From IMG/VR virus record IMGVR_UViG_3300030419_006406, positions 1-33,947 of that record: a stretch of DNA of 33,947 nucleotides; one strand, 5' to 3'. Of this stretch, positions 1 through 33,947 are shown piece after piece. The notes under the pieces are model-generated. The model had not been told where the DNA came from. It did no database searches and saw only the letters and a program-made list of their open reading frames with translations. The stretch comes from a virus. The position numbers were made by a program, and so were the translations under genes. Position 1 is the stretch's first letter. The number at the start of each line of letters is the position of its first letter.

Positions 1-601
1 CTTCGGACAAATAAGAAACCGAAACTAAATCTTTCCTATTTACACTGCCAGGGAACCTCTTAGAGGGATAAAAGTATACCTCTCTGACAAAATCAATCGA
101 AGATTTCAGCATGTCGTATTCATGAGTCATCCCGGATTTTACATCTACCCAGTCTAACACTTTAAATTTATCTTTCGGGCCACGAGGTTCGGGCAGGCCC
201 GTAACGTTTTCATCGTCAAATATCCTCAAATTATTAAATTTAATTCTTATCAAACCAAAATTCTGAGTTGTGATCTTAATATTGTTATCTTCGACTCTGA
301 TGGTGGCAACTTTTTTGTCCAAAGGGCTGAGACCTGCTAGTGAATTTAAAAAAGTTAGCTTTTTATAAACTTCCGGCTTAGATACTCCGACCAACCTATT
401 ATCTTTAAAACCAAGGAGTTCTTTGGGCTCATTTTTAATTGATAGTCTTTCCAAACTCAGATTAGGTGAAAGAAATTCAAAAAAATTGGGACGTCTGGAT
501 GAATTTGGTATGATTCGAGCCGAATTTAAGTGAGCATACACAGTCGCTGGCAAGTTGTTGCCGATCACCACTTCGTCCCATTCATACACAAAGTCATTCA
601 T
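1..601 (-). CDS. Partial hypothetical protein, possible dinucleotide-binding (Rossmann-like) start
   Basis: An open frame starts with ATG at 601 and runs off the left edge, giving about 200 residues without a stop. It begins MNDFVYEWDEVVIGNN, and a hydrophobic strand followed by VIGNNLPATVYAHL resembles the first beta-alpha unit of FAD/NAD-binding proteins. The glycine-rich GxGxxG loop is not intact. Later parts (IRIKFNNLRIFDDENV, VREVYFYPSKRFPG) are well formed but not recognised. The start overlaps the end of the transglycosylase gene by 8 nt (ATGAATGA), so the two are probably translationally coupled. The three AUA codons I counted are relevant to the phage tRNA-Ile. No function is claimed; a flavin- or nucleotide-sugar-linked enzyme is only a guess. 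Confidence 0.7.
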   Translation of the reverse strand, partial: MNDFVYEWDEVVIGNNLPATVYAHLNSARIIPNSSRRPNFFEFLSPNLSLERLSIKNEPKELLGFKDNRLVGVSKPEVYKKLTFLNSLAGLSPLDKKVATIRVEDNNIKITTQNFGLIRIKFNNLRIFDDENVTGLPEPRGPKDKFKVLDWVDVKSGMTHEYDMLKSSIDFVREVYFYPSKRFPGSVNRKDLVSVSYLSE

Positions 602-1118
602 AGCAACCCGGCACATCAGGATCAGCATACCCCTCTGACTCTATCGCTCTCATTTCACTCTCAATTTTTCTGGATATCCTAAGCACCTTCCGGGCATATC
701 TGTGGCCCTTGTTAGGGGCGCTGGTGCGCTTGCATCTTCCGGGGCCGGCATTGTAAGCACAAAGGCTTCTTTTATAGTTACGACGATATCTTTTAAGGTG
801 GTAGCCCAATATCTGTACGCCCTTGCTGATACTTGTTTTTGGCTTGAACAAGTCCCTGCACGTAAGCCGTTTTCCGAATCTGTTGCGGTATCCAGACGTG
901 TACTTGGGTAACACCTGCGTTAGGCCGCAAGCTCCGTCGCGTGACACGGCACGTTCGACCCACCGGCTTTCAACATAAATCAATGAGACGACGACCGTCG
1001 GTTCGACATCGTATTTTTCCGCGACCTCCACAATATGATCCATATTTTCGCATGCCATATCGGCATTAGGGAACGCTAGCGCCACGTAGGCGGCGCATAA
1101 TAATTCTGCAATTGTCAT
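594..1118 (-). CDS. SLT-type lytic transglycosylase (endolysin or virion-associated)
   Basis: This 174-aa protein has the soluble lytic transglycosylase fold signature. The catalytic Glu is in YVESRW (about E50), followed by GACGLTQVLP and the AYNAGPGR motif near residue 122. It would cleave the MurNAc-GlcNAc bond of peptidoglycan, for host lysis or local wall penetration. The N-terminus (about residues 2-17) is hydrophobic but lacks the basic residues of a normal Sec signal, so export is uncertain. The start has a good ribosome site (AAGAGG, 6 nt upstream of ATG). It sits 9 nt after the DUF3293-like gene. No holin or spanin pair is recognised beside it. The family call is firm; lysis versus entry is inference. 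Confidence 0.85.
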   Translation of the reverse strand: MTIAELLCAAYVALAFPNADMACENMDHIVEVAEKYDVEPTVVVSLIYVESRWVERAVSRDGACGLTQVLPKYTSGYRNRFGKRLTCRDLFKPKTSISKGVQILGYHLKRYRRNYKRSLCAYNAGPGRCKRTSAPNKGHRYARKVLRISRKIESEMRAIESEGYADPDVPGCYE

Positions 1119-1127
1119 TTTTACCTC

Positions 1128-1781
1128 TTATTTTTTTAAAAATATTTCGCCTTGCCTAGAACGGCCCATGGCTTCAAACTGGTTCTTTGGTGGTGCCACG
1201 GCCTTCCACTCTGTGAAGGCGAATTTAATTCTTCTATCTTTGCCTTTGACCAATCTAGACCAAACCTCAAGGGCGTCGTCTTCCTCAGTCTCTGTGTATG
1301 GCCCATATAGAAGCTTGCCATCTCTGTCATATACCGCAGCAAATGGAGAGCCTGGATCATCAGGACTCAAGTGGTGTGCCAGGCCCCAACCAAAAAGGAA
1401 TGCATCCTGATTGTACATCTCTGATATTGTTTTGCAGAGATCAAACAGTACGACTGCGTTCTCATCTGTGTTTTCCATTTTGGAGGATGAATTAGGGATC
1501 ATTAGACTGCGTTCTGTTACGTGCACCTTGCCATCGGGCTGTTTTTCTTCCCAACCACCTTCGGTTTTAACGAACCCGTAGCCGGCACCTCTGATTAGTT
1601 TCATTAGCTCAATGAAGTTCTTGTCGTTTTCTTCTTTGTCTACGTCACCACGATCTGATGTGATAGAAGCAAAACCCGTTGTACCAAAATGGGTGCCAAG
1701 CCATCTCTTCAGCCTAATCTCAACGATTAGCTCTTTTTTGACGATATCCTTTATCTCTTTTAATGTTACCTTTTTCTTCAT
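1128..1781 (-). CDS. Hypothetical protein, DUF3293-like
   Basis: This 217-aa protein opens with a lysine-rich helix (MKKKVTLKEIKDIVKKEL). A middle region follows with the pattern FASITSDR, a helix, GYGFVKTEGGW, ERSLMIPN and DAFLFGWG. That order (strand, helix, G-x-G strand, family-typical 'S-L-hydrophobic-P', then Q/D-x-A-F/V) resembles DUF3293, a small domain of unknown function found in phages and bacteria. The C-terminal third (VYDRDGKLLYGPY and beyond) looks like an extra beta-rich extension. Its ATG overlaps the stop of the GroES-like gene as ATGA, so it is likely coupled. The domain call comes from pattern memory only and is uncertain; no catalytic role is proposed. Confidence 0.6.
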   Translation of the reverse strand: MKKKVTLKEIKDIVKKELIVEIRLKRWLGTHFGTTGFASITSDRGDVDKEENDKNFIELMKLIRGAGYGFVKTEGGWEEKQPDGKVHVTERSLMIPNSSSKMENTDENAVVLFDLCKTISEMYNQDAFLFGWGLAHHLSPDDPGSPFAAVYDRDGKLLYGPYTETEEDDALEVWSRLVKGKDRRIKFAFTEWKAVAPPKNQFEAMGRSRQGEIFLKK

Positions 1782-2059
1782 CTATTTGATATTACTCCAT
1801 AAATATAGTTTTCTAACACTATAGTATATAGGTTGTCCCCGACGCTAATATCTTGTACCATTGAAGTTTCTACGACTACACGATCCCCTTTGCTCAAGTC
1901 CACGGTACACGAGGGCGAAGCCTCTTTAACCAGTGCGCAAACATACGGATCTTTTTGTTTGCCGTAACCCTCAGGCAGCAGCACTGCGCTTTCGGGTTCT
2001 TCTTCTTGATTTTGCTCAATTTCAATTAAAACATGTCTATTTCTTGGATAAAAATTCAT
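1778..2059 (-). CDS. GroES-like co-chaperonin (gp31-type)
   Basis: This 93-aa protein has the length and beta-barrel pattern of a GroES/gp31 co-chaperonin. It begins with YPRNRHVLIEIEQ (GroES 'P-x-x-D-R-V-L-V'). An acidic stretch leads to AVLLPEGYGK at the mobile-loop position. It then has YVCALVKEASP, KGDRVVVE and a final NLYTIVLENYIYGVI strand pair. Such phage proteins cap host GroEL and help fold the major capsid protein. No GroEL partner is seen, so host GroEL would be used. The start is supported by AAAGAGG upstream of ATG, and the end overlaps the next gene (ATGA). I am fairly confident of the fold; capsid folding is known for T4 gp31 and only inferred here. Confidence 0.65.
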   Translation of the reverse strand: MNFYPRNRHVLIEIEQNQEEEPESAVLLPEGYGKQKDPYVCALVKEASPSCTVDLSKGDRVVVETSMVQDISVGDNLYTIVLENYIYGVISNR

Positions 2060-2077
2060 TATATACCTCTTTTTAAA

Positions 2078-4528
2078 TTAACCGCATTTAGCGTATCCAC
2101 AATAAGAACAGGTGACGCAGCCGTCTTGATAAACTAAAGCATTCTCTGTGCTGCACTGTGGGCAGGCCTTATCTGAGTATGCCTTTTCACCGTTCTGGAT
2201 GTAATTTTTGAGAATTCTTGCTACGCATCTCGAAAAACTGAACATGTCACTGTCCTTATCTTTTTGTAATTGTTCGACCAAAAAACTTGGCTTTGCGCCA
2301 TGGCGGAGAGAAAGCGAAATCATGCGAGTGAAGGCCGAGTTATTGGGATTATCGAAGAGTTTTACCACATCCCTAACAACCATTTCATCTCCATTTTTAC
2401 CTACCCTCAGATCATAACGGTTATCTTTCGTTTTGAACCTAATTTTGGTCAACTCACCCTTTGTCAGACTTTTTGGAATCTCAATCAAGTTTGAAAGACC
2501 TCCCATAACCTCATATGGTCGGCCTTCCAACAACCCAACAAGGACTGTCCATTTTTCCCCCTTAATAGTGGTGTGGTGAATATCACATTCAACAATTTCT
2601 GGTCTTGGGAAAGCTTGTGAAGATGAAAACTCCTTTGTGCTCTCGTCATTTGTCACGAGGACTCCTGAACGTGAGCCATCGACGTATACCGTAATACCTT
2701 TTAGGCCCATCTCCCATCCCAAAAAGTATAATTCAGCAACCGTAGCGGGGTCTGTGCCTTTTGGCAAATTAATTGTAGAGCTAATCGAATGATCCACGCT
2801 TTTTTGAATTGCCGCCTGGATATGCACCCTTTTCTTCCAGTCGATCTGGTCGCTGGTCACAAAGAAGTCGGGTAGAGAGTCTGGCGATTCTGTCCTCGTT
2901 GAACCAACGGTTTCTAGCCACTCTCTAACATTGTGGTGAAACACCTTGTACTCCAACCAACGATCTCCCAACTCGTCGACGAAATCAGCTTCAATGTTTG
3001 CCTCGTCGTGTGAAAGTTTTCTCCTTCTGGTATAACTGTTTCTAAAAACGGGCTCCAGACCAGAGGATGACTGAGATAAAATAGATACACTGCCAGTGGG
3101 GGCATTTGTCAAAATGGAAATGTTACGTCTTCCAAATCTCGAAATTTTGTCCCGCAAAATTTTTGGCAATCTTGAAATATAAGAATTCGATTTCTCTGTG
3201 TCCCAGTCAAAAACGGGGAAGGCTCCTCTCTCTTGGGCTAGTTCAACACTCTCTCCATAAGAAGCGACCTTTAGAGTTTCATAAATCTTTTCAATCTCTT
3301 TCAAAGCCTCTGGGCTGTCGTATCTTAAGTTTAAGCTCGCAATTGCATCTGCTAGGCCATGGGTACCCAGACCAGTTCTCCGGCCGTTCTTGCAGGCTTC
3401 TAGAAGCTTAGACCACATGTGTTTCTCGTCCTTTGCGTCACAAACCCCAATAATCTTCTCTAGTTTCTCAATCTCCAATTCAACCAAGTCGTCCGACAGT
3501 CTCATCCCAGCTGATATCACTTCGGCAAACTTATCATAATCAAACTTTGCTTCACCTGTGAACTTGTTGACAACAAGATTCTTGAGGTTAATTGAAATTA
3601 GCCTACAAGAGTCGTATGCTGACAATGGGATCTCACCGCAGGGGTTAGTTGTCAGTGTTTTAAATCCTTTGTCTGAATACTCGTTGGCTGGCAGGTTTTT
3701 TAAGATATTATCCCACATCATCAAGCCAGGTTCTGCAGTCTTCGTGGCCGACTCTACAATCTGGTTCCAAAGTTCGTTTGCATCAATCTCTTTCTCGTGT
3801 TTGGGATCCTCAGATTCAACTGGGTATCTGAGAGTGAATTTTTCTTTGTTTTTGACAGCCTCCATGAATTCATCGCTAATTTTGACCGATACGTTTGCTC
3901 CCGTAACTTTCGTCAAGTCGTGCTTCATCGTCACGAAGCTTTCGATGTCTGGGTGTCTCACATCCATGGTGACCATTAGGGCTCCGCGCCGGCCGTTCTG
4001 ACCAATCATCCTACACACGTACGAATAGAAATCAGCAAACGACCAGGCCCCGGTAGTGGTGCCAGCAGAGTTATTAACTGGAGTGCCATCTGGCCGGAGA
4101 CAAGAAATGTCTAAGCCGACGCCGCAGCGCCGTTTAAACAAGTTAGCTAGCTCTTTGCCAGAATCCATAATGGAAGACACATTGTCTTCCGGAGATTCGA
4201 CAACGACGCAGTTCGACAATGACACATTAACGTGATCATTGCCGATCCCCATCATTGGAGAGCCTTGCGGGACAATATATTTAAAGTCCTTCAAAAAGTC
4301 GTAAATCTTTTTCTCCGACAGGCTTCTGTCCCCTCCGAAGGTTTTTTCGATGCGAGCGAACTCTTTGGCTAGTCTCTTGTGCATCTGGTCTGGTGTTTTT
4401 TCAACCAGCTCTCCAGACTTGTTTTTTAGAGCATACTTAGTAACCCATACATTGGCAGCGAGTTCGTCTCCATTAAAATATTCTAGTGCTGCCTGCTCAA
4501 CTTCTTCTTTTGCGTATTTTGTAGTCAT
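2078..4528 (-). CDS. nrdJ: Class II (adenosylcobalamin-dependent) ribonucleotide reductase
   Basis: This 816-aa enzyme reduces ribonucleotides to deoxyribonucleotides for phage DNA synthesis. The N-terminal RNR domain is followed by the barrel with LSNCVVV (redox C107), GVGLDIS, NGRRGALM and NPCGEIPL (N295, thiyl C297, E299). DSCRL gives the partner C308. Further on come APTGSVSILS and the TSCPD-like region (EVMGGLSNLIEI). The C-terminus is a zinc-ribbon-like Cys cluster (CPQC, then CVTCSYCGYAKCG) typical of B12-dependent NrdJ, which supplies the shuttle cysteines. No N-terminal ATP cone is obvious. No separate small subunit is present, as expected for class II. The start overlaps the helicase stop as ATGA. 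The class is well supported by motifs and architecture. Confidence 0.93.
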   Translation of the reverse strand: MTTKYAKEEVEQAALEYFNGDELAANVWVTKYALKNKSGELVEKTPDQMHKRLAKEFARIEKTFGGDRSLSEKKIYDFLKDFKYIVPQGSPMMGIGNDHVNVSLSNCVVVESPEDNVSSIMDSGKELANLFKRRCGVGLDISCLRPDGTPVNNSAGTTTGAWSFADFYSYVCRMIGQNGRRGALMVTMDVRHPDIESFVTMKHDLTKVTGANVSVKISDEFMEAVKNKEKFTLRYPVESEDPKHEKEIDANELWNQIVESATKTAEPGLMMWDNILKNLPANEYSDKGFKTLTTNPCGEIPLSAYDSCRLISINLKNLVVNKFTGEAKFDYDKFAEVISAGMRLSDDLVELEIEKLEKIIGVCDAKDEKHMWSKLLEACKNGRRTGLGTHGLADAIASLNLRYDSPEALKEIEKIYETLKVASYGESVELAQERGAFPVFDWDTEKSNSYISRLPKILRDKISRFGRRNISILTNAPTGSVSILSQSSSGLEPVFRNSYTRRRKLSHDEANIEADFVDELGDRWLEYKVFHHNVREWLETVGSTRTESPDSLPDFFVTSDQIDWKKRVHIQAAIQKSVDHSISSTINLPKGTDPATVAELYFLGWEMGLKGITVYVDGSRSGVLVTNDESTKEFSSSQAFPRPEIVECDIHHTTIKGEKWTVLVGLLEGRPYEVMGGLSNLIEIPKSLTKGELTKIRFKTKDNRYDLRVGKNGDEMVVRDVVKLFDNPNNSAFTRMISLSLRHGAKPSFLVEQLQKDKDSDMFSFSRCVARILKNYIQNGEKAYSDKACPQCSTENALVYQDGCVTCSYCGYAKCG

Positions 4529-5895
4529 AGTTCCCCTTTGTTTTTAAAATTCTTATATTTTTCTGCTAAAAGTTTTTTCTGATCTTTCGCGGTGTTCACA
4601 ATCACTCTCTCCTCTTCTGTTTCTTCTAACACTTCTATGAAAACATTGGAAGTGTCCATTTTTATTGGGTAATCGATACCATCTGGGCCATTACGATTCT
4701 TGGCCACAAAGATTCGGCCGCCATTTTGAGCTTTGTTTTCCACAGTCCTAGAGATAGAAAAAATAAAGTCTGCGACAAAGCATTTATTGAAGGCTTCAGA
4801 TATTGATTCCATAGTAATTACCTCTGCGTTTAGCCCAGACCGATTTGTCTGCGAGGCTGTCCAAATTGGGCATTCAAATTCCTGTGCGATGCCGCGAAGA
4901 TCTTCGTAAATAGTCTCTAGTTCGTGTCTTTTTTCCTTTCTAGTTATCGCCGGGCGCAACAAATCTGCGTAGTCTACGATTATCATATCGACTTTGATAT
5001 CTCGCTGTCTCAATCTTTCCAAATGATTCTTGATAGTTAACGGTGTTGCGCTCTTTGTGGGATACTCTTTGATAATTAACCCACCTTCCAAATCTTTTAT
5101 TTTTTCATAGATATTATCTTTAAAAGAATGCAGGTCCTGTAGCGGCACCCGAGTTATACAACTATCATATCTATTAGCAATCACATGAGACCCCAACTCT
5201 AATGTATAGTGTATCACGTTTTTATTAAGTTTTATAGCCTCTGAACCTAAATGTACTAAGGCCATCGATTTTCCGGCGCCGGTTGGAGCAATGACAACGC
5301 CAAGTTCTCCTTTTCCCAAACCACCGGATGCGATGCCATCAACAATCGGCCACCCTGTACTCACTGGTAGGCGCGGCTTTTGAACCCACCTATCTTCAAA
5401 GTCTTTTAGATAGTCATAACCAAAATCGTTATCAGTCCCAAGTTTTAAGGCTTCGTTTATTATAGTGGCAATCTCATCAAAGGATGTGGTTTGCAGAAGC
5501 TTTGCGCTTTGGATCATAGCTTCTTTAAGTTTCTGCTTTTTGCAGAAGTCCAAAGCTGTTTTTTTAATAAACTCTTTCTCCTGGGGTGGGATTTCCGTTT
5601 TGTATATTCTGGCGAAAAAGTCTCTAGTCTGAACCTGTATCGCTGGATTTTCGTCCTCTAGGCCTGCTCTTAAAAGGGTCGCTAAGGATTTGTATGTTGG
5701 GTGTGCGTCATACTCTTCTTTAAAGTCAATAACCTTGCTTGCAAACACTCTAATAAACTTTATCTCGAAAAATTCGAGATTGAAGACCTCCAAGATCTGA
5801 TCACAAAAGGACCGGTCCTCGATCATGAGTTGGCACAACTTTTCTTGAAAATCTTTTCCGAATTTCGAAAAACTTTCATTAACGCCTAGTGACAA
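4525..5895 (-). CDS. Replicative DNA helicase, DnaB/T4 gp41 type
   Basis: This 456-aa protein has a helical N-terminal domain (about 1-150) and a RecA-like motor. Walker A is APTGAGKS (203-210), followed by HYTLELGS. Walker B is IIVDYADLL (D308), then WTASQTN and an arginine-finger region near FSISRT. It would unwind DNA 5'-3' on the lagging strand as a hexamer. The start codon is TTG at 5895; it is convincing because a full AGGAGG lies 6 nt upstream and overlaps the lipoprotein stop codon. The gene ends inside the RNR start (ATGA). No primase gene is in the window, so priming must come from a gene outside it or from the host. Confidence 0.9.
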   Translation of the reverse strand: MSLGVNESFSKFGKDFQEKLCQLMIEDRSFCDQILEVFNLEFFEIKFIRVFASKVIDFKEEYDAHPTYKSLATLLRAGLEDENPAIQVQTRDFFARIYKTEIPPQEKEFIKKTALDFCKKQKLKEAMIQSAKLLQTTSFDEIATIINEALKLGTDNDFGYDYLKDFEDRWVQKPRLPVSTGWPIVDGIASGGLGKGELGVVIAPTGAGKSMALVHLGSEAIKLNKNVIHYTLELGSHVIANRYDSCITRVPLQDLHSFKDNIYEKIKDLEGGLIIKEYPTKSATPLTIKNHLERLRQRDIKVDMIIVDYADLLRPAITRKEKRHELETIYEDLRGIAQEFECPIWTASQTNRSGLNAEVITMESISEAFNKCFVADFIFSISRTVENKAQNGGRIFVAKNRNGPDGIDYPIKMDTSNVFIEVLEETEEERVIVNTAKDQKKLLAEKYKNFKNKGEL

Positions 5896-5904
5896 AGGGC
5901 CCTC

Positions 5905-6183
5905 CTAGTGTCCGCATCGGACACACTCCTTTTCAAAAGAAACCCACCGACAAGAATAGTCGTCAACCAGACAATATGTATCGAGATGATGAGGGCAATG
6001 CGCGCTCAAGGGTGTGTTTTGGTAAAACGTACAGCAAGCACCTTCGCAATACTGCAATGAGCTTGCTGGTAAAGGTAGGTCGCATGTATAATCATAAAGT
6101 CTGTTATGATAACGTACAGGGCGAACCAGACACCCCTGTAACAACATCATTAAAATTACTATTGATAAAATTTTGTTTTTCAT
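5905..6183 (-). CDS. Small Cys-rich lipoprotein
   Basis: This 92-aa protein starts with a textbook lipoprotein signal: basic KNK, hydrophobic ILSIVILMM, then lipobox LLQGC. It should be lipidated and anchored in a membrane. The roughly 75-residue mature part contains about 10 cysteines, including a vicinal pair (GACC), which suggests a disulfide-stabilised periplasmic domain. A longer frame exists, but its extra residues (MEVTGSSPVGRT) are read from the tRNA gene, so I choose the ATG at 6183. The ribosome site is weak. It lies 24 nt after the tRNA and directly before the helicase. Phage lipoproteins of this size include superinfection-exclusion proteins and outer spanins; which applies here is unknown. 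Confidence 0.7.
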   Translation of the reverse strand: MKNKILSIVILMMLLQGCLVRPVRYHNRLYDYTCDLPLPASSLQYCEGACCTFYQNTPLSAHCPHHLDTYCLVDDYSCRWVSFEKECVRCGH

Positions 6184-6206
6184 TTCTTGCTTTGTTTTTG
6201 TTAATT

Positions 6207-6283
6207 TGGTACGCCCGACTGGACTTGAACCAGTGACTTCCACCTTATAAGAGTGGCGTTCTAACCTACTGAACTACGGGCGT
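6207..6283 (-). tRNA. tRNA-Ile, anticodon UAU (reads AUA)
   Basis: A full cloverleaf folds by eye on the minus strand. The 7-bp acceptor is ACGCCCG/CGGGCGT and the D stem is GTTC/GAAC. The anticodon stem is CCACT/GGTGG with one G-U pair, and its loop is CTTATAA (anticodon TAT). The T stem is ACTGG/CCAGT with loop TTCAAGT. The discriminator A and CCA end are encoded (6207-6210). AUA is normally read in bacteria by a modified CAU tRNA, so a phage UAU tRNA would supplement reading of AUA codons, which occur in nearby phage genes. It lies just downstream of a strong promoter. Confidence 0.93.
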
Positions 6284-6418
6284 GTCACCTAGTTGATCAA
6301 TTATTGCATTTGTAATCGCGATCCTGGCTGCTTCTGAAGAAAGTGTCGTAAAATTACGATCAAAATCTTCTAGGATAGACATTATCACTTTTCTTGCTTT
6401 ATCTGTATCTTCTATCAT
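6266..6418 (-). CDS. Small hypothetical protein whose end overlaps the tRNA
   Basis: A 50-aa frame begins MIEDTDKARKVIMSILEDF and is mostly amphipathic helix. The stop codon and last five codons lie inside the tRNA-Ile gene, an 18-nt overlap. A longer upstream extension would run through the promoter and the end of the exonuclease gene, so the internal ATG at 6418 is chosen. This ATG lies 8 nt after the -10 box, so a transcript from that promoter would be leaderless or nearly so. Codon 2 is AUA, the codon read by the adjacent tRNA. The function is not recognised, and the frame might be translated only from longer read-through mRNA, or not at all. Confidence 0.5.
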   Translation of the reverse strand: MIEDTDKARKVIMSILEDFDRNFTTLSSEAARIAITNAIIDQLGDTPVVQ

Positions 6419-6425
6419 GCTAACA

Positions 6426-6454
6426 ACTATACAACATTTTAAAGCATTTGTCAA
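6426..6454 (-). promoter_or_regulatory. Strong sigma70-type promoter before the smORF/tRNA/helicase/RNR unit
   Basis: On the minus strand a perfect -35 TTGACA (6454-6449) and a -10 TATAGT (6431-6426) are separated by exactly 17 nt. The TGA inside TTGACA is the stop codon of the exonuclease gene. Transcription should start near 6418-6420 and cover the small ORF, tRNA-Ile, lipoprotein, helicase and RNR genes. Confidence 0.8.
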
Positions 6455-7419
6455 CAGTTTTCGAAAACTATATTTTTCATTGCCGCGAATAGGCTGCTCC
6501 AATCAAAAACACCAAAAGTATCTTCATTCATCATTTTAATAATTTCAGTTTTGTTGAAACTGCAATCGAGATTAAAGATAGAATTCTTGATATGTTGTTT
6601 TGACTGCGGGGAAATACTTGGAGAGTACAACTGCATAATTTTATAGTTTTCTTTAATGAGGTCCTTGTTCTCTACTATGTTCTTATAGATCTTCAACTCA
6701 TCCTCAATCTCTTTGCAGTGATCGATCACAAAAGGGATCTCGCATGGTTCTTGTTCTGAGAAGAACGGAAGTCTTTTGGCTATAGACTTTAAGCCCACTC
6801 CAGGGACACCGGGAAGATTGTCGCTCTTGTCTCCGGCTATAGCCCTAGCTAAGGCAAAATTAGTTGGGTGGATACCAAATTTTTCAACGATCCTGTTCTT
6901 GTTGACGACCTCTTTTTGAATAGGTCTTAAAATAACAGTTGAATCATCGCAAAGTTGATAGAAATCTTTGTCACTGCTGACAATTATTTTTTGACTGTCC
7001 TTCAACAGCGGCAGTTGTGTCACATAAGCAATCACATCATCTGCTTCGACTTCAGGTATCATCAGTTGAGTTATAGGCATCATGTTGAGGTATTCCATCA
7101 ACCTTGTCTGTTGCCATAGCTTGTTTTCTAACTCTTCGTTCTCACTTAACAAACCTTGGATACTCCTGTTGAGTCTTAGTGGTTTCCGGCCGGCTTTGTA
7201 GTTTTTATTGGTTGATTTTCGGCGCCTCGAACCGCCAGGGCCATCCCACACAACTACAACTCTGTCTGATTTTGTCTCTCTTAGTAATTTCTGTAGTATT
7301 TTCAGGAAACCTTTGACACCGCCTATTGGTTGGCCGTTAGCTGATAGACTAGGATCAACTATATAAGAGCGGAAATACATGTTAAGGGCATCAACCACCA
7401 ATATTCTATTTTTTGCCAT
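6451..7419 (-). CDS. 5'-3' exonuclease / flap endonuclease (PIN-like, T4 RNase H type)
   Basis: This 322-aa protein belongs to the FEN/Pol I N-terminal nuclease family. Acidic metal ligands are seen in ILVVDALN (D10), VVWDG (D59), EVEADDVIA (E125, D127, D128), SSDKDF (D150, D152) and AGDKSDNLPG (D197, D200). The helix-hairpin-helix GVPGVG follows. It would remove RNA primers and 5' flaps during lagging-strand processing. Because the phage polymerase here lacks any nuclease domain, this gene supplies the activity that Pol I carries in cis. Its start overlaps the preceding small gene by 14 nt. Its stop TGA forms part of the -35 box of the next promoter. Confidence in the family is high. Confidence 0.9.
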   Translation of the reverse strand: MAKNRILVVDALNMYFRSYIVDPSLSANGQPIGGVKGFLKILQKLLRETKSDRVVVVWDGPGGSRRRKSTNKNYKAGRKPLRLNRSIQGLLSENEELENKLWQQTRLMEYLNMMPITQLMIPEVEADDVIAYVTQLPLLKDSQKIIVSSDKDFYQLCDDSTVILRPIQKEVVNKNRIVEKFGIHPTNFALARAIAGDKSDNLPGVPGVGLKSIAKRLPFFSEQEPCEIPFVIDHCKEIEDELKIYKNIVENKDLIKENYKIMQLYSPSISPQSKQHIKNSIFNLDCSFNKTEIIKMMNEDTFGVFDWSSLFAAMKNIVFENC

Positions 7420-7696
7420 TTTTTACCTCTTTCTCCCATTTGTTCTCGTTGATGCCATGGATACAATACTCCAGCAGCGCCTTATACGAATCTTCCGTTT
7501 CAATTTTTGCTAAAGGAGGGCTCCAACATGTGGGCATTTTATTACCGTCAACAACCAGGGTTTCCTTATGTCCCTTTTTACCTCTTGTTTTAATCAGGGA
7601 CAAGTCTAATTCTTTATCCGGGAATTGTTTTTTAAGATCCTCCAAAAACCGCTTCTCGTTGGTGGCTTTTGAAGTCTTCGGGGTTTTTTTACTCAC
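7406..7696 (-). CDS. Small basic hypothetical protein
   Basis: This 96-aa protein has a lysine-rich N-terminal part (residues 1-50) and a more ordered second half with GNKMPTCWSPPLAKI and a helix ending EYCIHGINENKWEKEV. The start codon is GTG at 7696, with GAGG 8 nt upstream, 3 nt after the uvsX stop. It overlaps the exonuclease start by 14 nt. It sits between the recombinase and exonuclease genes, so a DNA-related accessory role is possible, but no family is recognised. Confidence 0.65.
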   Translation of the reverse strand: MSKKTPKTSKATNEKRFLEDLKKQFPDKELDLSLIKTRGKKGHKETLVVDGNKMPTCWSPPLAKIETEDSYKALLEYCIHGINENKWEKEVKNGKK

Positions 7697-7699
7697 AGG

Positions 7700-8812
7700 T
7701 CAACCCTCGATATCGTAATATTCGTTTGCGTCGCCTTCGCGTTTATCAAACTTAAGGATAACTTCTTCATCCATAATCTGCAAGATCCTTGCTCGGAATT
7801 TTTCGTCTTGGATCTTCTCCTTCCATTTGGAAGGTTGAAACTTCACCGACTCTCCATCCCCCATGTCCAGGGTATACCAAGCCCCAGATGATTTCATGCG
7901 GTTTGAACCTTTGACTGCTTCAAACCAACTCTCCTCATCCTGAATCCCGATGTCGTCTCCCCAGAGAATCTTAAATGTGCATTGCCTGCCTTGAGTTCCA
8001 AAACGACTCTTCTTTAGTGTCGCTTTAACCTCTGAGCCAACACGGAAACCACGGTCGTCCGTGATATAGGATGCCTTCGATTTTCTCCCGGTGAGCCATA
8101 CTCTAAGAGAATAAGCGTAAATCATTGCTTTTCCTCCAGGCGTCATGTAAGGTTCCACCATTGCTTCGGACGGGCTTCTCGTAATATTTGTCTTGAGTTG
8201 GTTTAAGACCAAAAATGTTGATTGACTGTTAGCGATTGGTACTGTTAGTTTACTCATGCCCTTAGCCAAGATTCTAGCTTTGACTGCCATGGAAGACAGT
8301 GGGTTAAAGTCCCCTTCAATGTCGCTCACGGCAGGCGTTAGAGCCAAAGAATCCCAAATGAACAACATCTGAGTTTCGTTGTTACCCAAGAGATCTTCGA
8401 TTGTCTCCAATACAAATTCTACCGATTGTGCCTGCACATATAACAACGTACTCAGATCACACCCCGCCTTTTCTAAAAAGCCCGGGTCAATTGCTGATTC
8501 CGAATCAAAATATACAACATCAATGCCCATCTTCTGAGCGTTGGCTGCAATTTGCGCGGCCATATAACTTTTCCCTGAGGCCTCAAGGCCTGCGATCTCA
8601 ACAACTTTACCAACGGGGATGCCAGATAACTTCCCACGGCAAATAATCGAGTCCAACCATCGGGATCCCGTCGGGATCCATTCTTTTACTTCTGTTGGGT
8701 TACTCTCCTGCAAACTATGCGCGACAGCCATTCCGGCTTTCTTGTTAATTATACTGCGCATCTCGCTTATAGAAAGTTTACCAGTTTTTGTTTTTTTACG
8801 TGCGCTTGACAT
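7700..8812 (-). CDS. uvsX: UvsX/RecA-like recombinase
   Basis: This 370-aa protein has the RecA core. Walker A is GLEASGKS (75-82), the catalytic Glu lies in VYFDSESAIDP (E105), and LFIWDSLALTP is Walker B. VLNQLKTNI is the Q-containing motif before loop L2, and MTPGGKAMIYAYSLRVWL closes the core. It would form filaments on single-stranded DNA, drive strand exchange and support recombination-dependent replication together with the gp32-like protein directly upstream. The start has a strong GAGGAG ribosome site just after the intergenic hairpin. The C-terminus is acidic. Length and motifs fit phage UvsX/RecA proteins. No UvsY or UvsW mediator is in the window. Confidence 0.9.
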   Translation of the reverse strand: MSSARKKTKTGKLSISEMRSIINKKAGMAVAHSLQESNPTEVKEWIPTGSRWLDSIICRGKLSGIPVGKVVEIAGLEASGKSYMAAQIAANAQKMGIDVVYFDSESAIDPGFLEKAGCDLSTLLYVQAQSVEFVLETIEDLLGNNETQMLFIWDSLALTPAVSDIEGDFNPLSSMAVKARILAKGMSKLTVPIANSQSTFLVLNQLKTNITRSPSEAMVEPYMTPGGKAMIYAYSLRVWLTGRKSKASYITDDRGFRVGSEVKATLKKSRFGTQGRQCTFKILWGDDIGIQDEESWFEAVKGSNRMKSSGAWYTLDMGDGESVKFQPSKWKEKIQDEKFRARILQIMDEEVILKFDKREGDANEYYDIEG

Positions 8813-8838
8813 TCTACTCCTCTAGTTATTCATCAAGT

Positions 8839-8882
8839 GGGGGCACCGTCCGTACTCGGAGGAATGTTTGGACGGCGCCCCC
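8839..8882 (-). other. GC-rich hairpin between the gp32-like gene and uvsX
   Basis: A 13-bp stem (one G-U pair on the minus-strand RNA) has arms at 8839-8851 and 8870-8882 and an 18-nt loop. No U tract follows on the minus strand, so it is a poor terminator. It is more likely an mRNA stabiliser, processing site or attenuator that sets gp32 above UvsX. The loop contains UCCUC, complementary to part of the uvsX ribosome site. Confidence 0.75.
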
Positions 8883-8905
8883 TTTACTTTAGGTCCAGTT
8901 AAAAA

Positions 8906-9667
8906 CTAGGATCCTAAAAGGTCATTAAAGGCCGCGTCGACCTCTGATACGTCTGAGTTTGTATCACTTGTTTTGCCGTATTTGGCCTCTTCAACAGAGT
9001 TCTCCTCTGCATCTGTGCCTCCAGCAAGATACTCTTCCAAAATTAGGCCGACCTGTTCAGGCGTTTTACGCTCAAAGAGGTCATTAAATTCTGGAATTGA
9101 TGCCAGGAGCGTTTCCGCATGTCCAGTATCTTCCACCAGGGCAGTTGATTTGCGTCTAGGGGTGATCTTGGTTTGTGGAAAAGAAGCTCCTGCTGGCTTG
9201 CCGTAATGGATGACAAGATCTGTCCCCTCTTCGGGATCTGTAATATCTCCATACTCCGGATTTAAAACCAAGCTCAACAGCTTTTCATAAGCCATCTTGC
9301 CGTAGCCCCAAATCTTAACTCCTTGGCCTTCCTCACCTCGAACAAGCACTGGAGAAAAGAAACGTTGACGAGCCATGAGATTTTTAGCCATCTTAATGCT
9401 GTCATCGGTGCCCTCGTTGAAAAGTTCGCGGACGAAAGAATCAAGAGGGTCATCCTCGCCAAAGTTTTTCTTTGGACTTAAGAACCCAGGGTTGTCCCCC
9501 AGATTATAGTGAAACCAGAAATCCTTGAACGGATCCCCGTCAGCAGTAGGGAGGATACGAATTGTTTGCTCCCCATCCTTTGGACGCCAGAAGACAGAAT
9601 CGCCTCCTCCGCCTCTATTTTGCAATTTAGAGAGTTTGCTTCTCATTTTATTCAGGTCAATGCCCAT
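8906..9667 (-). CDS. gp32-like single-stranded DNA-binding protein
   Basis: This 253-aa protein matches the T4 gp32 layout. A basic N-terminal cooperativity segment (LNKMRSKLSKL, the LAST-type motif) is followed by a glycine linker and an OB core with VFWRPKDGEQTIRILP, FWFHYNLG and RQRFFSPVLV. A conserved stretch GVKIWGYGKMAYEKL comes next. The tail after residue 215 is acidic with Ser/Asp runs and ends AAFNDLLGS, as expected for partner docking. There is no cysteine in the protein, so the zinc site of T4 gp32 is absent. The ribosome site AAAGGAG is strong. A GC-rich hairpin follows the stop, fitting a need for high expression. Confidence 0.88.
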   Translation of the reverse strand: MGIDLNKMRSKLSKLQNRGGGGDSVFWRPKDGEQTIRILPTADGDPFKDFWFHYNLGDNPGFLSPKKNFGEDDPLDSFVRELFNEGTDDSIKMAKNLMARQRFFSPVLVRGEEGQGVKIWGYGKMAYEKLLSLVLNPEYGDITDPEEGTDLVIHYGKPAGASFPQTKITPRRKSTALVEDTGHAETLLASIPEFNDLFERKTPEQVGLILEEYLAGGTDAEENSVEEAKYGKTSDTNSDVSEVDAAFNDLLGS

Positions 9668-9689
9668 AATTAAACTCCTTTGTTTAAAG

Positions 9690-10367
9690 TTAAAGTGACG
9701 AATTTTTCACTTTACTGATTGTGTTAAGAATTTGTTCTTGAACACCTAGCACGGAACTTTGAAGAAGTTCCATTTTGTCGTGCTCTTCGAGCATACCATA
9801 AAAACTATGGCTTGTCAAGCCCTGAACAAGGGCTTCTGCAAGATTTTTTTGATCTCGTACAAACTTATCTGCGACCGATTGAACGGTTACAGTGTTTGAT
9901 TCGACAACAAAAAGATCTGGTTGTTGCGAGGGAGCCTGAACTGTTTTCTCAGCCTCCTCGCTGTCTACATAGAGATTGCATTCCTCACGGGAAAGAAACT
10001 CATTTTTAGTAGCCTCTAAAGTTAGACCAGTCTTGGTCCTACGAATGTTTCGGGCCTCCAATTTTGAAATGCCCAATACATCCTTGGCAAACTGTTCCGA
10101 GGTGTAAAGCCTGTTATTACCAGGATAACGCCACAGCAGTGAATGCTTCACACAGCCGGCAAGTACCAGTGTATAACGCTGATTCTTGCGAACAGCCTCA
10201 AAACTTTCACCCTTTACGAGTTCACCATATTTAAAAAGCTGAGATGAGTACGGTTTAAAATTTCTTGCTGCACGCATCGCCTTTTGTTTGGTGGGGTAAG
10301 ATTTTCTGCCTCCAAAAGGATTGACAAAAATCCATTTCCCGCTACGTTGAGATTTTTCTACTCTCAT
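9690..10367 (-). CDS. Hypothetical protein at the head of the gp32 unit
   Basis: This 225-aa protein is the first gene after a strong sigma70 promoter, with a leader of about 57 nt and a GGAG site. The N-terminus (KSQRSGKWIFVNPFGGRKSY, then basic KQKAMRAARNFKP) looks like a small nucleic-acid-binding beta unit plus helix. The middle has LYTSEQFAKDVLGISKLEARNI, like a helix-turn-helix or domain-recognition region. The C-terminal third is long helix (VADKFVRDQKNLAEALVQGL, QEQILNTISKVK). It may regulate or assist replication, but no family is recognised, and this suggestion rests on position and charge only. Confidence 0.7.
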   Translation of the reverse strand: MRVEKSQRSGKWIFVNPFGGRKSYPTKQKAMRAARNFKPYSSQLFKYGELVKGESFEAVRKNQRYTLVLAGCVKHSLLWRYPGNNRLYTSEQFAKDVLGISKLEARNIRRTKTGLTLEATKNEFLSREECNLYVDSEEAEKTVQAPSQQPDLFVVESNTVTVQSVADKFVRDQKNLAEALVQGLTSHSFYGMLEEHDKMELLQSSVLGVQEQILNTISKVKNSSL

Positions 10368-10430
10368 TTAAAAGTTCTCCTTTCTAAGAAATAAAGACAA
10401 AACAACAAATATCTTATTTTGCCTATTCGT

Positions 10431-10459
10431 AGAATAACACATTAAATTATTTTTGTCAA
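10431..10459 (-). promoter_or_regulatory. Strong sigma70-type promoter before the gp32/uvsX unit
   Basis: On the minus strand -35 TTGACA (10459-10454) and -10 TATTCT (10436-10431) are 17 nt apart in an AT-rich spacer. As at the second promoter, the TGA within TTGACA is the stop codon of the upstream gene, here the WYL_2-like one. The expected start near 10424 gives a leader of about 57 nt. Confidence 0.78.
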
Positions 10460-10722
10460 GACAAAAGTTCATTTTTCCCAACAAAAAATTCTTGAACTTC
10501 ACCTATGACAGTTCCCCAGTTGAAAACCCTGAAGCCTGTCTCAAGTTCCCAAACAACTTCGCACTTTTCCTGAAGTTTTCTTGGCTTTGTTGAATCCTTG
10601 ATTTTAGAATCGACGAAAGCCTTTGGCAAATCTGAGACCTTAACAAACTTCATGATTCTCTGATCGCCGTTCTTTTTTACAAACTTTCCTTGGAAAGCCT
10701 TTATTGATTTTTTCTCTGACAT
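10456..10722 (-). CDS. Small WYL_2/DUF2693-like protein
   Basis: This 88-aa protein has the pattern of the small SH3-like WYL_2 (DUF2693) domain of T4-type phages. It shows FVKKNGDQRIMKFVKV (the 'x-KKDG-x-R-x-M' strand pair) and, after a lysine-rich link, CEVVWELETGFRVFNWGTVIGEV. The C-terminal 'W-x-x-x-x-G-F-R-x-F-N-W' signature is distinctive. WYL-related domains bind ligands or nucleic acids in regulators; the role of the lone phage version is not settled. It follows the FtsZ-like gene by 3 nt. Its TGA stop lies inside the -35 box of the next promoter. The family call is moderately sure. Confidence 0.65.
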   Translation of the reverse strand: MSEKKSIKAFQGKFVKKNGDQRIMKFVKVSDLPKAFVDSKIKDSTKPRKLQEKCEVVWELETGFRVFNWGTVIGEVQEFFVGKNELLS

Positions 10723-10725
10723 TTT

Positions 10726-11568
10726 TTATCCTTCTTGTATTTCCGAGCTTAGTGCAAGCGTATAAACATAATCTTGTTCGTAATTTGTTGAGTAGATGCC
10801 GTAACTTGCTTTTATGCCCTCTTGATTGTTTTCTTTAAGCTGGGCCTTTATCTTTTTCAGAAGGCCCTTTTCTGAATCCAATCGTTCTTTATTAATACCA
10901 TAATAGTATCTTATTTCACGGGTTTTGTCAAGAGTAAAAAAATAACTTAGATCCCTTTCAAATTGTCCGTAACCAATTGTGGCTATGCGCGCAGTCTCTG
11001 GCGGGTCAGAAAAGGTATCTGTCACTGAATCAATGTGATTGTAGACGTTGATCATATGCAATGTAGAAACAATGGCTTCATAAGCTGCTTGACTCTGCTG
11101 TGCTAATGGCGCGTGTTCAACCAGGTGTTCAATATTTAATAAGTCAACCAAGAAAATCCTATCAAAGACAGCGGATCTGGTGTATTCTTGCAGAACATTG
11201 AAGGCAATCCTGTTTGTCATTTGAGAGAGGTTTGAAAAATATTCCATATCTTGCTTTATATATAAGATGCTTATATGGCAGTTCTTTTTCTTTACATTCT
11301 CTAAGATTCTCAGTGTTGCGGCGGAAATCTCTTCAGAGCCATCCACGATAAATAAAACTTCTCCAGAACAATTCTTAAAAAAGTTTTTCATGCTTGGGCA
11401 CTTTGCTTCATATTCCTCTGGGTTTGCCTGCTTTGGAAAATCATAAACCCCATTCTTCTTAAGGCCCTTTAAGCCTAATCCGATTTTATATATGTTGTAC
11501 TGATCGTAAGACGCAAAATGATCTGCGATAGCACAACCAGTCTTCCCTAATCCGATAATCGTTTCCAT
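10726..11568 (-). CDS. Putative degenerate FtsZ/tubulin-like protein
   Basis: This 280-aa protein reads like an FtsZ/TubZ GTPase domain in strand and helix order. It begins IIGLGKTGCAIADHF (G6, G8, G11), like the first loop of FtsZ/CetZ proteins. EVLFIVDGSEEISAATLRIL (about 70-89) sits where the tubulin signature GGGTGTGA should be, but the glycine run is gone. CHISILYIKQ, a helix with NRIAFNVLQE, DRIFLVDLLNIEHL and later TARIATIGYGQFERDL match the order of the FtsZ strand, the 'R-x-x-N-A' helix, the 'D-x-x-I-x-x-x-N' strand and the 'A-x-x-G-x-G' strand. If correct, it may have lost GTP hydrolysis. It lies in the replication operon. This is an inference from pattern, and other Rossmann-like folds remain possible. 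Confidence 0.45.
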   Translation of the reverse strand: METIIGLGKTGCAIADHFASYDQYNIYKIGLGLKGLKKNGVYDFPKQANPEEYEAKCPSMKNFFKNCSGEVLFIVDGSEEISAATLRILENVKKKNCHISILYIKQDMEYFSNLSQMTNRIAFNVLQEYTRSAVFDRIFLVDLLNIEHLVEHAPLAQQSQAAYEAIVSTLHMINVYNHIDSVTDTFSDPPETARIATIGYGQFERDLSYFFTLDKTREIRYYYGINKERLDSEKGLLKKIKAQLKENNQEGIKASYGIYSTNYEQDYVYTLALSSEIQEG

Positions 11569-11569
11569 T

Positions 11570-11881
11570 TTATTCTTCTACAGATAGCAAGATAACCTTA
11601 TCAACAAAGGCGCCTTTCTCGTCAGACTTGGCACTCATACATTCAATCAGTTCATCTTGCGTATAGCCAAATGCATCGACTATCGCACTAAACACTTCAA
11701 AAATGTCTGCTAATTCTTCGAGAGTCGAGTCTTTAATAAACTCGTTGGTTTCTTCCTTTAATTTTTGTTTTAACAGCTCTTTGTACTCATCCTCATCAGC
11801 GTACCTAACAGTAAAGGTTTTACCTTCTGCAGTCAGGATGCCTGGAATCTTATCTCTTACTAATTTATTGTATACTTTCAT
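11570..11881 (-). CDS. MazG/HisE-like NTP or phosphoribosyl-ATP pyrophosphohydrolase
   Basis: This 103-aa all-alpha protein begins YNKLVRDKIPGIL, the hallmark of a HisE-like family common in phages and plasmids. It carries the metal-binding pairs EExxE (43-47) and ExxD (56-59, in LEELADIFEVF) of the MazG superfamily. It likely hydrolyses a nucleoside triphosphate or related nucleotide to the monophosphate, either cleaning the dNTP pool or tuning ppGpp-type signals. The true substrate cannot be read from sequence. It overlaps the DNA polymerase gene by 4 nt (ATGA) and is followed within 1 nt by the FtsZ-like gene. Confidence 0.8.
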   Translation of the reverse strand: MKVYNKLVRDKIPGILTAEGKTFTVRYADEDEYKELLKQKLKEETNEFIKDSTLEELADIFEVFSAIVDAFGYTQDELIECMSAKSDEKGAFVDKVILLSVEE

Positions 11882-13062
11882 ATTTTTAACCTCTTCATAT
11901 CTCCAAAATTTTTACCTGCTGATATATTCACTTTAAAGCTCCCTAGTTCTGTATCTGAAAAGATCTTTTTAACCTCGGGAATCATATATCGTTCATCGTC
12001 GCAAAAATCAATTACAAGACTGTCGTGAATAGAAAAACTTATGCTTGATTTTTTATCTTTTAAAAATTCGTGCACCTTAATCATTCTCCTCAAAAACAAA
12101 TCACTAGTTGTACTTTGTATTATATAATTCAAGGCGTGATGTTTATCAGCAGCAATAATTCTACCATAAAACGTATGTATTTGTTCACCGTCCCAGTGTT
12201 TTTTTAGGACGGAATCGCGATCATAAGTCTTGTTGGATTTGCTGTCTTTTGACTCTGGGTTGTAAAGCCAGGCGAACACCCTCTTCTTTGCTTCGTCTCT
12301 TGTCATCTTACCACCATACACATGCTTGGCATTCCAATTATGAATGTCCTCTAGAGGCTGTTCTTTATCGGACAGAGCTAGAAGGGTGCGAAGTTCTGCT
12401 GCGTTAAAGTCAAACTCCACGAACCAGTCATTATTTGGCTTTATCACTTTTCTATACTCTTTTGCCAAAGTTAAAATAGGAAAGCTGTGCTTTTTTGTGG
12501 TGAGCCGGCCAGTCTTTGTGCCAAATACATCATATTTTATGTAGGGTGAAGTCTTCTGGATCTTATCTTTTATTTGTCTTACCTTGAAATCATAAATCTT
12601 TTTATTCATCGGAGTTAAATCGATCTTAAGTTTCTGAAATGAAATATCATTTATAACCGATTGCAAAGATAAGAGAAAGTCATAATTTGAAGGCCTCTCA
12701 TATTTGTCAAAAACATGTTCTGTGATTCTGTTTTTAACATCACAAAAGTCTAGAAGAAATCTTTCAGGAACTAAATCAAAAAAGCAGTTCTCATTTAAAT
12801 CGACCTTTGCTTCCTTGAAGGATCTCATAAAAGCTCTGAGCTTGTTTGAAACGTCTTCCCACTGCTCCTTTAGCAGGTCTGGGCAAGCGGCCCCAGGATT
12901 ATCCGTACCACAGTAGAGATTAGCAAAGTCGATATCTTGTCCAGCCAGATAGCCGGCGAAAGACCAAGTTCTAGTGAGACTGTCAGAAAGTTCCTTATGA
13001 ATTTGTCCATTATGATATACTCCTACGCACTCTTTTTTATCGTCTAAAGTCTGAAATAGCAA
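11878..13062 (-). CDS. Short family A DNA polymerase without exonuclease domain
   Basis: This 394-aa protein covers only a Pol I-type polymerase domain. TGRLTTKKHSFPIL corresponds to the TGRLSS region. Motif A is EFDFNAAELR (D218, E223). Motif B is RDEAKKRVFAWLYNP (R255, K259, F263, Y267). LNYIIQSTTSDL precedes motif C, SIHDSLVIDF (H346, D347). Motif C ends HDS rather than HDE, and motif B has FAWLYN in place of FGxxYG. Both catalytic aspartates remain. No 3'-5' exonuclease domain fits in the roughly 160 residues upstream, so proofreading would need another gene. The start is TTG at 13062 with a weak GAGAAG site, so the exact N-terminus is uncertain. It follows the last structural gene. Confidence 0.85.
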   Translation of the reverse strand: MLFQTLDDKKECVGVYHNGQIHKELSDSLTRTWSFAGYLAGQDIDFANLYCGTDNPGAACPDLLKEQWEDVSNKLRAFMRSFKEAKVDLNENCFFDLVPERFLLDFCDVKNRITEHVFDKYERPSNYDFLLSLQSVINDISFQKLKIDLTPMNKKIYDFKVRQIKDKIQKTSPYIKYDVFGTKTGRLTTKKHSFPILTLAKEYRKVIKPNNDWFVEFDFNAAELRTLLALSDKEQPLEDIHNWNAKHVYGGKMTRDEAKKRVFAWLYNPESKDSKSNKTYDRDSVLKKHWDGEQIHTFYGRIIAADKHHALNYIIQSTTSDLFLRRMIKVHEFLKDKKSSISFSIHDSLVIDFCDDERYMIPEVKKIFSDTELGSFKVNISAGKNFGDMKRLKI

Positions 13063-13073
13063 TATCTTCTCTT

Positions 13074-14591
13074 TTAATCTTGAATCCCAAGCGTGGCAGC
13101 GGCTTGCGTGACCGTTTGTTCCACGCCAGACAATGCCATCCTCATTTGTTCGAATTCTTTGATTTGAGCCTCAATGGCTGCAATAGCCATATCAATTTTT
13201 GGAGGTGGCGCAAGGCCAGCGATTATTAAAGGAATAAGACCTCTGAGATCTTTTGGCGGGGCCATCTGGATTGAAAGATTTACATCTCTGCATCTTTCAT
13301 AATCTTGACAGAACCTCAAATCTAGGTTTTTGGATTTTAACATCTTAACCACATTATTAATATACTCCATTGCGCGGATTTTGTCAAGCGATTTCATAAT
13401 TTTTTTACCGTTCAGTACGAATTTATCATATTCTTTTGTTTCAATTTTTAAGTTCTCTTCCTTAAGCCTCATTCGAAAGCAAAGCTCCATCCAGTAATCC
13501 ATTTGATATCTATTTCTTACCTGTGGATAAGTTATTTCTTCTCTTTGTATATATGTTTTTGATAGTTTTGTGTGTCTGCAAGAGAGATTGTCAAATTTCA
13601 TAACTCTTGGTTGCTCTTCAATAAACTGAGTGTACATATCGAACATTTTTCGCCTAAGTTCGATGGCATCTGAGAGGTATGTCTTCTCGTAATAAGCATC
13701 AAACAGATTTGAGCAGCCGCCAGGGTTGTATACCAAACCGTATTTTGGTATCATTTTAAAAGACGCATCCATTATTTGTGAATCAGATTTCTTCTGCTTG
13801 CGACCTTCCTCTATTTGAGTCTGAGTAGGGTAGACATATTTGACCCAATAATCTTGCATCTGCTTTGACGAAACATCAGCCACAAGTCTCCAGGGTACAA
13901 ATTTATCGACCATAAAACCAAACTTTATCGCTGAATTTCTATAAAAATCAAAATTAGGATCAGTAATCCATGTGGTAGCATTAGAACTATCCGAGGGGTC
14001 CAGCTGGTCTAATTCGATCATTAAACCTGTTGACAGCGGGTTGAAAAGCGGAGATTTTATGAACCCTGTTTTAGTCATAACCATTTCCTGGCCGAATTCA
14101 TCATAAAATTGCCTAAACATAATCACAAAATCATCAAAATCTAATATCATTTTATTCCGGCCGGCCTGTGATAAGAATATATTTTTGAATATCTCAAAAA
14201 CAATCGTTGTATATCCATCATAAATTTTTTGTGGATTTTGATATGCCTCTTTTGGCTCTAGTTTAATAATTTTTTGTGAACCGGATTTTCTTAATCTGCC
14301 CATAGAGTTTGCTTTTGCAAAATGTCTTTTCAAATCACTAAAAGCGTCTGCGACGAAATTTAGCGCAAAATGTGCTTGAGTTGCTTCTAGTTGTTTCACT
14401 GTGAGAACCTTTTCTAACCCTATATGGTCCAATGTCTTATTTCTCAACATAACAGCGTTTTGCGCTTGGTCTACACGGCCGTAGTTCATCACATCATACG
14501 TCAAATCAATCGGCTTGGCGCCTCTTGTGGGGTACCCTGAGTCTTTCAAAGCTTTGTTGAAAATAAAATCATCTTGTGGATTATACGGCAT
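13074..14591 (-). CDS. Virion structural protein candidate, unknown family
   Basis: This 505-aa protein is the last gene of the structural module. It has no recognised domain. It is mixed alpha/beta with many aromatic residues (PNFDFYRNSAIKFGFMVDKF, CSNLFDAYYEKTYL, RYQMDYWMELCF). A short Pro/hydrophobic segment LIPLIIAGLAPPPKIDM precedes a C-terminal helix (IEAQIKEFEQMRMALSGVEQ). It shares a 1-nt overlap (TAATG) with the 1110-aa baseplate candidate upstream, so the two are co-translated. By position it may be a baseplate wedge or hub component. No enzymatic motif is visible. Confidence 0.6.
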   Translation of the reverse strand: MPYNPQDDFIFNKALKDSGYPTRGAKPIDLTYDVMNYGRVDQAQNAVMLRNKTLDHIGLEKVLTVKQLEATQAHFALNFVADAFSDLKRHFAKANSMGRLRKSGSQKIIKLEPKEAYQNPQKIYDGYTTIVFEIFKNIFLSQAGRNKMILDFDDFVIMFRQFYDEFGQEMVMTKTGFIKSPLFNPLSTGLMIELDQLDPSDSSNATTWITDPNFDFYRNSAIKFGFMVDKFVPWRLVADVSSKQMQDYWVKYVYPTQTQIEEGRKQKKSDSQIMDASFKMIPKYGLVYNPGGCSNLFDAYYEKTYLSDAIELRRKMFDMYTQFIEEQPRVMKFDNLSCRHTKLSKTYIQREEITYPQVRNRYQMDYWMELCFRMRLKEENLKIETKEYDKFVLNGKKIMKSLDKIRAMEYINNVVKMLKSKNLDLRFCQDYERCRDVNLSIQMAPPKDLRGLIPLIIAGLAPPPKIDMAIAAIEAQIKEFEQMRMALSGVEQTVTQAAATLGIQD

Positions 14592-17500
14592 TAGTAATGG
14601 GCCCTGTTTTTATTTGCTAAGGCATCTTTGTCGCCAAAAGAGTTCCAAACGCTAACCACGTCTGTGCTCCAATCTATTTTGTTCCCAGCTAAGACCAAAG
14701 AATTAGAAGTTTTGGTTATCATGAAATAGCCCCCTAAGCCTAAGCGCTGTGCAGGTGAAAACTTATTTTTTGGAAGACCAAAGTGTGGCAATCTAATATA
14801 TACAAAAACACCGGGCTTTAAAAAATTGTTCCCAAACAAAGAAAAAGTACAGTTATATGGCTCACTCAATACAAGCGGCTCTCCCTTAAACCCAGAAGTG
14901 TCGCCCTTTGCCTCTAAATAGAAAGGTTGATCCATTTTTGTAAAGGATATACTTTGAACCGGAGTGCCATCAGTGCCAACTTCTAGGTAAAATATACCAT
15001 TTTCAAGATCTTTCTTTTTGTCAGCGACCATAAAGCTAGTTGGCTTATCTGTTGTTGCACACAAATAGATTATTTCCTGTCGTTCACTGAGGACTTCCTT
15101 ATTGATCCCGATGGTTGGTGCAACTATATCTGCTGGGGCGCCCTTTGTAGGGTCAAGCTCAACGCCCTCTGGTTCCATGGGAAGCTTGTTTGGCTTGCCG
15201 GGGTTTGTGCCGGCTATGTGGGCGCGCCAGACCCTATCTAGTGATTTCGCAAACTGCTTGTTGGGGCTTTTTCCGGCTGCGTACAATACGTCACCCCTTG
15301 GCGGTAGTGAAAAAACCTTGTGCTCCGCATTTTTAGGTATCGATTGTTGAAATATATGTGGTTTTATCCCAACGATTGGCTCCCCTCTTTCTGCGCATTT
15401 ATTTGTCAGAGCAGCCTGTACAAGTTCAGTCATCGCGTCTCTCAAAAACGCCATGAAAGAATACCTTTCACGCATGGGTTTTATAACCTTCGAGGTCCAA
15501 AATTCTCGAAAAAGTTCAAATGACACCGGTAGATCTACTAAATTAATTGTCTTCTTTTTGCCTTCGATTTGGTCAAAATAAGTGACGTCGCCCAGTATAA
15601 CTTTAAGAGAGCCTCCAAGTTGGGTCTTGTCATCAGAGTCCGGGGCGCGCCAAAGATCTAATTGCAACTTCTCATCGTTGATATCAGTTTCTCTGACTAT
15701 TTCTAAAGCCGCATCGATTATGTCTCCAAAATAAAGCCAGCTTATATTATACCATTCGTGTGGGCTTTTACCGTCCGGTGCTATAATTTCTGGATTGAGA
15801 TCCGATTCTTCCATCTCATCATCGCCGGCATACCCCTCCTGCTGAGCCACCCATTGGCCAATTCTATCCTTCCACTTGACAATAACTTTCTGGTTGCCGT
15901 CTCTTGTGTTGAGCAGTGGGATGCCTCCCTCACCGTAGGTGCCCAGGGCTGGGGATCCAAACTGATCTTCACCGGCTTTTACAGGAGTCTCCCACACAGG
16001 GCTCGAAGATTTATTTAATTCTTTATATAAATACTTGTATATTAGACGTCGCTCAAACAAAACATCTGTCTTACCTTCCTTGCGGATTTGATCTTTCTCA
16101 ACTACAATGCCGCCGCCTCGCAGTCGATTTTCTCGTTGCTGTCGGACTTTTTCAATCTCTTTACGATTGTTTTTTGCATTTGAGCCTAAGCCATCTTGGA
16201 TTTTCTTTATTTGTTCCTGTTCATTATCTGTTAATGCTTTGTTTCGTGCGAACCTGTTATAATCCGTGATCATCTTATTAGGAATGGCCAATTGATAAAA
16301 ACGATTTCTGCGCGGACATTTCTTTTCCTGATCGGTGCTCGGGTGACCAGTCAGCTCATCTAACAATCTTGTATAATTGGATGTTTTTAACTGGTCGTCT
16401 CTCTGGTTGGCCTTGTGAAGCGTATTGCGCCAATTAGCCCGGGCTTGCATGTATCCGATAAGTTCGTTGCCCAATCTTGCAGTAGCGTCGGTAGCAGCGG
16501 AAAAAGGTATTTTGATACTCGACCCTTCGGCACCCCCCCAGAAGGGAAATCGTTCTACGCCGGATGCTGTTTGTCCAAACGTTCGTGCCTCGTCCGGAAT
16601 TGCTTTTGGGTCTGATACGTAGGCTGGATATTGGCCTCTATCGGGCAGCAGCACAGTGGCGGCGCCGCCGAAGCCGAGACCTGCGACTCGCCTCTGATCT
16701 TTAAATGCAAAGAATTCAGCCTTATTATAACCCTGAGGGTCAAAACCATAATTTGTCCTGATATTTTGAGCATGACGGTTCATAATGGACCACCACGAAT
16801 GGTCGGCTTCTTGTAGTTCCTTAACTCTCGCTTCATCTCTTGCATTCCCTCTCAAGATATCGGCATCAGGAGAATATAAAGCTGTTTCAACTGCTCCATT
16901 GTAAGTGATGTTTACCTCGAATGGGCTAGAGGGCAAATCTCCTCTAAAATTAAAAGTATGCCTTAAGAGGTTTAAGTAAAAGCTGGATTTAATTGTACTG
17001 AGAGCTTCGCGAAGCTCGGCGGCTTTGGCGCGGTAATCGGGGGGGCCCACAAAAGTTGATGATGAATATATTTCTGCGACAGCTTCCTCAAGCCACTCGG
17101 CCGAGACAGCATCAGCATAGCTGATGTCAATCCTAATTCTAAAATATTTTGGATCCCATGCCATATGGTTTGTCGCGCCATAAACAACATCGTGCGCAGG
17201 AGATTCTGTGTATTTTTGTGGTCTCATAATTAAGTCAGCAAAAGACACGTATGGGGGAGTCCCAGCCCCTAACTTCTCCTTAATGTTTTCAGGAATGGGG
17301 TACCCATGAAACATAGCGTCGGCAGTCGAAAACCACAACCTTAGATTAACATTAATAAAATAATCAACCTCTGCTGGATTTGTGCCGAGGTAATCAAATG
17401 AAAGATCTTTTAGTCCGACGGCCAGGTGACCTGGAAGAGCGTTGTCGGGCCCGGTGTACTGGGCTCCAGGGCCCGGGTTTTGCTTAAACGTCATCTCGTC

Positions 17501-17923
17501 TGGGGCCGCAAAATTGTTAAGGGGGAGTGGTACCGGGACACCAGTTTTATCATTTTCACTTGTATAAAATATTTTATATAGTTCAATTTTCGGCTGGAGA
17601 TTTGATAACATTTCTTTCGGTACGTTCTCTAATAAAGATTGAGCGGATGGCGAAGAAAGTCTTGTCATGAAAGAAACTGAACCTTCGTCTGCCGATTCAC
17701 TTTGCACTGCAGTGTTTGTACGCAAGTGATTTCTGTCCACCTTCATCAAGTTTAAAGGCTGGCTTATTATTCCTTTGTGTCGAGCATTCTTAAAGTGTTG
17801 AGAGTTTGATAATGGGTCTCTCTGGCTTTCTGAGCCGTGGATAGAAACAAAAAAGTCCATAAAATCTTTTATGAAGCATTGTTCCGAATATGGTTTGTTT
17901 TCCTTGTCCTTTTCAGTAGCCAT
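14591..17923 (-). CDS. Large baseplate/hub protein candidate
   Basis: This 1110-aa protein lies directly after the LysM-like gene. The N-terminal half is beta-rich with a repeated feel (LSFDYLGTNPAEVDYFINVNLRLWF, YFRIRIDISYADAV). A charged helical middle (about 530-620, NRKEIEKVRQQRENRLRGG) follows. The C-terminal 100 residues contain NCTFSLFGNNFLKPGVFVYI and GLGGYFMITKTSNSLV. That last pattern (a pore-like beta domain with 'L-G-I-G-G-Y-x-x-V-x-K-x-x') recurs in baseplate hub proteins that plug the tail tube. A hub or wedge role fits the tail gene order, but this is inference and no close family was named. No lysozyme or protease signature was seen. Confidence 0.55.
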   Translation of the reverse strand: MATEKDKENKPYSEQCFIKDFMDFFVSIHGSESQRDPLSNSQHFKNARHKGIISQPLNLMKVDRNHLRTNTAVQSESADEGSVSFMTRLSSPSAQSLLENVPKEMLSNLQPKIELYKIFYTSENDKTGVPVPLPLNNFAAPDEMTFKQNPGPGAQYTGPDNALPGHLAVGLKDLSFDYLGTNPAEVDYFINVNLRLWFSTADAMFHGYPIPENIKEKLGAGTPPYVSFADLIMRPQKYTESPAHDVVYGATNHMAWDPKYFRIRIDISYADAVSAEWLEEAVAEIYSSSTFVGPPDYRAKAAELREALSTIKSSFYLNLLRHTFNFRGDLPSSPFEVNITYNGAVETALYSPDADILRGNARDEARVKELQEADHSWWSIMNRHAQNIRTNYGFDPQGYNKAEFFAFKDQRRVAGLGFGGAATVLLPDRGQYPAYVSDPKAIPDEARTFGQTASGVERFPFWGGAEGSSIKIPFSAATDATARLGNELIGYMQARANWRNTLHKANQRDDQLKTSNYTRLLDELTGHPSTDQEKKCPRRNRFYQLAIPNKMITDYNRFARNKALTDNEQEQIKKIQDGLGSNAKNNRKEIEKVRQQRENRLRGGGIVVEKDQIRKEGKTDVLFERRLIYKYLYKELNKSSSPVWETPVKAGEDQFGSPALGTYGEGGIPLLNTRDGNQKVIVKWKDRIGQWVAQQEGYAGDDEMEESDLNPEIIAPDGKSPHEWYNISWLYFGDIIDAALEIVRETDINDEKLQLDLWRAPDSDDKTQLGGSLKVILGDVTYFDQIEGKKKTINLVDLPVSFELFREFWTSKVIKPMRERYSFMAFLRDAMTELVQAALTNKCAERGEPIVGIKPHIFQQSIPKNAEHKVFSLPPRGDVLYAAGKSPNKQFAKSLDRVWRAHIAGTNPGKPNKLPMEPEGVELDPTKGAPADIVAPTIGINKEVLSERQEIIYLCATTDKPTSFMVADKKKDLENGIFYLEVGTDGTPVQSISFTKMDQPFYLEAKGDTSGFKGEPLVLSEPYNCTFSLFGNNFLKPGVFVYIRLPHFGLPKNKFSPAQRLGLGGYFMITKTSNSLVLAGNKIDWSTDVVSVWNSFGDKDALANKNRAHY

Positions 17924-17936
17924 TTAAATTTTCCGC

Positions 17937-18287
17937 TTAATCGTTAGTTTGATAAAATAAATCTAGAACCTCAGATAATGGAAACGGAATATTAATAAGT
18001 TCCCCAGGCTCATAGTCAGACTCCAGAGGTTTTTGATTAAACCAAGGAATTATCCACCACAACTTAGAATCTCCATATGCCTGGGAAGCTAACTTATAAA
18101 ACTTATCGCCCAATTTCCATATATGCGTCCTAACAGATAAAGACATTATATCATTTATCTCCAAGTTTTTAAATTCAGCAGTGTTAAATTGTCTAATCTT
18201 TCTAACATTTCTATTTTTAAATTGCTCACTATAAATTGGAGATCTGTTTGTGAATGTGAATCTATTATCGTATCTTCTGCCAGCCAT
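17937..18287 (-). CDS. LysM-like tail/baseplate protein (gp53-type)
   Basis: This 116-aa protein has a basic N-terminal part and then a LysM-like domain: DTF-type start WKLGDKFYKLASQAYGDSKLWWIIPWFN, then YEPGELINIPFPLSEVLDLF. In contractile-tail phages such small LysM proteins (including T4 gp53) join the tube or hub to the wedges. They act as structural clamps, not as wall binders. Its ATG overlaps the upstream stop by 1 nt (TAATG), and it is followed by the large baseplate candidate. Domain assignment is good; exact T4 equivalence is a guess. Confidence 0.75.
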   Translation of the reverse strand: MAGRRYDNRFTFTNRSPIYSEQFKNRNVRKIRQFNTAEFKNLEINDIMSLSVRTHIWKLGDKFYKLASQAYGDSKLWWIIPWFNQKPLESDYEPGELINIPFPLSEVLDLFYQTND

Positions 18288-19111
18288 TATTTTTCTATTC
18301 CTATATTCTTAAGGGCCGCGTCGTTGACCTTGTTGACCGAGTTAGAGGTGCGCACCTCCCAGGAAGGTTGAAAACTACCGCCGGCGGCATCTCCGTCATA
18401 TGCGTAAGGATAGTTCGTTCTCTCGAAAACGTATCTCTCTTTACCGGGCCCATCACTTTTATATTCCCAGCCTGGAGCTTTCTCATTAAAGGGATAAAAT
18501 GTAAAGCTTAAACTAATAAGTTTGGGATACAAAAACACTTTCTCATCATTAGGGTCTGTGACAAAACCAGCGTTTAGATCAAAATTGTAATTTATGTTTC
18601 CCAAATATCCTTTGAGGCCATTCGTTATCGCTGGGCCTGTGGGACTAACACTATCACCGACGATCAAGTTTTTAAATTTAACTTTAAAGATCGGGTCGCC
18701 GCCGCTTTTTACATGGACCCTATCGGTGTTGGTGTCAGCGGTTTTTTCAATTACGGGGTAAATCATCTTAACCAATAGAGATAAATCATCTAAATTCTTT
18801 TTGGCTTGATAATCGTTAAAAGCTATCAGGTCTAGGCCGATTTGTATTTGTCGATCAACGGATCTTATTTTTCTAACTGGTTCTGGGTGTCCAATAAATG
18901 TGGTTGTGTCCAAGCCTGTGTCAAAATTGTCACTGAAGTTTGTCAAGAAAGCCTTGAATGCGACCCGGGCCTTACAGTGCATGCCATAAATATCAACATA
19001 AAGACCATGTTTATTTGCCATGGCATCGGAATAATCAGTGGTTGAATTGCTGAGTGGGCCTGCAGGTCGAGTTTTAAACAGAGGTTTGCTTTCGTTAAAA
19101 TTGTAAGCCAT
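18287..19111 (-). CDS. Tube initiator/baseplate protein candidate (gp48/gp54-like)
   Basis: This 274-aa protein contains CKARVAFKAFLTNFSDNFDT, a series IQIGLDLIAFNDYQAKKNLDDL, and later FKVKFKNLIV, LKGYLGNINYNFD and YPKLISLSFTFYPFNEK. This set ('V-x-F-x-A-x-L-T-x-F-S-D', 'G-F-D-x-x-A-x-x-x-x-E-A-x-x-N-L', 'Y-P-K-x-I-S') recurs in proteins that cap the baseplate hub and start the tail tube. It follows the tape measure gene and precedes the LysM-like gene, the usual place for such a protein. A G/P/Y-rich tail (about 225-255) is likely flexible. Function is inferred from pattern and synteny. Confidence 0.6.
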   Translation of the reverse strand: MAYNFNESKPLFKTRPAGPLSNSTTDYSDAMANKHGLYVDIYGMHCKARVAFKAFLTNFSDNFDTGLDTTTFIGHPEPVRKIRSVDRQIQIGLDLIAFNDYQAKKNLDDLSLLVKMIYPVIEKTADTNTDRVHVKSGGDPIFKVKFKNLIVGDSVSPTGPAITNGLKGYLGNINYNFDLNAGFVTDPNDEKVFLYPKLISLSFTFYPFNEKAPGWEYKSDGPGKERYVFERTNYPYAYDGDAAGGSFQPSWEVRTSNSVNKVNDAALKNIGIEK

Positions 19112-19159
19112 GACACGTTCTCCTATTATCTAAATAGGCTGGTTTTAAATTTTACATGA

Positions 19160-21571
19160 TTAAGTTGGCGCAACTCTTACATCGCCATTCTCTTGAATAA
19201 TCTGAAGAACAGTTTGAGCAAGGGCTCGACCACCAGCGTTAAAGTTAATTGGCTGATTGATAACCTTTTGTGGAGGTTGGATCCTCATACCACCGCCTCC
19301 GCCGCCGCCGGCTCCGGTTGAAACCATCATGTTTGTTATTGCTTGGGCGCCGGCCATTTGTACATTAACTGAAGCCTTTGCGTAATCTTCTGCTGCTCGT
19401 GCAATCTGAACCGCATGAGTGGCATCTGCTGCCTCTACATTTGCTGTAGTTCTAACCATGTTAGAGAACATATTAACTGTTTGTGCTGCTTCAGGCCCAA
19501 TCTCTTTCAATTTGTCTGCTGCGCGGACAACATTTTCAAATCCTGATACTTGCATACCAAAAACAAATCCTCTGGTCGCGCCTTCGACGCTCTTCATGGC
19601 TGATCCGAGGGCACCAAGCTGTTGAATTGCTCCACCGCTTGCAAGGTTACGAATCGAACCGGCAGCTTGGTTAACCTTGTTGCTAAAAGAAGTTAGCCCG
19701 CCAGCGGATGATCGTAATTTTGAAAGGCCGACGGCTGCAGTGTCGGAAGCGGCTCCCATAGATTGTAGGCCGCTAGCGAAAATAGAGGGTAGCTGAAAAG
19801 CTGGTGGTGAATTTTCTTCCGTTAGGGCATCCGTAAGATAATAGATCCCTGCAGCGACGAGGCCTATCGGACCTAGGAGAGCCACACTAGACATTCTCAT
19901 GGCGGTGAAGGCCGCTGTTAGAGCCTTGGCTGCGGATGTTACTTTGATGATACCAGCGGCTATGAGACCAAGTTGCGCAATAGTTTGACCTGCAGTGCTT
20001 CCTAAGAAAGTTGACAAGCCATTAATTATACCTGTGATGCGACCGATCAGCGGTTCCATGCTCACAGCTAATTTCATCATTGCCAATCTAAGATTTTCGC
20101 CCATAGTTTTTGTACGCTGCCCTAACTCAACAAGATCTGCCTGTCTTGCTGCGGCGCGGGTGGCTTCGGCCTGAAATTGATTCAAGGAACTATTAAAGAA
20201 CTTTTGAGCCTCGCCAACTGACCTAAAACCGGCTGCGGCCGTTAAGGCTTTTCTTTCATACCTGCTCAAAGATTCGAACGACCTTCCGGAAAGTTGCAAA
20301 GATTGGTGCAGTTGTGCCATCCTTTGACTTTCTGTCGCATAAACCATCTTAATGCTGTTCAAATATGGCCCGCCTAAAATACCATTTAGTCTCCCTACTG
20401 CGTTTGCAGACCCTTCAAATGTATCAAACTGTCCCGCAACATTTACCAAGTCTTGCATCGCGATGTTTGTTGCACGGGATTGTGCTGCCAATTGAGTGAA
20501 AACCGAATTCATTTGATTACCGTGCGCGGCGAGGGTTGGCGCTAGCGCATTAAATTGGCTTATCGCGGAGTTCACGTTCATGTTAAGGGCTTGGGCCATG
20601 TTGACTAGTCCACTGGTTGCTCTCTGTGCTGCAGCGGAAGACATGCGCATATTGTTGGTAAAAAATTCTAGCGCAGAAACGGTTCCACGAGTGTCGACCC
20701 CGGCTTCTGTCATTTTTGCAGCGAAAACAGTTAGTTCAGTTCTAGCGCCTTCTGTCGCTCCTTTGAACGCCAACATATTGTTGTAAAGTTCAGCTTGTGC
20801 TGCGCCAGCAGATCTGAAGTCTAGCCCCAGTTCTTTAAGTTGGCGGGAGGCACCCATCAAAGAGCCGTTTAAACGCTCAGAAGCGCCTGTAGAGCGCACA
20901 AACTGTGCTCTTAAAGCATCTTGTGCTACGAGCAACTGTTCGGTCGCTGAGGCGACTGGGCCGGCCATACCAATAGCTGCAGCCTTAAACATACCAAATT
21001 TGCTAGCTCCTTGATCTAAGCTAGATATAATTGAATTTAATTGAAACGCAATTCCACCAACTGAATTGGCAATGCCGCCCATGACGGTTTGATTAAATGT
21101 TGTACCAAGGCCGGCAGCACCAGCAATTTTAGATGTCATATTGCTGAATGCTGCGGCTTGTTCTGCTAATTTAGTAGTTGACTGATTTTGGAGAACTAGT
21201 TGTTCGCGCATGCTGCGCTTGACCGCATCATGGGAACTTAAAATTAAGTTAAGTTGGGCTTTCTTTTGTTCTAGCGTATTAACTTCGCTTTGACTATATT
21301 CAGCGCTAGCTTTGGTCTTAGCTATTTTTTCATCTATTTTGGCGACTTGTTCTCTGAGTACCTCGGCTTCAGATTGTAAGAGCGCGATCATATTCTGTCT
21401 TGACTGAACAATGGTCTGCTGTTGGCTTAGCCCCTTTTGGAGCAGCGTTTGTTGTTTACCCAACTCTGCGGCAGCTTCAGCTTGTTTCTTTATTGTCTCT
21501 TCTAGGGCTAAATTAAAAGCTTCCTGAAGTTTATTAAGCTGAGCTTGCTGTTCTGGGGTTAAGTTTGCCAT
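19160..21571 (-). CDS. Tail tape measure protein
   Basis: This 803-aa protein has a long coiled-coil N-terminus (about 1-150, rich in Q, A, E, K) and long Ala/Ser/Asn/Gln-rich helices. It also has a hydrophobic membrane-like region (about 515-590, with LGLIAAGIIKVTSAAKAL and VALLGPIGLVAAGIYYL). A glycine cluster follows near 765-772. These are hallmarks of tape measure proteins, which fix tail length, are packed inside the tube and help DNA pass the inner membrane. At about 1.5 angstrom per residue the tail would be near 120 nm. It lies downstream of the tube gene and the proposed frameshifted chaperone, the canonical order. The sequence is not close to T4 gp29 by eye. Confidence 0.82.
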   Translation of the reverse strand: MANLTPEQQAQLNKLQEAFNLALEETIKKQAEAAAELGKQQTLLQKGLSQQQTIVQSRQNMIALLQSEAEVLREQVAKIDEKIAKTKASAEYSQSEVNTLEQKKAQLNLILSSHDAVKRSMREQLVLQNQSTTKLAEQAAAFSNMTSKIAGAAGLGTTFNQTVMGGIANSVGGIAFQLNSIISSLDQGASKFGMFKAAAIGMAGPVASATEQLLVAQDALRAQFVRSTGASERLNGSLMGASRQLKELGLDFRSAGAAQAELYNNMLAFKGATEGARTELTVFAAKMTEAGVDTRGTVSALEFFTNNMRMSSAAAQRATSGLVNMAQALNMNVNSAISQFNALAPTLAAHGNQMNSVFTQLAAQSRATNIAMQDLVNVAGQFDTFEGSANAVGRLNGILGGPYLNSIKMVYATESQRMAQLHQSLQLSGRSFESLSRYERKALTAAAGFRSVGEAQKFFNSSLNQFQAEATRAAARQADLVELGQRTKTMGENLRLAMMKLAVSMEPLIGRITGIINGLSTFLGSTAGQTIAQLGLIAAGIIKVTSAAKALTAAFTAMRMSSVALLGPIGLVAAGIYYLTDALTEENSPPAFQLPSIFASGLQSMGAASDTAAVGLSKLRSSAGGLTSFSNKVNQAAGSIRNLASGGAIQQLGALGSAMKSVEGATRGFVFGMQVSGFENVVRAADKLKEIGPEAAQTVNMFSNMVRTTANVEAADATHAVQIARAAEDYAKASVNVQMAGAQAITNMMVSTGAGGGGGGGMRIQPPQKVINQPINFNAGGRALAQTVLQIIQENGDVRVAPT

Positions 21572-21582
21572 TTATTTGGCCC

Positions 21583-21924
21583 TCAATTTAAAGGCCAACG
21601 CAATCCGGTCTGAGATTCGAACTGTCTGATAGCTCCGTCGAGTCTTTGTGCGCTGCCCCAAGTATATGGGTTATTAAGACCCAAACGATAATAATTCTGG
21701 AGATAGTTGGCTTCCGAGGCGATGGCGTTCAAGAAAGAATTAACCTCCTTCTGGGCCCCTGTAACTTGTAAGGCGCCTGAGGCTCCGCTCAATATCTTTT
21801 CTAAGGCTAAAGCGATTTGACCACCAAAGGATTCTAAATAAACTTCATTAAGTTTTTTTTCCTTTAAGGCGTTTAAATCAATTTTAATTTTATCTGAAAG
21901 TTTTTCTTCTTTGAGGTTTTGCAT
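21583..21924 (-). CDS. Small hypothetical protein before the tape measure gene
   Basis: This 113-aa protein has a charged, lysine/glutamate-rich helical start (KEEKLSDKIKIDLNALKEKK), a small-residue segment (LSGASGALQVTGAQKEV) and an aromatic C-terminus (YRLGLNNPYTWGSAQRL). It is placed between the tail chaperone region and the tape measure gene, 11 nt upstream of the latter. A chaperone or minor tail role is possible from position only. A candidate late motif lies 23 nt before its ATG; the ribosome site is poor. Confidence 0.65.
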   Translation of the reverse strand: MQNLKEEKLSDKIKIDLNALKEKKLNEVYLESFGGQIALALEKILSGASGALQVTGAQKEVNSFLNAIASEANYLQNYYRLGLNNPYTWGSAQRLDGAIRQFESQTGLRWPLN

Positions 21925-21947
21925 GTTTTACACCAACGGCAATCAAA

Positions 21948-21956
21948 ATAAATAGT
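21948..21956 (-). promoter_or_regulatory. Candidate late motif ACTATTTAT
   Basis: The minus strand reads ACTATTTAT followed by TTTG. It is identical to copies before the sheath, 185-aa and scaffold genes. It lies 23 nt before the ATG of the 113-aa gene. Its function as a promoter is inferred from recurrence. Confidence 0.45.
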
Positions 21957-21964
21957 TATCTATA

Positions 21965-22192
21965 TTATTTTTGGAAGTTTTTGGTATCACGAGTAACCTT
22001 ATCCATCTCGTCTTTTTCCATCTTAAGTTGTTCTGTTAATTTATCAACAAACCATTCCCTTAATTTAATAGGAAGATTGTAAGCTTCCGTGAAGCTCCAA
22101 CCACCATAATATTTCAAATAAAAGAATTGTTCATACACCGTCTCGGTGTACTTCTCACTTAGGCCAAAAAAAGTCCGCCGTGAACGGCAGAG
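21965..22192 (-). CDS. Out-of-frame tail chaperone extension, probably reached by ribosomal frameshift
   Basis: This reading frame is open from 22192 to a TAA at 21965-21967 and has no ATG. It overlaps the last 38 nt of the gp26-like gene in the +1/-2 frame. Its coding part (YEQFFYLKYYGGWSFTEAYN, then LPIKLREWFVDKLTEQLK) looks like the second domain of tape-measure chaperones, with the 'Y-G-W-S-x-x-E-x-x-x-L-P' pattern. A T7 run at 22166-22172 in the overlap allows tRNA-Phe to re-pair perfectly after a +1 or -2 slip, giving a fusion of about 346 aa. The only internal start is GTG at 22138 (57 aa), and it has no clear ribosome site. Alternatively this is a separate small protein. Confidence 0.65.
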   Translation of the reverse strand, partial: LCRSRRTFFGLSEKYTETVYEQFFYLKYYGGWSFTEAYNLPIKLREWFVDKLTEQLKMEKDEMDKVTRDTKNFQK

Positions 22193-23006
22193 CTACCTCC
22201 TCTCTATGAGAACATGCTGGACATGTGAAGTGTTGATTTAGATCAACGTTCGGCATAATACTGGTATAAACATTTCTAATGTGATGAGAATCCAGCGCGG
22301 GCATGACATCAATAAAAGAATTAATTGTATTGGGGCCTGCGTCTCCATTGACAGAAACGATCATTAAGCCAAACTGGTCAGTTAGTACCGCTTCCGGTAA
22401 ATTATGCTTGCGACGACGCTCAGCTAACTCCATTAATTTCTTTTCATCAGCGCTTGTCAAGAGGCGAAGCTCTAGTTTAACTTTTGATACTGGTAGATCT
22501 AAAATAAAAGTGCCATTTTCGGTTTCTGATGTGTCTTGACTTGCGGGAGACTTGCCGTGGTCGGCTTTCGTTTCAGTCAAGTCGAAAGTATAATTGACAA
22601 CCGAGGCGCATGCTGGGCATGAAATCTTTGTTTCATATCTTGGTCCATATCCTGTGACTCGCGCAGCAACGATGAGAGCGTTCTTATCCCCAACAAGCAG
22701 GTCATCAACATTGATTTCCTTATTGACGATAATGTTTTGTAGCATTCTTTCAATCGCCACGCCCTTCCTCAGGAGAGACTGAGACGTTAAAATGTCTTCG
22801 TCCTTTGCTGTCATGTACCTTATCTCAATCGTGTCGACGCCGTACAAAGGATGGTTCTCTGGGTAATATTTCCCACGAGAGGGCAAGTCTACAATTTCGG
22901 TCGGTGTAGCAAAACTGAACGTGTTACCGCCTGGTTGTTCTATAATGGGAGGAGGTGGAGCCGGCTGTCTGGCGCCGGTGCGGTCCTCGTTATTTCTGGC
23001 TGTCAT
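22155..23006 (-). CDS. gp26-like baseplate/tape-measure chaperone protein with two CPxC motifs
   Basis: This 283-aa protein has a disordered Pro-rich start (ARQPAPPPPIIEQPGG) and then the family-typical EIVDLPSRGKYYPENHPL. IEIRYMTAKDEDILTSQSLL and GKPVAIER-like helix patterns resemble the T4 gp26 baseplate family. Two CPxC pairs (C130/C133 and C262/C265) probably bind one zinc ion. It lies between the tail tube and tape measure genes, where tail assembly chaperones sit. The last codons before its TGA are GAC TTT TTT TGG CCT AAG, with a slippery T7 run that could redirect ribosomes into the overlapping frame. The start is supported by GAGGT. I favour a chaperone for the tape measure; T4 literature names the family a hub subunit. 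Confidence 0.75.
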   Translation of the reverse strand: MTARNNEDRTGARQPAPPPPIIEQPGGNTFSFATPTEIVDLPSRGKYYPENHPLYGVDTIEIRYMTAKDEDILTSQSLLRKGVAIERMLQNIIVNKEINVDDLLVGDKNALIVAARVTGYGPRYETKISCPACASVVNYTFDLTETKADHGKSPASQDTSETENGTFILDLPVSKVKLELRLLTSADEKKLMELAERRRKHNLPEAVLTDQFGLMIVSVNGDAGPNTINSFIDVMPALDSHHIRNVYTSIMPNVDLNQHFTCPACSHREEVALPFTADFFWPK

Positions 23007-23066
23007 ATTCTACCTCATATATTATTATATGATACAAGATTTTTTTAGTTATGTTAAATATTATTT

Positions 23067-23582
23067 TTAAGCTTTAGTGAATTGCGCGAAATCGTATCTA
23101 ATTTCCATGCTGATGTCCAACATCGCGTCGGAATCGTAAGCAAGGCTTCCGAACTTCACACTCTTAACCCAAGGATTAAAAAATCTCCAAGTTTCAATGA
23201 GTGTATCGTTGGCGCCGCGTTGTTCAATTCGGACTTGTGGACCCAAAGCATCAACTGCTTCAGCTTTAGAAATAGTAGCGAGACCTCCAGATTGTAATTG
23301 ACCCTCTGGTGCGGCATATCCTGATCTTCTGAGCATATTCAGGATTCTTTGTGAAGTATCGGGGTTGACGGGATCTACCAAGGTAACATTAATCGAATCC
23401 CAACTTAACTGCCCGGGATAATAAAAATAATGTCCGTAGAAGTTATGAGATGATTCATTAATAGAAAAGCCTGGTTTGTCAACCGATTTGATTACAAATT
23501 CAGGGATTGTGGAATTGCTTGCAAAAAACAAAAACCGATGTGAACGTTTTGGTTCTAAAGTACTGTCTGTCCAAAATGACAT
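23067..23582 (-). CDS. Tail tube protein, gp19-like
   Basis: This 171-aa protein has the size and beta-sandwich pattern of myovirus tube subunits. It starts with FWTDSTLEPKRSHRFLFF (the T4-like 'P-x-R-x-x-R-F' start). VIKSVDKPGFSI and LSWDSINVTLVDP follow, and the C-terminus has FFNPWVKSVKFGSLAYDSDA then ISMEIRYDFA. These fit the gp19 family: hexameric rings around the tape measure protein, inside the sheath. It follows the sheath gene directly, the usual order. The ribosome site AAAGGAG is strong, and a motif variant (23604-23612) lies 21 nt before the start. The call is secure. Confidence 0.88.
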   Translation of the reverse strand: MSFWTDSTLEPKRSHRFLFFASNSTIPEFVIKSVDKPGFSINESSHNFYGHYFYYPGQLSWDSINVTLVDPVNPDTSQRILNMLRRSGYAAPEGQLQSGGLATISKAEAVDALGPQVRIEQRGANDTLIETWRFFNPWVKSVKFGSLAYDSDAMLDISMEIRYDFAQFTKA

Positions 23583-23603
23583 TTATAAGGTCTCCTTTGT
23601 ATA

Positions 23604-23612
23604 ATAATTAGT
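23604..23612 (-). promoter_or_regulatory. Variant of the late motif (ACTAATTAT)
   Basis: The minus strand reads ACTAATTATTATAC, 21 nt before the tail tube ATG. It differs from the late nonamer by one base and lies in the 53-nt gap after the sheath gene. It may allow extra tube expression; the evidence is weak. Confidence 0.3.
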
Positions 23613-23635
23613 GCTTATTATCAAAATAACTGAAA

Positions 23636-26600
23636 TTAATCTGCGAATGATGCTCCCGAATCTGTGATTACAAAATCAAGTGCAATAAATTCAATTGCTT
23701 GTGCTGGCTTCAAGAAGATTTTTGCATACAAGATATTTCTATCAACCAACTCAGGCGTGGTAGTGGTTTCGTCTAGTACGACTTTGTAGTCAACTAAACC
23801 TTGGCCACTTTTAATATTGGACAACAATGTCTCAACTTGGCCAGCGAATTTGTTCCACGTTGCTTGCACGTTTTGTTCAAACAATGTGGTCGCTGCAATT
23901 CTAGAAACTTGTTTCTTAATCAAAAGCAACAAGCGGCGTACGTTGATCCTGTCCAGGGCAGAAGGCGTCACTTGAAGAGTCTTTTGTCCAAAGACGACGA
24001 CACCCTCGGCAGGGAACGATGCGATAGGATTGATATTTGCAGCATAAAGGTCATCTCGCTCCTCTGAGGTGAGTTGCAATTTAACACCTGTTACTGGTAG
24101 ACCTGCTGCGCCGGCGGAGAGTCCACCACGGGTGAATCCTGCTGGGGCGAACCAAACTTCGCGGACAGCCTCGCTGTATGCCAAAGTACCCAAGGCGACG
24201 ACGGAGGGTGGAACGTACACAAGCCTATTGGCGTTAGTATCCCTAATTTGAACAAAGGGGTAATAAGCCGCTGCGTAGCTAGAGTTAATTTGTCGGCTTT
24301 TCAAATTGTTAACCGTTGTAATAACATTCGGTCGATTAGTGGCCTCTGTGCTGGTGTTCTCATGAGGGGGAACATAGTCGCCCTCAAGATCAACAATGGC
24401 CATACAATCGGCTCTGTCCTCACATGTTTCAATTAAATGATCTGTAAGGGCAGAATTTGTGATACCTGGCAAGACGGCCAAGTTAATATCGACAACCTCG
24501 GGATCCTTGATTGTATCAATCGCTCTCTTTACTGAGTAGAAAGCATAGTTTCCAACCTCGGTACCATTAGTCATGAAAGTGTTCCTGAAAGGATCTTTTT
24601 CCGTGATATCTAAGCCATCTGTGCCACCGTGGAAAACGGTGGTAAATTTATTATAGCCTAGACCAGAACCCGTAAGGAGGGTGCTAGAGCCAGACGTCGA
24701 CGTAATTGAACCATTATCGCTACCGCCGGTTGTTCCACCAGTAAAAGCTGAAGGCACATTAGTGCTGCAGTTAGCATCCCAGTTCGTTTGATTACTCAAA
24801 GTAATAGTGGTGTTGCCACTTGTGCCGGCAGTCCCTTGTGTCAAAGTTACTTGACCGGTCGCAGGGTTCGCTGCTGCAATGTTTAAAGAAGAAGCATTGA
24901 TCGCATTTACCAAAGCTGTGGCGAAGCCTGCTGCGCCGGAGCCGTCTACTGCGGTGTTGGTACCTGATGCCCCGTCGCCAGTATCGTCAACCTCAAAAAC
25001 TACCGAAGTTGAGGCTGCGTCAGTCAACGTTATTGTGGTTTCTTCATTTGGCTTATCACTGAAAGTCCAGGTTGCTGTGGCCTTTTCATTCGAATGAGAG
25101 GCTCTAGAACCCGAAATATATTGAATTAAGCCGCCATCATTGCGGTCTGCGATATCATCAAGAGAAAATACATAAGAATACTCTACACTAGTGGTATCAT
25201 CATCAGCGTCCAGGGTGCCGGGTAGTGGACGCAATACATCAAAAACACTCTTATCTAGCTTAGCAGATCCGGACTTCCCTAGGTCAACACCCCAGTACTG
25301 ATTGCTTTGCTTATCCATGCGGTTTTGACGACCATCATGCTTCAAAGGAAGAATCGGGAACATGTAGGACGATGTAGAATATGGTGGAAATTGTGGTTCG
25401 CGGCAATTTAAGTTATCTATATCTAAGGGGGTTTCGCCATCTCCCTTGATAAAGCAAGCGTGACCCAAAGCATCAAGCTCAGTTACATTAGTAATCGAAC
25501 TAACATCCTTGACTTTTGGAGCCCCAAAGAAACCAAACGGAAGCAGTTCTGCTGCTGTGGCGCCGGCGGCAACCTCTGTGTTCATTTCGACATAGACATA
25601 TCTAGAAATATTATCATAATCACCATAGTGGCGATATCTTCTTTCAGTTTCATCCCAAATTTGATGTTTGTCGCCAACCTTTCTAGCCACATAATTTTCA
25701 GAATTAGGGTTCAACGAACAATTGGTGAACTTTTCGATAAAGCGGACTGCCTTGTCAGTGTCTTCTACCTTTCTAATTGCAACAGTAAAGGTGCCAAAAG
25801 GATCAGATTTGTTAGAAGAAGGTTTGATATCCTGGATTGAAACCTTGAGGTTTCTTTGAGTCCATTCACCGTGCTCTCTAGCAATAAGCCTGAAAAGTTT
25901 TTGCTGATCAGCTGGTTTATAATTCGCGGGCGAGCCTAGGTCTTGGCCAATGAACCACCCAGTTCGTGCTTTGGTGGCTGGGCGCTGGTGGTCTGCCCAT
26001 TCAATTGCAGAGGCTCCTTGTGAAGAAAGACCGAGAATTACACCATGAGTAACATCGTTCAAGCTGGTGAGCTTCCCGCGTTGATGGCCAGGATATTCTT
26101 CGGCCAACAGGCTACGTTCAAAACTTTCTCCTAGGAAGTAGTTTTTATATGCAGTGCCGGTGCTGGAAACAACGTCGCTGTTTGTAACAATTGGATTAGT
26201 ATTAAACACTTTTCTAATATAATTGTCGGAATTCTCATCAAAATTGAAAACAACCTTTTCGGCCGTGCCGGCACGAACAGTAGCTTTAGTGCCAATAAGT
26301 GCTGTGAATTCTGCGCTTTTATTAGCAGAAGAGGTTGCGATTGAGACAGCCATAGATGCTGTGGTTTGGTTGGGCGCATCATAATCATCGCTGAAACCCT
26401 GCTCGACTGCACCTGTAAGAGCGATCAAGCTGCCAGCGTTCATTGCATAGAAGACCGCTCCAAGATTCCATGTTTGGGTACCATTGGACTGGGAGTTCAT
26501 CAAAAACAGGCCATAAGCTCCACCTTTGTTTACTGATCCTCCGCCAGCGCCAACGGATTCGGCAACGTTGCCAGCATCCCAGCCGGCGTTTTGATCGCCG

Positions 26601-26941
26601 TCTCCAGAAGTTCTATTAGAAGAGTGCTCGCCATGCAGCCTTAAGATGGTCGCGGGCGACTGATTTCTAAGCCACGCTTGCGCAGCGTAGCCAGCATAAG
26701 TTGGAGAGGAATAATTACCCTCTCTATAAACATCACCTGCCCTGCCTCCCGGCATTGGTTCTCCAAATATTTCTACGTACTCGGAAAATGAATTTACTGT
26801 GACCGGAATCATTCCGGGGCCTTTTTCTGTTCTACCAATAATCACCGGGCCTGGTGGTAGGCCAACTCCTGGAAGCTGGGAGTTGTCGATCTCTTCTAGG
26901 AAGATACCGGGTGAAACAAATCTAAACTTTTTTTCAGCCAT
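23636..26941 (-). CDS. Contractile tail sheath protein, gp18-like, with large inserts
   Basis: This 1101-aa protein starts with FVSPGIFLEEIDNSQLPG and PPGPVIIGRTEKGPGMIPV, diagnostic of T4-type sheath proteins. It ends with the conserved C-terminal handshake domain (RLVYVPPSVVALGTLAY, AAGLPVTGVKLQLTSEERDD, NPIASFPAEGVVVFGQKTLQ, INVRRLLLLIKKQVSR). It is much longer than T4 gp18 (659 aa). The extra mass includes a Ser/Thr/Gly-rich segment at about 615-760 with TITLTDAASTSVVFEVDDTG and TGQVTLTQGTAGTSGNTTIT, which reads as an exposed beta-sandwich domain seen in many marine phage proteins. The sheath contracts to drive the tube through the envelope. The start has an AAAGGAGA site, and a late motif lies 43 nt upstream. 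Confidence 0.92.
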   Translation of the reverse strand: MAEKKFRFVSPGIFLEEIDNSQLPGVGLPPGPVIIGRTEKGPGMIPVTVNSFSEYVEIFGEPMPGGRAGDVYREGNYSSPTYAGYAAQAWLRNQSPATILRLHGEHSSNRTSGDGDQNAGWDAGNVAESVGAGGGSVNKGGAYGLFLMNSQSNGTQTWNLGAVFYAMNAGSLIALTGAVEQGFSDDYDAPNQTTASMAVSIATSSANKSAEFTALIGTKATVRAGTAEKVVFNFDENSDNYIRKVFNTNPIVTNSDVVSSTGTAYKNYFLGESFERSLLAEEYPGHQRGKLTSLNDVTHGVILGLSSQGASAIEWADHQRPATKARTGWFIGQDLGSPANYKPADQQKLFRLIAREHGEWTQRNLKVSIQDIKPSSNKSDPFGTFTVAIRKVEDTDKAVRFIEKFTNCSLNPNSENYVARKVGDKHQIWDETERRYRHYGDYDNISRYVYVEMNTEVAAGATAAELLPFGFFGAPKVKDVSSITNVTELDALGHACFIKGDGETPLDIDNLNCREPQFPPYSTSSYMFPILPLKHDGRQNRMDKQSNQYWGVDLGKSGSAKLDKSVFDVLRPLPGTLDADDDTTSVEYSYVFSLDDIADRNDGGLIQYISGSRASHSNEKATATWTFSDKPNEETTITLTDAASTSVVFEVDDTGDGASGTNTAVDGSGAAGFATALVNAINASSLNIAAANPATGQVTLTQGTAGTSGNTTITLSNQTNWDANCSTNVPSAFTGGTTGGSDNGSITSTSGSSTLLTGSGLGYNKFTTVFHGGTDGLDITEKDPFRNTFMTNGTEVGNYAFYSVKRAIDTIKDPEVVDINLAVLPGITNSALTDHLIETCEDRADCMAIVDLEGDYVPPHENTSTEATNRPNVITTVNNLKSRQINSSYAAAYYPFVQIRDTNANRLVYVPPSVVALGTLAYSEAVREVWFAPAGFTRGGLSAGAAGLPVTGVKLQLTSEERDDLYAANINPIASFPAEGVVVFGQKTLQVTPSALDRINVRRLLLLIKKQVSRIAATTLFEQNVQATWNKFAGQVETLLSNIKSGQGLVDYKVVLDETTTTPELVDRNILYAKIFLKPAQAIEFIALDFVITDSGASFAD

Positions 26942-26984
26942 GCTGCTCTGTCTCCTTTAGTGTTTAAATCTAAACAATTCTTAA

Positions 26985-26993
26985 ATAAATAGT
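26985..26993 (-). promoter_or_regulatory. Candidate late motif ACTATTTAT before the sheath gene
   Basis: The minus strand reads TTACTATTTATTTAAG in the 76-nt gap between the gp15-like stop and the sheath ATG, 43 nt before the start. It is an exact copy of the nonamer at the other late gaps. No -35 box is evident. Confidence 0.5.
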
Positions 26994-27017
26994 AAGAGAA
27001 ACCGTGAAACTCCAAAA

Positions 27018-27896
27018 CTATTCTGTATAAAATCCTCTCTTATCAATATGTTCTGGTTCATCTCCAGTAATTACGCGTTCTCGCGGGATTTTAGCTTCTA
27101 CTGCGTTTTCTCTAATAACTATTTTTGGTTGCTCTTGGTTCTTATCTTTTCCAATCAAATATCCCAAAACTCTTATTTGAATATTTGTCTCATAGGACTT
27201 CTCCTCGTTGCCGAGCGATGCTGCATTGGTGCTTGGAGAAAAACTATCTTGAAAGAAACCTTCATACTTGTGCCCATCTCTTTGAAGTAGAAATTGATTA
27301 ACTGCTCCAGTTTGGGTTATGAAAGGTGTGAGCATTTGATTCATTTGTTGCTGATATTCTGTCCTCAGTGTTATTTGGTACATCATTTCTACATAAACTG
27401 GCATTGGTATCGAAACATTTTTATAAACAACTTTATCGTTTTGCCTTGGGAAGTTTTTTTGTCCCATTAATCTAAAAGAATCTTTGTTGGCAAAGTTCGA
27501 GGTTTTCTCTTGATTTATAACCTTGCCAATTCTAATCGAGGCACCCTTTTTATCAAGAAGCGGTGGCACATGTGCTTGAAAAATGCCTTTGTTGGCAGGA
27601 TTCTTGCTGATAGACGTTCTTTCCACTGTGATCAATGGGAGTATTAACACTCCATTTTCATCTCTTAAATCTTTATTGTTCTTAACTTGGTAGGCGCGTT
27701 CTGATGAAAGCCAGGTAACTGGTGCTTTTTTAAACCCACTGTTGGTTTCACAAAAAATATTCATCTCTTCGTCTATGAATTCAAACATTGCTCTGTCTAT
27801 ATTTTCTATTGTTGAGGGCTGCACAAAAATTTCTTCTATTACATTAGAAGTTATTTTGGCGTCGTGGCGAGGATTTTTATTTTTATCATTTGGCAT
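27018..27896 (-). CDS. Tail completion/sheath terminator, gp15-like
   Basis: This 292-aa protein contains the stretch VSIPMPVYVEMMYQITLRTE, then YQQQMNQMLTPFITQTGAVN, a DGHKYEGFF strand, and NIQIRVLGYLIGKDKN. This pattern ('P-x-Y-v-e-v-x-Y-x-I-x-L-r-T-x-Y-q-Q-Q-M-N') belongs to T4 gp15-type proteins that cap the finished tail and lock the sheath to the neck. Length fits (T4: 272 aa). It begins inside the end of the gp14-like gene (11-nt overlap) and precedes the sheath gene. In T4 the terminase genes 16 and 17 lie between genes 15 and 18; here they are absent from that position. Confidence 0.72.
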   Translation of the reverse strand: MPNDKNKNPRHDAKITSNVIEEIFVQPSTIENIDRAMFEFIDEEMNIFCETNSGFKKAPVTWLSSERAYQVKNNKDLRDENGVLILPLITVERTSISKNPANKGIFQAHVPPLLDKKGASIRIGKVINQEKTSNFANKDSFRLMGQKNFPRQNDKVVYKNVSIPMPVYVEMMYQITLRTEYQQQMNQMLTPFITQTGAVNQFLLQRDGHKYEGFFQDSFSPSTNAASLGNEEKSYETNIQIRVLGYLIGKDKNQEQPKIVIRENAVEAKIPRERVITGDEPEHIDKRGFYTE

Positions 27897-28374
27897 CGAA
27901 AAGTCCCTCGCGTGCTTTTATACAAGTCGCGGTTATTTGAAACTTGTGATCAATTTGACCAAAAAGCTGTTTTGGTTCTGATAATGAAACAAGCTCATAG
28001 TATATATCTCCATAAGACAAGAAGTCACCTACGCGAACAAATAAATCTTGGTCTTCTGTTAATCTTCTTTTATGAAAATGAACTGTGATGTTGGAATCTT
28101 TATCTATACCAACGTTGTTCATGAAGGAAGTTTGGAGGCCTGCGAACTCAACCAAAGCATAAACTCTAATTGGTGGCAAAAATGTCTTACTTATGGCCTC
28201 CCCATAAAGATCATGAAAATTTGTGTGTTCCAGGCTGATAGGATAATATAAAATTTGCTGACCTACCACTTGTTCTATTAATTCGTCGTTAACTTGCTTA
28301 ACTAGGTCTCGTTCCTTTTTACCAGCGAATAACGGAGGAGGGGGTTGATTTGGTTGTGACCATTTTTTTGGCAT
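27886..28374 (-). CDS. Neck/head completion protein, gp14-like
   Basis: This 162-aa protein has a Pro-rich start and then the helix LVKQVNDELIEQVVGQQILYYPIS. FLPPIRVYALVEFAG, ITVHFHKRRL, VRVGDFLSYGDIYYELVSLS and KFQITATCI follow. The order ('E-q-x-x-G-x-x-I-x-Y', 'I-T-V-s-x-R-R', 'P-x-x-G-D-l-I-Y-f-p', 'q-x-x-x-f-k-l-x-C') matches T4 gp14-type neck proteins, although T4's is longer (256 aa). These form the head-tail junction with gp13 and gp15. It lies between the gp13- and gp15-like genes, exactly as in T4, which supports the call. Confidence 0.72.
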   Translation of the reverse strand: MPKKWSQPNQPPPPLFAGKKERDLVKQVNDELIEQVVGQQILYYPISLEHTNFHDLYGEAISKTFLPPIRVYALVEFAGLQTSFMNNVGIDKDSNITVHFHKRRLTEDQDLFVRVGDFLSYGDIYYELVSLSEPKQLFGQIDHKFQITATCIKAREGLFDAK

Positions 28375-28387
28375 TTTTTAACCTCCT

Positions 28388-29713
28388 TTATCCGACAAAT
28401 ATAGTTAATGGTATTTTTTCTTGTACCTTTAGTGCTGCGTCTGACATAGTGGCTTCTTGTTCTGCCAATCTTGCATAAGTCAACTCATCGAGCACTGTTT
28501 TTAGTTCATCCCTGAGGGCTGCTTGTTCTTCTTTGCCTTGGGAAATTAAGTCTGCCCCGTTTAAAGTTATTGCCTCGCCCGGGATGGGGATAGAGGCAAA
28601 TTTGCTTCTGACCTGTCCTAACATTTCTTTGGAAATCGCCAAGGCATATCTCCTAATCCATTGTTTACCTATTGAGTTTATATTTTTAAATGGTATATTT
28701 TCAAAAGGTAGAGTGTTCATGTTGTTGACGCCAGCAACATTACTCTTCCTATCCTCATCTTCCTCCCAAGCGTCTTTAGCATTTTTAATAATAAATTCAA
28801 ACCAAATTTTTGATGGGCTCACCGACACTGTTTGCGGATATATTCTTAATTTGTTATTTCTAAGTTCATAAGAATAGTGAGAATTTCTTGTATAAATTGC
28901 ATCTTCAAAAGATAAGGCCTGAAGCTTATTCTGCCACACTGGTACTATTTGAAATTGCGAATCGTCTGCAAACTGTCCATAGTTTTGCATATTCCCTACG
29001 GTATTCAAACCTCCGTAATAACCATAAAACCTCCACATGGCAGAGGGGGTTTTATAATAAACTTTTTTAATTAAAATCCTGCTGTTCCCGACTTTTCCAT
29101 AGTAAGGGACAGTTTCATCAGAAGAAGCATTACTTGCAACAATAGTCTGGAGATCATAATCCTGTTCTCCGATGGTTGTAGACACTGATGCAGAATAAAT
29201 TGTCTCATACCCGCCTACAGAGGTTTCTGTTGAGAAGGCATCTCCAATTCTTCTGGCGTAACCAAACTCTAGATTAGGAAACTTAAGAGCGACGTTTGAA
29301 CCAGTCAGATCCGCACCTGTTTCTCTGTGAATGCTTCCTGATGTTATAGTGCCGTCTTGATCAAAGCTGCCTGTTGTGCCGCCAAGCATTGATGATAACG
29401 CATTTTTGGACTGATGGATATTAACAATATAAGAATATTCCAAACAAGCTTCTTCATATGCTGCATATACCTGACCTTCAGTTATTTCAAGGTCCAGTAC
29501 ATCACCGCCTAATTTTTTATATGTGTAACTAACTTGGTCGCATGCGCCTCGGAGGAAGTCTTTATCTGTTGTCTCAGACTCTTCATCAGCCCTAGATGCA
29601 TATAAATACATTCCAAAAGCCAAAGAGCCGGAAACGGACCCTACCGTTCCAGTGGCTGGTAATCTAATCGCACTTATTGTGCTTGCGGGTTGAAGTTGTG
29701 TGGTTCTGGCCAT
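28388..29713 (-). CDS. Neck protein, gp13-like
   Basis: This 441-aa protein ends with the pattern found in T4-like gp13 proteins. SIGKQWIRRYALAISKEMLG is followed by VRSKFASIPIPGEAITLNGA, then LISQGKEEQAALRDELKTVL. The first third has LDLEITEGQVYAAYEEACLEY, the helical portal-facing connector pattern. It is longer than T4 gp13 (309 aa), with an extra Ser/Gly-rich part at about 95-140. It would sit under the portal with gp14. A motif variant lies 19 nt before the start, and the gene follows the terminator of the 185-aa gene, so it probably heads a neck-tail transcription unit. Confidence 0.75.
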   Translation of the reverse strand: MARTTQLQPASTISAIRLPATGTVGSVSGSLAFGMYLYASRADEESETTDKDFLRGACDQVSYTYKKLGGDVLDLEITEGQVYAAYEEACLEYSYIVNIHQSKNALSSMLGGTTGSFDQDGTITSGSIHRETGADLTGSNVALKFPNLEFGYARRIGDAFSTETSVGGYETIYSASVSTTIGEQDYDLQTIVASNASSDETVPYYGKVGNSRILIKKVYYKTPSAMWRFYGYYGGLNTVGNMQNYGQFADDSQFQIVPVWQNKLQALSFEDAIYTRNSHYSYELRNNKLRIYPQTVSVSPSKIWFEFIIKNAKDAWEEDEDRKSNVAGVNNMNTLPFENIPFKNINSIGKQWIRRYALAISKEMLGQVRSKFASIPIPGEAITLNGADLISQGKEEQAALRDELKTVLDELTYARLAEQEATMSDAALKVQEKIPLTIFVG

Positions 29714-29732
29714 TCATGCGGACTCCTATAAT

Positions 29733-29741
29733 ATAAGTAGT
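29733..29741 (-). promoter_or_regulatory. Variant of the late motif (ACTACTTAT)
   Basis: The minus strand reads ACTACTTATATTATAGGAG, 19 nt before the gp13-like ATG and just after the terminator at 29763-29786. It differs from the nonamer at one base. Its place directly after a terminator is where a new promoter is expected. Confidence 0.4.
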
Positions 29742-29750
29742 TTTACTATT

Positions 29751-29786
29751 AGATAAAAGAAACCCCCACCTCGTAAAAGGTGGGGG
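29751..29786 (-). terminator. Rho-independent terminator after the 185-aa gene
   Basis: On the minus strand a 9-bp stem CCCCCACCT/AGGTGGGGG with a 6-nt loop (TTTACG) is followed by TTTCTTTTATC. Arms are at 29763-29771 and 29778-29786. It ends the transcript of the upstream 185-aa gene, 48 nt after its stop. Confidence 0.88.
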
Positions 29787-29834
29787 CCATGATTAAAAAT
29801 CATTGAGAAACAAGAGGTTAATCAAAATCAAAGA

Positions 29835-30392
29835 TTAAGAAGTAACCGCAGTGGTCGAGAAGTGATCAGCCAATGTTGGATTGTCAATCTCAGAGATCAG
29901 GTGTCCTCTGTAGAGAACAACGTTTGCGACACCTGGATAGAAGAAGTCTAAGACTGTACCTTCCGTACCACCAGCTGCTCCAGCGGTGTCCAGGTTAAAG
30001 CGAACGCTTAGGAAATCATCACCATTGTTGGCAATTGCTGTCGCGTAGTCCAAGGAACTACCCTGGGCTTCGTTGGTATCACCAACCGCAACGGCTCCAC
30101 CGGAAATTTTGCTTGTGACAAAACCTACGGCGAAGTCATCTGCAACTGCGAGACCGATGACCACTCTAATGTGCATCCCACCATTCTCAGTGGTTGCCTC
30201 AGGAAGACGGATGTAAGTACCATCTGCCTTAGCTGCATTAATCATGATAAGGTGATCGCCTCTTGGCATAGCACTAAGATCGTGATTGCCCGATGCACTA
30301 GTGATGTAAGTAAAGTCTTTGACCATGCTTGTCGCGACTATCGGATTTTTGAGTTGTTTTCTCAATAAGTTGATTGCTCTTTTAGAACCCAT
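29835..30392 (-). CDS. Probable abundant structural protein, unknown family
   Basis: This 185-aa protein is beta-rich and small-residue-rich after a basic N-terminal helix (SKRAINLLRKQLKNP). Segments such as HDLSAMPRGDHLIMINAA, VVIGLAVADDFAVGF and VLDFFYPGVANVVLYRGHLI suggest a compact beta fold. It follows the major capsid gene and is enclosed by its own late motif and terminators. That makes it a separately controlled transcript with a strong GGAGG site. A capsid decoration or head protein is the natural guess. It does not match T4 Soc or Hoc by eye, so the role stays open. Confidence 0.65.
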   Translation of the reverse strand: MGSKRAINLLRKQLKNPIVATSMVKDFTYITSASGNHDLSAMPRGDHLIMINAAKADGTYIRLPEATTENGGMHIRVVIGLAVADDFAVGFVTSKISGGAVAVGDTNEAQGSSLDYATAIANNGDDFLSVRFNLDTAGAAGGTEGTVLDFFYPGVANVVLYRGHLISEIDNPTLADHFSTTAVTS

Positions 30393-30450
30393 TATTTTTT
30401 CCTCCTATATTGTAAAAGTAATGGACATGCGGATAAACCGCTTGTGTACA

Positions 30451-30459
30451 ATAAATAGT
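30451..30459 (-). promoter_or_regulatory. Candidate late motif ACTATTTAT after the capsid terminator
   Basis: The minus strand reads GACTATTTATTGTACAC, 12 nt after the U tract of the capsid-gene terminator and 58 nt before the 185-aa gene. A promoter is required here if the terminator works, which strengthens the reading of this motif as a promoter element. Confidence 0.55.
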
Positions 30460-30470
30460 CTTCAATATAT

Positions 30471-30505
30471 AAAAAAGAAGGCCCCGGGCTTGCGCCCGGG
30501 GCCTT
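30471..30505 (-). terminator. Strong rho-independent terminator after the major capsid gene
   Basis: A 10-bp perfect GC stem GGCCCCGGGC/GCCCGGGGCC with a tetraloop (arms 30480-30489 and 30494-30503, extended by two A-T pairs) is followed on the minus strand by TTCTTTTTT. The plus strand also ends in T5, so it could work both ways. It lies 45 nt after the capsid stop codon. Confidence 0.95.
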
Positions 30506-30550
30506 TTTATAGACAAACTCTCAAATTCATTTAAGAATTATTTTTGAGAA

Positions 30551-32311
30551 TTACCCAAGAAGATCTTGGCAAATGACAAGACCGTACATATCAGGACGTA
30601 CCATCTTCTTGGCATAGCGGGTCATGACTCCCTTACGGGGCACGAAGTCCTCTACACCGAAAATGGTAGGAGTGACCTGCAGCGGTACATATGGAGCGTA
30701 GACATAGCCACTTTCAAGGAAGCTATTACCTTTGCGTCCAACAAGTACAACATTACGGGGGAAGTATGGGTCTACATAAACATCCCACTTCTTGCTGAGA
30801 GAACCGGTTTTGACGGCTCCAACGCTGCCACGGTCGGCATCGCCAGTAACGTCAGCCCGGAAGCCAGCAGTGAACTCAAGGATATTGGCAACCTCAGGTC
30901 CGCAAACAAGGAAGTTTGCACCACCACGAAGTGTCTTACGATGAATCTGTGCAGAAACGTCGTTAACGGTCTCGACAAGAGTCTCATACCACTCAGACAC
31001 GGTACCAGTGAAATCAGGAGCAACAGTGGTTGCACCAACCTCGTGGCCTTCAGTGCGGTGTACAAACTTACCAGGGTTACGGGACCAGTAATAAGTACCA
31101 GCCTTTGCACCGCGAACAAGATCGTTGAGGATCTCGCGGTCGATCTCAAGAGCAATCTGCTCAGAGAGAATACCAGTAAGCTCAACCTCAGCATCAAGAT
31201 TGTGATAAGCGTTAAGGTCCTGACCAAGCTCTGGGGTCCATTTGGCCTTCAGTTTCTTGGTGACTGCTGTCACGGAGAGGCTGTCGACTTTGATGTCGAT
31301 CTCAGGAATATGAGCTTCGTCCTCAAGGCCCCACTCTGTAGCACCGACAACAGAACCAATGCGGTCAGAATCTGTGCTAGCGTTTTGGAAGGTATCCTTA
31401 ATTGGAATACTAAGGCTGATGCAATCTGCACCCGTCTTAGTTAAGCGAGTATTCATTTGAGCCTCTGTGACACCTGTGCCACCTTCGAATACTAATCGAA
31501 GGCGGAAGTTGTCGGCGTCTGAAGCATCTCTCGAAATTGCCTGACCTGCGGAAGCAGAATGAAGCCTAGTCAGTCGTCTAACTAATTTCGTGTCTCCAAG
31601 CAACTCGCCGGTGAAGCTGTCCTGAGAACCAGTCAGGGCAATCCCGATAAGGTTGTCGAGATTAAGTTGTTTTAAACCACCAGCGGTAGTGGAACCTGTG
31701 ATTGATCCAATCCAAACTGTCGAACCAGAGAGATCTGGATCGTATTCACAGAGTTTGTTCACAAGGTCGGTAGAATCGGTCAGACCAACAGTTCCTGCGG
31801 CAACGATTGTCATCGTTCCTGCGGAAACTGATGCGGTCGGTGAAGAATAGCCGTTGTTTAGATCATAAAACGACAAAGATGCTGTCGATGTAAGATCCAT
31901 ACCACCAGTAATCTGTTGGCCGACGACATCACCACCGAAGAGCGACGCATTAGCGGTTTCGCCGCCTCGTTGTGAATTGAACGTAAAGTCCAGGAAGAAA
32001 ATCAGACCAGAGGGCAAGCTCATGGGCTGAACGCTAACAAGATCGTTAGCAATAAGGCCACCAAATACGCGACGCACAAGTGGGAACGCTACGGAAGCGA
32101 AGCCTTCTACGTCGCCGGCGGACATTGTGGAAGCTTCGCGAAGAAGCTCCTTGGCTTGGTTCTCCAAGAGAACAGCCATACCAGTACGGGAATTGTCGCT
32201 ATCAAGTCCCTCCAAAAGTCCAGTCTTTTCCCACTTTGTGAGTAGGGCAGCACCTTCCTTTTGGAGATCTCTGTTAACGATTCCCTCAGTTAACTTTTGT
32301 AATACAGACAT
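30551..32311 (-). CDS. Major capsid protein, gp23-like
   Basis: This 586-aa protein opens with LQKLTEGIVNRDLQKEGAAL and LLENQAKELLREASTMSAG, then GFASVAFPLVRRVFGGLIAN and VQPMSLPSGLIFFLDFTF, the core signature of T4-type capsid proteins. The C-terminal half has LKAKWTPELGQDLNAYHNLD, LSEQIALEIDREILNDLV, YPRNVVLVGRKG, and FGVEDFVPRKGVMTRYAKK. It exceeds T4 gp23 (521 aa) because of an insert of about 100 residues (roughly 130-260) rich in Ser/Thr/Gly. A prohead protease site (LRE|A, after E59) fits N-terminal trimming. Codon use looks biased, as in highly expressed genes. The ribosome site AAAGGAG is strong, and a terminator follows. Confidence 0.93.
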   Translation of the reverse strand: MSVLQKLTEGIVNRDLQKEGAALLTKWEKTGLLEGLDSDNSRTGMAVLLENQAKELLREASTMSAGDVEGFASVAFPLVRRVFGGLIANDLVSVQPMSLPSGLIFFLDFTFNSQRGGETANASLFGGDVVGQQITGGMDLTSTASLSFYDLNNGYSSPTASVSAGTMTIVAAGTVGLTDSTDLVNKLCEYDPDLSGSTVWIGSITGSTTAGGLKQLNLDNLIGIALTGSQDSFTGELLGDTKLVRRLTRLHSASAGQAISRDASDADNFRLRLVFEGGTGVTEAQMNTRLTKTGADCISLSIPIKDTFQNASTDSDRIGSVVGATEWGLEDEAHIPEIDIKVDSLSVTAVTKKLKAKWTPELGQDLNAYHNLDAEVELTGILSEQIALEIDREILNDLVRGAKAGTYYWSRNPGKFVHRTEGHEVGATTVAPDFTGTVSEWYETLVETVNDVSAQIHRKTLRGGANFLVCGPEVANILEFTAGFRADVTGDADRGSVGAVKTGSLSKKWDVYVDPYFPRNVVLVGRKGNSFLESGYVYAPYVPLQVTPTIFGVEDFVPRKGVMTRYAKKMVRPDMYGLVICQDLLG

Positions 32312-32331
32312 TTTTTAATTCTCCTTTATTA

Positions 32332-33648
32332 TTAATTTTTATCTTTAATACCTGCTAAGATTTTCCATCGGTCAGAAACCGAATCTGAAGTTTTTGCTAC
32401 GCTTTTGCGGCGTGGCAGAGTTGTTGAAGAACGTTTAACTGCTTCGCTTAGTGATTGTGGAGCGCGTTTTTGAGGACGGGTTCCCACTGTGCTTTGAAGA
32501 GTTTCATACACTACTCTAGCTTCTTCAACGGACTGAACTTCTGAAATAGCATCGGCAATTTTATTTTTTTGCCGCTCATTCAAGGAGACATTACTCAAAG
32601 TTCGATTTGTGTAAAGTAGTTTTGCGTTTACGAGATTGATTTCCTCAAGTCTAGTTTTTAACTTTCCAAGAAGATCCTTGTACTTGTCATTCTGTTCATT
32701 AAGTTCTTTCAACCTATTTTCGTATTTGTTATTTAAAACTTTAAGCTCTTTGTTCTCGCTTAAAGCTTCTTCTGCTTGATGGTTAACCCTAATTCCTTTG
32801 CCAGGCACCAGGGCTCCCTCAAGCTCGTTTTCTTCTTGTGCTATAGCTTCGTCCACATATTCTTCGAGGTCGGCATTATTTGTACCTCCTCCAGGGACGC
32901 CACTTGGCACGGGTTTTGCATCGACGACGAGAGCCTCTACAATTTCTGCAAGGTCTTCTTCGGTGATTTCAATTTCTTCCGCCATGGCTTTTTCAATTGC
33001 GGATCCTCTTTTCTTTTCATAAGAGGAAAGTTCACCATCATCGTCGAGATCAGCTTTTTCTGGGTTTTTTAACTTTTCTTGAATTTCTTCTTCTTTCATT
33101 TTTCCATATCCATGTAAATAATCAGTAATTGGGCCGTCTGAATTTGGTGCCTGCATCGATGCGCGGTCATTCTCTATAATAATGTACTCGCCGTCATCAT
33201 CGCGGACTTCCATCATCATAAGTGGCTCTTCTTCTTCGGGGGGCATCATGCCAGCCTCGGGGCCCATTGGGGCCATTGGGGCAGCCTCAGGGGGCATACC
33301 ACCCATTGCCATCATATCTGGGCCTGGGGCTGGTTCTTGATCCTGGTTTGCCATACGGTGAAGATCGCTAAAATTGATTTCAACAGTTTCTTCCTCATCT
33401 GGGCAGGGACAAAGTGTCTCGCCATCAGTTGCGGCTAGTGGTACTTGGTCCAGCAGAGGTTGCTCTTCGGGGGCGCCCATCATCATTTCTTCTTCAGGAC
33501 TCATTGGCATAGGTTGTTCTAGTAAAGTTTCAACCGTACTTCTAATCTCTTGAGAATATTTCTCAAGGATAGTTTGTTCTGCATTTTTGAGGGCCGCTTC
33601 TTTGAGCGCCTCTGCATCAACAATAGCTTGTTCTAGCATTTTTGACAT
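32332..33648 (-). CDS. Prohead core scaffolding protein, gp22-like, with EF-hand
   Basis: This 438-aa, highly acidic protein has an N-terminal helix (LEQAIVDAEALKEAALKNAE) and a Met/Pro/Glu-rich low-complexity part (about 45-150). A perfect EF-hand loop DLDDDGELSSYE lies at 200-211. A long coiled coil follows (about 290-340). A conserved C-terminal core has VNAKLLYTNRTLSNVSLNER and IADAISEVQSVEEARVVYET, the region shared by gp22-type scaffolds of T4-like phages. The end is basic (RSSTTLPRRKSVAK). It would form the internal core on which the capsid assembles and is then cleaved. It lies directly before the capsid gene as in T4, but no protease gene sits next to it here. A late motif lies 30 nt upstream. 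Confidence 0.82.
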   Translation of the reverse strand: MSKMLEQAIVDAEALKEAALKNAEQTILEKYSQEIRSTVETLLEQPMPMSPEEEMMMGAPEEQPLLDQVPLAATDGETLCPCPDEEETVEINFSDLHRMANQDQEPAPGPDMMAMGGMPPEAAPMAPMGPEAGMMPPEEEEPLMMMEVRDDDGEYIIIENDRASMQAPNSDGPITDYLHGYGKMKEEEIQEKLKNPEKADLDDDGELSSYEKKRGSAIEKAMAEEIEITEEDLAEIVEALVVDAKPVPSGVPGGGTNNADLEEYVDEAIAQEENELEGALVPGKGIRVNHQAEEALSENKELKVLNNKYENRLKELNEQNDKYKDLLGKLKTRLEEINLVNAKLLYTNRTLSNVSLNERQKNKIADAISEVQSVEEARVVYETLQSTVGTRPQKRAPQSLSEAVKRSSTTLPRRKSVAKTSDSVSDRWKILAGIKDKN

Positions 33649-33678
33649 TATATTCTCCAGGGAAATTAATTGCTAAAT

Positions 33679-33687
33679 ATAAATAGT
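33679..33687 (-). promoter_or_regulatory. Candidate late motif ACTATTTAT before the scaffold gene
   Basis: The minus strand reads GCACTATTTATATTTAGC in the 62-nt gap after the S74-type gene, 30 nt before the scaffold ATG. It is one of four exact copies in late gaps. Read on the other strand it contains TATAAATA, the T4 late promoter, but pointing away from the genes. Confidence 0.5.
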
Positions 33688-33710
33688 GCGTTATTCTCAC
33701 AAATGACATT

Positions 33711-33947
33711 TTATTCCTCAAGCTTGCTTTCTAATTCTTCTACTTTTGCTGAAAGTTCTTGTACGGCTCTAATAAGTGGCATTACAAACGCTTCGAATGA
33801 AACGCGTTGGCGGCCGTCGGGATCAACGCTCCAACCACCAAAAGTTTCGCAACCAGCGATATCCAGTGCTTCTTTTACCTCTTGGGCAATAAATCCGTGA
33901 ATTGTTTTGCCTCCACCCATAGGCGTTGTATCCTCTGGGTCATAGGC
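33711..33947 (-). CDS. Partial gene: peptidase S74-type intramolecular chaperone C-terminus
   Basis: The last 78 codons of a gene that enters from the right edge are visible. The sequence has KTIHGFIAQEVKEALD, WSVDPDGRQRVSFEAFVMPL and a final coiled coil IRAVQELSAKVEELESKLEE. This is the C-terminal part of the S74 intramolecular chaperone domain ('F-G-x-I-A-Q-E-V', then 'Y-x-x-L-x-P-x-L-x-x-A-v-q-e-L'). The domain trimerises phage fibre and spike proteins and then is clipped off; the catalytic Ser/Lys pair would lie in the missing part. The protein is probably a tail fibre, spike or similar trimeric virion protein. An internal ATG at 33920 is not the start, because the frame is open to the edge. 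Confidence 0.8.
   Translation of the reverse strand, partial: AYDPEDTTPMGGGKTIHGFIAQEVKEALDIAGCETFGGWSVDPDGRQRVSFEAFVMPLIRAVQELSAKVEELESKLEE

Follow-up and report, generated by a model that had tools for sequence, protein, structure and literature searches.

What does a tubulin-like protein do inside a phage replication operon, and does it still need a nucleotide to do it? The question is raised by a 280-aa reading frame in the window, by which we mean the whole 33,947-nt stretch of viral DNA analysed here, a 34-kb contig whose tail sheath, tube and baseplate genes are of the T4 type. The initial annotation had read this frame as a protein with the strand and helix order of the tubulin superfamily. 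The frame itself was confirmed by the ORF call and its ATG start (Table 1), and the N-terminal loop that had been singled out, IIGLGKTG, is present within ETIIGLGKTG at residues 2-11. Searches with Pfam, PHROG and NCBIfam, and with phmmer and hmmsearch against the PDB, gave no usable identification of the window protein. It had no match to NCBIfam ftsZ or to PF00091 (best relative, E 0.0055); Pfam Tubulin matches, none of which reached the cut-off, were seen in 8 of 79 members, with that same best value, and an hhalign comparison of the family with FtsZ (P 0.034) fell short of significance. Sequence alone thus does not reach significance for membership of the tubulin family.

Structure prediction was far more informative. 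An AlphaFold2 model of the window protein, built with 50 IMG/VR relatives, has a mean pLDDT of 92.1 and a pTM of 0.91, and it bears out the proposed order of elements: S1-H1-S2, S4-H4-S5-H5-S6-H6, a 23-residue H7 (155-177) and a C-terminal alpha/beta domain. FtsZ and TubZ fill the top 50 Foldseek matches in the PDB, with FtsZ in first place (best E 6.6e-13, prob 1.00). With VIA-align, the model matches CetZ 3zid at Z 24.5 (259 residues, 3.0 A), TubZ 2xka at Z 23.1 (273 residues), FtsZ 2r6r at Z 22.3 and tubulin at about 21-21.6, and matches across the superfamily cover 259-275 of the 280 residues. A second model, of a distant relative (L013, 52% identity) built with 78 other sequences, has a pLDDT of 95.4 and the same structural matches, at Z 24.6. 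As far as predicted models can tell, the fold match goes well beyond chance, and it is repeated by the second model. The check that had been proposed, structure prediction followed by Foldseek, therefore came out with FtsZ and TubZ on top, and a tubulin-order GTPase domain, core helix H7 and C-terminal alpha/beta domain are present in both models.

An ordinary Rossmann protein without H7 had been named as the finding that would speak against a tubulin, and a nucleotide- or NAD-binding protein of the TrkA-N or dehydrogenase type could indeed be misread in this way, given the N-terminal GxGxxG, the acid after the second strand and the weak N-terminal Pfam TrkA_N matches of 24 of 79 relatives (best 4.6e-6). 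However, H7 is there, both models match FtsZ, TubZ, CetZ and tubulin over their full length including the C-terminal domain, only members of the tubulin superfamily appear among the 50 matches listed, and viral dehydratases reach a TM of 0.30. We rejected the Rossmann identity on the full-length match and consider it very improbable. The predicted fold runs the full length of the window protein, but the signature loop, the base contacts, the T7 acids and H8 all fail; we therefore place it in a new family of tubulin-fold proteins, distinct from FtsZ, TubZ and PhuZ.

Table 1. Positions, on the window, of the tubulin-fold gene, its elements and its neighbours.
Feature	Position	Strand	Basis
Tubulin-fold protein, 280 aa, ATG start	10726..11568	(-)	ORF; AlphaFold2 model; Foldseek/VIA
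T1 loop equivalent, residues 6-13, GLGKTGCA	11530..11553	(-)	Alignments; S1 3-7 and H1 8-18 in model
T4 loop equivalent, residues 76-84, DGSEEISAA	11317..11343	(-)	Alignment; after S4 70-75 in model
Residue 143 (Leu), aligned with the FtsZ N165 / tubulin N206 guanine contact	11140..11142	(-)	Alignments
Start of core helix H7, residues 155-163	11080..11106	(-)	Model, alignments
T7 segment, residues 178-194, 17 residues, without H8	10987..11037	(-)	Model secondary structure
C-terminal domain, residues 195-274 (S7, S8, H10, S9, S10), no disordered tail	10747..10986	(-)	Model
MazG-like small ORF, 103 aa, upstream, 1-nt gap	11570..11881	(-)	Sub-threshold Pfam/PHROG; synteny
Family A DNA polymerase (PolA), 394 aa, polymerase part only	11878..13062	(-)	PF00476 E 5e-17
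88-aa ORF, downstream, 3-nt gap, AAGAAGGAT ribosome-binding site	10456..10722	(-)	ORF list, synteny
gp32-like single-strand DNA-binding protein	8906..9667	(-)	PF08804 E 2e-12, phrog_1192 E 3e-25
UvsX-like recombinase	7700..8812	(-)	phrog_97 E 1e-53

The fold has been stripped down, and this holds for the whole family. At the T4-loop position the initial annotation had read VDGSEEISAA, and these residues (75-84) do follow strand S4 directly in the model. The signature that they replace, GGGTGTGA (GGGTG(T/S)G), is absent as claimed, but its absence is not peculiar to the window protein: none of the 235 full-length family members has it (pattern GGGTG[TSA]), their T4 loop being mostly [GACS]G[SA]GxISG[AG]. 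The T4 loop of phiKZ PhuZ, GGASGSTIG, departs from the signature as well. Since GGGTGTGA is lacking both family-wide and in phiKZ PhuZ, its absence alone proves nothing. The segment from H7 to S7 is 17 residues long in 164 of 166 representatives and helix-free in both models, and H8 is therefore absent. The window protein has H178-x-D180 where FtsZ has N-x-D, and across the family only H/N178-x-E/D180 is left of the T7 motif NxDxxD, with an acid at 180 in 127 of 166. The C-terminal domain of the family has no H9 and no tail, and the window protein ends 6 residues past S10. With H8 and the tail gone, both of which are used by known filament formers, and the acidic T7 motif partial, canonical protofilaments are doubtful even for the relatives.

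Overlapping scans of IMG/VR proteins gave 55, at least 591 and 134 matches to the family, INPHARED gave none and GTDB genomes gave one, in the 'chromosome' of a WOR-3 MAG (CP070664.1:2241234-2262046). This MAG probably contains phage sequence, either a prophage or a mis-binned contig, because the match lies in a PolA - tubulin-fold - gp32 - UvsX block. In each of ten long records (148-204 kb) there is a gp23 capsid gene, and the tubulin-fold gene is present exactly once. The family belongs to large, uncultured, mostly ocean-sampled T4-like (gp23+) phages. It is previously undescribed; a literature search, with subscription papers and preprints mostly outside its reach, turned up no account of a protein with this fold in an operon of this kind.

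The replication-operon setting that had been proposed for the gene stands, with PolA, UvsX, gp32, a 5'-3' exonuclease, DnaB and RNR around it. PolA lies upstream; the order then runs from the MazG-like ORF across 1 nt to the tubulin-fold gene, across 3 nt to the 88-aa ORF, and on through a 225-aa ORF, gp32, UvsX, exonuclease and DnaB to RNR, with AGAAG and AAGAAGGA as plausible ribosome-binding sites at both gene starts. In the relatives, 149 of 152 loci have PolA upstream, at a distance of no more than 2.6 kb, and gp32 and UvsX follow downstream in 153 and 144 of 153 loci, respectively. The immediate neighbours are less constant: the 88-aa ORF recurs in 13 of 153 relatives and the MazG-like ORF in 80 of 152 loci. 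A small ORF does adjoin the gene where a MazG-like neighbour had been noted, but its MazG identity is only sub-threshold (E 0.01-0.02). Judged by gene position, the strict linkage to the genes for the polymerase and the single-strand-binding protein points to a role in phage DNA replication.

Some features of the surrounding region are recorded here in their own right. The window PolA has no exonuclease domain, and its one INPHARED match is distant (26% identity), from an uncultured 484-kb phage, LR756508. The stretch that separates the tail module from the replication operon (13074-17923) encodes proteins of 505 and 1110 aa without a PHROG match; the 505-aa protein recurs upstream of PolA in 148 of the 152 relatives. 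The tail sheath protein (23636-26941) is 1101 aa long, of which an N-terminal part of ~620 residues lies outside the best sheath profile.

The same linkage to PolA and gp32 would also suit a replisome accessory that does not polymerise, a monomer or dimer sitting on the short PolA or on gp32, perhaps with a part in processivity or regulation. The polymerase has only 394 aa, H8 and the tail are absent, so that filament contacts would be reduced, and one Pfam model for a T4-type sliding clamp, which scores T4 itself at 3e-35, found no clamp in any of the 10 long genomes. This last point is weak support: the clamp search was not exhaustive, a known Kyanoviridae phage reaching only 0.002 with the same model, and the matches in a search for an AAA clamp loader were partial and not informative. 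We know of no precedent for a tubulin fold as a replisome accessory. A factor of this kind is the main rival to the reading that we prefer below, although we think it unlikely.

In the nucleotide pocket, the members of the family divide. The pocket is kept by 154 of 166 representatives, with GLGxAGCN, D30, GSGxISG, N143, an aromatic at 158/159 and N163; N143 and N163 are present in all 154, D30 in 148 and G79 in 144. In hhalign alignments with E. coli FtsZ and with an FtsZ profile, N165, F182 and N186 of FtsZ are the counterparts of family positions 143, 159 and 163. We take tubulin N206, Y224 and N228 to be the equivalent guanine contacts, and a Y-x-x-x-N spacing of four is common to tubulin and the family. 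The window protein retains Gly6, Gly8 and Gly11 of the T1 loop, but relative to the family GLGxAGCN it has Thr for A10 and Ala for N13, and relative to the T4 loop [GACS]G[SA]GxISGA it has Glu for G79 and Ala for G83. At the start of H7, Q158 and S159 replace the aromatic pair and Y163 replaces the Asn at the FtsZ N186 / tubulin N228 position, and the guanine-contact positions read L143, S159 and Y163. What sets the window protein apart is the joint loss of A10 of T1, D30 of T2, G79 of T4, N143 of T6 and N163 of H7.

The loss of the pocket that had been claimed for the window protein is supported, but it is no one-off, since the protein is 1 of 12 degenerate members. Among the 166 representatives, 154 have both N143 and N163, 12 have neither and none is mixed. 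In 11 of the 12, G79 is lost, to Glu or Asp; residue 143 has become Leu, Val or Met and residue 163 Tyr or His, and D30 and A10 are partly lost. On a tree of the representatives computed without the pocket columns, three separate losses are required, and well-supported branches force two of these; the losses fall in groups comprising the window protein with L002, L057, L058 and L060; L073, L080, L226, L232 and L071; and L109 and L086. The MazG-like ORF was considered as a correlate of pocket loss and rejected, being present beside the gene in the window, L057, L073 and L109 and absent in L059 and L060.

A scan for positions conserved in at least 85% of the 154 kept members and at most 35% of the 12 lost ones yielded 10, 30, 79, 143, 163 and 245, five of the six in pocket loops (hypergeometric P 9e-5); N143 defined the lost class and so is not independent support, which leaves four of five independent positions in the pocket. 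In 300 random clade triples of similar size, at most one such position was found in each, and with only 2-3 independent losses formal tests on the tree are powerless. Taken together, the coupled loss and the position scan are good evidence that the family pocket would hold a guanine nucleotide and that three lineages abandoned it. We infer that most relatives very probably bind guanine nucleotide in a tubulin-type pocket and that the window protein does not.

Between the window protein and L002, segment 137-166, in which the base would formerly have been bound, has an identity of 0.40 against 0.79 overall, below the 5th percentile of intact pairs similarly diverged. Every degenerate member nevertheless keeps residues G6, L7, G8, G11, Y24, Y53, L86, Q127, R131, S132, H171, M172, F210, L213 and Y263, among which Y24, Q127, R131, S132, M172 and Y263 are invariant in the family. 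Q127, R131 and S132 are located where H5 ends, and the lower half of H7 contains H171 and M172; by the topology of the model, these invariant H5 and H7 ends would lie on the T7 side, opposite the nucleotide. A hydrophobic residue at 143, mostly Tyr at 163 and Glu79 in two separate lineages suggest a plugged pocket rather than random decay. The degenerate protein is kept by strong purifying selection: dN/dS is 0.086 for window-L002, 0.085 for L058-L060, 0.06 for L073-L080 and 0.04 (0.042) for L109-L086, comparable to the 0.055 of an intact-pocket pair (L017-L020). With values of 0.04-0.10 in every degenerate pair for which they could be computed, we rejected pseudogene decay.

Could the window protein still be a nucleotide-dependent tubulin, with altered binding of GTP or another nucleotide, forming dynamic PhuZ-like filaments that position phage DNA? 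PhuZ (phiKZ gp39, 201phi2-1) is likewise a phage-encoded tubulin fold, the T1 loop and an IDxS-type T2 are common to PhuZ and the family, and the profile-profile check that had been proposed found PhuZ nearest of the profiles tried; the match (hhalign E 2e-4, prob 46%) spans only the N-terminal 100 residues, S1-S5. The T1 glycines 6, 8 and 11 and D107 are kept, H178-x-D180 resembles the N-x-D of FtsZ T7, and phiKZ PhuZ filaments are dynamic in GTP despite their own departure from the T4 signature (PMC3678025). In contrast, both base-contact asparagines and the T4 glycine have been replaced three times in a coupled manner, the acid at 79 would face the phosphates, and there is neither an H8 nor a C-terminal tail. 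The dynamic filaments of PhuZ are driven by GTP, and the protein carries a C-terminal tail and, in T7, an LDxxD motif (PMC4244570, PMC3678025), whereas the family lacks the LDxxD motif, H8 and the tail, and the window protein also lacks the base contacts. The phages differ too, those of the family being without an INPHARED match; in phiKZ, PhuZ is encoded 8.7 kb from the DNA polymerase gene. We consider a nucleotide-dependent window protein improbable.

Several phages encode inhibitors of FtsZ, such as lambda Kil and T7 gp0.4, and the window protein might instead inhibit host division without binding GTP of its own, its retained T7-side face binding the nucleotide face of host FtsZ and capping or poisoning the filaments. 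The tubulin fold would fit, as would the residues at the C-terminal ends of H5 and H7, which no degenerate member has changed even though its nucleotide side has decayed. To our knowledge, however, no phage FtsZ inhibitor has a tubulin fold, and the near-invariant site between DNA polymerase and gp32 suggests replication rather than early host takeover. Nor can capping by a subunit free of nucleotide be what the family as a whole does, given that the pocket is intact in most relatives. Known filaments form their longitudinal contacts through T7, S9 and the base of H8 (PMC3678025), a helix that the window protein does not have. Capping of host FtsZ, which the initial annotation had suggested alongside co-polymerisation with it, is possible, but we regard it as distinctly improbable and less likely than a scaffold.

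We therefore favour, with a probability of roughly 55%, a replication-operon tubulin-fold protein that binds nucleotide in most relatives and is a pseudo-GTPase scaffold or adaptor in the window lineage. A small, stripped-down tubulin-fold protein would be a core member of the T4-like replication operon, made from the same message as DNA polymerase and gp32. Most relatives would carry guanine nucleotide in a tubulin-type pocket, as a GTP-regulated version, and the pocket would have been dismantled in the window lineage and, at a minimum, one or two further times in other lineages. In the window protein, Tyr163 and Glu79 may fill the empty pocket and lock a single conformation, and the invariant Q127, R131, S132, H171 and M172 may mediate contact with itself, the replisome or a host partner, so that it would serve the site of phage replication as a scaffold or adaptor that needs no nucleotide. 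For the window protein itself, we infer a partner and whatever assembly it may form. More tentatively, the tubulin-fold protein could be a built-in part of the replisome that in several lineages turned into a nucleotide-free, permanently assembled or capped pseudo-GTPase kept by selection.

Other known systems differ in both structure and setting. TubZ of Bacillus plasmids and phages is among the best structural matches but is ~130 residues longer (410 vs 280), and its setting is a tubZRC partition operon. None of the neighbours scanned here gave a TubR-like hit. FtsZ and CetZ share the two-domain fold with H7, and their base-contact Asn positions align in the relatives; at ~10-12% identity, the window family lacks their GGGTGTGA, H8 and C-terminal peptide, and it sits in a viral replication operon where FtsZ sits in a cell-division locus. 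FtsZl1 and FtsZl2 are divergent tubulin-superfamily families found by distant similarity by Makarova and Koonin in 2010 (PMC2875224). FtsZl1 has uncertain T6-H7 elements, like the window family, but, unlike it, both keep GGGTG(S/T)G, are cellular and have coiled-coil or other extra domains (PMC2875224).

A second family of tubulins (family B), also in large IMG/VR phages, has the canonical motifs. These are canonical phage tubulins (L258:988-2028 (-), which is L261; L257:1027-2121 (-); relatives L262-L308) of 346-364 aa, with GGGGTGS, NTT and FDxxD (an FDSKDL-type T7) invariant in 36 members and CetZ 3zid as the nearest PDB chain (E 4e-10). They occur in phage contigs of up to 281 kb and have no INPHARED match. 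Two of 26 records encode both families, with family B lying far from the replication operon: G001, which has lost the pocket and is the only long genome of the window clade, and G003, which has kept it. Among the long genomes, family B thus accompanies 1 of 1 with a degenerate pocket and 1 of 9 with an intact one. Its presence in G001 is a suggestive hint at a partner. As an obligatory or general partner it was rejected, because it is absent from 24 of the 26.

The tubulins known from phages, PhuZ and TubZ, form filaments powered by GTP and come from jumbo phages and plasmid-like phages. With the family described here, the tubulin fold reaches a T4-like group that is abundant and uncultured, where its gene is a near-invariant part of the replication operon; neither Pfam, PHROGs nor NCBIfam recognises the family, so many such genes go unnamed in viral databases. 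Nature has also supplied a before-and-after comparison, between relatives with an intact pocket and sister lineages that have lost the pocket and kept the protein, which makes it testable what a tubulin can do without a nucleotide.

Follow-up and report, generated by a model that had tools for sequence, protein, structure and literature searches.

Gene organization of the locus

The sequence analysed here, hereafter the window, is a stretch of 33,947 nucleotides from a marine phage (IMG/VR virus record IMGVR_UViG_3300030419_006406, positions 1 to 33,947). Its tail genes follow the order sheath, tube, ORF1/ORF2 and tape measure, an arrangement that is also found in isolated phages:

23636..26941, minus strand: tail sheath protein, 1101 aa (Pfam Phage_sheath_1C and Phage_sheath_1; phrog_23, E 9e-67)
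23067..23582, minus strand: tail tube protein, upstream neighbour of ORF1 (phrog_4542 tail tube, E 2e-19)
22155..23006, minus strand: ORF1, a "G-like" protein of the T4 gp26 family (T4_baseplate, PF12322), 283 aa
22164..22172, minus strand: putative slip site TTT TTT TGG, with the T7 run at 22166-22172
21965..22165, minus strand: ORF2, the "T-like" domain after a +1 shift (GLSEK...NFQK), 66 aa, stop at 21965-21967
21965..23006, minus strand: predicted ORF1-ORF2 frameshift product ("GT-like"), 346 aa
21583..21924, minus strand: 113-aa ORF between ORF2 and the tape measure gene, without a family match in Pfam or PHROG
19160..21571, minus strand: tape measure protein, 803 aa (phrog_167 tail length tape measure, E 2.3e-7)

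On the minus strand, the 3' end of ORF1 reads GAC TTT TTT TGG CCT AAG TGA, with its stop TGA at 22155-22157. The frame of ORF2, which is +1/-2 relative to ORF1, is free of stops from 22192 to 21965 and overlaps ORF1 by 38 nt; after the proposed slip it comprises 66 codons, the first of them GGC CTA AGT (G-L-S) at 22165. The chance that 63 random codons of the local composition would be stop-free is about 0.007. No ATG occurs near the start of ORF2 in the window, where a GTG at the VYE codon, not kept as a start codon among relatives, is the sole candidate nearby. A sequence-only reading of the window had described this overlap, its T7 run and coordinates, and an ORF2 of 66 codons after the slip without an ATG, all of which held.

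Some other features of the window deserve mention on their own. The Pfam sheath domains span only residues 808-1093 of the sheath protein (23636-26941), and its long N-terminal part remains mostly without assignment. The 113-aa ORF at 21583-21924 is possibly another tail assembly factor. Farther away, a 394-aa ORF with a TTG start (11878-13062) matches only positions 967-1234 of the 1445 in phrog_17 (DNA polymerase family) and may be part of a split polymerase gene. A tRNA-Ile gene with anticodon TAT (6207-6283, minus strand) overlaps the 5' end of the ORF at 5905-6243.

The open +1 frame among relatives

A scan of viral contigs yielded 80 relatives of the window, with ORF1 identities of 48-88%, which constitute the near clade. 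Two further clades were gathered using proteins of Microcystis phage Mel-JY01 and Flavobacterium phage immuto as queries, and the three +1 clades together amount to 145 non-redundant representatives at 90% identity. Of the distinct ORF1s in the near, second and third clades, 61/62, 67/67 and 63/63, respectively, have a +1 frame that stays open past their stop, and in those 61 of the near clade this frame encodes the same YGGWSF-EAYNLP domain as ORF2 of the window. The +1 overlap is also present in 11 relatives within bacterial assemblies. The overlap itself is thus shown to be widespread and not peculiar to the window, and hundreds of relatives appear to share it. In the public records examined, the second ORF is either annotated as a short separate gene or missing altogether. 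Differences among ORF2 sequences fall mostly in the third codon position (7246, 3531 and 13166 at positions 1, 2 and 3), and this concentration indicates that ORF2 is evolving as a protein.

The sole exception in the near clade (L012, around 3830-3870) carries a T8 run (GAT TTT TTT TGG); its ORF2 lies in the -1 frame, and the T TTT TTT site is perfect. An indel from assembly could explain this difference, as could a recent change in the direction of the frameshift. Three other candidate exceptions (L078, L216 and L245) were rejected as artefacts of picking the longest frame, all three being +1. As a separate observation, one relative of the window clade (L339) lies inside a 2.85 Mb contig labelled as a WOR-3 chromosome, either as a prophage or through an assembly mix-up.

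The putative slip site and entry into the +1 frame

The slip codons of the 145 representatives are TTT TTT TGG, TTC TTT TGG (4), CTT TTT TGG (3), TTT CTT TGG (19), a few TAC variants and one CTA. In 144 of them, the P-site codon is TTT or CTT, followed by the T of TGG or TAC, so that all but the CTA representative are compatible with +1 re-pairing in the P site (YTT to TTT). Only at the slip codons is the third position of the zero frame invariant or almost so. The direction of the shift can be inferred from natural variation, because TTC TTT TGG (4/54 representatives) and TTT CTT TGG (19/36 of the immuto clade) allow only +1 re-pairing in the P site. It is possible that the latter slips one codon earlier (TTT to TTC), with the direction still +1. 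The sequence-only reading had left a +1 or a -2 shift open, and these codon variants favour +1. It had also proposed an alignment of homologues, in which the overlap and the YTT-T slip codons prove to be conserved and the frames stay open, while the full T7 run is not invariant.

The residues read in the +1 frame just after the slip are Gly-Leu in 141/145 representatives and Thr-Leu in 3/145 (144/145 together), including six sequences where zero-frame Val or Thr replaces Pro; across the junction, G281-L282 is invariant in 61/61 aligned fusions. Moreover, the zero-frame Pro codon at the junction is CCT in 35/36, 23/23 and 12/12 of the 70% clusters of the three clades, against a background of 24-44% CCT elsewhere in the same genes (p 1e-20, 2e-12 and 5e-5). 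Related sequences are not independent, and these p-values overstate the case. Since Gly-Leu and CCT are kept under protein-level selection at this point, it can be inferred that reading passes into the +1 frame at the slip and does so before reaching the ORF1 stop. This selection ahead of the stop is the strongest single argument for frameshifting, as reinitiation cannot account for it.

No conserved Shine-Dalgarno sequence was found next to the +1 site among relatives, nor did 27 relatives show a convincing RNA structure after the slip (consensus energy -0.5 kcal/mol), so that no stimulator was identified at the +1 site.

Protein families and folds of ORF1 and ORF2

ORF1 meets the threshold for membership of PF12322 (E 2.2e-16, 60.6 bits against a cut-off of 24.5, residues 40-281) and also matches PHROG 150 (baseplate hub, E 1.6e-18). 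The structures of ORF1 and ORF2 were predicted apart, not as a fusion. In the AlphaFold2 model of ORF1 (pLDDT 86.7), residues 22-125 found as the top two of 919 PDB chains (VIA-align) the protein YqbN (3klu, Z 6.0), known as a tail assembly chaperone of the PBSX/XkdN type, and 2ob9, the tail assembly chaperone of HK97 (Z 5.7); a Z of 4.3 came third, and unrelated folds started from 3.3. For this aligner, Z values under 8 may show only a common arrangement, and values near 6 are modest, while Foldseek gave only weak support for chaperone folds (E 0.5, prob 0.57). The Z values alone are unconvincing, but the identity of the top matches agrees with gene order. The lambda-type tail assembly chaperone families in Pfam gave no match up to E 1 in scans of ORF1 and of the ORF2 family, and no solved structures matching ORF1 or ORF2 by sequence were found.

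ORF2 was modelled by AlphaFold2 as a three-helix domain (pLDDT 91), for which the fold search listed no useful match. Among 71 members of its family, 52 match DUF6760 (PF20546) at E<=1 (best E 2e-5), and ORF2 of the window itself reaches 15.5 bits, with a cut-off of 27. On such weak matches, ORF2 may be regarded as a small helical domain related to DUF6760. Both domains occur above their cut-offs and in a single frame, PF12322 followed by DUF6760, in a 255-aa ORF (L352, 859-1626) from a genome sampled within the same phylum as a Winogradskyella assembly, a protein that represents a natural in-frame version of the proposed fusion.

Two side observations concern these bacterial loci. The 255-aa ORF might belong to a contractile injection system or a prophage, and in another bacterial locus (L351, 644-1652) a tube-like gene precedes one for a small protein that may contain a zinc ribbon, which a DUF6760 ORF with no clear start codon then overlaps in another frame.

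Predicted frameshift layouts in other phages

A +1 layout is also present in the isolates Streptococcus phage GXN1, Bacillus phage SP-15 and Listeria phage LIS04, and a -1 layout with T TTT TTT A in the jumbo phages Xanthomonas XacN1 (L089, 4740-4992) and Stenotrophomonas RAS14 (L090, 4730-4980), the exact slip codon being putative in all of them. A search of viral contigs with XacN1 ORF1 gave no relatives, and searches with SP-15 and Rhizobium IC12 returned near-identical records only, which precluded a conservation test of their slip sites. A shared NCC CGA motif was seen shortly before the stop in GXN1 (L084, 4685-4994), SP-15 (L085, 4715-4952) and LIS04 (L086, 4660-4918), and these three phages perhaps slip at the CGA codon instead of at Phe.

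In T4-like cyanophages, a small ORF annotated as gp51 ("gp51 hub assembly catalyst") lies in the -1 frame in 55/55 distinct ORF1s. The 3' end of their gp26 gene carries T TTT TTC in 20/20 representatives (L092, L097-L176), with the first T fixed though its codon varies (AGT, GAT, TCT, AAT), and a Shine-Dalgarno-like GGAGG with conserved third positions lies 9-10 nt upstream. From dnaX, it is known that a GGAGG at such a spacing stimulates -1 shifts. The second ORFs of these phages also have an ATG just past the ORF1 stop. A -1 frameshift is predicted for T4-like cyanophages, where separate initiation of the second ORF is not excluded.

Alternative explanations

The alternative that survives best, though we consider it unlikely, accepts the frameshift as real but takes its product as a virion structural protein of the baseplate hub and not as a tape-measure chaperone. 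The "baseplate hub" label of the ORF1 family speaks for it, together with older T4 genetics that put gp26 in the hub, reviewed as contradictory (PMC3004832). Against it, the gene sits between tube and tape measure, the ORF1 fold matches tail assembly chaperones, and the same review also lists gp26 and gp51 as hub assembly chaperones. A chaperone role for ORF1 and the fusion is likely, albeit inferred, with no data on binding or product.

Much less probable is that ORF2 is a separate gene whose translation begins past the ORF1 stop through reinitiation or translational coupling, for instance from the GTG of VYEQ. The window does have this GTG a few codons past the stop, and some ATG occurs within 14 codons of the stop in 21/52 near-clade representatives. 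However, relatives do not keep a common start position, 77 of the 141 +1-clade representatives scanned (about half) lack any ATG, GTG or TTG within reach of the ORF2 start, and the +1-frame Gly-Leu ahead of the ORF1 stop is under selection. The sequence-only reading had named homologues with an ATG and no overlap as its refutation; within the +1 clades the overlap is kept and there is no conserved start position.

A -2 ribosomal frameshift on the T7 run, similar to that of phage Mu and giving a product with one extra Phe, is equally hard to sustain. The run in the window would let tRNA-Phe re-pair after a -2 slip, but the P-site tRNA cannot re-pair at -2 on TTC TTT TGG or TTT CTT TGG, and the frame is kept in relatives with such sites. 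Finally, transcriptional slippage, in which the RNA polymerase would add or drop bases on the seven consecutive Ts found in the window and most relatives, is practically ruled out by the persistence of the frame with only T4 (TTC TTT T) or T3-C-T3 (TTT CTT T).

A model for a probable +1 frameshift in a likely tail assembly chaperone gene

A programmed +1 frameshift in a tail assembly chaperone gene is by far the best explanation of these data and very likely the right one, an inference from comparative genomics. The same grounds lend strong support to the fusion that the sequence-only reading predicted between the tail tube and tape measure genes, although the fusion protein has not been observed.

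In the proposed model, most ribosomes would halt at the TGA at 22155 and release the 283-aa gp26-family protein (G-like). A minority would slip one base forward when the peptidyl-tRNA-Phe on TTT (22167-22169) faces TGG; the tRNA-Phe would re-pair with the overlapping TTT, GGC would replace TGG in the A site, and +1 reading would go on for 66 codons to give a 346-aa G-T fusion. The roles expected from the lambda analogy are coating of the tape measure protein by the G part and recruitment of tail tube subunits through the T domain. The frame, position and +1 direction are inferred from comparison, whereas efficiency, stoichiometry and binding partners rest on analogy only. For the window sequence, the expected tryptic junction peptides are EEVALPFTADFFWPK without a shift, EEVALPFTADFFGLSEK after a +1 shift and EEVALPFTADFFFGLSEK after a -2 shift.

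Implications for T4 gp26 and gp51

Both gp26 and gp51 of T4 match PF12322 over the full profile (8.8e-64 and 3.9e-52, respectively). T4 gp51 is longer at its C terminus by about 48 residues, and the C-terminal part of the protein matches phrog_634, to which the second ORF of cyanophages belongs (cyanophage ORF2 against the gp51 tail, hhalign E 2e-5). The direct profile match between ORF2 of the window and the T4 gp51 tail is not significant, so the link between them runs via the cyanophage ORF2. In whole-genome searches, two PF12322 genes were found in T4 and in Acinetobacter phage Stupor, and one in 14/16 other records. Only Mel-JY01 and immuto are left, which score below the PF12322 profile and were found by direct protein similarity. 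Phages with the predicted frameshift thus have at most one PF12322 gene. The simplest reading, well supported though still inferential, is that T4 makes G (gp26) and an in-frame GT (gp51) from duplicated genes.

A bolder reading, which we consider likely when taken as a whole, is that the gp26/gp51 family represents the missing G/GT of T4-type contractile tails, that lineages have switched between +1 and -1, and that T4 swapped the frameshift for a duplication. The suggestion of the sequence-only reading that gp26 and gp51 are tape-measure chaperones finds support in gene order, a modest fold match and the paralogy of both proteins. The idea is not wholly new, since in the GenBank record of phage Stupor the name "tape measure protein assembly chaperone" is already given to gp26, gp51 and gp28, and a review of the T4 tail lists gp26 and gp51 as hub assembly chaperones, gp51 being essential and of unknown function (PMC3004832). 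A recoding review of 2016 described G-T frameshifting as widely conserved "except T4" (PMC5009743), and no report of a frameshift in gp26-family genes was found in the open-access literature searched, where most subscription journals are absent. If true, the bolder reading would explain both T4 as an apparent exception to the frameshift rule and the role of the essential gp51. Testable roles would then be available for gp26 and gp51, with the same protein output kept through +1 shifts, -1 shifts and duplication.

Comparison with known systems

Regarding +1 recoding, the site of prfB (release factor 2) is known to be CTT TGA C, and the CTT TGG C of the immuto clade is one base off it. The window-type site differs in that it has no adjacent Shine-Dalgarno sequence and presents a Trp codon, not a stop, in the A site. 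Among tail genes, the HSTV-2 chaperone frameshift is reported as very likely +1 (PMC5009743), and that of phage Mu is known to be -2. Both systems resemble the window in having frameshifts other than -1 in the equivalent gene, without any established sequence relation, and a Mu-type -2 shift is disfavoured in the window clade, since its slippery site fails -2 re-pairing in the TTC TTT TGG and TTT CTT TGG members.

T4-like cyanophages share with the window a single PF12322 gene whose stop is spanned, in another frame, by a small ORF, but they combine a predicted -1 shift at T TTT TTC with an upstream Shine-Dalgarno sequence and an ORF2 ATG, whereas a +1 shift is predicted for the window. In the case of T4, ORF1 belongs to the same Pfam family PF12322 as gp26 and gp51, and gp51 consists of this domain plus a C-terminal extension, although two separate genes and no frameshift are involved.

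The lambda gpG/gpGT pair and the window both combine a short protein with a frameshift-extended form, which in the window is predicted, encoded between the tube and tape measure genes, and they possibly share an N-terminal fold through the HK97 chaperone. Lambda shifts by -1 and the window by a predicted +1, and ORF1 has roughly double the length and includes a zinc-ribbon-like region. The window clade, with its inferred +1 shift, departs from the -1 shift on a slippery heptamer, and -1 appears only in distant members. The direction of the shift varies between phages (PMC5009743), and it bears on whether the system is lambda-like, not on whether it works like G/GT.

Follow-up and report, generated by a model that had tools for sequence, protein, structure and literature searches.

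A recurring AT-rich box as the probable -10 part of late promoters in a far-T4 phage lineage

What does the short motif ACTATTTAT do at the heads of structural genes in an environmental phage? It recurs in a 34-kb virus fragment (IMG/VR record IMGVR_UViG_3300030419_006406), and the whole stretch of 33,947 nucleotides that we analysed is referred to here as the window. A first-pass annotation made from the letters of this DNA had taken the motif for a promoter of late genes in a phage related to T4, a proposal that its placement, orientation and conservation at late gene heads support. Our reading, to which we give a probability of about 0.88 on the strength of the sequence comparisons, is that ACTATTTAT is the -10 part of late promoters in a far-T4 lineage, that it is likely read by a gp55-type sigma factor, and that it belongs to a two-part promoter at the major operon heads.

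The capsid protein of the phage falls in the T4 gp23 family, and its nearest counterparts are those of LR756508 (an uncultured 484-kb phage), Flavobacterium phage immuto and Microcystis phage Mel-JY01. PHROGs recognise the sheath, tube, hub, connector and tape measure as well as a T4-like replication set, and a megablast of the window's late region against phages gave no match. We place the lineage among the far-T4 myoviruses, a large and mostly marine group of environmental phages.

Four exact copies of the box and two copies with one mismatch are found in the window at the positions first reported for them (Table 1). All six are entirely intergenic and on the minus strand; as the first-pass annotation had described, they lie in late gaps, share one orientation and stand 19–58 nt before a start codon, and one of them directly follows the capsid terminator. 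The minus strand is the coding strand of essentially all genes in the window, including all those around the copies, and non-coding DNA makes up only 5% of the window. Exact ACTATTTAT occurs 4 times against 0.34 expected (four or more copies in 0/100 shuffles), with 0.026 copies expected in the non-coding sense strand of the window. The number of one-mismatch matches anywhere in the window (13, with 11.0 expected) is not above chance; the signal therefore lies in the exact copies, their intergenic place, their single orientation and, above all, their conservation in relatives, and the case for the two one-mismatch copies is made by their place and their orthologs, not by their number.

Table 1. 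Putative promoter elements and associated genes (window coordinates unless an accession or locus is named).
Feature	Position	Strand	Context
Box ACTATTTAT, putative -10 element	33679..33687	(-)	heads the 438-aa gene, which precedes the capsid gene
-35-like element GTCATTT	33701..33707	(-)	13-nt spacer to the 33679 box; group logo GGcaTTT, 31 promoters
Putative transcription start, purines AG	33673..33674	(-)	conserved purine at box index +13/+14
Box ACTATTTAT, putative -10 element	30451..30459	(-)	past the capsid terminator; heads the 185-aa gene
Partial -35-like element TTCTTTT	30473..30479	(-)	overlaps terminator T-run
Variant box ACTACTTAT	29733..29741	(-)	one mismatch; heads the connector (Ad2) gene
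Box ACTATTTAT, putative -10 element	26985..26993	(-)	heads the tail sheath gene
-35-like element GGAGTTT	27007..27013	(-)	before the sheath box; group logo ggctTTT, 41 promoters
Putative transcription start, GA	26979..26980	(-)	conserved purine position
Variant box ACTAATTAT	23604..23612	(-)	one mismatch; heads the tail tube gene; without -35 element
Box ACTATTTAT, putative -10 element	21948..21956	(-)	heads the 113-aa gene (g113); without -35 element
Sigma70-type TTGACA-17-TATTCT	10425..10459	(-)	replication region; consensus scan
Sigma70-type TTGACA-17-TATAGT	within 6420-10459 (at 6454)		replication region
gp55-like late sigma gene, immuto	NC_055915.1 78183-78815		annotated as hypothetical protein
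gp55-like late sigma gene, Mel-JY01	PP395634.1 158803-159372		annotated as hypothetical protein
Small gene downstream of gp55-like gene	L223-L302, e.g. G001 sense 42068-42376		conserved

A scan of IMG/VR found at least 598 encoding relatives, and the best 80 loci (60–77% capsid identity) were analysed. In these loci 122 copies of ACTATTTAT were oriented like the capsid gene vs. two in the opposite direction. After removal of redundancy (66 non-redundant relatives), ACTATTTA was the most strand-asymmetric of all 8-mers, with 193 sense and 2 antisense copies, and 170 of 188 box sites were followed within 110 nt by a ribosome site and start codon, compared with 34% of control positions. The box recurs at matching gene heads, namely those of the orthologs of sheath (exact in 52/54; 54/54 with at most one mismatch), the 438-aa pre-capsid gene (36/40; 40/40), connector (38/74; 71/74), tube (12/36; 31/36) and g113 (11/24; 22/24). 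It was not found before the orthologs of the capsid gene (0/77), g162 (0/61) or g292 (0/58), it preceded 1/35 hub orthologs, and antisense copies were absent from orthologous gene heads throughout. The enrichment in relatives that had been suggested as a check is thus borne out by this sense bias and by the gene heads that are kept, and the motif is clearly not equally frequent inside genes and in both orientations in the relatives. Our literature search, with most subscription journals outside its coverage, returned no paper in which ACTATTTA or TATTTAT is described as a late promoter of a phage.

The first-pass annotation had seen no -35 box, but this is wrong where the strongest class of these promoters is concerned. 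Alignment of the relatives' sites on the box revealed GGnnTTT spanning -20 to -14, and purines peaked at +13/+14. G[GT]nnTTT was present at the exact offset of -20 in 73/188 sites and at other offsets in 0–14 sites (mostly 0–5; highest at -32 and at the adjacent -19 and -21), and it persisted at -20 in 68/174 sites without an upstream terminator hairpin. TTT starting at -16 was shared by four mutually non-homologous promoters (27/31, 25/33, 36/41 and 42/48), and the combined 153 promoters gave the consensus GGC(T/A)TTT, whose three final positions were T in 87, 97 and 95% of cases. This element sits 13 nt above the box at the sheath, pre-capsid, connector and prohead-core promoters; none was found before the tube box among tube orthologs, and g113 promoters are also without it. 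A relaxed two-part pattern had 3 matches in the window, where none were expected. In 18 further near-complete genomes, which were chosen by their sigma or region-4 protein and not by promoter, the two-part pattern had 54 matches, on one strand per genome, whereas the reversed control had 3. What the sequences show directly is a two-part motif that is oriented, placed and conserved in a position-specific way, along with a gp55-family gene.

On this basis, ACTATTTAT is very probably a -10 element at -13 to -5. The major late operon heads (pre-capsid, connector, sheath and prohead core) would carry a two-part promoter, in which GGC(T/A)TTT at about -33 to -27 and a 13-nt spacer precede ACTATTTAT, and a purine start would fall 6 nt past the eighth base of the box. 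Other promoters, e.g., that of the tail tube, have the -10 box alone. We infer the transcription start, the late timing and the pairing of proteins with elements from these patterns.

With regard to orientation, the box had been likened to the reverse complement of the T4 late box, with the suggestion that either a different late sigma factor or changed orientation rules apply. T4 has TATAAATA as its late box, spanning -13 to -6, with a T at -13 that is loosely kept in relatives, and Aeromonas phage Aeh1 has CTAAATA from -12, read by a diverged gp55 (PMC1524935). With ACTATTTA set in that register, from -13 to -6, +1 is occupied by the conserved purine, as expected; in the same orientation as TATAAATA, ACTATTTA has two central A:T pairs swapped (AA to TT) and C at -12, and two central positions are all that separate it from the Aeh1 box. 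TATAAATA was not enriched in the sense direction. The near-palindromic make-up of this AT box accounts for the reverse-complement likeness, and the proposal was not upheld: the box is sense-oriented like those of T4 and Aeh1, and no change of orientation rules is needed. The other half of the suggestion fared better, in that relatives encode a divergent gp55-like sigma (see below).

Our promoters thus share with the T4 late promoter (gp55/gp33/gp45) an AT-rich 8-bp box at -13 to -6 before structural genes, a gp55-family sigma (here from near-complete relatives) and the lack of a classical TTGACA. They differ in the box itself, in a conserved -35-like element that is confined to the strongest class, in having no detectable gp45 family match in this lineage, and in extra small putative DNA-binding proteins. 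The likeness to Aeh1 extends to C at -12, the register, the orientation and a diverged gp55, whereas Aeh1 has AA at the two central positions where this lineage has TT, and no -35 element is reported in the consulted passages on Aeh1 (PMC1524935).

The logo GGC(T/A)TTT-N13-ACTATTTAT does not meet the sigma70 pattern TTGACA-N17-TATAAT. The T4 middle promoter combines a MotA box at about -30 with a sigma70 -10 element, and it resembles our promoters in having a GCTTT-like element about 13 bp above the -10 element, but our box is not TATAAT and is used at late genes. A search for a MotA homolog (PF09158), with T4 as positive control, found none, and we rejected this class. Late transcription in T4 is the textbook case of a sigma factor that needs only a -10 box and the sliding clamp; a group that keeps a gp55 sigma together with a conserved -35 element could show how upstream recognition is gained or lost. 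The two-part signature is also usable for the annotation of late genes in many environmental far-T4 genomes.

A search elsewhere in the genome for a gp55-like sigma factor had also been suggested, and it succeeded in near-complete relatives. Three of these (G001, G002 and G003) encode a gp55-like protein of ~220–240 aa, and 47/51 members of the gp55-like family match phrog_234, "late sigma transcription factor", which is the family of T4 gp55 (best E 4e-9; single-sequence matches are weak, with E about 5e-4 for G001). No such gene lies within the 34-kb fragment, and its presence is taken from the relatives. Homologs were detected in immuto and Mel-JY01, both annotated as hypothetical, and one in LR756508. 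Both immuto and Mel-JY01 have a box of the form [A/C]TATTTAT, which is sense-oriented (39 vs. 13 and 31 vs. 15 in non-coding DNA, respectively). The hosts of these two phages are Flavobacterium and Microcystis (Bacteroidota vs. Cyanobacteria), and since phages of different phyla share the TATTTAT core and the sigma family, the box follows the phage sigma and not the host. A diverged, phage-encoded gp55-type sigma acting on host RNA polymerase would most likely read ACTATTTAT.

Other components of the machinery were searched for in the relatives. The sigma70 region 2 family gave nothing above cut-off, and a weak match led to the gp55-like protein. The full-length sigma of RM378 had no convincing homolog in the relatives; RM378, itself a relative, has a two-domain sigma instead and lacks the box. 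The T4-type clamp (PF02916, gp45 N-domain) was not detected in the relatives, while the T4 control was detected. A conserved small gene (~91–109 aa) follows the sigma gene and has the motif AAKYVETLQRSNEQLVK and a tail ..LFDLIQ, with no family match; immuto and Mel-JY01 have weak homologs in the corresponding position, and its product is a candidate gp33-like coactivator.

It can be asked whether the box acts in the RNA, as part of a 5' leader, a translation enhancer or a processing site, and its place 19–58 nt before start codons would suit such a role. We consider this extremely unlikely, given that the distance to the start codon is variable, that boxes lie directly behind terminators, and that the box is paired with an upstream element at a fixed 13-nt distance and followed by a peak of purines at the start position. 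The box could also be a promoter of a host alternative sigma factor, but the TATTTAT core is common to phages of Bacteroidota and Cyanobacteria, along with the gp55-like gene, which makes this explanation very unlikely. An ordinary late promoter of the T4 type, in which the -10 box has changed, no -35 element is at work and GGC(T/A)TTT is a by-product of terminators or AT-rich upstream DNA, has more in its favour. In T4 itself, late promoters lack a -35 element and gp33 reads no DNA sequence (PMC2988020, PMC7892883); some of our sites, e.g., 30451 and 29733, sit on terminator T-runs, and the tube and g113 promoters are without the element. Nonetheless, the element is kept at one exact offset in the hairpin-free sites, the GGC ahead of TTT and the AT-rich DNA above it do not suit a GC stem, and immuto lacks the element at this offset (0/35), so that we regard a plain T4-type promoter as improbable. 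We retain the two-part late promoter as our reading.

A phage-encoded accessory protein would most likely touch the -35 element, and two candidates are available. In this lineage, a two-gene operon of small proteins directly precedes the prohead-core late promoter. The first gene encodes a protein whose N-terminus is ribbon-helix-helix-like and whose C-terminal tail (..EIENIFDILEKEHPDL) is conserved, with acidic and hydrophobic residues; the product of the second gene (79–107 aa) contains a helix-turn-helix of the sigma region 4 type, along with five cysteines that are conserved. At somewhat under even odds, one of these separate small proteins reads a true -35 element, and the late holoenzyme has a multi-protein sigma that recognises two DNA elements, in contrast to T4, in which gp33 takes the place of sigma region 4. 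That separate proteins can recognise the -10 and -35 elements is known from the two-subunit sigma SigO/RsoA of Bacillus, to which our case is likened by concept alone. One version is a split sigma, with the gp55-like protein at the -10 and the region-4-like protein at GGC(T/A)TTT. The latter exceeds the curated Pfam Sigma70_r4 cut-off, is encoded in 14/18 near-complete genomes, has a late promoter directly after its gene at 67/77 loci vs. 4.4% background, and did not turn up in a search of immuto and Mel-JY01, both of which are without a clear -35 element (in Mel-JY01 it is weak, 4/25, at least partly terminator T-runs). However, its structure model had no Foldseek match below E 1 and a VIA-align Z of at most 3.3, its structural matches to sigma region 4 are weak (Z at most 3.2), and genome G018 has lost its gene while keeping the ribbon-helix-helix gene and five two-part promoters. 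This favours the ribbon-helix-helix protein or a third factor; the region-4-like protein as sole -35 reader is weakened, and a split sigma of this kind seems rather unlikely. A possible, if still doubtful, alternative is that the ribbon-helix-helix protein would bind the -35 element and tether the polymerase or clamp via its tail. Its gene was present at every r4 locus scanned and in G018 and G022 (87 loci with a match), and a search of immuto and Mel-JY01 likewise did not find it. CopG ranked top among folds, with Arc and RelB in the short list, and the character of the tail is like that of the clamp-binding tails of T4 gp33 and gp55. The ..IFDILEKEHPDL tail, and the ..LFDLIQ tail encoded by the small gene after the sigma gene, are candidate clamp-contact sequences. 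Against this, the fold scores are weak (E above 1), and the PF02916 search found no clamp in the relatives. Genome G020 has structural genes, neither small gene and no two-part sites, although its contig may end before that locus. The gp55-like sigma of immuto and Mel-JY01, the ribbon-helix-helix protein and the region-4-like protein are hypothetical genes that are now named for testing.

Two further observations concern this locus and the Sigma70_r4 profile. An IMP dehydrogenase/GMP reductase-like gene, judged by sequence appearance, lies directly before both small genes (L115:12-1055, L116:2031-3089, L117:2044-3048 and L119:2042-3064). In T4, a 312-aa open frame at the rIIB end has a weak Sigma70_r4 match (NC_000866.4 168763-168873).

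Host-type promoters form a contrasting class. In the near-complete relative G001, sigma70-type sites (TTGACA/TATAAT) number 70 sense vs. 21 antisense, with a dense array at 164–182 kb, and the two-part late sites lie apart from this block, at 77–142 kb. These sites make the early genes look host-driven, in that they would be served by host-type TTGACA/TATAAT promoters. The replication region of the window has sigma70-type sites as well (Table 1). The baseplate hub gene of the window, without a late box, has a sigma70-like TTAACA-17-TATCAT (23007-23066), and the corresponding hub region of G001 (sense 110696) has TTAACA-16-TATAAT; a conserved host-type promoter may thus lie inside the late block. 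Elsewhere in the window, the match of a 394-aa gene (11878-13062) to a phage DNA polymerase family is confined to the C-terminal polymerase part, and the DNA polymerase may therefore be split into separate genes, and a tRNA-Ile with anticodon TAT is encoded at 6207-6283.
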